A stretch of 64,000 bases of DNA. Source: Cliona cf. orientalis. Taxonomy: Eukaryota; Porifera; Demospongiae; Clionaida; Clionaidae. The position numbers and the translations under genes were made by a program. Location of the stretch: positions 6,742,225 through 6,806,224 of the forward strand of contig OZ005690.1 of the NCBI GenBank assembly GCA_963930775.1, given 5' to 3'. Under the pieces are notes generated by a model that saw only the letters and a list, made by a program, of their open reading frames with translations, ran no database searches and had not been told where the DNA came from. Every line of letters begins with the position of its first letter. Position 1 is the first letter of the stretch. Below, one piece after another: positions 1 to 64,000 of the stretch.

Positions 1-452
1 AGCAGCGAAATGACAGTAGTTTTGAACATCAACAAAGCTTATCCCAGTGAAGGAGTCCCTACTCTAAACGTGGCCAGCAAGTTCGAGTTTCCGAGGTCTC
101 TCTGGTCTACGCTACAGTCCCACAAAGTCCAAGAAGCAAAAATGGCCGATTTTTGGGCCTTTTCACGGCCTGCTCACTCACAGAAGACAGCGCATCAAGT
201 GTCAAAACGGTCACAAGTAAGACAGCGCATCCCAAGATGGTGGAAAGGGAAAAGCCACTGCACCGATACACTGAAATAAACAGTTTTCAACAGTTCTTGA
301 CCAGCCATTATTGATTCTTGGACTTTGTAGGACTGTAGCGTAGACCAGAGAGACTTCGGAAACTCAAACTTGCTGGCCACGTTTAGAGTAGGGACTCCTT
401 CACTGGGATAAGCTTTGTTGAAGTTCAAAACTACTGTCATTTCGCTGCTATT
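1..452. mobile_element. Inverted-repeat element with arms of about 145 bp, cut by the window edge
   Basis: Bases 1-145 return in reverse complement at about 309-452. Both arms contain the same short open frame running outward-in (TVVLN..NKAYPSEGVPTLN), so the two arms encode near-identical peptides on opposite strands. About 160 bp separates the arms. The left arm begins at the first base of the window, so the element or its arms may extend to the left. This is a fold-back or MITE-like structure; the open frames are a by-product of the symmetry and I do not call them genes. Confidence 0.75.
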
Positions 453-1741
453 AGTCGATAAGTGCACTGCGGTCGCCATTTTTGACCATTTTTTGCTCAA
501 ATTGTCATAGCAACGGGTCTATCCAAGAATGCAAACCATAACACGGAGTGCGCATACGCGTATACGTACGTTCTATTGCTCACGTGAGCAGTTTCCAATC
601 CCGTTTACGTAGTCTATAATATCTATGGCTAGACTAGACTATAGACCTCTGGACCTCGCCTAGGGCCAGGCGCAGTCACATGACTTCACCATGGCAACCT
701 ATTCCGAGCATGCGCATTATATAAAAAAATGGCGTATCAGACACATCCAATCATTAATGCGCCGTACACACCCACTATTACGTAACTGTCAAAATAATCC
801 CAAACTAGCGTGCCACTGCACTGCGCGCTACAAAATAGAGTGGATTTATATGAATACTAAGGTGAGAGGTCCAGACAGTCTTGAGTTAGCCCTGGAAATG
901 AGAAAGAAAGAAAGAAAGATTGAGAAATGGCCATTTTTTTGAACATCTGGTTCTGGCATATACAATTGATTTGATGAATGATCTTGGTCTTGTTAGATAG
1001 ATAATTTGCTGGAGATTCTGATTTTCACACTTAGAAATTTCATAAAATTACCTATTTTGAGATATTTGGGTATTTGTAATGTATTATATATATGGCATAT
1101 CCGGGCCATCCCTACTTATAGAGTCTACCGACTCTATGATACAAAATATGCAAATTAGACAAATTTGACATCCTATTACTCATGATTATTTTGACAATCC
1201 AATGGTATAGTTTGTCAAATTATTATCTAATTAATGTATAAAATTAGTGTCAAACTTATCTAATGGTAACTGTACTATAGCTACCATAAAATTGACAAAA
1301 TATACTGGCAAAATCAAACTTTATCTTAATTTGACAAATCAAATGAGTATAAAATACGTATAATATCATTGATAATACACAGAAGAGAAGTTATACACAT
1401 GTAGAGTCAAATAGCATTTATAAGGTAAAATTAGCCAAAATTGCACCAGTCTCGTATCATGGACGGTCAATGTTAGCTACACGGCTGACTTCTTCGAGCC
1501 ATATCTAAGTAAGTATAGCGTTCTAGAAGTTACGAAGCAGATTTTTGTGTAGAGGAATGATTCCTCTACCGATCTATGCCAAAAAGTGAAAAATGATAAT
1601 TATCACCTTGGGCAACTAAATAGGCCTGTATCTCAGATTGATATCCAGCGTAATACAGTTGGTTTTGTCGTGGACGGTCACATATGATCTACGTTCTGTA
1701 TTTATAGAAATATGTGTACTTTTGTATGCTAAAGCTGGCTG

Positions 1742-1870
1742 TAATTTTTCTAATTAAGCGAAAAGACCAGTTCAAATTATTTATGTATTAGCTCTATGTA
1801 GGGAATCTGAAAGGATTTGAATTAGACGAGAATTCGTCTTAAGCGGATTTGAATTAAGTGGACTACACTG
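1742..1870. mobile_element. Right end of a Tc1-like MITE (CAGTGTAGTCCACTTAATTC family)
   Basis: The sequence ends ..GTGGACTACACTG followed by TA. It matches the right end of the element at 22103-22270 almost throughout, including the shared block around ATTTATGTATTAGCTCTATG. The TA dinucleotide after the terminal CACTG fits a Tc1/mariner-type target duplication. I could not place the left end with confidence. Confidence 0.65.
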
Positions 1871-2184
1871 TATTGGTATTGATGAATGTTTCTCTTTGTC
1901 TTACATCCACGAGGAGTACCAAACAGAATGGTACTGATAAGTCTCTAAAATTCATAATAGCTATTTGCCAACCAATATGCTCAGAATGTAACAGAATCAC
2001 TCTAAAAGATGTGAAAATCCCAAATTTCATAAAGGAGCATGCCCCCAGATCCCCCTAGATTTTGGTGGGATAGCTACTGAATTGCCAGTTGTCAGTCCCC
2101 ACACTCCAAAGAATCTTTTTACGCCACTGGTATGTGTTTACCCATGGCCATCCATAGAGACCTTTCACTATTTTGTACAGATTT

Positions 2185-2400
2185 TGCACAAGTGTCTAGA
2201 GTACTGACATTTGATGCAGAGCGTACCACTGACTCTGTTGCCATTGGAATATTGAATGATTTTGAGAAAGAAATTGTGAATGAAACAATTGACCCTCAGC
2301 TATCCTTTGTTGAAGAGGAGAGAGGTGGTGGTTTAGTACCAGGTTTAGTACCAGGTTTTGAGGTTGAGACTCAGGAAGATGCATTCATTGTACATAGGAT
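2185..2400 (+). pseudogene. Possible exon or remnant of a Calx-beta-like extracellular domain
   Basis: An open frame of about 70 residues (key pieces LTFDAERTTDSVAIGIL, NDFEKEIVNETI) has the look of the second half of a Calx-beta repeat: a beta-strand ending in V-I/L, then I-x-N/D-D-x-x-x-E-x-x-E. A short in-frame duplication (LVPG twice) follows near 2335-2356. No convincing flanking exons were found on either side. It may be a relic or a single exon of a gene lying to the left. Recognition is by pattern only. Confidence 0.3.
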
Positions 2401-2536
2401 GCGCAAGCGTCTGAAGTCAAAGTCTACATGTAGATCGTGGTCAAAACTTCTTAGTAGTCTTTATTATTATGTCTACAGTACTACTGTTGCACGTTTGGTG
2501 GTATATGAAACATATTATTATACTAATAGTGTATAG

Positions 2537-4140
2537 GTATTGGGTGGGTGTGCCCAATAATATAGGCGTGTCCAACATGCTCGCACAATTTGTAGCTCCC
2601 CTGGCAATTGCCTAGGGTTAATTAAGAAAGAAACAGGCCCATTTTCGCTGTCTTAGACCATTTTATCCCACATACATTCACTTAAAATTAATGTTGAGAG
2701 TTGCCATTCTTTCATATAACCTACCCTTGCTGCACACGCATGTAAAGATTCCTACTATAATATTATAATATTATTATACAATAATTAAATATCATGCAGT
2801 GCGAGTATGCATACATGTTACCTATGCATGTTTCAAAATTTTAACTCTCTCTTTACCAAAAATCTTACTTAATATTCGAAAATGAATCGTGTTTAATTAA
2901 ACCTAGAAAAATATGGAAGCTCAAATTGAAAGTATTATTATCAAACAAAAATACAATTCAAAATTCAATAATTAGTTGACATTGCTTAATCACATATTGT
3001 ACATACTTCACACTCCAAATCAAAATTCCGATTTTTAACTTAAAATAAGCTCTAGCACTAATTCAAAGTCTGCACTTTACTTAATACAAAAATAGTAGTA
3101 ACATACAATATTATTTGTCAGAGTTAGAATGCTATAGTCACAAACCTTAGATGGTGGCTTTAATACGCTATAGGAGAGTGAAAGTGTGATTATTAAAACC
3201 TCTGGAATCATGAGTCTACACTAAGACCACCAGAAGTCCATATACGTACAATCCATTTTAATGTCAACGTGCAGTTTACATGGCACCTATGGAGGTTAAT
3301 GATATGCATGCCAAGTACGTGGGGTCAAAAATAGTGCATGTCTATGTACAACTGTATCTTCTAGTTTGAGTTAGCTATTGTTCTATCTAAAGTACCATTG
3401 AAAAGAAGAAGAGGAGAGCTTCACATTGATATCAAGAACAAGACTAAGCGTGCCGAGATGATCATGTAGTAGAGATGAACCAGTTTTCAGCCGCGTATGG
3501 CTGATGGCATCATTGAATTCGAGGCAAATCTGCAACACTCACACCAGCGCTAGGGCACTTGGTCAACAACTAGGTAAGTACCAGAGCAGTTGCTCTGCTG
3601 AATCCAGAGTCTTCCAGGACCACTCAGCCACCATGAGCACTCTATGAAGATCTATCACTTTATCCTGTTCTATTTTCTTGGTGCTAGCTAGCTAGACCGT
3701 CAACTAAAGAAAATACTAAACTAACTAGATTATAGCTACCAACTCTTCGTCTTAAGTACTTTCTTTGTGATACATGTAGTTCAACTCGCTTGTCCATTTC
3801 TCGATCTCTTCTGGCTGAATGGAATTTTGAATTCGGGGCAAATCTGTAACACTCATTCCAGAACAAAAAAACAAGGCATCCTCAATGTCTGTACCATAGT
3901 GCAAGTGTATAGCAGTGGCGTGGAACAGAACCACTCAAGGGGCTTTGAGAAACGAGCATTCGAAAACCAGAAAAATTCATTCTGTCCTGGGCAGGATGCA
4001 GTACATGGATATACGGATGTATACGAGATTATTACATGTACCCGCATAATACATACATGCACGTGCGTAATCGTACGCACGAAAACATCATTTCCGTTTT
4101 GTCATTAAACTGTAGGTCTTAGTGTAGACTGATACTGTTA
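2537..4140. other. AT-rich stretch without a recognisable gene
   Basis: No coding region is supported. The one visible structure is a direct duplication of about 38 bp at 3512-3549 and 3828-3865 (both begin TTGAATTCG and contain GGCAAATCTG). Confidence 0.6.
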
Positions 4141-4147
4141 GGCCTTC

Positions 4148-4560
4148 ATTTACAAACTTTCCCAAGGGGGGGGGGGGAGCACACCAAGCTAGTATGAGAT
4201 CAAGTGGGCAAGACTATTTTCCATGCACACAATCTTTAGGTGGGTCTGGAGGCTTGCTCCCCAGGAATTTTTTTACCATTTTGGACTCCCTGAGATTGCT
4301 TCTGGTGCACTCTCAGGCACTACATTTTGAATACTTAATATCATGATTGCTATTCACGTTAGGCGATTTCTTGACTTTATGCGTGAGATAATACTAGCTT
4401 TATAAGGGGGAGGGGGCAAGAGTTTATCAAGGGGGGGAGGGCAAGCACCCCCCTCTGTCCCCTCCCAAAATGAATTTAGGCACATTTCATGTACAAATGT
4501 ATGTTTATATACTATTTTGCTAGCACTTGCCATTAGGCCCAAGTACATTTCAGGTAAGCG
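4148..4560. repeat. Degenerate G-tract repeat, probably a diverged relative of the 5013-6011 element
   Basis: Two G-rich stretches (a G run of about 13 at 4167-4179 and mixed GGGGGAGGG at 4405-4442) enclose the phrases GGTGGGTCTGGAGG and TGCTCCCCAGGAA. These resemble the better preserved element to the right, where a G run, GGGGTCTGGGGGTATGCTCCC and another G run occur in order. Termini are not clear. Confidence 0.4.
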
Positions 4561-5012
4561 AACTCAATGTCTGCGTGCTTTCTTGAGTTTCAGCCTCTTT
4601 TGACTTAGTCAAAATAATGCATAGTTGGTAAGTGAATGCCAATTCAGCAATGTGAATGATCATATGAGTAGCCACGCATCTTAAATGATATCAGTAGTGT
4701 GCATGTATACTTAGACACAACTGTTAATGTTTTTGTTAGGCGCAGCTTACTATTGGGCGTACTTTGCTAGTAAGCATATCCTGTGTGCATGTGCTTAACG
4801 TGAAAATATGGTACTGTAGTCTGGTTAATAAGCACACATGCTTATCAAGCACATAATATTATTTTGATAAGCGCATACTTCATTCCTGTTGTTAACTAGA
4901 GCACTAAAGTGCAAAACACTCGGCGCAAATGCAGCATATTAAAACAATATATTGTTGATCATTGATATCACTGAGATTGTCAGTTAAGATTGGTGTTTAA
5001 TGGAATCATTTT

Positions 5013-6011
5013 CAGGGTTTCATTTAGGATTGTTGTCAAGGGGGGGGGGGCAAACGCGACAATTCCAGAGTTAAGGGGGGGCAAAGACTATAGTATGTTT
5101 TTCCATCTGTGAAGAATGACGTTGTGCTCATTAACTTCATTATATTAGGGGGGTCTGGGGGTATGCTCCCGTAAGAAAATTTTTTGAAGGCATTGTGCCA
5201 CGATATAAGGGCTATTTTTAGTAAATTAGTGTCACACGTGATGTAACCGCGCCCATTAGATTGAAATCTGGCAGCCACTTTTCAATCAATGGTTATAGTT
5301 CGCGGTAGCAGAATGCGATCGGTCCAAGAAAGGCTCAAGTGTTGGAGCTGGAAGGTCTTCAGCTAGCGGAGGAAGGTAAAAGATCTATCAGAAGGATGGA
5401 TGAGACGCGGCTGTGCCAGAGTAGCGTTGTTTTAGTCTAGCTAGATCTACCACGTGCAAGGTAGTATACCACGAGTAGATTTACCTTTAGCGAGCGAGAG
5501 TAGGTTGAAAAGTAGACAGAGATACCAGTCCTCTAGCAGCGCCATGAGTAGCTAAGTCCTTTCCTTGTCTTTCGATGGGTTCTGGCATCCACGAGGAGCG
5601 CACGACAACATTTTATATGTGCGCTATTTTTGACAACGCGAGTCTGTATACTAGATCTAAATTTAGTAACAATCACCGCTTATATCGTGACACAATGCCT
5701 TTAATGTTTCAACCTCTGAGACTGTTTCTGGTGGCTTCTGAGCACTCGAATGGGAAAGTCTGTCAGTAATATCCACTGGTTACCCTTTATTTCAAGTCAG
5801 ATGTTGCAAGGATGTGGGATGTGTCTCCTACTGCATGTAGCGTGAAGCTTCAGCTAATTTATGGCTTAAACATGAGCAAAATTGCTGCTTTGGACACTTT
5901 CACCGTTTAAATCTTTATTTGTGCATGTATTGCATGTATGGATGGTGGCTACTCTCAAGGGGGGGGGGGGGGGGGGGAGTGACCCTCTACGTCCCCCTAA
6001 ATGAAACCCTG
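5013..6011. mobile_element. MITE with CAGGGTTTCATTTAG termini, interrupted by a nested element
   Basis: The element starts CAGGGTTTCATTTAG and ends AATGAAACCCTG, flanked on both sides by ATTTT, a 5-bp target duplication. A second copy lies inverted at 52113-52619 with GTGTG on both flanks. Both copies carry long G (or C) homopolymers close to the terminal repeats. This copy is split by a 515-bp element at 5187-5701; the 52 kb copy lacks it and so shows the empty site. Short TIRs and 5-bp duplications suggest a cut-and-paste DNA transposon derivative; I do not assign the superfamily. Confidence 0.8.
5187..5701. mobile_element. 515-bp MITE with 23-bp terminal inverted repeats, nested
   Basis: It starts AAGGCATTGTGCCACGATAT and ends with the reverse complement, ..ATATCGTGACACAATGCCTT, with one mismatch. 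The surrounding MITE continues on both sides as in its uninterrupted copy at 52113-52619. The target duplication is not clear. The interior shows no coding capacity. Confidence 0.75.
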
Positions 6012-6603
6012 ATTTTGTGAAGATGATGTTTTGGGGTGTTCTTGCAGTGCTACTAAATTAAATTGTGCTGATGCAGTGTGTGCCGCGGCTCTGAAATATT
6101 AATCATTGAGAGCTGATACTATTATTTATTAACCCTCAGCGCATACGTGAGGGTTACTGTAGTCATTCTGTGTGTGAGTGTGGGCGTGTGGGTGTGTATC
6201 TGTTACCACGCTAGCTGCTACATACCTGTTTTGTATGTTGAAAACAAGGTGCCATTAGGCTTTTCGTGGTAGTTTCAAGATATGAATTGTGTGGATTTCG
6301 TTGAAAACGCTTTGTTCAAAACATTTGATGATCACCACTGCCTTCTTTGCTTCTTGTCGAACTCTCGATCGATGAAAGTGATAGCAACTGCTTCATTATA
6401 AGAAGATTAGTGTGTAGGTCTAGCGGTAGTTCTTATAACTCGACCGACTCATCACTACTCACAGTAGGCTATCAACCACGTTTCTTGGCTTTACTTTGTA
6501 CTACATCTGCTGATCTGGCATGCACGTGGTAGTACTATATTGTAATAACGTGCAATTAGTATTAGTGCATTCTTGTGGTTATTCTCTACAATACCGTTAA
6601 TAG

Positions 6604-7362
6604 CAAGAGTATGTAAATTTAGAGGGAGAGGGAGAGTGTCGAACTTGCATATGCCATGTGTAATACCGTATTTTCTCGTTATTAGACGCATTTCGCTTAT
6701 AAGCGCATATTCGTTATTAAGCGCATGCATGCTATTTTGTTGGCCTAAGCACTCGTTATTAGGCACATTTCGCGTATAAGTGCATATGTGACCATTGAAC
6801 TTGATATCTGCACGCTTGCTAGCTTGCCCAGGGCTCCAACTTTTTCAAGTTAGTCGAAACCACGATGGCTACAGTCGATTCTCAGGTTCTTCCATTAATG
6901 AACGCCATTTTGACCTGGGTGAATGCAGCAACGTGAACAATCGTGCGATCGATCGATTGGCCATGCCCCTTAAATGTTACCGTGAACGCGTGCATGCGTT
7001 CTTGATTTAGCTATTTTTAGTTAGGCGCATCTCGCTGTTAGGCGCACTTCGTTATTAAGCGCAGGTTTTCATGCGCTTAATAGCGGGGAAAATACGGTAG
7101 CTCTTTGTATGGTTCATGACCTTTGTAATGATATTCATGTTTGGAGGTCACCTTAATTCATAAACATTACAGCCCAGGCCAGCCACGTGTGCACACACAA
7201 GTATACCATAGTAGTGCTAGTGTGTGTGCATGAGTGCTAGTACATTCCAGAGTGACCTCCACAAATGAATATCATTATAAAGGTCATAAACCGTATGAAC
7301 AGCTGTTACACACGGCATATACGCGGTTTGATACTCTCCCTCTCCCTCTTTATATATTCTTG
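6604..7362. mobile_element. Fold-back element with GAGGGAGAGGGAGAG termini, itself interrupted
   Basis: The left arm starts CAAGAGTATGTAAATTTAGA and continues GGGAGAGGGAGAGTGTC; the right arm is its reverse complement, ending TTCTTG at 7362. The inner parts (GACCTTTGTAATGATATTCATG at 7120-7141 and its inverse near 7266-7288) also pair, so the arms are long. A related half copy is at 16205-16316. A 436-bp MITE (6664-7099) sits inside the left arm. Confidence 0.65.
6664..7099. mobile_element. MITE with TACCGTATTTTC termini, nested at the third level
   Basis: It begins TACCGTATTTTCTCGTTATT and ends AAAATACGGTA. Its subterminal sequence is rich in the motif GCGCATxxCGxxxTTA in both orientations. 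A strongly diverged relative may lie at 4545-4870. The element interrupts the left arm of the fold-back at 6604-7362, whose parts are continuous once it is left out. Confidence 0.7.
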
Positions 7363-7832
7363 TTAAACAGTGTTGCTGGCTTACAAATTCGCAACATGTA
7401 GACTAGCTATCCTTGGTCTCTTAGTGCTATAAATCTCACAGCCAAAACTTCATTCTCTATAAAGCGTACATCATCTAATAGGCGCATATTTACTTACCAC
7501 CAAGAGTGATAAGCGCATGAGCTTATTAACCAGACTTTATAGTTTTAACATTAATTCATGTGCATAATGAAAATTTTCAATCATCCTCATTAGCACAATA
7601 TTGACACAAACGTGGAAGTTTAAGTCGGCAAGGATGAGGTAGTCATATTGAAAATAGTCATCAACTCAATGTTAACTAGTGTAAGTGCACTACATGTACG
7701 AAATTGTACATAGATATGAACTCACCATAGCTGCCGCTGTTCCATTTTGTCCTTTAAATTTCTTCCTGAAAGGATTAAAGAACAAATTTTTGGTAAGCTA
7801 AAAATTGTCAAGCATACCACTTTGGCGAGGTT

Positions 7833-8330
7833 TTAACCCTAGGCGCATGCATGAGGGGTACAGTAGTTGTTCTGTGTGTGCGTCTGTTACCAGCGGCAAA
7901 TTCAGACTTTCTTGAAGGGGGTTTCAAGTATTCCCCTTGCGTGAAATTTTATAAGCCATGCCCACTTTACAGTGAAACCATGCCCATTTTGAGAGAAACT
8001 ACCAGCCCTATGACTCCATTCTTTTTGAATGAATTTTCTGCTAAAGCATGCTAAGGTGAACCATAGCAGTACCTTTCTTAGTTCTGTAGCCAGAGAGGGG
8101 GTTCCATCACCAGCACTTCTTAGTGCTAGGTGCAGCCTGAAGCGCGGTTCCATGGAACCCCAGGAACCACCACTGGTTACCAAACTAGCTTCTACATACC
8201 TTATTTGCAAGTCCAAAGTGCAGCTTTATAAAGTTCCTTATGGAATTACAAATGCATGCATTGCATGGATTTTGCTGAAAACTCCAGTTTTGGTGTCATT
8301 TTGCTGATGCTAAGTTTCTTGACTTTTTCC
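7833..8330. repeat. Partial AACCCTAGGCGCATGC repeat joined to a second dispersed repeat
   Basis: Bases 7833-7885 resemble the start of the elements at 6131 and 24492. From about 7895 to 8125 the sequence is similar in reverse complement to 18890-19130 (shared words CTGTAGCCAGAGA, TTTTCTGCTAAAGCA and GTGAAATTTTA). No coding region is supported. Confidence 0.45.
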
Positions 8331-8400
8331 CAGCTAGCTGTAGTATGACTTTACATTTAAATAGAATGATGTGTGTTGCGTGCTATATATGGTATGTACA

Positions 8401-8566
8401 TACCGTAGTGTCCCAGGTAAGCACCCACGGGCGCTTAAACATAACTCACGATTTTGGCCTGCTTGGGCACTTACCTGGGATGAAAATCCCATACGTTTGA
8501 CAAAGTATAAAAGCTACTACATGGGTGCTTACCTGGGAGTGGGTGCTTGCCCGGGACACTACGGTA
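8401..8566. mobile_element. 166-bp MITE with TACCGTAGTGTCCCAGGTAA termini
   Basis: It begins TACCGTAGTGTCCCAGGTAA and ends GGGACACTACGGTA; the first and last TA may be the target duplication. A second copy lies inverted at 60198-60353 and shares the subterminal TAAGCACCCA and the interior CGCTTAAACATAA. Confidence 0.8.
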
Positions 8567-8639
8567 TTATAGTAACCCTCAGCACATGCATGATTACAAA
8601 AAAAAAACATTAGTCACCTTCCTAGCTTAGTCTCGCGGG

Positions 8640-9585
8640 CCAGCACAACTGTACGTTGTAAATCATCACAGGTTTGTCAAGCTGGTCACTCATGTGTATA
8701 TAACACTACACAAAATGTAAGTCGCGATCTAAAGCCTTAAACACAGTTTTAAATGTGAAAGCAAGTTGAAATCCATGAGAAAAGAAGATCCAGTGCCATA
8801 CCCTGCCCGTCCACCCCTCACACTTCTTGAAAATCGAGAAAGTTCGTTCCTCAGAATGGCAACATCAAAAACAGTATTTGTCGATTGCAGTCAGCTTCTT
8901 CCGCTGTTACAACATTAGATCTACACGATTCAGCCCTGCTTCAGCTTCAAATTTTGGCCATAGTTCACTAACGCAAACATTTTAGCTACCAGCTATTCTT
9001 TTGAATGCGTGGCAGCATAATTGCATACCAAGGTCATGTGACTATAGCGTCATATCTAACCTCCTCTGGATATATATATATATTATGTATGTTTAGCTGC
9101 CATGCTGTGGGTATTCTTGTGGTACCCTTTGACTCTGGCTAGCTAAGCTTGTATGCATACATGCAGTGCTTGGACCCAAGTGAGCAACTTGCAGCGATTG
9201 TAGTTATAAGTGGACATGCAATAGTGTACTTCAGTCTTACGCTAAGGTTTTGCATCATAGTCCTTCAAGATGCTCTGAAGAAGCTAGCTAACATTCCAAG
9301 AATTGGAGACTATTATCGTGAGGGACGTTGACTTGACATTGGCACTGCAGTGCAGAGCCAGTATGATACAATACACCAGGGTTATTGCTCCTGTGAGCTG
9401 CTGAACCTTGAACGCTGCTTTGCAAGTATAATATTATTAGCCTCATTCCTACCCATTAATGTTATAGTGGCCTCGTCCCCAGCCCTTTAATAATGTTAAA
9501 GTAGCCTCGCCCCCAACCCTTTACCCTGCAACACTAAAGTGTGTAGCTAATGCCATACAATACGCTGAGGGTATTGTGCTCGACA
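8640..9585. other. Stretch without a recognisable gene
   Basis: No exon or RNA gene is supported. Near 9440-9520 a short phrase (GTGGCCTCG, GTAGCCTCG, CCCCAxCCCTTTA) is repeated. Confidence 0.5.
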
Positions 9586-9589
9586 GAGC

Positions 9590-9857
9590 TCTAGTTAACT
9601 CGGTGATTGGTGAATTCAGTATTGATAGCCAAATTAAAAACTCATCAATTAAATTTAATGGCCATACACCTATGACCGTAAGTGCCAAATGTAAATACTG
9701 GAGAATCATTTCATCAAAATTAATTTGAAACGTTAAACTGATGGCATAGATGGGTGTGGCATGCCTAAAATTTTGTGGAGAAAACATTTGCAGGTAGCTA
9801 TAAAATAGTGAAATTCATGAAGGTTTTCTCATATCGAAAGTTTCCCACTATACGGTA
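9590..9857. mobile_element. MITE of the TATAGCGGGAAACTTTGGCGA family (diverged copy)
   Basis: It contains the family's internal blocks (GATTGGTGAATTCAGTA, AAAAACTCATCAATT, ATTTAATGG, ACACCTATG, CGTAAG) and ends TTTCCCACTATACGGTA. The same blocks in the same order are at 40829-41013 and 61673-61882, and flank the transposon at 11678-15852. Confidence 0.6.
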
Positions 9858-9965
9858 GCTAAATTTTAACTCTCAGCGCATGCATGAGGGGTACAGTAAT
9901 CATTTTGTGTATATCTGTTACCATGCTACCTGCTACATACCTTGTTTGTAATTCTCAATTGTGGT

Positions 9966-11232
9966 ATTGGAAGGTTCGTTCTGGTGTGAGTTACCTAAAG
10001 ACGCTATATATTGGGTCATTTGCTTAGAACCGGTGCCTTCCATGCTCCCTGGTGTATTCTCTAAGGACTACATGAACATTAGTGGGTTTTCCAAGATACT
10101 TACTGCGTATAGTTTCAGCAATAGCCACTATAAAACTATTAGTACAGCTGACAAACATCTATCAGCTGTATACTACTGACTTTTCATACACCAGTACACA
10201 TATGCATGTGCTATGTACCACAAGTACAAGCTATTAATAAGCAAAGTGGGGTCACACAGACATTAAATACCGGTTAGATTTGTCTAGTCTATTTATATCT
10301 AATTATACCACAATGGTAGATGTACTTACAGCTAGTATCAATTTCTGATAATGAGGAGAGCCCACTATAATCCATCAAAAGTAGGGAGCGCATGTTAGTA
10401 ACTCAAGTTACCCTCACTGTAGGCAACTGCACTACACGTGCTTCTGTAACAAAGCTATCATCACACTGATACACAAAATTACGGAAAGTAGGGTAACATG
10501 CACATTCTATACACACAACATTATAATGAGACTAGACCATATCTCCAGTTGCTGCCAGATTTAATAATTAGTCAATACTCGCTGTAAATTTTCGTACCTG
10601 TCCACATCCGGTGTAGGTGTGGTAACTGCATGCGTCGATCATATTCGAAATTGGTGATATTATGTCTTCAGTGCTTTGGACAGGAGCTTAGCCAGACTCT
10701 AATGTTGGATTTATTTAGTAGAAGGTCTGATCTGCTTATAAACCATGCCAGAAGCCTAAATTCAGATGGTACACCTCACCTTCGAGGGTGGAGTCTGCCT
10801 CATGGCATTATCGCATAAATAAGTATACCTTGAATGTGTACTTTCTCTCAGATGTCCCTTACTATATTATACAGGAGGATTCGGATGGACGAACAAAAAT
10901 TGCCAAACAATTACAAAAACTCTCCGCCTACGCTTTGCAGTAAGAGTTAAAAATCCCATAATACTTTTAACTAGAAAATCACTGTTTAACCTCGCATAAC
11001 ATAGCAATCCAATTAATGTAATATTAAGACATTTGTGGTCAGTGAGGAGGTCACCTATCTTACCTCTTTTTTTTCTTCTGCTTGGTAATCTCATCTGCCA
11101 ATCTGTCCGTCAAACACTGAACCTCCTAAGATATAGTATTGTTATGTGAAATAACAGTCATGCTAAATGGTCCACATTGTGTACTATCAATAATCAATAA
11201 ACCAGGCAGTCAAAACATGTACAAATGTACAT
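9966..11232. other. Stretch without a recognisable gene
   Basis: Open frames here (for example 9961-10179 and 10867-11094) have no recognisable domain and no convincing splice partners. A partial AACTCTCAGCGCATGC repeat precedes it at 9869-9960. Confidence 0.5.
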
Positions 11233-11235
11233 GTA

Positions 11236-11565
11236 GCAGTGCATCCAGTAGCATACTCCAGTGCATGAATTTTTGGCCATTTTTAATGTATTTTTCTTAC
11301 CAGTTCAATCTAGGATTTTTAGGGCTCCTAAAAAAGATCAGAAGATAGAGAAACTTCCTCTACTTTCTGCTCGTTCAAGTTGCTTAACATGAAGATATTC
11401 ACAAGCTCCAAGGCAAGTGCTTCTTTGCATGCTATATGCAAGTGCTCATAAAAAGCGTCTTGCGCCAAACGCCAAAAGAGTGGGACCCTTGGACTGCACA
11501 ATTCAATACCTCTTGCGCTACTCTACAATGAGAAGGGAACAATTTTTCCATTAAGCAATTCCAGG
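11236..11565. repeat. Dispersed repeat, third copy of the 27.6/29.1 kb inverted-repeat arm
   Basis: The sequence from GTGCATCCAGTAGCATAC to the block GGAACAATTTTTCCAT follows 27680-28030 collinearly (shared words CTCTACTTTCTGCTCGTTCAA, TTCTTACC/TTGTTC, GCTACTCTACAAT). It ends just before the MITE at 11584. Confidence 0.65.
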
Positions 11566-11673
11566 CTCATTGAGGCAATGAATTACTGTATAGGAGGAAA
11601 GTTTGGCGAGATTTTTTATTTGGTGATTTGGCGAATTCGGCATACATCACCAAATAAAAATCATCAATTGAAC

Positions 11674-11677
11674 TTAA
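11674..11677. repeat. Left TTAA target-site duplication
   Basis: TTAA directly precedes the terminal repeat ACGAGGAGGCGGGGT; the same four bases follow the right terminus at 15853-15856. Confidence 0.85.
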
Positions 11678-11691
11678 ACGAGGAGGCGGGG

Positions 11692-11700
11692 TATAAAAGG
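11692..11700 (+). promoter_or_regulatory. TATA box of the transposase gene
   Basis: TATAAAAGG lies 14 bp inside the left terminus of the transposon and 247 bp before the proposed ATG at 11947. Having the promoter next to the terminal repeat is usual for DNA transposons. The transcription start was not determined. Confidence 0.6.
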
Positions 11701-11946
11701 GCCCGCCCTGGACGGAAGCAATGTTTATTTTACCACATCCGTCACATGAGCCAATATGGCTGTATTACAAAAAATTCGCGAGTTATCTTGCCATGCCATG
11801 GCATGCCGGCAATGGCGCCAGCTATTTTACACATGACAGACACACAGTACAGTACAGCGAACCAGCGTTGGCGCCATAGCGCGAATATAAAGAAAGCGCG
11901 AGACACCCCAGAGACACCTTTTCGAAGGCACCTGTAAGGAAAAAAA

Positions 11947-14735
11947 ATGGCTACTTTGAATGAGCAGAGAAAGAAGCGCGCGAGACTAGGATTTCGGTAC
12001 ACTATGGAGCTGAACTTCGCCAGTGAAGATAGCAAGAAGTCGTTCTTGTCGAGGGTGGAGAGCGCTAAACAGAGACTCGCTCCCAGAGGCTCACCGCCGC
12101 TGGACAGTCGCGAGCTACTTAGCTCTCTATTGGATTTGGCTGAAGCCACTCCTCCACCTGCTACCACGTGCACTGGAGATCGCCAGGCAGTCCCTACAGG
12201 ATCCATGACAATGCTGGAAAACTCAGGTGTGTATTCTTGAGATACACGTAATGGCTTAGTCATAAACAACAAACTAACTGTTGTGCTTAGGATTCTTTGT
12301 ACCCGGTGATGAAGGCAATGATGAAGCCCAATCATTATTTGTTTGTGAGCGCAAGACGTTTGAGGATCTTTGCGCTGGGCTCATACAACCATGTCAGTGC
12401 CAAGCTAGTGCACGGAAGATGATCAAGACTGTTCAGGTGTGCATAGCCCATTCAAGTGAACTTATCAAATATTTAGTCGACGTTTATATGCACGTACCTC
12501 AGAGAGGACATGTCCTCCGTGTCGAGTTTCAGTGTCAGCAGTGTAAACAGAAGCAGCGGTGGGCCAGTTCACGAACACTTGGAGGACGCTACCTTATTAA
12601 CCAGAAGTAAGTATCCATTACTTTCCCTTCGTTACAAGAGCTAGGTACTGAAATATTTTCAGGATCGTGCATTCGTTTACCTGTGCTGGTATTCTGCCGA
12701 GCCAGTACATCCATTTTTCCACTCATGCAAACTTGGGCACACTGGGTCCATGGTATATCAATTCGGGTGAGTTTGCAAAAGAAATGGGGTGATGGTCGAT
12801 TGACTCTTTGCTATTTGCTAGTCTACAAAAGTGGTGGGTACTTGGAAGCAGTGAACACCTGTGCCAAGTTATCAATGATGAAAGCTATCACAGAAGTGAA
12901 AGCATTGCCACATTACGCTGCTAGTGGTGAGGTACGTATGTGCACATTTATAACCCTGCTACGAATTAATGATAAATAATGTTGTATCTCTCAACAGTGG
13001 GTTATTACTGATGCTAGACACGACTCGACATCCAATGCCTTCCATACCACTGTCCCCTGCTTGTCTGGAAGGTAATTATGTGTTCAATTGTTGTTGTGAA
13101 TAGGTGTATAGAACATGATACGTTACATGTACACATACGTTATTGTATTATAATTATTATGATAGCACCAAACGAATTCTTGGCTGTGCAACAGTATCCA
13201 GAAAGGAGCATGCCATCGCTCAAACAAGGGAACTTGAGGCCACCAAAGCAGTACTTCCTCAAGTCCTTGAACAAGGTGGTATATTTCATGTATTTATGTG
13301 AACATTGATTATTGAATTAGATCTATACATGTATGCAGATCTGAAGGTTGTGGAAGTAGCGCATGATAATGCAGCAACAGTCAAGAATTACATCACCGAG
13401 GATTTACATCTCCTGAACTCATACGACACGTGGCATGGTACAGTTGCTGATTCCCAATACTTGTCATGGTGTTCAGTGTGCTTTAATTAGGTACCAAGAA
13501 TGTAGCAAAGGGCATGAGGAAGATCTCATGTGGTACCAAAAAGACAGAAGGAAAATCTTGGTTTGTAGAGTTATCAGACAAATGTAAGTTACCAACTCAT
13601 GAGTCTCCACCATTATGATGTTCTACATGCATGTACATGTAATTAGGCAAAAGTACAAAAGTTCATCTGTACTACTGCATGAAAAACTGTGCCCAGTCTC
13701 CAACAAAGCTTAGGGAGAGCATTCTAAACATTATTAGCCACTACCAGGTGAGTCAGAAGCATAGAATACCCTCTTATGTATGACTTTACACAATAATTCT
13801 TGCTATATATACAAAGAACAAGCACTCCCAGTGCCACGAAGAATCCTTCTGTAGACGCTCTCGGTACAGTCCCTCAAAGTTGCGACTCACCGATCCTGCC
13901 GCAATACAGGCATATGAGAAGGCACTCAAGGCCACTCTCATTTACAAGAATGCGGAATCATACTGTCGGGTAAGTAATTTTGAAAGATTTTACGACGTGT
14001 TGAGCAAGTTAATCTATCATTAGTGTCGGGATACTTTCTGGATCGAGTCGTTCAACCATCAGTTGCTCACTTACCTTCCCAAACGTATTCATTTTGGCTC
14101 CACCACCTTCAAGATGAGAATGAACCTTGCTATTATGGATTGGGTATAATAATGCTCATAATTTATTGTGTTCACACATGTTGACTCTCACCCGCCCCCC
14201 TCCCGGCACACTAATATCTAGAATGAGAATGTACAAAGAGCCAGCACAAGTGAGCATTTTGTTTTGGATATGAGGAGACCCGACCGAAGAACTCCCATGA
14301 AGGTGCTAGTCAAGAAGACTTTTAATTTTGTTGGTGATATCTGGAGGACATACACTTGTTGGAAGGTTACCGACCTCAGGTGAGCGAGAGCATCTTGTAT
14401 GGTGGATAATGGTGTGGTACTTCATGTACAATATTATTGTGTGTATGCACATGTTCATATACACTTGCATGTACATGTATTATGCATGTTTGCATGTATC
14501 TCGCCCTTGCTCCCTCCCTTTCTCCCCCTTCTAAGTGAATCCTAACCTGAAATTATATTGAGGGTGGAGAGAGAGTGACATAGTGTATACCACAGTGTTT
14601 TTCTTTTCATAATCTTATAGGGAAGTGGATGAGAACGACAGTGATGTGGATGTGGGTGATGAGGAGGATGATATATTGGCTGATGGGGAAGGCTTACTGG
14701 AGGATGAAGTTGATGAGGTGGAACAGCAAGAATAA
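11947..14735 (+). CDS. Putative DDE transposase of the TTAA transposon
   Basis: Proposed exons: 11947-12226, 12291-12606, 12663-12766, 12822-12931, 12998-13071, 13166-13275, 13339-13437, 13491-13583, 13647-13747, 13817-13969, 14024-14143, 14222-14379, 14621-14735. All junctions are GT-AG and in phase, giving 610 residues; an optional 66-bp intron at 12437-12502 would give 588. The N-terminal third is basic and Ser/Pro-rich, then has Cys pairs (QCQAS, FQCQQCKQ). The core carries ITDARHDS (D275/D279), VEVAHDN (D341), a Cys/His block (CMKNC, HSQCHEESFC) and FWIESFNHQLLTYLPKR (E488). That fits a DDE/RNase H-like fold and resembles a group of unnamed animal proteins with an E-x-F/x-N-H motif before KR-F. 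The C-terminus is acidic (DENDSDVDVGDEEDD). The candidate acids are an inference. No frameshift or stop was found, so it may be functional. Confidence 0.75.
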
Positions 14736-14805
14736 ATGAACTGTATAGCAACATGTAAGTGTGTGAAACTGCCTAATAGTACGTGTACATATGAGTGTGA
14801 TTATA

Positions 14806-15568
14806 TTAGAAGCGTGATGATGGTTGGAAGTCGGTGTAAGGGACTCCAGGTGGATTGGGAAATCGACCACGCACCTCCTGAAAAGATCACACTTATTGTT
14901 ATTGTAAGTTGCTATGGTTGTAGACTACCTATACTTACCCTTACTACACATGCAGGCAGCACATCCCTGGTGTCTAGTACACTTGTCTTGGTGCACTTAT
15001 AGTGTACGTATTCGGAATGGTTCCACACACCCAGCTGACTCAAGAAGGTCCAAAATTTCCTATACAAAGCAAAGCGCTTGGAGTTGTTTGCAAGACTGGG
15101 TGCCGAAGAGCCCCTCACCCAGCTAGGTGGTCGGTCTACCACACAGGGGGAGAGGTGGCAGTATGGACAGGCATTCGGTCCATCGAGCTCTGGAGGATCA
15201 TAACCACTTGGACCTATAAAGATAAGTTACCACTATAATATTATGTAATGTATAGAGCTCTGGAAAATTGGTGATAATGTTTAGTAACTGCAGGATAACC
15301 TTTCTTGGACTTCTCTGCTGTGGGAGCAGTGACTTGGCCAGTAGCAGAAGAACTGGAAGAACTGGTAGACTGACAGCTGTCAAGGATACACCTCGTGGAT
15401 GAGAGCTCTATCCCTGGATAGGAGGCTACCAAGACTCTGAACCCCTCCAAAAAGTCATTTGGAGGCTGTTTCTTGTAGCATACTTCAAGCTAATGGATAT
15501 TTAGTTATTATTTATTATGTTTTGTTGATATTCAGCTAGCTCACCTTGAGTTTTGCCTGTGAAACCAT
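14806..15568 (-). CDS. Accessory protein of the TTAA transposon, P2X7 intracellular domain-like
   Basis: Exons on the minus strand: 15568-15545, 15489-15300, 15213-14939, 14877-14806. All junctions are GT-AG and in phase, giving 186 residues from ATG to TAA. The N-terminal half is low in complexity (a Ser run, STSSSSSSATG). The C-terminal half has CPYCHLSPCV, PPSWVRGSSAP, KRFALYRKFW, RDVLPACVV and EVRGRFPNPPGVPYTDF. The Y-R-x-F .. R-x-V-L/I-P-x-C-V-V .. R-x-x-F/Y-P pattern matches what I know of the P2X7 intracellular-domain family, which recurs as stand-alone proteins in invertebrates. It ends 71 bp from the transposase stop and is transcribed towards it. Its role is unknown; DNA binding or transposase partnership is only a guess. 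A TATTTAAG on the minus strand near 15775-15783 could be its TATA-like box. Confidence 0.75.
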
Positions 15569-15852
15569 TATTTGCTAGGTTTTTTTGTTATGAAAGTGTC
15601 AGACAGCAGCTGTTCAAATTTCTATTGTTTGGCGCGCTTGTATGGTACCGCGCATGCTATGTAAAGTGCATTGTGAGGGCTTCACAGTGGTAAGAGAATG
15701 GCTACATAGCCATGGCAAACTCGCCGAATTTGAATCTTGGCGGCGAGGTCAAAGGTCGTGCCCTGGGCACGCGCCTTAAATACCCGCAGTCCGCAAACGA
15801 TCGCGCGTTGGAAACTTTCGCGTATTGCAATATTTAACCCCAACTTCCTCGT

Positions 15853-15856
15853 TTAA
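15853..15856. repeat. Right TTAA target-site duplication
   Basis: TTAA follows the terminus ..CTTCCTCGT and leads back into the interrupted MITE (TTAATGCATG). Confidence 0.85.
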
Positions 15857-16204
15857 TGCATGTGCGCCTATGGCGGTAAGGATTCAGATCGCCAAATTTA
15901 AACTTCACCAATACCAATGGAGAGCCATTTCGCCAAATTTAATGCCAATCAAAGGTTACCCGCTATACGGCAATTATCTCATGGATTACCTCATAACCAC
16001 AAAAAAGGAAGTTGCTGGGAGAGTGGATATGATTGTAACGTTTTGACTATATACAGCATAGGTGTCTTATTGTGGAATGTACACTATAAACTCCATCGAT
16101 ACTACCAAAGGAGTATCTTACTTCACTATGGGCCTGTGGTTTCACAGGTTGTCCTATAGCAGCCTGCATTAGTGCTTTACAGTACATGATGTTTAGCTAC
16201 ATAC

Positions 16205-16316
16205 CCACAAATGGCCCTCAAGCACATGAATGTCATTACAAAGGTCATAAAGTATTGCAACACAAGCCCATAATGAAGTAGGATACTCTCCCTCTCTCTC
16301 TATTATAATACTCTTG
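16205..16316. repeat. Half copy of the GAGGGAGAG fold-back element
   Basis: It matches the right arm at 7258-7362: CACAAATG, then GAATGTCATTACAAAGGTCA, GATACTCTCCCTCTC and a terminal TACTCTTG. The matching left arm is not present here. Confidence 0.55.
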
Positions 16317-16891
16317 ATACCACATGTACCTTAATGAGGACTCCATATCACACATAAATTCAATATCAACAACTTACCTGTTTCTTACACAAGTGGATGA
16401 TACTCAATTTCTTACAATGCTTATCGCGTATGTACCAGATTACAGTGGCTGCCAAAATAGTGATGATGAGACAACTGACAGCAGTGTACGATTTAAAACC
16501 TACATGTAAGTAAGTGTACCATCATAGACGGAGAGTATAATATGTGACTAGACGTGATATACATGTACATGTCAACTACAGTTTCTAAATGTAATTACAT
16601 TATTATACACGCATAATTGACAACCAATCCTCCTTCACATCGCATGTGAAGTCAGAAAAAGTCCTGTACCATAAATTAATTTCAAGGTTAATTGTTTTAC
16701 CATCAAGTTAATTTCGATTCTACCTTTGGCTTTGTGGAGCTAGATTTCACTTAACGTTGCCTGATTGCACATGGCTGCAAGGCCTGGCCTACATGTATGT
16801 ATATAGTACCAGTTTATGCTTTGTTTTCATAATACACTTGCTTTGATAATTAAAGGCTAATTACCATAAGCCTGGTAAGGCAGTTGAAACA

Positions 16892-17114
16892 TAGAGGAGG
16901 TAGGACACGCTTGACCTTTGGCTAATAGTTCACTAATTAAATCGCTAGTATAGGCTTTCGTGAAGATTTTTAGAAGATTTTTAGAGGATATCATTGCAAT
17001 TTTCGAACTCAGCGCTATTGATTTAGTGGGGGAGCCCCTCTTAGTTAGCACTGTAGAGCAATTTTTAGGTCTTTGGAATGTCAATCAAAGGTCAAGCCTG
17101 TCCTACCTCCTCTG
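16892..17114. mobile_element. 223-bp MITE with 9-bp target duplication
   Basis: The left end TAGAGGAGGTAGGACACGCT and the right end (inward) CAGAGGAGGTAGGACAGGCT are inverted repeats that extend through TTGACCTTTG. GTTGAAACA occurs directly on both flanks (16883-16891 and 17115-17123). A 9-bp duplication points to a MULE-type element, or an 8-bp hAT-type one if one base belongs to the terminus. Confidence 0.8.
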
Positions 17115-17172
17115 GTTGAAACAGGTGATTGAGAAGTGAAGGAAGAGAAAAAAATCGCAGGACTAAATAATA

Positions 17173-17314
17173 GTTAGAGACCGAGTCCAAGGTCTCTACG
17201 CATTTTAAGAGACCCAAAGGCCCGAGGCTGTAGCATCCTAAGCACAGCGAGGGTGCTACTAAGGGCCTGAGGGTCTCTTAAAAAGCGTAGAGACCATTGG
17301 ACGAGGTCTCTAAC
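17173..17314. mobile_element. 142-bp fold-back element
   Basis: Left arm GTTAGAGACCGAGTCCAAGG, continuing GTCTCTACGC and TTTTAAGAGACCC to about 17225, pairs with 17263-17314. A short loop centred on TAGCATCCTAAGCACAGCGAG separates the arms. Fragments of the same GAGGTCTCTAAGTG phrase follow at 17410-17470. Confidence 0.75.
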
Positions 17315-17514
17315 TGATTTAGAATATAGCAACTGTAACCATGACATTTAGCCTGGGGACTAGGCTACTGTTGCACTGTGCATCTTTCTTTGCCCTTGGC
17401 AGCTCAATAATAGACCTACCTCTCTAAGAGGTCTATAAGTGAATTGAGAGGTCTCTAAGTGAAATAATGGACCTCCAACTGACCAATCAGATTGCTGTAT
17501 TTGTTACAACTATA

Positions 17515-17587
17515 TTCTAAGCCGGGATTTGAACCCAGCACCTTCTGAATTCTAGTCAGACATTCTTACCAATTGAGCTACTAAAGC
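17515..17587 (-). pseudogene. tRNA-like relic or tRNA-derived SINE head
   Basis: Read on the minus strand it has an A box (TAGCTCAATTGG), an anticodon arm TCTGA-CTAGAAT-TCAGA with formal anticodon AGA, a 5-base variable loop and a good T arm with B box GGTTCAAATCC. The acceptor arm (GCTTTAG against CTTAGAA) has several mismatches and the D stem has one, so it is probably not a functional tRNA. The intact internal promoter boxes with a decayed acceptor fit a SINE head or pseudogene. Confidence 0.6.
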
Positions 17588-17589
17588 CC

Positions 17590-17681
17590 TGATGGCAGCG
17601 GAGTGTAGGATAGGTGGTATACATCCTAAGGAATCTCTGATGGCAGCGGAGTGTAGTGTAGGATAGGTGGTATACATTACA
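17590..17681. repeat. Tandem duplication of about 45 bp
   Basis: The phrase CTGATGGCAGCGGAGTGTAG, followed by GATAGGTGGTATACAT, occurs twice in a row; the second copy has an extra TGTAG. Confidence 0.7.
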
Positions 17682-17889
17682 GGACAATCTGTCCAATGAC
17701 ATGTTAGATCATCGTAGTAAGCCTCCTTTGTGTAGCTAAGGTTTGGTAGAAGTGGCTGCTTAAATTCCGGATAGCTCGATTTAGCGTTTTAGAGGGCATG
17801 GCTGAATGGTGCTGCCACGCCTAATTAGTTAATTGGTTGCGATTAATAATTATAATATACTCGAAAGGTGCTTGGATTGGTCTTTCATA

Positions 17890-18010
17890 TACCGTATGCT
17901 CCAAATTTTCGTGGTCCAAAATTTTCGTAAAATTGCTGAAAATCCCATGATTGAAAATTTTCTGATAAAAATTTCATGATTGCCACATTTTTCGTGATTA
18001 CCTTCATGCC
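17890..18010. mobile_element. Fragment of a TACCGTA..AAATTTTCGT MITE
   Basis: It begins TACCGTATGCTCCAAATTTT and has repeated AATTTTCGT words as in the complete copy at 47605-47795. The other terminus was not found. Confidence 0.45.
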
Positions 18011-19445
18011 ATGGAATCCGTGCAGACTATCCACGTTGTCGCTCTGCCCACAGTTGCACGTGGCTTGGCGTTAGGCTAGTATGCTAGTGTGAAGAGAAAA
18101 GAAACTAAACAAGACTTATTTTATACAGGCCTCTCCAAGGGCGTAGCTAAAAATTCTTTTGTAGTGAGGCAGGTAATAAAGATTGCGCACGAAGCGCGCG
18201 TGAATTTTTAGCCACACCCCCTTGAAGGTCAAACTACGCCCATTTTCAGCAATTGTAGCAATGTAGAAAGTCTTCTTGAGTCTAGAACGGTGCACAAAGC
18301 CGTTTTGTCAAGATCATATGACATTACTTACATCACCTCAGAGAGAGATATCTGTCTAGCTCTCTTAGAAATCGAAGCTATACCTTCTACCATTGTAAAA
18401 ATTCGAGTGCTTAATCCGCAAACAAATATGTCTTGGCATGCATGTGGCACGGTGAGTGTTGTTGTGTATTTAAGTATATAGCTGGCTGAACTGACAACCA
18501 AGGCAGCTGCCTCAGTTGCCTCAATGGTAGATACGCCTTGCTCTCTTTTTGCCTTTAGCGCCTTCTGTTATCATCTGTTTGGCCATCTCTTCAACGTGGT
18601 ATTTGGCCGATTTGATACAAGACGAAGGATGTTGTTTGAATAAAGGTCCTTGTGGATTTGGTAGGCAACTTTTTGCTCATTTTCTGAAAGTAAGCATACA
18701 GAGTCTGTACATCATTAGCAGCAATTCAATGCTTCGTTACAGATAGTTCACACGTTCATTAGCTGACTAGAGCATACATGTACGCACGATCGTGCTTGTG
18801 CACATAGAACGTAGCCACACCCACAATAATACAGTACAGCTCACAGGTAACTAGACAATCGAGTGTGAGTGACACGCATGTAGTGAAGCGCCTGCTCACG
18901 AATCAATTTCTGGCAACCACGAACTCCCTTCTCTGGCTACAGAACTAAGAAAACTGGCAGTTATGGCTCACGTTAGCGTGCTTTAGCAGAAAATTCGTTT
19001 GAATATTGATCCATTGGGCTGGTAGTTGTTATCATAAAGGCTCGAAATTGGTGCGGTTTTTATCCCAAAGTTCTAAAATTTCACGCACATTTCACACACA
19101 AGAGTATAACAGAATCCCCCTTCAAGCAATCCTACATCCACCCGTGATTTATAAGTGAAAGAAATTAGGAAAATGATGAAAGTTCTGCAGTAGTTTGATC
19201 AGCTGGTATTTTGCCGGGAAAGATGTGGAGGTGGTGTGGATCTCGGTGACCTCTCTTTGTTTTTATTTCACATCATTCAAGGCCAAACCTTAAAGGTCAA
19301 TGTCTTACTATAAAGATAATTACAAAAGTGAAATTTTTACAGAAAAAGGAACTTCACTATATATTATATATAGAAACGCAAACGCAAGTGATCACACATG
19401 GTTCCAATGAAGCATTTCATCTGTGTACAACACAAACGAAAGGTA
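18011..19445. other. Stretch with dispersed repeats and no supported gene
   Basis: Bases 18890-19130 are an inverted relative of 7895-8125. Open frames at 18290-18481 and 18549-18690 end at reasonable splice donors, but I recognise no domain in them and cannot join them to anything. Confidence 0.4.
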
Positions 19446-19834
19446 CAGTAGGAGTCAAAAAAACGGTGACGCTTCCATTCCGTTCTGTTCAGACGCTGTT
19501 GCACTGTTCATGCCAGCCGTTCCGTTTCCGTTCCGTATGCACGTGTGCAAAATTAGTAATCTGCTATCGAAGATCGATCGATCTCGCGTTGCCAATCGAC
19601 TCTGATCGCCTCCAAATGCGATGCCTTGGATAGAGCGATGCTTCTTTTGGCTTTCTTAGGCTCTTGAGGCGTCATTTTCGTGCTAGCTACGATTGGAATA
19701 GTCGACGGCATTTTCCGTCGCGTCGGCCTCCGCCCGTCCCGTTTCCATTCTTGTGCATGGGGAATGGCTGTTTCGCTTCCGTCTGAACGGGATGGAACGG
19801 AACGGAAGCGTCACTGTTTTTTTTACTCCTACTG
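19446..19834. mobile_element. 389-bp Tc1-like MITE with long terminal repeats
   Basis: It starts CAGTAGGAGTC and ends GACTCCTACTG-like ..TTACTCCTACTG, with TA directly on both sides (19444-19445, 19835-19836). The subterminal ACGGTGACGCTTCC and GGAAGCGTCACTGT pair as inverted repeats, as do multiple CCGTTC words. The interior has no credible coding frame. Confidence 0.8.
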
Positions 19835-19955
19835 TAACTTTTCATTGACTGGTATTGCACCCAGGAGTGGGTGCTCTTACAAAACAAGCATGTGGGTTCT
19901 TACCCAGGAGGGAGGACGGTACACTATGCATGGTAGCTATGTATTTACTGCTTAC

Positions 19956-20488
19956 CAATTTCACAAGATTCACTATTGCCCGTATTGTTCGGAGGAGATA
20001 CTATAGTTGTAGCCCCTGGTGTAATTACTACAGAAGTATGTGTTGGACAAGTGTAGGCAAATTCCGGTTCTATAATCAATACACATAATGGTTGACATGA
20101 TAATATCCATCAGAGAAATAAGGATAAAAATACTTACTGACTGTGGAAAAGGTAATATTAGATGACGTCCCATCACCCCAATTGCTACAGGTAACTGTAG
20201 CATTTGTGTTTTTCATTGAAGCAGTGATGCGAAGCTCTGATTTGAGGCCACTCCCATTAGCATTGCTTACTCTTCTGGCAATAGTATCTGGATATTCACT
20301 GCTTATGACAATCTCTTCTGCTCCGAGTACAATTTGCAAGACATTGCCATTTTCACCTATGTGTTCGGGGCTACTCCAACTGAGAATTCGTGTGGCATTG
20401 GCAATGCATGTGAATACTACTCTCTGCTCGTCAAAAGCGGTTCTGCTTTCAAGTGTGCTGGTCAATGCAACACTACCATCTGCTAGTG
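19956..20488 (-). CDS. Two exons of an Ig-domain protein (partial)
   Basis: Exon a, 20488-20138, is 351 bp; exon b, 20069-19956, is 114 bp. Both are bounded by AG and GT on the minus strand and both are phase 1-1, so each can be skipped or repeated without breaking the frame. Exon a encodes one Ig-like domain of about 117 residues: RVVFTCIANA (first Cys), ILSWSSPEHIG (Trp strand), SELRITASM and NATVTCSNWGDG (second Cys), with several N-glycosylation sequons. Exon b encodes a Thr/Pro/Ser-rich linker (VVITPGATTIVSPP). This is the usual layout of secreted or membrane Ig proteins in sponges. No signal peptide, membrane segment or terminal exon was found; upstream the locus runs into nested MITEs at 20532, downstream into the MITE at 19446-19834. 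Confidence 0.6.
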
Positions 20489-20821
20489 CTGCAGAGTTAC
20501 GCAAAATTGAAAAACCAACAAAACATATGTACAGTAGTCCACTTAATTCAAATAATTATTATTTATAAATCCAAGTAAATAATTTGAATTAAAGGAAAAT
20601 TTGAATTACAGCAATATCCACTTAATTCGAATTTTGCTCATATGAAATGAATGATAATTTTGAATTAAAGAGATAATAGCTACAACACATATTAATAATC
20701 TTTATATTCAGATGCAACAACCTTTTTCTTCTTCTCTGGAGGCAGACTGTCCACTCTATCCACTATTTCTAGCTTTCTTTTAAGTTAATTAACAGTTTAG
20801 AGCCTGATACTGCTAGATATA

Positions 20822-21427
20822 CAGTAGTGGCCAATAAAAAGTTAACGTTCTGTTTCCTACTCTACGATTGTTGAACGGTGTGAAAATGAGAACAAAACGG
20901 TAGCTGAACGGTACGGACAAAAAGGTGACAAGCGTTCATTTGGTAGGTGAGAAACGTTCAGAGTGAGCACAGTGCATAATAAGACAACCTTAGTTGCTTG
21001 CTGCGCTGGCTTCTACGATCGCTAGGCAGCTCTACTCAGCTGCTTGCTGGAAGCCAAGCAGATAGCTTCGTAGCTCGAGGCAATCGCTCGAGCTAATGGC
21101 TCGAAACGTACCTGACGATCGATAAGACACAAAGATACAGCTTTCTTTCGATGTCTGCTACATTATCACGTCTGCACAAGGGTTGCCTGTGCTTCTCCGT
21201 CGCTCACAGCTTCCCGAAAGCTTGTTTCTTCCATGCGGCATCGAGAACGGTCAATTATTGCAGTACGGTCACACCTACCAATTAAGCATTTGTGCAAATG
21301 TAAAAACGATGGATGCGCGCGCGTGCGTACTTCCCCATACCGCGGAATGGTGTGAAAACAGAAACGTTCTCACCTCAAAACTATCGTACAACAGAGCTGA
21401 ACGTTAACTCTTTATTGACCGCTACTG
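20822..21427 (+). mobile_element. 606-bp Tc1-like element, copy 1
   Basis: It starts CAGTAGTGGCCAATAAAAAG and ends TTATTGACCGCTACTG, with TA on both sides. It is the near-perfect inverse of 21496-22101 and has the same length. The TIRs extend through GTTAACGTTC. Open frames inside (21183-21407) only mirror those of copy 2 and no transposase is recognisable, so it is probably non-autonomous. Confidence 0.85.
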
Positions 21428-21429
21428 TA

Positions 21430-21493
21430 GCTACTTATGGCTAGTGCAGCTGTACTCAGCTGCAGCCATGTGGTGCTCACGTGATCTATAATG
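21430..21493. repeat. Spacer between the twin 606-bp elements
   Basis: A spacer of 64 bp, not counting the flanking TA pairs. It contains the palindromic words GCAGCTGTACTCAGCTGC and is not part of either element. Confidence 0.6.
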
Positions 21494-21495
21494 TA

Positions 21496-22101
21496 CAGTA
21501 GCGGTCAATAAAAAGTTAACGTTCAGTTCCGTTGTACGATCGTTTTGAGGTGAGAACGTTTCCGTTTTCACACCGTTCCGTGGTACAGGGAAGTACGCAC
21601 GCGCGTGCATCCATCGTTTTTACGTTTGCACAAACACTTATTGGTAGGCGTGACCGTACTGCAATAATTGACCGTTCTCGATGCCGCGTGGAAGGAATGA
21701 GCTTTCGGGAAGCCGTGAGCGACAGAGAAGCACAGGCAACCCTCGTACAAACTCGATAATGTAGCAGACATCGAAAGAAAGTTGTATCTTTGTGTCTTTT
21801 CGATCGTCAGGTACGTTTCAAGCGATTAGTTCGAGCGATCGCCTCGAGCTAAAGAAGCTATCGGCTTGGCTTCCAGCAAGCGGCTGAGTAGAGCTGCCTA
21901 GCGATCGTAGAAACCAGCGCAGCAAGCGACCAAGGCTGTCTTATTACGCACTGTGCTCACTCTGAACGTTTCTCACCTACCAAATGAACGCTTGTCACCT
22001 TTTTGTCCATACCGTTCAGCTACTGTTGCGTTCTCGTTTTCACACCATTCAACAATCGTAGAGTAGGAAACGGAACGTTAACTTCTTATTGGCCTCTACT
22101 G
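21496..22101 (-). mobile_element. 606-bp Tc1-like element, copy 2 (inverted)
   Basis: It starts CAGTAGCGGTCAATAAAAAG and ends CTTATTGGCCTCTACTG, with TA at 21494-21495 and 22102-22103. It is inverted relative to copy 1 and identical in length, so the pair forms a cruciform-capable structure of about 1.28 kb. Confidence 0.85.
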
Positions 22102-22732
22102 TATGTTCCATATACTATATGTACATGTCCGTATACTAGACCTTGTGCTTCTTCTAATTAAGCGAAAGTGACATTTCGATTTATGTATTAGCTCTATGTG
22201 GGGAATTGGAAAGACTTTGAATTAGAAGAAAATTCATGGTATGCGGATTCGAATTAGGTGGACTACACTGTATTAGCACAACCTACGAGAAAGCCAATTA
22301 TTATGCTTCATTTGGATACCACACACCACAATAGGTGCAACAGAATATAATAATAAATCAAATACAATTACTCTATATGCTCAAGCACAAGTTTGGGCTT
22401 CTATTTCCTTCCTGGCGCAAAAGACCTGGCTTCAAAATGTCTTTGGTTTCTGAGCCATTAGCTTAACAAAGCATATAGGAGCAGTTGCAGAGTATTCACA
22501 CTTGTTTACGCATGCAATCGCGACCATGCATGGTAAGACCACACCACCAACTAATTGGCTTGTGCAATACATGTAGGTGCCAAGCCCCCATAAAGGCACC
22601 CAGCCTCTATTTCAGACCCAGTATTTATTTTCTTGAGACACTAAACAAGACCGGCGTTTATTTGGGGAAGACTTCTATTCAAGCATATACAATAATTTTA
22701 TCTCTAATCATGTGGCGCAACCAATAGCACCA

Positions 22733-22831
22733 CAAGAGTGGTAGTGATGGAAAACTAGTACTAGCAGACATTCGATACTACATCACAAGGGATGTCTCCT
22801 AGTATTAGTTTTCCATCACTACCACTCTTAT
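22733..22831. mobile_element. 99-bp hairpin element
   Basis: AAGAGTGGTAGTGATGGAAA at 22733, continuing ACTAGTACTAG, pairs with CTAGTATTAGTTTTCCATCA at 22799, continuing CTACCACTCTT. The loop is about 35 bp. Confidence 0.75.
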
Positions 22832-22834
22832 TTT

Positions 22835-23880
22835 GGTGCTTTTTGTTACTGCCACTCCTATTTTTACTTATACATGTACAATCATAGCAAGGCTGAAAAA
22901 TCACAATGTTTATATTGTACCTGGTGTAAGATAATACAGCAAGATTGAAGGAATGAAGACCTGCATTGCTGAACCTGTAAATCATACATCACTACATTTA
23001 CATGTACAAATGCAAAAATGCACATGTACATAAAAGTTCCAAATCCTAAACCTATACTCTAATGGCTAAAGAATACCTAATATGATAGCGATCAAAAAAC
23101 TATTTCCATGGCCACTTGTATGCTCGCAGCAGGAAAGGATTGCAAACGTAGACTAGCATTGTCCCTTCCATTTCGTTTTATTTTCTGCAGTTGTGTACTG
23201 GGATAGGCAGCAAGCTCTGTACCGTGGTAGGGGTGCTAGTACATGTACATGTACTATTGGAAGCACTATAATAATTCATAGGGCATGCAGGCTACCTATA
23301 TGTAACAATACTCAAGCTGTGAGGGGATGTTGCTCAGAAGGGGTGTGACAGGGTCAAAAGGTCACAATCGGCTAATCACGTGCGCCCATATATTTGTATG
23401 GGAGTACTGATTTCATTGCTGTACCCCAGTTATCTTGCTACGAAAGTGTCTCTATCTTATTTTTTTTGTCATATCTAATACTAGTTTGAGGTCTGGACCC
23501 TTCATGAATGATCTTCTAGGTTACCATTTGGCTGACCTTTGCTAGCAAGGAAAGCTGTTGTAGCGTGAATGAAAAGCAACTCTATGCCTCATATCAGGCC
23601 CTTTTTCACTTCCATACATGTATATCATCACAGTACTATTTTATATTTACCTTGAGTTTACATGCACGTCATTCTATACTCGCTAATAATTAGTGCACAC
23701 CATGCAGCCTCTGAGTCTAAATATAGCACATCACTAGCTCATCAGGTCAATCAAGTATCAACAATTAACTATATTGTTCAAAAAGGTTACCCGGCCTGGT
23801 AAATCCCCCTATATTACCCCACATATATATCCCTTAAGCTTAAGGGGGGGGGGGGGGGGGGGGGATAATAAGGGCATCAG
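22835..23880. other. Stretch without a recognisable gene; G homopolymer at its right end
   Basis: No exon is supported. A run of about 18 G follows CCCTTAAGCTTAA at 23844-23863, itself a small palindrome. Confidence 0.5.
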
Positions 23881-23891
23881 GTTGATAGGTA

Positions 23892-24130
23892 ATGAAAAAC
23901 TTGACCACATCCCCAGTAGATGCATACAGTGCACATGGTAAAATTAATGTTGTCAATAATATAGTATGTACACCGTCTACAAGCCATATTGATACACTGG
24001 CACCTCATTTGCAGAGATGGAGTCTGAAACCTACTAACGACCTCAACAGTGACACGTTTCGATACGCAGGAGGTGAACACGATAGCGCCGTACAGCTTCC
24101 CAGTGAACTTCAGATCGGTCGTGGCATGGT
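23892..24130 (+). CDS. Unrecognised exon-like open frame ending at a strong splice donor
   Basis: The frame runs 239 bp and ends at ATG|GTAAGC (donor at 24129). It reads partly like structured protein (HLQRWSLKPTNDLNSDTFRY, then AGGEHDSAVQLPSELQIGRG). An alternative start is the acceptor TTTGCAG ending about 24017. I recognise no family and found no partner exon. It may be a transposon fragment. Confidence 0.3.
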
Positions 24131-24491
24131 AAGCTCTGCAGCATGCATGATGCTATAATATATATAGCGCAAGGCTAGGTTTTTATTTATCCGTGCGATT
24201 ACGTCAGCCTAGAGAATGTGTGAAGTTCAGCCAGTGGTAGTTTGTTGGAGAAATTAGCACTCAGCTTTTAATGTATTCGTTGGATACAGGCGTCACTAGG
24301 GGCTTGCTCTTTCTGTCAATGGCTCCACACACACCCCGGGCACCATGGAACTAAGGATAACAAAGAAATTTGACTTACAAGTATGGTGGGTGTGGCTTAG
24401 TCCACTACAAATTGCATAGTTGTCTCCTGTCCTGGCTGTCGATTCAATAGCATGCAGGCAGGCAATAAATTTCTATTATTCATTATTCATT

Positions 24492-25074
24492 AACCCTCGG
24501 CGCATGCGCGAGGGGTACGGTAGTCGTTCTGTGTGTGTGTGTGTGTGTGTGTGTCTGTCTGTTACTGCGCTAGCTGCTACATACCAGTTTTATACGTTGA
24601 AAACAAGTTACCATTAGGCTTTTCGTGGTAGTTTCAAGATCTGAATTGTGTGGATTTCTTTGAAAACGCTTCGTTCAAAATTTCTGGCGACATTTGCTGA
24701 CCACCATGGCCTTCTTCGCTTCTTGACGAGCTCTCGATCGATGAAAGAGATAGCGATGGCTTCATTTCAAGATTAGTAGTGTGTAGCTCTAGCGATAGTT
24801 CTTGTAACTCAACTGACTCATCACAGATCACAGTAGGCTATCAACTACGCTTCTTGGCTTTACTTTGTACTATTAAAATCTGCTGATCTGGCATGCACGT
24901 GGCACTATTACCTAATTGCATGCAATCCGTGTAACTGCATTCTTGTGGTTACTCTCAACAACTGAGCTGTACACTGTACACTATTACAGTGTTGCTTGGC
25001 AAAATGGAATATGCAGACTATATAGCCTGGGTTCAAGGCTATACAGACTAGCTATTGCTCTTGCGCCGAGGGTT
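24492..25074. mobile_element. AACCCTCGGCGCA element, copy 2 (uninterrupted)
   Basis: The left end AACCCTCGGCGCATGCGCGA has a small palindrome; the right end TGCGCCGAGGGTT is the exact inverse of the first 13 bases. A GT microsatellite (24530-24553) lies near the left end. It is collinear with 6131-6600 and about 7367-7430, so it shows the uninterrupted structure of that copy. Confidence 0.7.
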
Positions 25075-25286
25075 TTGCACTATAGTGCTTCATTATTCAT
25101 TGCTACCAGACGTGATATTAAGCACAAATGGCCGCCGGGGTACATGACTCGAGCTAATCCCACCATCATCAGCTGACATGACAAGCTGTCGTAGAACTAC
25201 GAATGAAGCTACTCACGAGTATAGCAATCATCATGCAGAGCGAGAACTGCAGTGAGCAAGTACTGAATGAGCCATCAACGTCACAG

Positions 25287-25326
25287 ACCAGGGACTATAC
25301 ATTATCTTTCAGAAATGTATAGTCCC
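25287..25326. repeat. Perfect short hairpin
   Basis: AGGGACTATACATT pairs with AATGTATAGTCCCT across an 11-12 base loop. Confidence 0.7.
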
Positions 25327-25329
25327 TGC

Positions 25330-26059
25330 ACAAACTCAACTTGCAACTCTAGCGCTCATGGAACAGACCGTAAATAATATTGAAAATTATAATTATATCA
25401 TCAATATTTTCGTTCTAATAGAAAATAAGTGCAATAATAGAAAAGTTGGTAGTCTACATACATGTACTTAACGATTTTCAAGTCTCACAAAGGCTCCATT
25501 GAGGCATTGAGGCTCTGAATTTTCTAATAATTACCTCATGGATTACTTCATAGATTACACCATAGGCTTCATCATACTTATACCATAATTACCTCATAAC
25601 CATAGAAAAGAAAATTACTATATACTGGGAATATAAGGAAAAACTTAGACTACATCCCTCATCCCTGCTGCCGCCATAATTCGAACTAGGACACCTCAAC
25701 AAACTACGCATGCTCTGTATACATGTACGTGTATATTGGGGCGCACAGCTTGAGCCGGTTGACCCGGACGTGACCTCCATCTGCCATGTGCTACACTGAA
25801 TAGGTGAGTATGAGCTCGCCAAAGAAAGCAAGCTGAGAAAATCGCCATATATATATATCATTGATACACCATGATCTCTTTTACGCTAGGTTCAAATTCT
25901 GAGTCCCAACAACCTTTCATGCGCGCTAAACATTTTGAAACAGTTTCATAGCAATTTTCGTCATAGGTTTCATCATCATTTCATCATAACTACCTCATTG
26001 GTTCGTCAAATTGTTATTTGTTGATTGAGACTCAGGATGTAATAAAATTAATAAAGATA
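25330..26059. other. AT-rich stretch without a recognisable gene
   Basis: Short words such as TACCTCAT and GATTAC/TTCATAG recur at 25500-25610 and again at 25960-26010, but no exon is supported. Confidence 0.45.
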
Positions 26060-26246
26060 TACCGTATAGCTGGAAGTATTGGCGGGAATTAAATTTGGCG
26101 GTTGAGCCCTAAATCGCCATTGCAAGAATATTGGTTGATTTAAATTTGGCGGTTCGGTATATATGCGAGTAGGAAATTTTGGCGGTTGTAATCTAGACCA
26201 CCAAACCACCAAATTTAATTCCCCGCCAAATTTTCCAGCTATATAC
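26060..26246. mobile_element. MITE with TACCGTATAGCTGGAA termini
   Basis: The left end TACCGTATAGCTGGAAxxTT and GGCGGGAATTAAATTTGGCG pair with the right-hand AAATTTAATTCCCCGCCAAA and TTTTCCAGCTATATA. The family resembles the TATAGCGGGAAACTTTGGCGA MITEs but has different inner sequence (GGCGGTT repeated). Confidence 0.65.
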
Positions 26247-26654
26247 AAGTATATTTGATGTCACAATCATGGAACAATGGCTACTATGCATGAGTTATTC
26301 ACAGTATTAAAGCTCACATAAAATCTCATCTCCCTAGCTGTACTGTACGTAAGTCAATCAGTGCGCACTGATGCCATGGCGCCAGCTAGCTGCAGCAGCA
26401 CGAACTTTGAACCTATTAGTATTACTTCGTAGACCACACCCCTCGAAGTAGCTGCTCGAAGTCGCTACTGCAATGGCAATGTCCTCACTCTGTCGAATCT
26501 ACCACCAGGTTATGACAAAGAACAGACCTCGTCTCTCACTTCGCTCGAGGCTCGGTGGCCTACTGAGCAGGCCTCTGAAACGTGCGGCGCTTTGCACCGT
26601 TCGTTCGAGAATGCATCTCTATGGCCACCCTTGTTTGTGCACACGGCACTGTAA

Positions 26655-26960
26655 TTCTGACCTGTCACAGTATATTTGGCACCCCCATTCCATATATCCT
26701 AGGATATTCTGCACCCTTTACGAGCTAGGAATTCTGGTACCCCCCTACCAAATATCCTAGGAATTTTGGTACCCTCATACCAAATATAGGCTAGGAAGTT
26801 CGGTACCCCAGGCCCTATTATCCTATATATATCCTAGAAATTTTGATCCCCCAACACCAAATTCCTAGGGACTTTGCTACCAAATAACTTAGAGATTTTG
26901 ACACCCCCACGCCAAATATCCTAGTACCCCTACCAAATATCCTAGAAATTTCTACTCGGC
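26655..26960. repeat. Minisatellite, unit of about 35-40 bp with CCAAATATCCTAGGAATTTT
   Basis: At least seven degenerate units of the form GGTACCCCC-TACCAAATATCCTAG-GAATTTT follow one another. One further unit stands alone at 27590-27625 (AATAATCCTAGGATATCTTG, GGGGGTGCC). Confidence 0.75.
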
Positions 26961-27050
26961 GTTGATGGGGTATAAAAATAACAAGTTAGAACTGGCAAGA
27001 AAAATAAAAGAATAACAAGTTGGCTACTATTATTACATGTATATATTATA

Positions 27051-27330
27051 TTATGAAGTGTTACTTTTGCAAGAATTGCAGTACCAGTGTTCTGGGACGG
27101 ATGTCACACCAACACAGTCTGTGTGAATCCATAAGTCATGGCCCTGGTCTGAAACAATCTCCAGAGGGCAGCCATGGCGCAGTATCATCTTGTACAGGAA
27201 TTCGGCTATGTGCTTTGCCTCCTTTGTAGGCACTGGGGCTGCCTCCACCCACTTGGAAAAATAGTCAGTGAGTGATGCAATACTTATTACCATGCATTCT
27301 TGCTTGGGGGCCAAATTATCAGTGTCGGCA
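27051..27330 (-). pseudogene. Retroelement integrase fragment fused to a PHD-finger-like tail
   Basis: On the minus strand the frame reads through IASLTDYFSKWVEAAPVPTK and ILRHGCPLEIVSDQG, the first part of a retroviral-type (rve) integrase core of Ty3/gypsy-like elements, with two of the catalytic acids (D of LTDYFSK, D of SDQG). Directly after SDQG it changes to HDLWIHTDCVG..VPEHWYCNSC, the second half of a PHD finger (H-x-x-C, W-Y-C-x-x-C). The integrase part after the second Asp, including the last Glu, is missing. No reverse transcriptase or LTR was found nearby. It is likely a deletion-joined relic. Confidence 0.65.
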
Positions 27331-27433
27331 TTGATGGCTGTCCTCCTCGGCGACGATGATGGTGGCTATCTTTTCTCGGGATACTCTCGATACAGCATGA
27401 CTTTCGGCTGTTCTAGGTGCCTTTATATACCCG

Positions 27434-27462
27434 TTTTGTCTTTGTCTGATGTGTCAGACAAA
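27434..27462. repeat. Short hairpin TTTGTCTGA-TGTG-TCAGACAAA
   Basis: Perfect 9-bp stem, 4-base loop. It is inside non-coding sequence and no terminator function is implied. Confidence 0.55.
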
Positions 27463-27633
27463 GATTTTTGTCCAATTACCCTCGAGCTCGAACGTTGTCA
27501 ATCTGCGCTGCGCGCGAAGAGGGGTGCAATATTCCCTAAGGGGTACCGTCGGGGATACCATAAATCATAAGGATATGTGGCACGGGGGAGCAAATAATCC
27601 TAGGATATCTTGAACGGGGGTGCCAAAAACAGT

Positions 27634-28043
27634 CGTTAAGCCAGCTGTCCAAAACACGTACAAGCGTTGCAGATCCAGGAAGTGCATCCAGTGGCACATT
27701 CCAGTGCATCCAATTTTTGTCGTTTTTTATCTATTTTTCTTACTTGTTCTATCTAGGCCATCTTTCACTTCTAGGACTCCAAACAAAGACCAGAAGACAG
27801 AGAAACTCTTCTACTTTCTGCTCGTTCAAGTCCCATAACCCGGAGACATTCATGAGCTCCACGGCAAGCGCTTATGTGCATGCTACTCACAAGCGCTCAC
27901 AAAAAGTGCCTCACGCAAAAAGTGGTACATTTTGGTTCCCCTGGATGGACTCCCATGATTCAAGCACCATTCAATAGCTCTTGTGTTGCTCTACAATATG
28001 ACTGGAACGAAGTTTTTCCATCAAGCGGCTCCAAAGTTACACG
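27634..28043 (+). repeat. Left arm of a large inverted repeat (about 410 bp)
   Basis: It begins CGTTAAGCCAGCTGTCCAA and ends AAAGTTACACG. It returns inverted at 28734-29135 with high similarity and nearly the same length. A third copy, alone, is at 11236-11565. Confidence 0.85.
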
Positions 28044-28277
28044 CTATTAAACATAGTCCAAAAATTGCTTTTCAACGTAAAAATATTGTATAATTTACGT
28101 ATAAACCAATGATAACAGATCTTTCTAGTGATACAACATGTACAAAGCTTTCAAGCTATCAAAGGCCTTCTTGAAGGTTGTTGAAGCTTTCACAACCAGT
28201 CTCCTATGCCATTATGACAGCCATTGGTTGACAGAGAAACTGAAACTGCTCAAGCAGCTGCAGACAGTATGACTGAG

Positions 28278-28410
<133 letters not shown>

Positions 28411-28733
28411 GGTAAGGCTCGCCCTCATCCCTGGACTTCATTACTTGCCTCACCTATAGATCTACATATAAATCTAGTGCATGTATATCTAGCTATAGCT
28501 ACTTGCTTCACACACGGTACACTCGACTACAAGGGTATAAAATGTACTACCAACCTTCACTCCAGTACAGAAACTATCCATCTGGATGATGACGCCTCCT
28601 CACTAGCCTAGAAGGCCCCTAGAAACTTGAAGCTTCATAGTGAGCACTCTTCTCCTTGGCTCATTTTTGGAGAAATCACGTGAAGATACAGAAGAATGCC
28701 ACACGGGTACTGAAATTTTCTGATTTTTGATGC

Positions 28734-29135
28734 CGTGTAACTCTGGAACCGCTCGATGGAAAAACTTCGTTCCAGTCTTATATTGTAGAGCAACACAAGA
28801 GCTATTGAATGGTGCTTGAATCATGGGAATCCATCCAGGGGAACCAAAACGTACCACTTTTTGCGCGAGGCACTTTTTGTGAGCACTTGCGAGTAGCATG
28901 CACAAAAGCGCTTGCCGCGGAGCTCATGAATGTCTCCAGGTTATGGGACTTGAACGAGCAGAAAGTAGAAGAGTTTCTCTGTCTTCTGGTCTTTGTTTGG
29001 AGTCCTAGAAGTGAAAGATGGCCTAGATAGAACAAGTAAAAAAAAATAGATATAAAACGGCAAAAATTGGATGCACTGGAATGTGCCACTGGATGCACTT
29101 CCTGGATCTGCAACAATTGGACCGCTGGCTTAACG
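28734..29135 (-). repeat. Right arm of the large inverted repeat
   Basis: Inverse of 27634-28043, ending GGACCGCTGGCTTAACG. The open frames on both arms mirror each other and are not called as genes. Confidence 0.85.
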
Positions 29136-29620
29136 GCCGAAAAGGGGGGATGTCAGAATTACTGTGACACCGGTACTGAAAAATTTTGCGCTTTTAAGTT
29201 CCGGCAACTAGCCTGCCAAAAACTTAGAAAATTTCAAAAGTGGGAGAAAACAAAAGAAAATTGAAGACCAACCCATGACCACTGCTCAACCCACCACAAC
29301 CCTAGTCCACTCTGACAACCCAGCTCGACATTACTCATTTATACACCTTGCCACTATAATACTAACCCCTAGTCACCAACTGTAGCCTAAACCCAAACCC
29401 CCACTACTAGCCTCACTAGCTGTCTAGTGTTCAGTAACAATATTACAGGCTATTAATATAGCTATAGAACTTGCAGAAGGCTGGGTTCTATAGAATACTT
29501 ACCAACCCTCCCAATTTCCCAGGATTATCCCGAATTTTGGCTTCCAATCCCGAGCTCCCGAGTTCAGCACTAAAAATTCCCAGAAATCCACCTCATCTGG
29601 GACTGTGGCCTTATCTATAT

Positions 29621-29945
29621 AGACGACTTAAGGCGTGACTGTTTAGCCCATTAACTGCATAGCAATCGTTGCTTTCCGCCATTTTGGTGGTCAAGTGGCA
29701 ATACCGCGTGTACTGCCAGTGTGCCAGTGGAAGCTCACAAGATCGATCATAAGCAAGAAGTACACCAACAGTTTGTCTAAAGCAGCCCGAGAGCGTTACA
29801 TCCAGAAGCTTCAATGCCTTACGGTGTCGTAGGCAAGCTGAGAGACGAGAAATGCACTCGCGATCGTATACTGTATAAAGCTATGGCAGCGTTGACCACC
29901 AACATGTGCAGTTAAGGGGCTAAACAGTCATGCCTTAAGTCGTCT
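29621..29945. mobile_element. 325-bp MITE with TIRs of about 40 bp
   Basis: AGACGACTTAAGGCGTGACT at the left, continuing GTTTAGCCCATTAACTGCA, pairs with the right end, which read inward is AGACGACTTAAGGCATGACT, then GTTTAGCCCCTTAACTGCA. Coding capacity is not apparent. Confidence 0.8.
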
Positions 29946-29949
29946 GTAC

Positions 29950-30925
29950 CTAGATCTAGGTAGATACTTCGTAGGTGGGCTTTTATTAGAGTAGCACATT
30001 ATCAACAAATTATGTCATCAGTCATGTGACCTTGCCAGTGATAGTACAGTAACGGCACCTGCAGCACTAGCAGAGCTTCATAGCTACTGTTTTTCAATTG
30101 GGTATTTCTGGTTTTTAATAAATATATCCTTAGTACTGATGATCCCGAGAAATCCCTAAAAACTCAGAGATATCTGATATGAAATCCACACATCTACAGC
30201 AGAGGGGTTGGTATTAAAGTATGCCATATATAGCTATATTTATAAATATAATTATAGTAGGTACTCCAAGTACTAAATCTTGGGTACCGGCGCCGGTACT
30301 CTAGACACACCGATTAATATATTATAACGATATAATGTACCTGTCACTGAGCTCATCTTCATGCTTACTCGTTGGACCATAGGGCTAGGGCCCTAGCTAA
30401 GCTAGCTGGATACCGGATGTTGTCCACATGCATATATATATATGACACATGCCACAGCAGTTTCGTCTGGGCACTTAGCGATTAATTAGATAGCGCGCGC
30501 GTATTTACGGTACCTAATTTGAATATTCAAATGAGCTGCCTGAACTTGCCCAACTTTTCCTGGAATCCAGACTGCACTCCAGCCACAGTGGTCACTATCT
30601 AAACACCCAAAACACATTCCAGCAACCACAGAACACTTGTATATCACTATGGTTACTACTGCGCAGCTGCCACACACTTAGCGGTCTACTGCGCAGTGCC
30701 ATATCAGCCCACATCAAGGGATCAACTGCAAAGATACAATCAGTGCTTGCGTGTGAGAGAGTTTTGACAGTGACAGGAAGCGCTCCTTGATTGGACTCAG
30801 AGGTCAGTAGAAGCAGTAAAGATAGTAGTAACAGATAGCACAGAGTTTGAAGTTGTACTATTTTTTTCCCTGGACTTACAGTCATACAAAAAATACAATA
30901 AAATTAATATTAATCAAAATACACA
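29950..30925. other. Upstream region of the RAG1-like gene; no other gene seen
   Basis: AT-rich with TATATA runs near 30430. No exon with a recognisable domain. The region may contain the promoter of the gene at 30928, but I can point to no specific element. Confidence 0.45.
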
Positions 30926-31255
30926 GAATGGAATATCACACAGAGCAATTAGCCAAGCACTGCAGAGTCTGTGGCAAGAGACTGAGCAAGGCCAAAGGGA
31001 AGTCTACAGTGTACAACTGCTATGAGTACACTGACCAGCTGCAGGCCTGTTTTGGAGTTGACATAGGCAAGGACAAAGAAGGCATACATCCAAAGAGTTT
31101 TTGTAATCCCTGTTATTTGATAACAAGGCGTTTTGCTAAAGCTCGCCAAGCTGGGGTACCCTACACTTTCACCACAGCCAGTTTTACTTGGACAGAGCAC
31201 ACACACACACATGCTTGGTAAGCTTAAGAATAGTGTGCATACATGTACAGTTTAA

Positions 31256-31622
31256 AAATAAAACTAGAGCTCTATAGAGCACATACCCCGCGCGCTGCAG
31301 CGTCAATATGAGAAGTCGTGCAGTCTGTTGCCGACCTTTACCTATGTATTGTGCCAGGTTGTGCGCATGAGCAGAAAGCACATGGTGGGTAGTGTTGATA
31401 GGCGTGGCCAACAAAATGCAGTATTTGCGACGCTCATGGATCTTGCCAAACGATTCGAAGCACAATGAAGCCAGTTTTTCGACGATATCGACGGATATGC
31501 TGCACTTACGAGTCGCTCAGATGCCTAGATCTCCAGATCTGGCGATTTTTGTGCTGACGACGACAGACGACGACAGACAAAACCGATTACTTTACCCCTT
31601 GCGCATGCGCGCGGGGTAATAA
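31256..31622. repeat. Dispersed element in intron 1 of the RAG1-like gene
   Basis: It begins AATAAAACTAGAGCTCTA and contains CGACCTTTACCTA, TGATAGGCGTGGCC and GCGCATGCGCGCGGGGTA. The same words in the same order form 41778-42055. Confidence 0.65.
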
Positions 31623-32978
31623 AATCCAACTAGGTATGCGAGCATTTCGGCAATCTTGCTCGAGGTGGAGGCCAGAACCGGAAGGAGTCCAAACGAAGAG
31701 GCAGACCAGCTGGAGAGTGTTCTAAGTCACTGATAAAACACATTGACAGCACAGCTCCAGCATCACTCATGTCCACAGATGTCGAGCAGTTGCAGTATCC
31801 CACCACATCCCTCTTTCGTGTCCAGTTTGTACCAATATTCTTGAACGACCAGTTGAGCTGTCTTGTGGAGTGATCATCTGCTCAACCTGCTGCTCAAAGT
31901 GGGTGGCTGTCTGTATGGCTCAACGGCTCCAAATCTCCTGCCCCTGTTGTCACAGTCACTTGCTTGACAGACAGTCCATCCGTCCGCCACCACCACTCGT
32001 CCTATCACTGCTTGCTGGAGTCCTAGTTTACTGTGGGAAAGGGTGTGGTAAACTAGTGAGATACGACAGCTATGATAAGCATGTTGCAGGAAACTGTCAA
32101 GGCCACTACCACCACCAAGTTGACTCACCATCAAAAATGACCCTACGGGATGTCCTTGCCAGGCCAGTCACAGTTCCAGCAACACCAGCAGAGATCAGGG
32201 TAGCAGGGCACCTTATGAGACGGATGCTAGACAGTGACCCCAATGAGCAGGTAGTGAGAGTTCCCACTCGTGGCCAGGTCAGTATTGATGCCCTGTATTT
32301 ATCTCGATGAAGCTTTTTACATTAAAACATGCACGTACAGCCGATTACCTTGGTACCAATAAGTGGTTGCCGTATCTCCAGCTCTGAAGCCAGTAGAAGA
32401 ACACTTAAGCGAAGGACAGATGACATCAGCCGTGTACGCACCATTGCTAGTGGAGGAGAATCCTCAGCACAGCTGAAGGCGGAGATACGGTCTTTAACCA
32501 CAGAACAGTGGGAGGAGCTTCTCCAGCAGGCACAGCTACCTGTTGTAATCCCAACTGACCATGCTCTGGCCATGAAAGCAGACCTAGCACTTCCTTGGAA
32601 TAAGCTTCGAGTCATCAGGAGGTATTACACATTTCCACCTAAATATAAAAAGTTAATGTACATAATTATTTTAGATGGTTAAAGGGATTTAATGTGTCCC
32701 TAGCCAGTGAGGCGAAACAGAGACAAATGGCGAAAACAATTGTGGGAGATAATATAGTGGCAGAAAGAGGTGCTTTCACCTTCCCACAAAGCGGGGGAGA
32801 GGAAATTAAAGAAACACCCTTTGTGTACTGCCCCAATTTAATTGCCAAAGTGACAGATGTTGTTGAACACCACAGGCAAGTACTTATAATCATCCAAGGG
32901 GATATTAAGAAATAATTATAATATAAACTTAAGGTCTTCAAGTGGTCTCACCTGGCATGATGGTGCCATCCCAGCAGA

Positions 32979-33014
32979 CGACCTATGGATAAAGCTAGAC
33001 CTATGGATAAAGCT
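32979..33014 (+). repeat. 18-bp tandem duplication inside exon 5 of the RAG1-like gene
   Basis: GACCTATGGATAAAGCTA occurs twice in direct succession and adds six residues (DLWIKL twice) just before LGGDKG, the region of the first candidate catalytic Asp. The frame is kept. Confidence 0.9.
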
Positions 33015-33976
33015 AGGAGGAGACAAGGGCCGTGGGACTTTCAAGTTCAACTTCCAGGTGATGAATACCCAGCACCCCAACTCCCAGAAGAATACGACAC
33101 TGGTCTCCATCTTCAAAGCAGGTGATAGCATCACCAACCTCCACACAGCCCTGGATATGTACAAAATACCTATCACAGAAATGCAGGGAATGAAGCTCAA
33201 GTATGCCACAGCAATATAATATAAATGTTTTAGAATTTACAATAACAAATACACAGTGGACGTACCTTTCGTGTCTTCTTTTCGGGAGATTACGAGTTTT
33301 TGTGTAGTGTATATGGACTCAGTGGTGCAAGTGGTGAGTTCAGCCTGAGTTTACACCAAATTCCATATTCAATGGTGAATGGATTTCCAGGTCGACACAA
33401 TTGCCTGTGGTGCTTAATCCCCAGTAGCAGCCTGAAAGTACCCCTAGCAGTCCGAGGCAGATTTGCAGAGAGATCTCTCGATTCACTGAAATCAGATCAC
33501 GGCAGGTTTCTGGCTGAAGGAGGTGGTGATATAAGGAAAGCCAAGTTATTCAACAACGTCATAGAAGATTATTTCTTTGATATTCCTCTTGAAAACGTAA
33601 TTACATAAAATTATAATTAAACTTACGTTAGTAAGCAATGCTTGTACTTGAATAGGTTTGCATACCTGGTTTACATCTTTCCTTGGGCATTTTCAATCGT
33701 CTCTGGGATTTGTTGGAAGCCGCCTGCAAACAGTTGGATGTCAAGATGGCAGAAGCCAACCTTGGTAGTGACGCTGGTGGTGGTAGTACCTTCCAACTGT
33801 ACTCAGCTGCTGTCCAACAGCACTCATACCTCAAGTCTCAGAAGGAACAGGTGACAGTCCTAGAGCAGTTGAGCACCTTTCTGACTTTAAACGGTTTGCC
33901 AGATCCTGAAAACAATGAGCTAGTTCGAGCTGCAAGGAGTGAGGCAATAACCGCTCGCAGAAGATTTGACCAAATG

Positions 33977-34504
33977 GTAATGTACACATTCACCCATACT
34001 AAATCATCGATATGCATATGACACATGCACATGAACAATCGGTACGCGCGGTCGGTACGGTATACGTACGTACGTGCGGTGGGACATGGGCCGGCGCCAC
34101 CGATAGCGCATGCGCAGATCTATCGACCTTTGTCCCGAAAGATTTGACCCTCGACTTGGCGGGAATTAGTCCACATGCACCAACGTTCAGCTGCAGAGCA
34201 GAAGTTTGATACCGGAGTGAACTCTGGTACAGCTAATGCTGCTATAGCTACTTCAAGATCGCAATAGATCAGTATTTATATATCTCAAGTTTGTTGCACA
34301 CTTTTGGCTATCCAACTATCATTACAGTGCACGGAATACAACTAAAATTTAATCTAACTTTAACAATCTCATAATATAATAGATAGTATATAAGTTATTG
34401 CTCAAAAAGTGGGGGGCCTAACCGCCCCCTCTACACCCTTGATTAGGAAGAATACGGTAATCAAAATCACACACTCAGCGACTTCAATAGCTGCAAAAGA
34501 ATGT
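33977..34504. other. Gap between the RAG1-like and TRAF-like genes
   Basis: No open frame here resembles the C-terminal third of RAG1-like proteins. A T/G-A/C-rich stretch with GTACGTACGTACG lies near 34060-34076. Confidence 0.5.
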
Positions 34505-36163
34505 TCATAGTTTAACTTTAAGAATACATAATTTAAGACAATCATCTTTTATAAACTTGGGTAGCACACTTTCGTGGGCAATGAACTTCATCTTGCCCCA
34601 TGGCTTCATTAGTCTCCTCTCATCCATCACACGACCAGCCACTTGATCTGGTGCACCTCCGTAACTAATGCATTCTGTGTAGTGTTCAGCGTCAGTCTCC
34701 TGATTCAGCAACTGAATGGTGACGGAGCCTCGAAATGGCCACTTGAGATGATTGTCGAATTCTCCTTTCATGAGGCTGAGGAAGACAGATATGTGAGTTC
34801 CCTTGCCCGTACCATCACCATGCACATTGATAGACAGCTGCATCCTACAGCCTTGGGGATACGTGTAGAAGGGGTGTGGCTTGAACCACAAGTCAGACTG
34901 AGAGAGGCGGACGGAGTAGTCTGATATGGTATAGACAGTAGGCACAATACACAAATGTGAACGAAGCTCTTGAATGCCATCGGCTCCTTCAATCTTTGGT
35001 TGGTGTAACAGTGTTTCGATCTTCTTGCTGAGTGTTTGATTTCGTTGTTCTAACTCCTTGATCTTTTCATCATGCCCCTTGATCACTTGATCACTGTTGG
35101 TACACAGTAGTTTCAAATGGTCAACTTGTCGTGTTAACTCAATGATTTCGGAAGTACTATAAGTTTGTTGTGGGTGGTGTTCAGCAGCCACTGCTCTGGG
35201 AGTGCTTTCTTTGTCAGCTGGATACCCATAGTGTGCTTTGCTGTGAGGCTCTGCTCCCCTCTGCACTTGTTTCTCCAACTCACTGACCTTTTGTGACAGG
35301 CCAGTTGTAACATCAATCAGCTTCTGACTGAAGGTTGCTAACAGAAAGAGGTGGTTTGACACATTGCTGTCCATATGGTGTTGAAGGTCATTCGGGTGAG
35401 GGGTGGCATAGCAACCAGCATACATGAAGGGACACTTGACCTTCTGCTTTGTACACTCAGTTGACATGTGTGCATCAAGGTTCTGTCGCTCGGGGTACAC
35501 CCCACAGTCATTGGGGCAAGGGACAGGGCGTGATGGACATACGGGCCAGTGGTTATCCATTACATCATCACAGGTAGATTCATATTTCGCACAATACTCA
35601 CAGCTGAATGGTCGCTTGCCACATTTCGAACCCTGATGCTGCTGAATCTCCTTTCTAGCATAGGGGGCGTAGCAGTACACACAGGCCACACTCTCATACA
35701 CACATCCATCAAGTTGTTTCTCAGGAGGTGGGTCAGAGTTCAGGTGTTTCTCCAACGCTCTCAGCTCACCCCTCCACTCACAACCAGCATCGTTGTGCGT
35801 GCACAAGACTATGAAATCATATAATCTCTGTTGCAGACGTTTATCATGAAAAACATTAAAGCCTTGTTCATTGCAAGTAGGGCAGGGCTTGTTCTGCTCC
35901 TTGACACGCTCGATGCAGGTCCGGCAGAAGCTGTTTCCACAGCAGGTGGCCTGGTGGGGCTCACGGAGAATGTGCAGACATATAGGACACTCAAACTGAA
36001 GCTCACGAGGCTTGTCAACAAATTCACACTCGAACCCTGTCTCAAGAGGTCTTCGCCTTGCCTGGAGAGTGGAGAATGGTGGAATCTGATCGCCTGCTTC
36101 AGACTCAGCTATTGATGCAGCACATGAAGTACCGGTCTCCGGGCCGCCGGGGAATTCTGCCAT
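34505..36163 (-). CDS. TRAF-like RING, zinc-finger, coiled-coil and MATH protein
   Basis: A single uninterrupted frame of 552 residues from ATG (36163) to TGA. Domains in order: short Pro/Gly-rich N-terminus; RING at about 59-98 (CPICLHILREPHQATC, FCRTC, CPTC); TRAF-type zinc fingers at about 115-285 (repeated C-x-x-C .. H-x-x-x-C, e.g. CEYC, HWPVCPSRPVPCPNDCG, KCPFMYAGC); coiled coil at about 285-400 (LSQKVSELEKQV, DEKIKELEQRNQTLSKKIE); MATH/TRAF-C-like domain to the end (WPFRGSVTIQLLNQ). This is the layout of TRAF ubiquitin ligases and adaptors of TNF/Toll-type receptors, nearest in look to TRAF4 or TRAF-like proteins of invertebrates. I chose this ATG because it is the first in frame and sits in a good context (GGAAATGG); the frame is open a little further upstream without an ATG. 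The absence of introns in a 1.66-kb coding region contrasts with its neighbours. Confidence 0.9.
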   Translation of the reverse strand: MAEFPGGPETGTSCAASIAESEAGDQIPPFSTLQARRRPLETGFECEFVDKPRELQFECPICLHILREPHQATCCGNSFCRTCIERVKEQNKPCPTCNEQGFNVFHDKRLQQRLYDFIVLCTHNDAGCEWRGELRALEKHLNSDPPPEKQLDGCVYESVACVYCYAPYARKEIQQHQGSKCGKRPFSCEYCAKYESTCDDVMDNHWPVCPSRPVPCPNDCGVYPERQNLDAHMSTECTKQKVKCPFMYAGCYATPHPNDLQHHMDSNVSNHLFLLATFSQKLIDVTTGLSQKVSELEKQVQRGAEPHSKAHYGYPADKESTPRAVAAEHHPQQTYSTSEIIELTRQVDHLKLLCTNSDQVIKGHDEKIKELEQRNQTLSKKIETLLHQPKIEGADGIQELRSHLCIVPTVYTISDYSVRLSQSDLWFKPHPFYTYPQGCRMQLSINVHGDGTGKGTHISVFLSLMKGEFDNHLKWPFRGSVTIQLLNQETDAEHYTECISYGGAPDQVAGRVMDERRLMKPWGKMKFIAHESVLPKFIKDDCLKLCILKVKL

Positions 36164-36674
36164 TTCCTTTGTGCAAAACACATATGCACCTGTCAGTGGT
36201 TTATTAAAAGGAAATGGAGTCTAAATGATAGCATGAGGCATGTGGCTCCTATATATAGGACATCAGATAGCTATTAGATCTAGCATGCTCTAAACCTACA
36301 GTGCTCTTTAATTAGAAGAACACCGTGGATACAACCATAATATTATTAAGTTTGTCAAGTACTGACCCAGTTTGAAATATTATTGGATCTACAACTCACC
36401 TTCAACGAGCCAGCTAGTATCGAAAGCCTTCACAGCAGGGGATCTGACTCACAGTCAATGATCCGCATTGATTGACCGCACCCATGATACGCCGTATATA
36501 CGACCGTGACGCAGTTATATCATACACATGGAGGAGCCGGAGTAATCCGCACACGCGTATACATGTATACGTAAACATTATTAGTACATGTATTCATGAT
36601 GTTGCAGCATTGTGTTATGTACAGCATAGTAAGCACAGACATAGCTGTAGCTATTAAAGGCACTAAATTTATAA
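36164..36674. other. Intergenic region between the TRAF-like gene and the elongase gene
   Basis: About 500 bp with no exon. It should contain the promoter of the TRAF-like gene (- strand) and the 3' UTR of the elongase gene; no specific motif was found. Confidence 0.5.
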
Positions 36675-38973
36675 TCATTCATCCTTCTTGGCGTCAATTA
36701 GAGCGCCATTTGCCTTCACTGTTCTTGAATAGAGATCCCCAACAGTAGCTGAAGATTGGCCAGTGGTTGACTTGTGATGCTGACCCATGGGCTTTGTTAT
36801 AATATAGGAACGAATGAAGAAATTCATAAATAGAATGAAGAGGGAGCTGAGGTAAATGACACACGACCACTCTGCCCTCTTATCATAGTCACAGTCAGTG
36901 TAGATGGCGTAGGCATTCTGTGCAATCACTATGAAGAACTGCATCTGTAAAATTAAATAATCATTTTATACTATTATAATGTAGCTGATTACTGTATATA
37001 GCTAATTCTATTGCTGTGGTAGCTATAGATTAGAGATCATGAATGTTGTTTACACAATAATTATTGGTATGGTGATCTTTAAAGCCATGCATATAGGTTT
37101 ACCCTTGTGGGGTGATCAAAATAGTCAGATCAAAATTTAATAGTAGATATGAATTCATTTATGTGGCTCATCCACCCCATGAAAAGTAGTGAGTACACCC
37201 CCTGCTCCACCTCCACATGCATGGCTATAGCAGCTATGTGCATGAAAGTTTAATGGCAGCTTGCATTAAATTTATTACAGTCAGTATCATGTATGTACAA
37301 TAGTAGCTAACTGCTTGCAATACAGTCACATCATAAGCGCTATAAATTAGGATGTGAGTCTGATGAGAATCAGATGGATGTTGAAATCAGGCAAGAGAGA
37401 AATAAGTGCATCAGAGGAAAGCTCTTTTCTCTTTCTTCATTTGTTTTTCCTCTTGCCTGATTTTGGAACTGACATTAATCTTTTGTATGTTCTTACCATC
37501 TGAAGCATAGTGACATACTTCTTCCACCAGAGATACTTTCGCACTGTTTCTCCAAGGGCAGATAGCATGTAGTAGGTATACATGATGGTGTGCACAAAGC
37601 AGTTTAGCATCGGAGAGAAGAAGGCTGTAAAAATTGCGATAAAATTATAGGCCATGTATGACAATAATTGTAACATTGTAGAATATTAAAAATTGTGCAT
37701 GATGAGTAGCCTCGTATCCAGGCTATCCCATGCGTGCAACGTTGAAAAATATGGGATGGTCTGGATATGAGGCTATACACAATGAGGTGACACAGTCATG
37801 CATGTTAACAATGAACCTAATACTACAAGCGTGCATGATGTGATGACTGAGCAAACTTAAAAGCTTATGCATAATACTGCACAATGTCATGCTCCATTCA
37901 TATGCATGGCATGTGCTGCTACCTCAACACATGCTCAGCATCGATCACTGCTGCACACAAGCTCTCATCTATTCTGCAGACATGCACACACACATGCATG
38001 CACTAACCACTTAATTATTGTACAACTCAACACATGCTCAGTATATATCAATCACTGCTGCACACACTGTCAAGCGCTCATCTATGCTGCAGATATGCAC
38101 GCACACGTGCACTAACCGCTTCCTCCTGCAAACCATTTTGCAGCTATCCACCAGATGAAGAACATGCTGACATGATGGTAGACATGAAGGAACGTTATTT
38201 GGTTGTTCTTCTTCCGCAGTATGAAGAATATTGTATCCAAATATTCTATTAACTTGGAGAAATAGAAAAGCCAAATACCAGCTGCAAGCTGAGGAAGGGG
38301 AGGGGTGGAGAAGGGGAGTGGGAGAGAATGAAGGGGTGGGTGTGGAGTAATTGTATGCATAATAATAATTATTAAGATCCAGGACTTACCCTCATAGACC
38401 ACTCATCTGTTCCATAATGGAGTGGATCACACAGATAAGTATACTTAAGTGCCAACGATGAAAGAAATAGCTGCAGAAAATCAAAGGCGTGTAGTTCTGG
38501 GGTGCTCAATAATAGTATTATATTTTATTAAGATTACCTCCTTAAGCATGTACACTGATAGCAGAACCATGCCACAATTATAAACGATGAGAACACCTTT
38601 CAGTTCAAATGGCTGCCTCTTTGCCATCAGCTTGGGTCCAATGAAGCAGATGATCATGTACAAGATGCACAAGCTCAGCATTGGCCAAGGAGAGTAAACC
38701 AGTGGCCAGTCTTGGACTCGAGGATCTAATATGCATATAGTTCAGTGATACAGTCCAGTGGAGCACATAAGTATAACAAACTGGTCAATGCAATTTAAAT
38801 CACAATAATTTTTTTCAATTATTGTTTGCAATGTATATGGCCAGGAAGCCTATATAGCTACTAGTAGTGTTGCAGCTCTTCAACTTCCACTCACCTCCAT
38901 TCTCTATGGAATGATCAATACTAGCTTTGATGGCTTCAAATCTCTCATACCAAACATTCAACAGTGCCTCCAT
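36675..38973 (-). CDS. ELOVL4-like: Very-long-chain fatty acid elongase, ELOVL4-like (complete)
   Basis: Exons on minus: 38973-38895, 38725-38538, 38470-38390, 38288-38117, 37624-37497, 36944-36675. Junctions are GT-AG and in phase; 305 residues. It catalyses the condensation step of fatty acid elongation in the ER membrane. Visible family features: DPRVQDWPL near the start, [18 protein letters not shown], the histidine box [25 protein letters not shown], and [17 protein letters not shown]; several hydrophobic membrane segments; and a C-terminal KKDE, a dilysine KKxx ER-retrieval signal. Length fits ELOVL4 (about 300-315). It lies head to head with the second elongase gene (start codons 521 bp apart). 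Compared with that gene it lacks one intron: its 172-bp exon 4 equals the 57 + 115 bp exons 4 and 5 of the paralogue. The other compared internal exons (188, 81, 128 bp) are identical in length. Confidence 0.92.
37711..37776. repeat. Hairpin element in intron 5 side of the minus-strand elongase gene
   Basis: TAGCCTCGTATCCAGGCTAT, continuing CCCAT, pairs with ATGGGATGGTCTGGATATGA, continuing GGCTA, across a loop containing GTGCAACGTTGAAA. Related hairpins lie at 40555-40592, 53025-53095 and 56161-56218. Confidence 0.65.
37924..38120. repeat. Tandem duplication of about 105 bp beside a splice donor
   Basis: The phrase CAACACATGCTCAG .. TCACTGCTGCACACA .. CTCATCTAT .. CTGCAGA .. TGCACTAACC occurs at 37924-38010 and again at 38031-38117. 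The second copy reaches the 5' splice site of exon 4 of the minus-strand elongase gene (GTTAGT, read as ACTAAC on +). Confidence 0.75.
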
Positions 38974-39494
38974 CTTCAAGTGTATTATGATTACTGCAGT
39001 AGCCCCACCCAGTTTTGTTGCATGCAAAAAAAAGAGGTGTGCCTCACATGACCGGATGAGAAACGTATTACACGAAGCAATCAAACAGCATTTGTACCTG
39101 TAGGGGGCGTACAGCAGATGCTGGGGCGGGGCTTGTAAGGTTGACCTTTCTGCATGGCTGCATTGTGGGGGTGTTGCCTGCAGCAATCGCTCGTGTAAAC
39201 ATCGGTCGACTGCTGACCTCCTGACTCTCATGTGGGCTGCTTTGCGTGCACGCACGCGGGCGGGACCCGTGTTCATGTATATTAATAGCACGAGTTTAGA
39301 ATCTCACCCCTTTCTGCACCACTCAGCCTATAGCCAAGCCAATCTCTACTACCTATCAACACTCTAAACTGCCTTCTGTGCTCTGAATCAGCTGCTGTGC
39401 AACCTTCCAGATGCAAAGCAACTTCTAGACTGGACCATCTAGATGCTAATCATTTGCTGAAGTCCCTATAATATTTCAACAGAAATTTGCAAGC
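38974..39494. promoter_or_regulatory. Shared upstream region of the divergent elongase genes
   Basis: 521 bp separate the two start codons. The region is richer in G+C than its surroundings around 39100-39270 and has no clear TATA box on either side. It must contain both 5' UTRs and probably a bidirectional promoter; this is inferred from arrangement only. Confidence 0.55.
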
Positions 39495-42400
39495 ATGGCT
39501 GCACCCCAGTCGACATCATTAAGATCTGAACTCGATGTTGTACTAAGTAATCCTGGAGACTTCTACAACATCATCATGGAGAGAAGTGGTATGCACGAAT
39601 ATGTAAATTAATCAATAATAATATTATGACATGTATGCCCAGGACCTGACATGTGATCAAATTTAAATTGATATTATCATACTGCTTGAAATGCTGTTAT
39701 CATTATTCAATATTAGTCATATTATTCCCTGTCTTTATTACTTTGTGTACAGACCCCAGAGTGAAGGACTGGTTATGGATGCAGTCGCCTATCCCAACAA
39801 TCTCTCTTATTCTCCTCTACCTGCTCTTTGTACGTTACGCTCCTCGTTTCATGAAGGACAGACCTGCCTTTGAGATGAAGACATTTCTATTCTTCTTCAA
39901 TACAGCAATCGTCATTCTATATATTTATTTAACTAGGGAGGTAAGTCAAGCATGTAATCTTAATAATATTATATAATATCCTGAAATTAAAAATGAGGAA
40001 TTGATAATGATTCCATGTGACAACTGTTAGGACCAACCTGCCGATTATTATTCGGTTATGAGGTATAATATTCTTCACTGTATTCACTATCAAGCACTAC
40101 TGCTTAAATTTAATAATGTAACAGATATAGATCATGCCAGCTATCTATACAATGTCATACTACCACAACCCTGGGCACGATATTATCAGTGTGAGGAGTG
40201 GGCTCATCATAATCTGTGCCTTATAGCTAGCTAGTCTCAAGAACCTTCTGCAGCACTGCATGGATGTATGTCAATGCCAGCATACAGAAGCAACACATCC
40301 AATGCTGCAGAAGGGAGTGACTTTGAGACTATAGTGGGATCAGGTACACCCCTTTCTCTACTACACATATCTAAAGTTTAATTGTTATATACTGAGCAGC
40401 TGGAGCACCACAAACGAGGTTGGGTGATTGTGTTTGCATAGCTAATTGCATTCTAGGTCAACTATACATTTTTGCACAGGGTAGCTATGCTACTTAATCA
40501 TGATAAGGTAACTAATACCATGCTACTTCATATTAAGCATGACATAGACGTGTAGCCTTGGACAGGGCTAAAATCAGCCTGGTGTGAGGCTACTACTATG
40601 ATGATTTCGATTGGAAATGCCAGAGAAACATGGACCTATAATACCCCCTCACAAGAGAGGAGGGGTCACATCCAATTTATATTCCAGTTTTTGAGCACTA
40701 TCCAACTATTGAAGTGTGAGTGTTAACCATAATAATAATCAGTGAGGAGGCTTGTGTCCCCTGTCCCCATAATCAAAAATATGCAAGCTGAGTCAACTGC
40801 ACACAGGTGTGCTGAATAGTCTCATAGCGTAATACGGGAAACTTTGGTGAGGTTTTTAATTTGGCGATTTGGTGAATTCAGTAATAGATCGCCAAAATTA
40901 AAAACTCGCCAATTGAACTTAATGCATGCACACCTATGTATGGCGGTAAGGATTCAGATCACCAAATTTAGACTTCGCCAATAAATGTTTGCCAAAGTTA
41001 TCTGCTAACAGTAATTCATGAACAATCACAATAATATCAGTAAACATTTGAACAAGGCTGACTCTGGAACTTTGATCATACCCTTCCTCTAAGAATGGCT
41101 CATGGGAGGGCTTTAGTAGTCAGGAGAAAGGGATTGAGGGAAGGGGGTGAGGAGCATAATGCTGCTTCCCTCCTTCTTATTCATACAATAATACTTAAAA
41201 TGCGAGGTTTAACCATTAGTGTTTGCTATAAAGTTTAGGGTGCTAGTTTTTGTGGGGAATCAAATTTTTATGATTTGCAGCAGCGACGCGTTCTAAGCCT
41301 TGCACACTATCTGAAGAGTTTAAAATGGTGCCTTAGGAGGATCAGATCTGCTAGACTAATCCAAAATATATTCGCTAGGAAACCCATCACTCGTCCACTT
41401 ACTGGGAGCAACTATTTGGATTGAACCATAGAGTTAATTAACCTTAACTGAACACCATCCAATTGCATTTCAACCTCCATCATTCACACACATACACACA
41501 CAGTACATTAGTGGAATGATTGAAGCAAAATACAACTGGATTTGTCAGCCCGTGGAGTACTCATATAGTCCGGCACAAATGAAAGTAAGTATGTTGGACA
41601 ATAGTTATTACTGGTATGTCACACATTTAATTTTTGGCTTATGTTATTACCATATTTTAATTAACAGATATCTTGATTCCGAATAGGATCATAGTAGACT
41701 GGCAATAGCAAGCAGTTAAAAAATGACTAAAAGATTAAATTCCTCCTATTAAATAAAGCTGCAGAGTTAGTACATAATAAAACTAGAGCTCTAATCAGCA
41801 CACTAGCCGAGTTTATGAGTCGACGACCTTTACCTGCATTGAGATTGGGCATGCGCAGTGTCAAGTGGTGGTGATGGGCGTGGCCGATAAAACATCTGGC
41901 GTTCGTGGTACTTTAATATCAAGAGCGAAGAATCTTCGATCTATTGATGGTATTGACCACCACCTGAGATTTTAGATCTTGAGATTTTTGCCGCAACCTC
42001 CGCCAAGACTGAGTACTCTTGTTTACGCATGCGCATGAGGTACACAACGGGGACGCATGTCTAGTCTCCCACCGAACTAAAAACCCGGTAATAAACCCTA
42101 AATCTGTTTCCTTGCAGATTGCTAGAGCACTATGGTGGTACTATTTTTCCAAGTTCATTGAGTTCTTCGATACTGTAAGTGTATAATATTATTAGACAGT
42201 TTGACAACCTTTACCGGACCAGTAGGCAACGTCTGACGACCTTTACCCGTTAATTGTCTTTTCCTCTTCTTGCGATGTCTTAACGACGATCTACAGATTT
42301 TCTTCATTCTGCGCAAGAAGAACAGCCAAGTGACGTTCCTGCACGTCTACCACCATGCCTCCATGTTCTTTCTGTGGTGGATCGGAGTCAAATGGGTGGC

Positions 42401-45400
42401 TGGTGGACAGTGTGAGTCACCAATGGCTATATTGCTCCTTTGTAGACATCCATAGTTGTATTAAACTTGTCTTTCGTAGACCAAGCAGTGTCATAGTGAA
42501 TTGCATTCTATTGCACTATGCTCCCATCACTCCCATGCATTGCTATTTGAGCATATAGCACATGGGTTAATAGACTGATGACGGTGGGTGTGGTGATGGG
42601 TGTAGTCAATATATTTCAGAAGTAAATGCTGCGTTATGGGATACTACTGTAATTATCACTTGTGTAAAAGATTTGTAGACCTCCCTACCAATCGTGCCTT
42701 TTTTTCTTTTTTGACATATCCCTATTCCCATAAACTAGTACATACATCTATAATTGCTGCATTTATCACCCCTACGCATAATTCATGGTAATAGTTTTGC
42801 TGTAACAAGGGCTTTAATATAGGGGTCTATAAGCCCTAGCTTGGCTGTACCCAATCTATCTGTGAAAGAGCATACTCTTATGCAAGTTTCCACTTAGAAA
42901 AAGATTGAACTGCACGAGTGTGCAGGTGTAGGTAATCTGCCACCTGATCCTGCCCATCAGAAGTGCATCAGCCTCCCCCACAGAATGGAGAATAAGGGTT
43001 CTCTACAGTGTTCTATAAAAATAACAATTACATCATTGTCCCAGTCCTTTTCTCCCATTGGTCAATTGAATATCACCAATAATGTGTAAGGTCTGTAAAT
43101 TCAATACCCTTTTTCACACTTGCCTTACTATGGACTCTCGAGCAACATGCACACATCCACAAACCTAATTGCATTAATTTTTGTGAAATTGACATGCTTC
43201 AATTCTGGACATGCTTTCTCTGATCAATGAACTGAAGCACTAGTATTGTCACACTAATAAAGATTATGGGTTAATTATCACCATCTAGTATTACACAGTG
43301 TTGGGGGGTTAAGTGGTGATCATAGGGCTACCCAGTTCTTGGAACAGATCAAATATCTATGAGGGGAATGCCACTAACTGCATAGTGTTTTGCATTCTTG
43401 ATTTATTACAGCATGCCACCTGATAATGATTATTACTCACTGGAGCTATGTACTAAGCAGCAAGCCTAGTTAAAAATGATTTGCACATCAATGGATGAAT
43501 ACATTATAATGGGGTAACGTGACTAAAATTAATACTTGGTTATCTTTTGTACTAATCCATGCTGGCAACAATCTATCCTAGTAGAGCTCACTGACAAATG
43601 TAGGAGAGAGTTAACTATGGTTAAGCTTTACTGGTTTAACGAGTGCATATGAGCAGTTTAGCTTTCTTGACAGGCTTATCGATTGGCCTTCCAAGCATTC
43701 GCTACTGACTGTTATTTAACGAAGTGAATCTGAAGCTTTATTGTGGAATTCCACATGCCACACCCTATTCACGCCCTCCCTAGGGTTCACTGTTACCTGA
43801 CTTGATTGATAGTTATTGGTCTGAGTGGTTGTCATTATATTTGACCTGAAGCTATGGTTACCACATGTCATTTACATACAGTATCACATGTAGGATACAT
43901 AGCCTCAAGCTTTATGCCATCACGTATATTATACTTAGACACACCAGTGACACTGTGTTCATCCTAGCAATGAGCTGCTAGTCTAACTCAAACTGGTTGA
44001 CCATGCTGAACCACGTGTTTGCATAATGACATATGATTATGTAGCTGATCTTCTGTTGTGAGCTAACAGGCGGCTTAGAGGAAGGTTAATAAATATTCAA
44101 TAAGTGATTAATTTTGTTGGCCTCCTATAGAGCACTTTAGTTGGTCAGAATGTTACAACTGCAGTACAAGTACAGTTGTAGCTACATGTACATAATATGT
44201 AACCCATTGATAATAATTGTGTGACATAACTTGATGAGCTCAGTAATAATGTTTTGACTTGGTGATAGATTTAACCATAAGTGTAGCCATAGCAAAGACT
44301 GTTACTTTTTTTATTGGATTGTATGGGTGGAGGGGAGTGAATCCATGTCCCTTGTTTTACATAGAGTGTACAAACATCGTGGTATCATCTCAGTGACCTA
44401 ACATATCCTTCCCCCATGAAGTCTAAATAATCACTTCCGTGTTCACGTGAATTAGCTTAGATGGTGCTGATCTTTATTAAATTTGGTACGCTGTTGTAGA
44501 CAAATCGGATGTGAAAGCATAGTTGGGAAAATCCTAGCTTCCATATTGAGAGCAGGTACCGTTTGGTAGACTAAGTAGAATAATAAAACAAGTTTGCAAA
44601 TATCGACATGCCCATGATAATGCTATAATTTTGGTTGATATTGAGTGCAGCTCACTGTTAAGCACATAGTAAATACTTGGTGTACTTGTGTGCATGTTTT
44701 ACCGCTCTCTGTTGAACGGATTCAGCCTGGAAGGCTGACTATACTGTCAGTGATGGATCATGATACTGTAACAGAGGCTAGAGGCTAGCAGTCGATCGCT
44801 AAAATGGTAGAGACTTCAAGTAAATCTGATTCAGTGGAGAGACTTGAATGAAGTCACTCTATCTGTTCACTTTTGTCATTACGTAGTTTAGATGTCATGT
44901 CTTCCAAGCATGTTCATTTCTTGGCTCCGCCTAAGCCCATGCTTCCTTTAAAGTGCATAATTACCACAAGCTGTAAGCACAATATCGATGCACTTAACAA
45001 CAATCATCTATTATAATATACGTGACTGACATTCACAATTATTTGAAGTCCTTTTAACAACTACGTACAGAATTTAGTTTTGCAGTGCATTCCCTACATT
45101 TTATTATTGTAGTAATAATAATATTATAGTTGCTGTGGTGCGTGCAGTCACCTTGAGCTCTAGGTATACCCTGCCAAGAATGTTGTAATACTGATAACCA
45201 GCCATAAAATAACACAAATTAGAGGGGAAATTCCAACGTCCTTGTGTGCCAACTCAATTGTTATAACTATAGGCCCGTTATTAGATTCAAATGCAGAGTT
45301 AAATGATAAAATTATTATAGCCAGAATCTTTGGATGAACTAGAAAACATTCCTAAATTTGGTATCAGCTAGTGCAAAGCATAGTAACATAAGTGCTGTAA

Positions 45401-48400
45401 TCCACAGTCATGTTTTCCAGTGTCAGTTTTAAGTAATATTAGCTCCTAGGCATTTTAATAGAGTTTTAATCTTAAGTTTATCTGATTGAGCATGCATTTA
45501 GCACCCCAGACCATGGAGATGAAGTCAATTTATCGTGGAAAAGGGCTCTTCCAGAAATTTCCACTGTAACTAACTACCTCCACTGACCTGTGACTTCCAT
45601 TGATAGTCTAGTGGGTTTAGGTACTAATTGTTTCCTTAATTTTTGATGATGTTTCTTAGGGGGTTGAAAGGTCCCCCCCACTCCTTTTCTTGGAAAGAGC
45701 ATCAATTGCCTCCATGCTTACTTATGCAGTTGGAATGCCTCGATCCAGTTGGCACTTCCATCAACTGCCTCCCCCCTTAGGCTGTCTAGACACATTAATT
45801 TAAATTCATAATTGCATACTGCTAAGTGTTTATTTTATAGCTTCAAGCTATGCACAATGCTAGTTAGGTATTCATCAAACAAGGACCGCCTGCACTGTGA
45901 GTGTGTATTAAGTGTTACTTGGATCAGAAATTTGTTTTTTGCTGTTGTTGTACTTAGCATGCATGACTGTGCATGGTGCAATGGTTGAATGTGCTGTTCG
46001 TCTGGTGTGATTTCTTGGAAAAGTGCCCAGCTAGTTTGTTTACATATGCTCTGATCTGCTATCGGATGACATCATGAGCGCCTGGGGGCAGTGACATTAA
46101 AGGAGCTATGATCACAGCGTGCGTGAGGCACCCTACAAGATATTTGTGTGGGGCACTTGTAGTGTGCCTGGGGGGATGGAGCCACCCGTAGTGCAAAGGT
46201 GGCTAGATCCATGACAGACTGTTAAGATGCAATTGTTAAGCTTTTAATGCAATGTACTAGTGATTATCATTAATCTTAGCTTGAATTGCACTGCAATAAA
46301 TTCCCTATCTGTAGCAGTTAGTAGTCCTATTGTAGCATCATCTCTTAAAGCAATGGATTGCGCAAAATCCTTTCTTATGAGTGCATGCACCAGCTGTTCA
46401 TATTGCACTATGGTGTACATGTACCTGAAGGTGCTCATACTGCAAGGCGTATTTACGTATAATTGTCTCTTAAGTAGTGCATTGCATAGCTTAATAGCCT
46501 CTTAGTTAGTGCATTAGCAACCAGGTTATCATTATTGCGTGTTATTCTTCCATAGAACGAGTTAAATTGCTAGAATGTCTTCCCTTAGCTTGCATTAATT
46601 TTTAATAAATTCGTCTGTAAAATATCAGAAAAGAGGGAATGAATTGGAGTTGTAACTTATAATGAGTACTGGATTTGAATTTCATTCCTGGGGAATCCCT
46701 GTATATGAAGGACATGACTTTTTGTTCCTGAGACTTAGTTTGCAGTGAGCTGGTAGAGTGTGATGTCTACCATTGTAGCCTCGATCAGTCTTCTCATTGT
46801 CCATTGAATGTGCAATCTTACTCTGTGGCACCCATAGCATGGAGCATGCCCGGATGTACGTATGAAAGCATTCATTGTTGACTTTCCTTGAAAATAATTG
46901 TTTCTTATGACTGCGTGACTCTGTTTGTAGTATCGTATTATGCTGCAGTGTTTCAGCACCCCAGCAGGCATCATATGACTAATACTTGTGTACTTAATAA
47001 ATGTATATATGTACGTACACCAGGTTGCACCTTCATGACATGTGCCCTGCCAATTTCTCAGAAATTATTATCCATATTTCAGCATAATATGATTGTTGTA
47101 CACGATGATATATCTCGTTACATCCCGCACAAAACATGAACCATTTCAGTACCTCACTGCTATTGGTAACTGTCAAGTATCTGGTTACCTACCACCATTG
47201 TACTCGTATGCACACATATGGTGTGCCCACTTATTGGGAGGGATGGTAACAATTAAACTAGGTGCTAGGCTAAGCATATGGCATAATGAAAGTATGCTAG
47301 TCAGCAAGGGCAGCTAGGGGAGATTGATGGTTTTTAGGTGTGCAGTGGGACCACTCTGTAGGCGTTAATTGGGATGGTTTGTAAGTGGTCCTAAAACTTC
47401 AAAGGTGTCGATCCTTAGCTTCAATCAAATTTGGGTAATAACTATAACTGCCCATAGGATTCTATAGTTATAACTTGAACTGATTATAAATCATTGTTAT
47501 GGAAGCTAGGGCTCCACTATTATAATGTTATATTATGCATATTTATACTTCTTTGTCAATTCCTCATTAATAAAGAGTCCAGTTCATACCAAAGATTAAT
47601 GTATTACCGTAGATCAAATTTTCGTGTAAAGATACTTTCGTATGATAAATTTTCGTGTAAAAATTTTTTGTAGGAACGACCCCTTACCGCATTAGCGTTA
47701 ATAGCTAGTGCATGCTAATTTTCGTAAGATTAATTTTCATAGCCGCCATCGACTACGAAAATATTTTTGCAACGAAAATTTCCAGATTTACGGTATGTAT
47801 CGTGTCTCTGTTGCTGTATTTTGCAGGAATGTTTTCCTTAATTCTTGAGCCACTAGATGTACATATACAATGTACATGTAGCTGTGATGAATATGATATA
47901 GGAGGGAGTGCATGAGGGAGTGTGTGAGGAGGGGAGGGGGGAGGGAGGGAGGAAGGGAAATCATTCGATTCTTGCGCCTGCATGCCTGGATGTTATGACT
48001 AGTAATCCTTGTTCCAATTGTTCTATACTTAGAATAGATTGAGCACAGACAGCTCGGTCATGCTGTGCTGCCTACTGAGAGGGTGAGGCATCCTGGGGAA
48101 TTCCCTACCGTTTAAACTTTGTAATACTTGTGTACATGCAGTAAATAATGATGTACTTCCCATTTTAGTGTTTTCCCCCTACCCCCCCCCCCCCCCCCCA
48201 AACACTGTGACACATACGTTTTCTGTGAAGAAAACAATGTTATTTATTCTATTATTGCCTGGAAAATAATACTATGAGTTACGTGTATATCAATTCCTCT
48301 ACGGGTCAGTGCCCATACCGTTCATTGATGCTGGTTGTTAGGAATGCATGCATGCAATGCATTTAAAGCTCATGGCAACAAGGAAATACCGTGTTTATGC

Positions 48401-49531
48401 TAATAGAATACTAGCTAAAAAAATAATTACGATTTTAAATTTTGTGTGATTTTCTGGTAAAGGTCGTTATGCGCTCCACTATGAAAAATCCAAGAACACG
48501 AATTTTCTTGCGCTAATTAGATCATGCGTTGTATTAGCATAAATATGGTATGCACTTAGCAAAAGCATGCACTCGACTGGGAGTGTGCGTTTAATTAAAA
48601 GATACAGTAGCTATAGGTCGCCGAAGCCAGCAAACGAATGTGCCTATGGAAGACAAGCTAGACTTCCATAATGATGTATGAGCAGTGAACAGAGAGTATG
48701 TTTCTCAAAGCTAGGCTCTCTAGATCTGCTCTGGCAACTGCTGGCCTCTAGTCTATGCATCGTGATAAAAATTAATCGTTAATTATAATAATATTATATT
48801 ATGGTGGTTACCTTTTACATTATATATATGCATTCTAATTAGATCAGCAGGTCATGCTACGCTGAGTCCATCCATGATAGACATGTGCTATCCCATTTTA
48901 AGTGCACAGTCCACCCACCATAATGAGTATTCACAAAATTAATAATCAATAATCTAATAATAATCATTATTGTGGTCACACCCCCAACATTGCATAGGCA
49001 TGCACGTTTCCCTAAATGTTATGTGTAGCTATTAATTGCCACACTAGCTTATCTAATAATTAACCTAATAGGATAATTCACTCCAAATTACATGTAAGCT
49101 AGTGCATGCATACATGTACCTAACCAATCAAGCTACGTACGTATGTACTATAGACGCTGCTTGTTATTAAGTGCATGATTATGTGCTGCCTATACTGCTC
49201 CCTAGCTATATAGTAAGTCTAGTAAAATTTTAATACACAATACATGAGCAGGGGGTGCACATTTGAATGAGTGATCTGGGGGTGGGGTGGGGGGATGAAA
49301 ATTTATGGTCTTGCTTGCAAGTTAGACTTTCTCTACATGTAATCCCTCTGGCCATGGAGTGATGCTTGTATCAGCCACACGCTCACCCACCTATCCCCTG
49401 CAGCCATCCTTGGAGCTCTCATCAACTCCATTGTTCATGTTGTGATGTACTCGTACTACGCCCTCAGCTGCCTTGGCCCTAGCGTGCAGAAGTACCTCTG
49501 GTGGAAGAAACACATCACTCATCTACAGCTG
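39495..49531 (+). CDS. ELOVL4-like: Second ELOVL4-like fatty acid elongase; last exon not found
   Basis: Exons: 39495-39588, 39753-39940, 41504-41584, 42118-42174, 42297-42411, 49404-49531, all GT-AG and in phase, 221 residues so far. Features: [60 protein letters not shown], the histidine box [42 protein letters not shown] and [14 protein letters not shown]. It is closer in these words to ELOVL4 than to ELOVL2/5. The paralogue on the minus strand has one more exon (about 90 codons: last membrane segments and ER signal). I could not find its counterpart up to 64000, so it either lies beyond the window, with an intron of more than 14 kb, or is lost. Intron 5 alone is about 7 kb, against at most 0.55 kb for any intron of the sister gene. 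Confidence 0.9.
40829..41013. mobile_element. MITE of the GGGAAACTTTGG family; carries the empty TTAA site
   Basis: In intron 2 of the plus-strand elongase gene. The order is GGGAAACTTTGG, TTTTTAATTTGGCGATTTGG, GTGAATTCAGTA, CGCCAATTGAACTTAATGCA, GGCGGTAAGGATTCAGATCA and CCAAATTTAGACTTCGCCAA. The TTAA in the middle is the position where the transposon sits in the copy at 11584-15972. Confidence 0.8.
41778..42055. repeat. Dispersed element, second copy of 31256-31622
   Basis: In intron 3 of the plus-strand elongase gene. Shares AATAAAACTAGAGCTCTA, CGACCTTTACCT, GTGATGGGCGTGGCC and the terminal TACGCATGCGCATGAGGTA-like stretch. Confidence 0.65.
42412..49403 (+). other. Long intron 5 of the plus-strand elongase gene
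   Basis: About 7 kb with no supported exon on either strand. It holds the MITE at 47605-47795, a C homopolymer at about 48182-48199 and otherwise AT-rich unique-looking sequence. Confidence 0.7.
47605..47795. mobile_element. MITE with TACCGTA..AAATTTTCG termini
   Basis: Left end TACCGTAGATCAAATTTTCG; right end ACGAAAATTTCCAGATTTACGG, finishing TACGGTA. The interior repeats AATTTTCGT/ACGAAAAT words. It lies in intron 5 of the elongase gene. Confidence 0.75.
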
Positions 49532-52112
49532 GTCAGTCGCAACATACTAATACCATACCATAACATACATACTGGGTAGGAGGGAAATTGCCATTTCGAT
49601 CATCAGCAGGTCTGCAAAGAAGTTTTTTGAAACTATATTATATTAAATTTATGCATGCAGATAATGTGCCACAACCTTTATCATCCAAGCAAAATATTAT
49701 TGTGTTACTTAATTTGGCACTGCCATGAACATGCTTATGTACTAGCTACTATTCCCGCTATCATAATAATATTATTATGGTACGGCATTTAAACCAATAT
49801 CTAACTATTTTGGTAGCAGTCACTACTAACCCGTTAGTATACTAATGACCCTCTATCACCTCTAACTATCCCACAATTCAGGGTTGAAAATTATATTTCT
49901 ATGCATATGGTAACTGCTACCAGTGTATACTATACCAGCTGCATGGTAAAAATGATATTCTACAGTTGCATGAGTATAGAATACATATATAGCTATAATA
50001 AACACTGTACATAGAACATAGCTGCACCTCTGGTTGAGAAGATTAATGGCAAAGGTCTTGTGGTGATAATTGATTTATTGTGTGTGTGTGTGTAAATAGT
50101 GGTAATTATTATTTATGCTGAGCTTGCAGGAGCTGGGCTCAAGCTGGCCTGCAGCTGTCTGGTAATTAGTTCACATTAGCATTAATTACTTGTACATGCA
50201 CGCTGCTCGCGCTACATAATAATTATGTTTGTATATACTCTTTATATTGCTGATTTAATGTCGAACACGCACACTGAAATTTAATGTTACACACGTGCAT
50301 GTGTACAGTGGAACCCTGCCTTGTGGACACCCCTGAAATGCGCCCATGCATCTACAATAATGCAGACACTTTGCCTGGTTCATAATTCCATCTCCATAGA
50401 CTTACGCACAATGGAATCAGAACCCCTAAAAGTGACACCTCACTATACATGTATTATATTATCTGTAAAGTATAGACTCTAATTGGCTTGGCTCCAATGG
50501 CATCACTACCCATGGCATCCATGGCATATAAACAATGGACACTTTGGCAAAAAACCTGAGAGAAAGAAAGAGTGTGTGTCCACATGCAGGCAAAATTCAA
50601 TGTTACGTATAATACTCATGTATACCATGCAATGACATCATGTACTAGCTATAGACTAGACTAGACTATAGTGATGTAGTTATTTCATTTTCGAAGCATG
50701 CATGCATGGGCAGTTGATGATGTAACACTAGAGACTCCTACCGATATTTTCTGTAATCCTATATTATGACGGAACACATTCTTGGAGCATTATGTGTGGC
50801 ACTTGGTACATTGTTTCAAGATAGTCCCCCAGGCTATGATAGTGTCATATGATATCCCTGCTGCAGCCATCTAAGATAGAGATATCGTTAGATCGTAGCA
50901 TATGGCACACAGACGTACAACCTATAACCGGGATATATTTCGGTCCACCTCTGCATACATGTACATTCATCGATTGGAATCAATGCATGAACACTGCATG
51001 ATGCAAAGAGCTAAATGCAGGAGGACATGAACATGAGATGGATCACTTCTAATGAATGTACTCTCATAGAAAAAGTATAGTTTTGATGTTTGTGGCCCGA
51101 GTTCATGTTTGCAGTGGTCCTCAGAACAGATACTTCATTATTATGTCAAAACTACAAAGCCACATGGTGTACACATACATTCAGTGTAACTACATGTATT
51201 ACCGCAGAACATTTGATGCTATACTGTATTTTATTGTACAAGAGTAAAATCAATTCTTTTCTGCAGTACTACTCACAATTTAGAAGTTGTTCTGTTTCCA
51301 TGAAGTATTGTGACAGTCATAGTTCTCATGCAAGCAAGGCTATGGCTTTTAGACTACCGGATTAACACACGTTTGTGTGTGATCATGAGCATATGCAGGC
51401 ACTGGAATGGCTTTCCATGCATGGTTGTTGATGATAATTAAACCTACTGAATTTTCATTAATAATATGCTGGCTGCTAGCTTAATTTGTGGAGAGCTGAG
51501 AGTCTCTGGGAGGATTTGTAATTCCGTCTGCATCAAATTAATATGCATTAGTTCAATCTGTCTGTGTTGAAGCCGCAAGTGGAAATCTACCCCACACCAC
51601 TAATTAATGAAATTAATGTAGAAAAACAACAAGAACAAACTGTCATGCGTGTAACGTAATTATTATTATAGATAATAATTTTCTACACTGGATACCTACG
51701 TAATTCTTCTGAGTAGCAATTTAATACCAAAGGGCTTAAAACTTTTTGCAGTTGATCTGGCTTAGCAATGTACATGTATGTATGTATGCATGCATAGTCT
51801 TCTGGGATGCCCATCAATAGCAAGCCAATGAGATAAAAGAGCTAAGATGGGAGTATCTAAAGCTCACCACTACACAAGTGGAAATCTCCCCCCACTCCTG
51901 CCCGCTTCTTTGAAGTGCTGTCCATTATAGTTATCTCATTATTGGTGAATGCTGTGGTAGAGCTGGCCATGCATGCAACCATACAGCTTAGCCACAGCCA
52001 CAGTCTCAGCCACGGGAGGTCAGTGGGCGGCTGGATGAGGTCATATGGGCAATTAGCACCATGCAACTAGGCATAAGCTATGTAGCATGTACCACTCAGT
52101 CCATATGGTGTG
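49532..52112. other. Stretch after the last visible elongase exon; no gene found
   Basis: Possibly intron 6 of the elongase gene. Contains a short GT run (50080-50093) and AT-rich sequence. I looked for the expected last exon (I/M-Q-F-x start, Y-T-D-C motif) and did not see it. Confidence 0.5.
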
Positions 52113-52619
52113 CAGGGTTTCATTTGGGGGGGGGGGGGGGGCGGGAGGGGTCACTCGCCCCCCCCTTGGAAGCTGGCTGCCCCCCCCTTGAGAGTAGCTA
52201 CCATCCATACATGCATTACATGCACAAGTAAAGATTAAAACGGTGAAAGTGTCCAAAGCGGCAGTTCTGCTCATTTTTAAGCCATAAATTAGCTGAAGCT
52301 TCACGCTACGTGCGGTAGGAGACACATCCCACATCCTTGCAACATTTGACTTGAAATAGAGGGGAACCAGTGGATATTGCTGACAGATTTTTCCCATCCG
52401 AGTGCTCAGAAGCCACCAGAAACAGTCTCAGAGGTTGAAACATTAAAAAATTTTCCTGGGGGAGCATACCCCCAGATCCCCCTAATATAATAAAGTTAAT
52501 GAGCACAACGTCATTCTTCACGGATGGAAAAATATACTATAGTCTTTGCCCCCCTTAACTCTGGAATTGTTGCATTTGCCCCCCCCCCCCCCTTGACAAA
52601 AATCCTAAATGAAACCCTG
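52113..52619. mobile_element. MITE with CAGGGTTTCATTT termini, uninterrupted inverted copy
   Basis: 507 bp, flanked by GTGTG on both sides. It is inverted relative to 5013-6011 and shares the whole interior of that copy except the nested 515-bp insertion. Homopolymers of G near the left end and of C near the right end are again present. Confidence 0.85.
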
Positions 52620-53620
52620 GTGTGCATGTGTGTCTCGTGGATCAGACCCTAGCTTTCCACAGCACTGGATGTATACTGCACCCCGTATACAGGGTGTAGA
52701 ATGCTGAGAATATTATGACCTGCTATGGAAAAATAGACCATTTGCAATTTTTCATAAAAACTGATCATGAGGTTTTGGCATGGATTGATAGCCCTATGTG
52801 TGCCGAATCCAATGGTGCAAGTTTCATGAAAAATTTTGATCACAAATGAAGTTATGACCATTTTTATAGTATCAGTCCTCTGCTTGATGCAAATACCATA
52901 GTGTTCCTGGCAATTGCAAGCTGCTATGTTCTGAATTTTCAAGAATGATCATAGCAGCTTGCATACAAATAATTTATGTCCTGGGTATTAAGCACCCATA
53001 CTGTTGCGTCTTACTAGTGCTAGCCTCATCCCCAGGCTCCCTGGTCTTTCAGCGTACAACGTTGAATACCTGGAATAGGGTATGGGAATGAGACCATGAA
53101 TATTTCTTCCGTGTGTGGAGGCTGTGCATGCCCACATTGTAATTATGATTATTATGGTACACCCCTACTGCACCACGCTGCCACCAGCCAGACCATCGAG
53201 TATGCAAAATTAGATGATGTCAAAACAGTCATCATTATGATTTCACCAGGCAGTCGTGTTTTATCGCAGCCACAACACTGATAAAAATTATGAATTAAGT
53301 TGTATAGTAGGATATTATATTACTTATAATAATATATATATTTTTTGTGTGTAGGGTATGATTGTATAAGGGGTGTGTATTAGATGTGTGCTTTCCTTCC
53401 TCTTTTCTGAGAATTACCACAGAGGAGCTGTACAGTGTGGGGGTCTGGCAGAGTCTGGCCACTCAAAAATCACCACATCTTGTCCCTATACAGACCAGCA
53501 CCATATCCCTGATTAGCGCTTGTCTGGGTGCTTTTGCTCTTAGGCTCTGTTTACACTAGCACTCATGAATATTCATGAAGTTGTGCATGTACACAACCAA
53601 GAGTGTGTGCCCTTATGTAT

Positions 53621-53791
53621 ATGACTAGTGGTTGTGTTTTCCTTCATTTCTGGTGTTAGCCACTGAAGCAATCTCATGAATATTTATGAGATGATGTGCT
53701 GCCTCCGTCATGCTTTACGTACTATGTGAGCGTGTGTGTGTGTGTGACTGACGATTGGTCGTGTTTTCCTTCATATCCGGTGTTAGCCACA
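53621..53791. repeat. Direct repeat TGTGTTTTCCTTCAT..GGTGTTAGCCAC
   Basis: About 43 bp at 53621-53663 and again at 53749-53791 with few changes. The spacer contains a GT run and TCATGAATATTTATGAGATG, which resembles the TCATGAATATTCATGAAGTT before the first copy, so the duplicated unit may be about 128 bp. Confidence 0.65.
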
Positions 53792-53944
53792 AACACATGT
53801 CCCAGGCGGGTGCTACAGGTTAGTTAATTTTGACGGTCTGGGTTGATTACACCAGCTGTGGTCTCCCTCTTGGCCACCGTGTTGATCAACTAGCATGGCT
53901 AGCTGAGGTCAGCCGTGCATATACCTCACCTATTACGTGGATTC

Positions 53945-56900
53945 CCACCACATCTGGAGACCACTTGAAGACTAATACAAGGCTTAATGCTATAATTATA
54001 GACCTTTTCCTATTTCTCAAGAAAACCGTGATCTTCTCGATGTATAATTTTAGCATACTAGGTCGCTGCCTATGACCTGGGGTGGAGTGTTGGGGGTAGT
54101 GACGCTTCTAATCGCATCTGGGTTTGATAATAAAAGGGCCTAACAGGGTCCCTTCCTATTTCTCAAGAAAGCTATGTACATGTACGTACATAGCTATAAT
54201 ATTTCTTTAAGTACGATGGGAGTTAACACACTACCGGCACGGTTGAGTGGAGCCTGGGAAAGTAGCTTCAAGATAGATTATTTTCCTAACCATAATTGAT
54301 TGAGTTCAAAAGTATGAGGCTCACTTAAACGATCGTTTCCTATTTCAAGCGAATCATGACCCTCTAAATATGAGATTGGGTGGAGCTTTGTAGGTTCCTA
54401 ACCACATCTGAGATCAGTGGTATGAGGCTGAAAGGGTCTTTTCCAATTTCCAAACTATGGATTGAACCACATGATTGGGTGGAGCCTTGTATTATCTACC
54501 AAAATAGTACCTGCATGGCTTCTGAATCAGTGGTTTGAGGTACAAACAAATATTTCCTGTTTCCCTAAATTAGCTGGAACTCTTTACATGTAGATGCATG
54601 AGAACACCAGCACAAACAAGGGAGAGAGGGAGAGATTTTGGCCGCAGTGTGTAGTTCATAACCTGTTCTAGGGCGTATCCTCTCCGTCTACCATACCGAT
54701 TCCTAACCACATCTGAATTCAGTGATATGAGGCTTAAATGGTGTTTTCCTATTTCTCGCGAAAGTCGTGAGATAACATTGGGACACTACCGGTGCTACTG
54801 GGCGGAGCTTTAGTGGAAGTGATAGGATATACCGCAGCTGAATGAACTGGAATCCATCTTTTGGCGATTTGCTGTTTGCGGTAGGAATGGCACCTTGTTT
54901 TGTCTGCGACGTCCCTTCCCAACCCTAGCCATGACTTGATGCAAGTGATTCAAGTCTGCTGCATTATGTGCGCAAATGAATGAAAGAAGTATATATGTAT
55001 GGGATGTTATACACTGAAACTTTCTCTTCCCTAGACTTAAAACAACCTACCGTCATTACTGGACAGAGGGGAAGTTGCTGCATGGACATGCCTTCTCTGA
55101 ATGAACTAGAATCCATTGTTTGGCGATTTATTGTTTGCAGTAGAAACGGCACCTAATTTTTATGAGGCTGTGCTTTGTTTCAAGTGATCGTGATTCAAGT
55201 TTGCTGCATTAGATAGTTTTCTATCCACATTAATAATGTACTTTTGTCCACTTTCAAGATCTGACATAGTCACTGATTAGTTAACACGTACTGATCCTAG
55301 AAATGGGAGCACACTGCTGGTATTATTGGGTGGAGCTTTGGATTGATATTGATCACTATTGTTTGAACATTAGGAATATTAATGGGACCTTGTTTTGTAA
55401 TGATCTCACTTCCGAATTTCAAATATTTCAATTCTGCACTAAAAGCCAGTAGAGTGCAAAATATGTTATATAATTCGAGTTTGCAATTGAACACATTAAC
55501 GTATTATTACTGTCTGCTGATCTCATCGTAGTTAATCTGACTGCTACATGTATGCAATCCTAATGTACTTTTGTCCACTTTCAAGATGTTCACTTTTATA
55601 ACAACAAAATTGAAGGATGAATTTGAAGTAGTAGGGATGGAAGTACCAAAAAGTGCACAAACAAGATTTATAGGAATAGTCATATCCACTACTATTAATA
55701 ATATCCCTACGCTTGCTTTTCTCGATTATCATTCACCTATCGATATCAACTTCCATGCATATATATTATGAGGAAGAAGATACTTCTGATTCAGTATGTT
55801 AGTGACATGCTGACGGCATGCATGTACATGCTCCATTTGAATTGGAATCCACTGTTCGGCAAGTGTTTATGGTAAAAGTAGTACCTTATTGTGTCCACAA
55901 TCTTCCTTCCTAAAGCAATTCACTATTGAGCCATACTAAATATGTGATCCAATCATTGGTGTCGAGCAGTCTAAACTGATTGGTAGTCACAACTAAGCTG
56001 ACTTATTTTCATAAGCATAAGCATGCAGTTACTGTAGCCCTTGTATACAAGTTGATCCCAAAAAATCTCTGGACTTGAGTGGGCATCGAACTCACTCACA
56101 TCTCCGGTGCAATTGGTGCATTAATTATCTTCAACGTGACTCCACTTATTGGCCATGGGTAGCCTTGTCTCCATGCAGGCCCATATTCTATTAATGTTAT
56201 ACACTAGGGACGAGGCTACTTACATACTGGGCATATATCTAAACCACATCTGAGCCTGGTAGCTAGATGGATGAAAGACTTCCCAATTTCTACCGTGAAT
56301 GACGTGGAAATTCAACTGCCTTGTTACAGTGCATGTGTCTCCACCTACGTGGCAAATTTCCTAACCACATCACAGTTTGCTAGTGGACATCAACAAAAGA
56401 TTTTCCTATTTCTCAAGAAATCTCGATTGCCTATAGATGTTAGGATACGTGCCAGTACAACTATTGGTGGATTGATATAGGAAACAACTATAATACATTG
56501 ACCACCTGAATTGGAATCTGTTAGTTGTTGATTTGTCATTTAAGACAGGAAAAGGCACCCTTTCTTTGTCCCTCGTCTTGTGCGATCTCCTTTACTAAGG
56601 CCATCATTCAACCTCTTATACAAGTAATTCTTAATTCAAAGTCTGCAGTAGGTATCAATAGAAAAATGGGCCAGGTGTCAACAAACTGGAGTTTGAGCTC
56701 AATAGCCTTTGGAGACTGTATGCATACACCACATCAACTGGAATCCGTTATTTGGTGATTTGATATTTGCGGTAGGAACGGCACTTTATTTTGTCCTTGG
56801 CTGTACATATGCGACCTCCCTTTCTAAAGACTGTGATTCCAAACTCTGCTAGCCATACTACACAACAAATCAATAGAAATAACATCGGGTTTGAGTTTTA

Positions 56901-57060
56901 GCTGAATAATATAGGATAATAATGGGTATAATAGATTTGGAGGATTTCAAAATGACTGTGTACTTGAACTGGAATCCGTTATTTGGCGATTTGTTGTTTG
57001 CGGAATGAACAGCACCTTATTTTATTTAATCTCCCTTCCTACACCTGCATTGGAATCCTC
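53945..57060. repeat. Degenerate tandem array of about 3.1 kb
   Basis: Two phrases recur in one orientation. Phrase A is ACCACATCTGA..TATGAGGCT..TTTTCCTATTTCTCAAGAAA, seen near 53948, 54112, 54402, 54703, 56245 and 56363. Phrase B is GAACTGGAATCCGTTATTTG, continuing GCGATTTGTTGTTTGCGG and GGCACCTTATTTTGTCC, seen near 54844, 55100, 55836, 56507, 56732 and 56965. Spacings of the B copies (about 256, 736, 671, 225, 233) suit a unit of roughly 225-260 bp with lost or decayed units. A linked phrase is GGTGGAGCTTTG. Confidence 0.7.
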
Positions 57061-57099
57061 ATCTATACAAGCAATTCTGTTAGAGTGTGCAATAATGAT

Positions 57100-60000
57100 T
57101 ACTAGTCACCTGTAGTTTGGATGTCATCTACAGAGATGCATAGTAACCACAATTATAGTATTATATTAGTATTTTGAATGAGTGAACATGAACAATTTGA
57201 ACCAGCCACATTACATGGCCAATGGACTCCAATTAGATCTTGCAATTTCTTTATTGGCGTAGCTCGATGATCACCCACACCCCTCTGGTAGCTGGCAGCT
57301 TGCCTGTAAGATTTGTTAGAGGTAGGCATGCAACAACCAACACAGAAATTACGTATTATCAGCAGTATTTCCCTTTAGCATACATACTTGAATCAGGATA
57401 TTTGCACCAACAATAAAGAGAAAATGTAAATAATTTCAATAACTATTGTTATGGAATCCTGCTAGGGAATCCTACATGATCAATTATACTTGTACGTTTG
57501 TATATACATACCTTGATTTAGAACTATGTATGCTTGCATGCTTGCCTGAATTAGCTACATACCTTCAGCTTAATATACACATATTAAGTTATCCATCAGT
57601 CAGAATTCACGACAATCCACTTACAATTAGACAATTATATCGACATGCCTGCAGGCTAGCTTATAATTGTCAGTTGGGTATTGCGGTTGAGAGGCCAACT
57701 CTAGCCTAGCCTGGCCTGACCTGGCCTGACCTAGCCTGGTCTGGCCTGGCCTGCTGTTAATTGACTGCTCCAGTTATCAGCACACATCTATGGGGGTATG
57801 TTGCCATAGTCAGTAGACCGTTAAATCTCCATGTCAATCACAGCAGCTAGTGGGTTATCACAATGCACTAACTATGTTGTATGCGACATTTCACGAGCCT
57901 GTTTATGCATCTCCTACGTACATATGTATGTTCCTGCCACTAGTGGATGGAGCTGATTAGCATATGTCGGTGGTGCAGTGGGTCCCCACATCTATGTGTG
58001 GGCACTGACCTAGCTACAGAATACAGTGCATGGCCAGCACTGCCCACCCCCCACAAATTGTGTACTAATCCCATTAGTGACATCCACTGCTATTATTATT
58101 ATCTAGCTGTGTGGGAATTTTTTTGAAACATGCCTGCCAGCACCACATTATGCTTGCGTACAAGACCAAACCATTTGTACGACAAACTGCTTAAGGTTTG
58201 TGTGACTGAGAGAGTGAGCAAATATGCACGTGTCCTTGTGTGTGAGTGTATGTGCATGCACGTATGCATCCATACATACATAGCACTTAATTATATCATT
58301 AATGGACAGCACTTAGAGTGATTGGATGTAGCAAAGCGTCACAAGTCTTGATCTCATCAAGATATATTTTGGCCTAGATTTGAAATTTATTTTGAACAAA
58401 TTCAAATTGATTGATCTATGCTACTAAGATTTAGTGGTATTATCTATCAATCAATGATATTTAAATCGCAGTAATCATGAAAGGAACCGATCAATAATAT
58501 ATTATTATTAAATTTTATGTCAGCTAGTGCTTTTAATCAGGCATACCCTCCATCCCTCCAAGCACAATGGCTTTGATGAAATCTGATCACAGACTACTCA
58601 CTGCAAAACAATACAGTGTACAGTGTCAGTCATAATTGAGGCTAGCATTAGTGAATGTGTACACTATACGCAGTAGTTTCTCAGTTGTTACATGGAAGAG
58701 ATGCATGTGTGTGTCTGTGCTAGGCGGCCTATCTCATTACATTAAATTTGCTTAATCCTCCTCTGCCGCCTAAAGACAGATTACCAGGGCTAGCGCTGGC
58801 TATCAGGTGTGAGAGACTGGTAGGCTGAGGGGCTGCTATTTCACATAAACTTAATATAATCTTGATATGATTATGTACTCCTGTTCTGGTCCTGCATAAC
58901 TGCATTCTCTTAGCTTATGTATTGTAATGTTGTGTACGTTACACTGTTACTCCAGATGTATGCATGTTGGCTGGGCCAAGCAGGAGGAATGGAGCATGTG
59001 CTCGTATACTACAACTGCATGCATTTTGATTAGTCACCAGACAAACTAATAATAATATTATTGGCCAATATTGCTGCTTACTGACAAGGAAACGAGTTAA
59101 GTTAGCAATAGCAATATCAGGTAGTTGCACAGTTTTATGTATTATCACCAGCAGCCTTTTTATCAGCATGCAATTTACACTGGAAAGCTGGGAGTTGGCT
59201 TGAAGATAGCTACGTAGGTATCTGCCTATACTCTTTGCAGCTACAGTGCTTTAGCTATGACTTCGACAATGAGTGCATGTATTTTGCATGCAGCCCAGTT
59301 GCAAGACCTCACTTGGGGTGCATATTGTGCATGGTCGAATGCATTCAATTAAGTACCAGTTGCAAGACAACTGTTTGTTGACCAATGTATGACCCCCTCT
59401 CATCATTGATCTACCCTTCCATGAAAGTTTGATAACCATACAGAACATGTGTGCACACTGTCAACATCAGATGTGAGCTTCTGAATCTGTTACTATTAGT
59501 ATCTTTCAGAGTACGTATTATAGTGAGGGTATAGATCGAACTGAAGTAACTGGCTAGCTGGCTGGCTGCTGGTGTTGCTCATACAAGCTCCATTACTTCC
59601 TGCTTGCTGGGGAGAGAATGAATGAGGCCTATTGATGTGGAAAGGTGATCCACTGAGAGCCTGGAAATTCTTGGAAATAAGTTCTTGGAAAAGGAGGAAA
59701 TGGCATTCCTGACCAGGTTACCTAGCAACCCCACCATGCAGACACAAGGCCACACCACTGGCATTCCCTAGCTAGCTTAGCCGTCTCCCACAACCAGCCA
59801 GACATGTCAACAATACCGTGCCTCTTGCCAAAGCGTTATTGTGTTAAGTGATGCCAGTGAGGCTTCTCTGGGTTCTTAGCTGAAGAGATTGTGTGCAAGG
59901 GACTTATTCATACACAAAGCTTTGTAGTCGGGTACAGCTGTGTGAGCGAATGTTTCCTACATTGCCTACACTTCCCATGCATGGTGGTAATCTTTGGTCA

Positions 60001-60190
60001 TTTCCAGCCAGGGTGCATGTGAATGTTTGATGCTGTCACCAGGTGTCCTTGATTATGTGTTCAGTTTGAATATACAACACCCACGATAATTACGTGCATT
60101 AATTTTGTATTTGCACATAACAATATATGATGTAATAATTGTGATTGCTTTTAATGCTTTTAATATATGCCATACATGGTTAGATACAGT
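57100..60190. other. Stretch without a recognisable gene
   Basis: No exon supported. A 10-bp minisatellite of CCTGGCCTGA units is at 57703-57752. Confidence 0.5.
57703..57752. repeat. Minisatellite of CCTGGCCTGA-like 10-mers
   Basis: Five to six units (CTAGCCTAGC, CTGGCCTGAC and variants) in a row. Confidence 0.8.
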
Positions 60191-60197
60191 ATTAACT

Positions 60198-60353
60198 TAC
60201 CGTAGTGTCCTGGAAAAGCACCCAAGTATACCCATTTCAAGGGATCACTGCAGCAGCTTCTATACAAACCTAGATTCCAGGTAAGTGCCCATGTGGGCCA
60301 AATTGCAAATTATGTTTAAGCACCCATGGGCGCTTACCTGGGACACTATGGTA
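60198..60353. mobile_element. MITE with TACCGTAGTGTCC termini, inverted copy of 8401-8566
   Basis: Begins TACCGTAGTGTCCTGGAAAA and ends ACCTGGGACACTATGGTA. Shares AAGCACCCATGGGCGCTTAC in inverse with the 8.4 kb copy. Confidence 0.8.
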
Positions 60354-61672
60354 ATACTCATAGTCAGTAGAGTGTGATTTGAGTATAATAAGAATAGGTA
60401 TACTTTGTGTAATATTGTAGGGAATATGATATGTATAGCTCTAGGGCAAGCAACGTTACTACTGTAACCTTAGCAACACCCTCACTTACAGATGTCAGTA
60501 TTATTCTCAGTAATGTAGAGTCAGCATCTGATAATATATTGCACCTTCTTTCCTCTGTGCTTAGTCATATCATTTTATGGCCATGGGTATCTGCAGTGAA
60601 GTAAACATAGTGTCATGATGCTGGGGGCTGTTTTGATTTGTACGACTTCTGAGCATGTGTCGTGGAGTTTTTGCAATACTCATTACCAGTTAATCTACAA
60701 TCGAATTCTCTTTGATGATGGCGCATTTACGTAAGACATGCTTCCTAATCTCTCAAGGATTTATGTTTCATGCACTTGCAATTTTATTCACAGGGAAACT
60801 GAGAATCCATTGCATGTGAGCTAGACCAGTGCATGATCACCTCGATGATGTAACTGCATGCCAGCGGCATCCATGCAAGTGTCTGTGCATGACTGCCATG
60901 GGGGGAAAGAGCAGACAGAGGTAGGTGTAGATATTATAATACTTCCCCCCCCCCCCCAGCAGGCAGATAGAACAGGGCTACATACAGTTGTAGCTGTATG
61001 GGCAACCATGGGTGATTGGCGGGTGCATGAAGTAATAATGGTAAAGATCATGTGCACCATATATGTGTGCGAGATCATTTTCTTTAGTTTTCCACAAAAT
61101 CATGTTAGGGTTAGCCCCAGGCTTCACTTCCCCATTATTTCTCAATTCAGAATTTGACTGTTGATTGTCAACATCCTTATATATAGGGCCTTATAGGGCT
61201 GTGTGTGTACGTGTGCACTCAAGTATATATGTCATTACGTAATGGTGTAATCAGCACTAGTGTACACTAGCTACGTACCATCTGTAAGCTAAATTTGATC
61301 CCACCGTTATCGCCCGTAAAATAAAAAAAGGTGATGCGTAATTATTGTGTAATAGCACCAGTATAATATTATTATACCGGATTCTATGCAATCACATCTA
61401 CATACATACATACATACATCATTAAAGCTCATTGTACAGGCTAAGGTTTTTATCGCTGCGCTTGCACTTACGTCACTTGGAGATTGTTTTATCCTATAGC
61501 AAGCATGCGTTCAGCCTGCAGACCAGTGCAGATTAGAGCTCTGGGCATAGGCTATGGCATGTGTACATCATTGCATATCATCGTTGCACCACCAATGATC
61601 CATGCAGGAGCCATAATATTATGCTAGTACATACACACATAAATGCATGAATAGCCTAATACATAATGTGTA
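60354..61672. other. Stretch without a recognisable gene
   Basis: Contains a run of C at 60947-60958 and a CATA microsatellite at 61400-61418; no exon supported. Confidence 0.5.
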
Positions 61673-61882
61673 GCAGGTAACTTTGGTGAGCATTAATTTG
61701 GTGAGATGGCTCTCCATTGATGTTGGCGAACTTTAAATTTGGCGATCTGAAGCCTTACTGCCATAGGCGTGCTTGCATTAGGTTCAATTGGTGAGTTTTT
61801 TTTATTAATTTGGTGATCTATATTGAATTCGCCAAATCTCCAAATTAAAAAAAGCCACATCAAAGTTTCCCGCTATATGGTA
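61673..61882. mobile_element. MITE of the GGGAAACTTTGGCGA family
   Basis: Right end AAAGTTTCCCGCTATATGGTA; interior GGCGAACTTTAAATTTGGCG, CATAGGCGTGC, AATTGGTGAGTTTTT and GAATTCGCCAAATC. It is the inverse of the orientation at 40829. Confidence 0.7.
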
Positions 61883-61889
61883 TCTACTG

Positions 61890-64000
61890 TGCTATTATTA
61901 TGATAATGCCCTTCATGCATGCATGCATTGGTGTACCTGACACATCCATTAATCACTTATAGGATGGCTTCCTCGATCAGTCCCAGCCATGCAGCCAACT
62001 CAATCCAAATATGACGTTAGTTGACATTCCAAGCATGCAGGGGAAAATCCACCTCAATCATATCACATGCATGCCATGCTAACTAGTTGGTACATACCTA
62101 CATAGACAGGTATGTGGATAATGTATGCTATACCTACATAGACGAGTATGTAGATACATATAATATAGCTCTCTAGTATGGGCTCATTGGGGAATGCATG
62201 CATGTGAGCATTTTGAGGTGCGGTCATAGCTGTACTGGTCTAGTGGGGCTCTCCCCTCATATCTGTGGGATGAGCTAGCCTGCAGGAAGGGGAAGGATGT
62301 CCTGGGTGTGGGCCGGGGCAGGTTAACACTGCTTGTCCTTATATGGATTGCTAGCACACCTAGAGATTGATAATTAAAACCAAATTAGCCTTGTTTCCAG
62401 GGTAGTTTTTCAGCGGCCGTGGGGATAATTATGCAGCTGTTGAGAGATGTAATAAATGTCACATTTCATCCCACATGACGAGGGGCTCCACTGCATCATG
62501 TGCCTTACTATCAACTACAATAAATCACAAATTGAAATAATAATATTCTACATCTCCCACACTCTATAATAATACAATACTGATAATCTTATATAATACT
62601 ATTTTGTCCTTGGATACAATAGTACTTCATAATTATATTATTACAAGCATATGCATAATGTGACAACACAGCATTCTTAGACTAGTATGAGTCGATCCCG
62701 TGCATCTACATAATATTATCAGGACTCCCCTTGAGCTCCTGACTCAAGAAAGGATGTCACTTTCAATAATAATCAAAAAGAAACGTGTGCAAACTTCCCC
62801 CTAAAGTGGGGACACCTCACCAGTCAGGACACTTTCAGTTCTCTCCAGGCTAGGGCCTCCATACTATTACATATTGGCAGTGGCACAGATTTAGAGGATC
62901 GCATGCATGTGCTTAGCATAAGATAAATACTTGGTCTATAGCTCTAGTTAATAATGACTTTCTGTATCTTAATTGATGAACCTTAACCCCCCCCCCCCCC
63001 CCACCCCCCACCCCCAACCCATGCAGCCAGGCTTGCAGCTTTGTGTTCAAATATATTATAGCACTTAATGACATCACAGCATATTATATTACCAACACTG
63101 TAATTATCATTGATTACTAAGACTGCATGCACATGTAGTTGTATGCTGGTGGTTATGCTCGATATCATTAATTACAGAATAGTCAACGTACTTTTCATAT
63201 TACATCATCAGTACAAATGGTGGTTTGACTCCTTTTGATGCAATTACATGACAGTGAGGTAAATTGCTCTCCAACCAGCTTAGGATGATCACAATAATAT
63301 TATGACATTAGTATGATAGTCTATGGATTGAAATCTGAAGGCACTGCATATAATTATTGCATCGCTGGTGTCATCTTGAGAGCTGCATGGACCATAGAAC
63401 AAATAGTGGATGCTTGCAACATAATATGTACACATGGGACTGGTACGTAGTCAGTAAACTCTCGGATGCCAAATAGAAATGAGTCTTTTGCTGGGAATGT
63501 GTGATTGTCATTTCTCCATATAAATTACGAAATCAAAGAAATCTGCTGACGATTGCTACATTGCAAGATGCATGCATGGGTGTATTTAAAATGAAATCCA
63601 TGCTTGTAGCTCGATCCTCTTAATTTATTAAGCTTCTCTGTGATTCTTTTTAGAATGGTGGGCCCATGGCAGCTGGTATTAAAGTTGATCATGATCACTT
63701 AATTAGAAGTGCATGAGATGTGATAGCTGTTTATTTATCACACACTAATAGTTTGGAACTATAAAGTGAAAATCAAATGCCAGACAATAATTTTTCATGA
63801 ACCACTTTCTAAATATACCCATTCTCACCAGATTGAGCTATTTTTAGAAACATGCCTGTACATTGTGATACATGTAAATGGATACATGTAGGTGGTATTT
63901 CCTGTCAACTAAAATTTAATATGCTTCTTCCTGCAGGCCGGCCATATACTGTGCAAATAGTTAGTTATTAATCATTACAAAATGGTATTAAGTTTTATGT
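61890..64000. other. Right end of the window; no gene found
   Basis: AT-rich. A C-rich homopolymer lies at 62986-63017 and a direct repeat TACCTACATAGAC..GTATGT is at 62095-62150. No exon is supported on either strand. Confidence 0.5.

Follow-up and report, generated by a model that had tools for sequence, protein, structure and literature searches.

A dispersed two-gene TTAA transposon family with a divergent KolX-like partner protein in Cliona cf. orientalis

The element, its ends and its two genes

The window is the whole 64,000-nt stretch of contig OZ005690.1 (assembly GCA_963930775.1, positions 6,742,225 to 6,806,224 of the forward strand) of the sponge Cliona cf. orientalis; all positions given here are those of the window. 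It contains an element of 4175 bp, directly flanked by TTAA on both sides and carrying two convergent genes with unbroken predicted frames (Table 1). A preliminary description had reported an apparently intact two-gene TTAA transposon with short terminal inverted repeats at this place, and its coordinates proved exact.

Table 1. Coordinates of the element, its predicted genes and its sequence motifs in the window.
Feature	Position	Strand	Remark
Left TTAA target site duplication	11674..11677	.	TTAA abuts the element in 7/7 two-ended copies; the exact empty site matched to a copy of the sister family has a single TTAA
Element	11678..15852		4175 bp
Left (transposase-side) terminus, ACGAGGA	11678..11697	+	15/20 positions match the right end
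TATAAAA box-like stretch inside left terminus, putative promoter role	11692..11698	+	Recurs in other families
Predicted transposase gene, 14 exons, 588 aa	11947..14735	+	Exons 11947-12226, 12291-12436, 12503-12606, 12663-12766, 12822-12931, 12998-13071, 13166-13275, 13339-13437, 13491-13583, 13647-13747, 13817-13969, 14024-14143, 14222-14379, 14621-14735
D253, first presumed catalytic Asp (ITDARHD)	13010..13012	+	Invariant in the 7 sequences of the alignment
D319, second presumed catalytic Asp (VAHDN)	13365..13367	+	Invariant in the 7 sequences of the alignment
DTWH 339-342, C/DxxH signature	13425..13436	+	D, W and H unchanged in all 7 aligned sequences
Putative zinc finger H405-x4-H410-x2-C413-x5-C419, between DxxH and E, intron-spanning	13739..13852	+	Both H and first C unchanged in all 7 aligned sequences
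E466, third presumed catalytic residue (FWIESFNH)	14045..14047	+	Invariant in the 7 sequences of the alignment
Predicted KolX-like gene, 4 exons, 186 aa	14806..15568	-	Exons 15568-15545, 15489-15300, 15213-14939, 14877-14806
C-terminal motif PACVVREVRGRFPNPPGVPYTDF with Cys160, intron-spanning	14827..14956	-	Part common to canonical KolX and P2X7
Divergent patch over KolX exon 3	14978..15277	.	Bin-wise comparison of copies
ACPYCHLSPC, Cys cluster Cys87/Cys90/Cys95 of the KolX-like protein	15143..15169	-	Conserved among 22 sequences
Right (KolX-side) terminus	15833..15852	-	Pattern matches genome-wide
Right TTAA target site duplication	15853..15856	.	TTAA abuts the element in 7/7 two-ended copies

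The two ends share 7 identical bp, with 15 matches over the first 20 positions. Taken on its own, such similarity would be weak evidence for a transposon; it is not ascribed to chance because TTAA lies directly outside both ends in all seven copies for which both ends were found. Genome-wide, the left-end pattern (TTAA plus 24 nt, at most 2 mismatches) was found at 44 sites and the right-end pattern (TTAA plus 26 nt, at most 2 mismatches) at 32, as against none with the reversed control for either, and left and right pattern ends form 17 pairs with a spacing of 1.5-6.4 kb. All seven two-ended copies have 5'-AC at both ends, as do 43/44 left and 28/32 right pattern-found ends, the pattern search itself being biased towards AC. 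Two other families likewise have TATAAAA in their transposase-side ends, as do 42/44 left-pattern matches, the pattern itself containing TATAAAA.

For the transposase gene, 13 GT-AG introns of 53-241 nt are predicted, with no internal stop; intron 12437-12502 is in-frame and could be read through, and alignment with relatives favours its being spliced out. Pfam gave PF20700 (Mutator-like transposase) as the sole match (E 5.8e-9), with neither a THAP domain nor a piggyBac transposase domain found in the Pfam scan. Relatives reach E 7e-195, those of sponges (Halichondria, Ephydatia, Amphimedon) about 1e-183. By Pfam, 13 of 17 relatives, some of them partial, match PF20700 and none matches THAP, several being N-terminally incomplete; no THAP-bearing protein occurs among the 51 transposase-profile matches listed, from a search limited to 7996 candidates. 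Across an alignment of seven proteins, including an oyster one, all motif residues are invariant except C419 and the T of DTWH. Coral proteins keep most of them, with P0071 lacking the second H and P0074 ending before E, and the distant relative P0075 has ETWH in place of DTWH. The earlier reading of the plus-strand gene as a DDE-like transposase is upheld by D253, D319, DTWH and E466, as motifs in the sequence, together with PF20700. Between the window and six copies, dN/dS of the transposase was 0.11-0.22.

The minus-strand gene, previously described as coding for a protein like the P2X7 intracellular domain, has three predicted GT-AG introns of 55-86 nt and an unbroken frame. Pfam P2RX7_C matched its product at E 0.017 (full) and 0.0044 (trimmed), both below the curated cut-off, and no other Pfam domain was found above cut-off. 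Among the 22 aligned proteins that of the window alone matched P2RX7_C at E 1 or better; of six trimmed proteins, three did. With hhalign the KolX-like profile scored 32.3 (probability 67%) when compared with a profile of canonical ballast proteins from this genome, whereas 200 column shuffles averaged 12.1 and reached at most 23.0, and the canonical profile matches P2X7 structures at E 3e-19; the partner is therefore a divergent KolX-like protein. The alignment covers 51 C-terminal columns and takes in, of the four conserved Cys, Cys160 only and not the Cys87-95 cluster. Cys87, Cys95 and Cys160 are present in at least 90% of 22 relatives and Cys90 in most, other Cys being unconserved. The KolX-like profile had no meaningful match to solved structures, and the predicted model is poor (pLDDT 61). 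Judged by profile comparison, the resemblance to the P2X7 domain is genuine, though distant, and the earlier description holds in this form.

For KolX exon 3, dN/dS was 0.08-0.14 at 13 of 22 loci (dS 0.42-0.91, 82 or more codons aligned without gaps); the 22 include the window itself and share kinship, so the 13 ratios are not independent tests. Among the other nine, four were identical or nearly so and five, partial or gapped, gave 0.15-0.32. Over KolX the window differs from L002 by 3 amino-acid changes against 1 and from L003 by 5 against 1, too few for a selection test. The ratios indicate a required protein under purifying selection.

Copies, insertion sites and gene pairing in the genome

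A search of the same genome with the element gave at least 89 matches (40 of 364 candidates scored), of which at least five besides the window span left TTAA to right TTAA. Ends were read, along with genes where both ends were found, in 13 of 20 retrieved loci and in the window; copies were picked by element ends, not by TTAA. Both ends were found in the window, L002, L003, L004, L005, L008 and L009 (the last with an insertion), all TTAA-flanked on both sides; the remaining loci read either have one end missing or are themselves interrupted by insertions. Both genes are intact in 4/7 (window, L002, L003, L005); in L004 the transposase is intact and KolX frameshifted, in L008 KolX is intact and the transposase broken, and in L009 both are broken. 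Over aligned bases, L002 is 99.4% and L003 99.2% identical to the window copy. Divergence from L004, L005, L008 and L009 rises to 9.7-19.3% over the KolX exon 3 patch, other 150-nt bins showing at most 8.8%. This patch looks like the product of an exchange between subfamilies.

Empty-site matches spanning the join, judged from match ranges, were obtained for 5 of 8 usable joined-flank queries. That of L071 was identical over 224/224 nt (100%); identities were 93% for L002, 92% for L008 and 85-92% for L003, the latter in at least 15 places, while L004 gave 94-98% matches in at least 23 places, extending 27-46 nt beyond the join. No empty-site match was listed for the window, L005 or L009 (40 of 1474 candidates scored). 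The element belongs to a mobile, dispersed multi-copy family that inserts at TTAA with a 4-bp duplication and exact ends. The recent activity proposed earlier agrees with closest copies that are 99% identical, with the four copies intact in both genes and with these empty sites.

Matches to the KolX-like protein (131) were grouped into 75 loci. At least 43 of these have a listed transposase match within 6 kb, on the opposite strand in 43/43 and convergent in 42/43; conversely, among the matches listed, 5/48 transposase loci are without a KolX match within 6 kb. The transposase search gave at least 224 matches (74 of 509 candidates scored), and these linkage figures are a lower bound. A left terminus lies within 6 kb of 12 further KolX loci, in the expected orientation in 11, and 20/75 have neither a left terminus nor, among the matches listed, a transposase match within that distance. 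Of the left ends, 12/44 have no gene match within 6.5 kb among the matches listed.

Families whose KolX is 43% and 48% identical in amino acids have the same terminus as the window element, TTAA followed by ACGAG. A second family (L071-L073, about 98% mutual identity) ends in ACGAGCATG and has TTAA at 5/6 ends, L073 having TGCA on one side. A third, L074, begins with TTAA followed directly by ACGAGGAGGCGGGGTATAAAAGG; no right end was found for it within the retrieved stretch.

P2RX7_C itself matched the genome at 31 loci, 14 with a THAP match within 6 kb, against an expectation of about 0.005 per locus, and 17 without. The paired matches lie on opposite strands, 1.9-5.2 kb apart, and 13/14 are convergent by nearest match. 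Two of these loci, L036 and L039, tentatively show a candidate end, TTAA followed by AG, on one side only. L022 and L025, neither with a THAP match within 6 kb, were the only loci in which the full seven-Cys ballast pattern was read. A lineage with THAP and canonical ballast domain coexisting with the window's branch fits the published Kol0 pattern (PMC9587614, available text).

Proposed mechanism and alternative explanations

Very probably, the element is a recently active cut-and-paste DNA transposon working like the Kol0 group of Kolobok, with a KolX-like accessory. The transposase would cut at 5'-ACGAG and rejoin at TTAA, using D253, D319 and E466 in a presumed RNase H-like core, and the same element would supply the KolX-like protein as an accessory to transposition. 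This protein would most likely act by binding the ends of the element's DNA or the transposase, and not as a nuclease. More speculatively, binding at the left end might also damp transcription of the transposase, because this end carries the TATA-like box.

Two single-copy host genes flanked by TTAA through coincidence, or a gene pair that was domesticated, would suit the unbroken frames and the purifying selection. Single-copy status is ruled out by the dispersed copies and the empty sites; near-identical dispersed copies with precise TTAA ends, and the occurrence of broken beside intact copies, leave this explanation with almost no weight, though a single copy might be domesticated. Nor is the host use considered in the preliminary description supported, because the family has many dispersed copies and empty sites exist. 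A piggyBac-type element whose KolX-like C-terminal protein is without most of the Cys would share the TTAA duplication, and the reduced Cys set resembles that of piggyBac-associated KolX-like proteins (PMC9587614, available text), but it is very improbable given a Pfam result of PF20700 only, with no piggyBac transposase domain, and given DxxH with an intervening zinc finger, which is the Kolobok pattern.

Rather unlikely is an independent lineage of MuDR type that came to use TTAA by convergence and gained KolX separately: such an origin would agree with PF20700 as sole Pfam match, with the non-RR termini and with the lack of THAP, also among the 51 profile matches listed, whereas the TTAA duplication fits Kolobok and, according to the available text of PMC9587614, MuDR, P and hAT have no finger between the second D and E. 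A further alternative concerns the partner's task only and overlaps with the Kol0-like explanation. The KolX-like gene may be a passenger that aids evasion of host control (e.g. silencing) and not transposition; purifying selection and linkage suit any useful passenger, and the divergent exon 3 patch might stem from the swapping of a variable partner. This is possible but not favoured, as the same opposite-strand pairing of ballast matches with THAP matches in this genome suits a partner tied to the transposase, and the KolX-like protein has no other domain above cut-off.

Returning to the Kol0-like explanation, one genome holds both intact, near-identical copies of a KolX-like element and THAP/canonical-ballast loci; therefore the role of KolX in transposition, and the Cys needed for it, are directly testable.

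Comparison with known transposons

The Kol0 lineage of Kolobok, reported from sponges among other animals, combines a transposase with KolX, whose match to the P2X7 ballast domain dates from 2022 (Kojima and Bao 2022, PMC9587614, available text). The two-gene plan of the window element is accordingly not undescribed, as the preliminary description had thought possible. KolX resembles P2X7 region 476-595, with seven conserved Cys in the ballast zinc site; the available text of PMC9587614 assigns it no function and proposes that the P2X7 receptor obtained its intracellular domain from a KolX relative. The ballast domain had been described across animals, a sponge included (Rump and others 2020, PMC7016195), in a paper whose available text contains no word beginning with "transpos".

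Kolobok elements are characterized by a 4-bp TTAA duplication, DDD/E, C/DxxH, a zinc finger before E with Cys in third position and RR..YY termini (PMC9587614, available text), and usually by an N-terminal THAP domain and AG termini (2018, PMC6004289, available text). The window element has the TTAA duplication, D/D/E with DxxH as a sequence motif, and the intervening zinc finger, and with its P2X7-ballast-like second gene of KolX type it resembles Kol0 (Kolobok-1_XT type). It differs from Kol0 in having AC..GT instead of RR..YY termini, no THAP match in Pfam and about four instead of seven conserved Cys. The THAP and P2RX7_C loci of the same genome likewise share an opposite-strand, mostly convergent ballast gene with it, but differ in the presence of THAP, in a ballast domain above the Pfam cut-off and in candidate ends of TTAA followed by AG.

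KolobokP, KolobokD, KolobokE and KolobokH also pair a Kolobok transposase with an accessory protein, encoded on the complementary strand in KolobokP as well; unlike in the window element, these accessories are nucleases or a helicase. KolobokP elements have long terminal direct repeats. A few piggyBac families have a KolX-like C-terminal protein without most of the Cys, and share TTAA and this Cys-poor part with the window element, which has no piggyBac transposase match (all PMC9587614, available text). Among the papers listed by the literature searches, no element combining AC..GT termini, lack of THAP and a reduced Cys set was found.

Under strict criteria the window element is a distinct Kolobok-like branch and not a textbook member, on account of its AC..GT ends and of a transposase that gave no match to THAP. 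A bolder reading, to which we give limited credence, is that of an undescribed TTAA lineage in sponges and, by transposase homology, stony corals, which would have 5'-AC termini, a THAP-less transposase of PF20700 type and an essential KolX-like partner without most zinc-binding Cys, swapped between subfamilies as a module. If true, it would show a relative of the P2X7 ballast working in transposition without the double zinc centre. The two-gene plan of transposase and KolX is already known from the published Kolobok descriptions; the distinct ends and the reduced Cys pattern set the present branch apart.

Divergence along the element

When the element was compared with four of its other full-length copies in the same genome (L004, L005, L008 and L009), divergence was 9.7-19.3% over the region of exon 3 of the KolX-like gene and at most 8.8% in the remaining 150-nt bins. 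Most changes in the KolX-like gene relative to these copies were synonymous, dS being 0.21-0.35 for this gene and 0.057-0.071 for the transposase gene. The divergent patch looks like an exchange between subfamilies. A perfect inverted repeat (11613-11660) adjoins the left end of the element, whose insertion site may thus lie inside another repeat.

Features in and around the element
Feature	Window position	Strand	Description
Divergent patch	14978-15277		KolX exon 3 region
Inverted repeat	11613-11660		15-nt perfect repeat, 18-nt loop, immediately beyond left end of element
tRNA-like match	17520-17582	-	Rfam RF00005, 35.9 bits

Related loci in the same genome

The second family of KolX-like elements comprised 14 loci (L071, L072, L073 and 11 more) with an identical KolX score of 74.3 bits, and perhaps represents a very recent burst. 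A THAP match was paired with a canonical ballast gene at 14 of the 31 P2RX7_C matches in the genome, including L036 and L039. At a further canonical ballast locus, L022, the protein was encoded in a single frame of 281 aa with a Cys-rich stretch ahead of it, and no THAP match was found within 6 kb; this locus is possibly a host gene or another element.

Synteny of ballast genes

In Rump and others (2020; PMC7016195), ballast genes and two markers are described as ancestrally syntenic from sponge to sea urchin. This synteny may partly be due to linkage of transposon genes.
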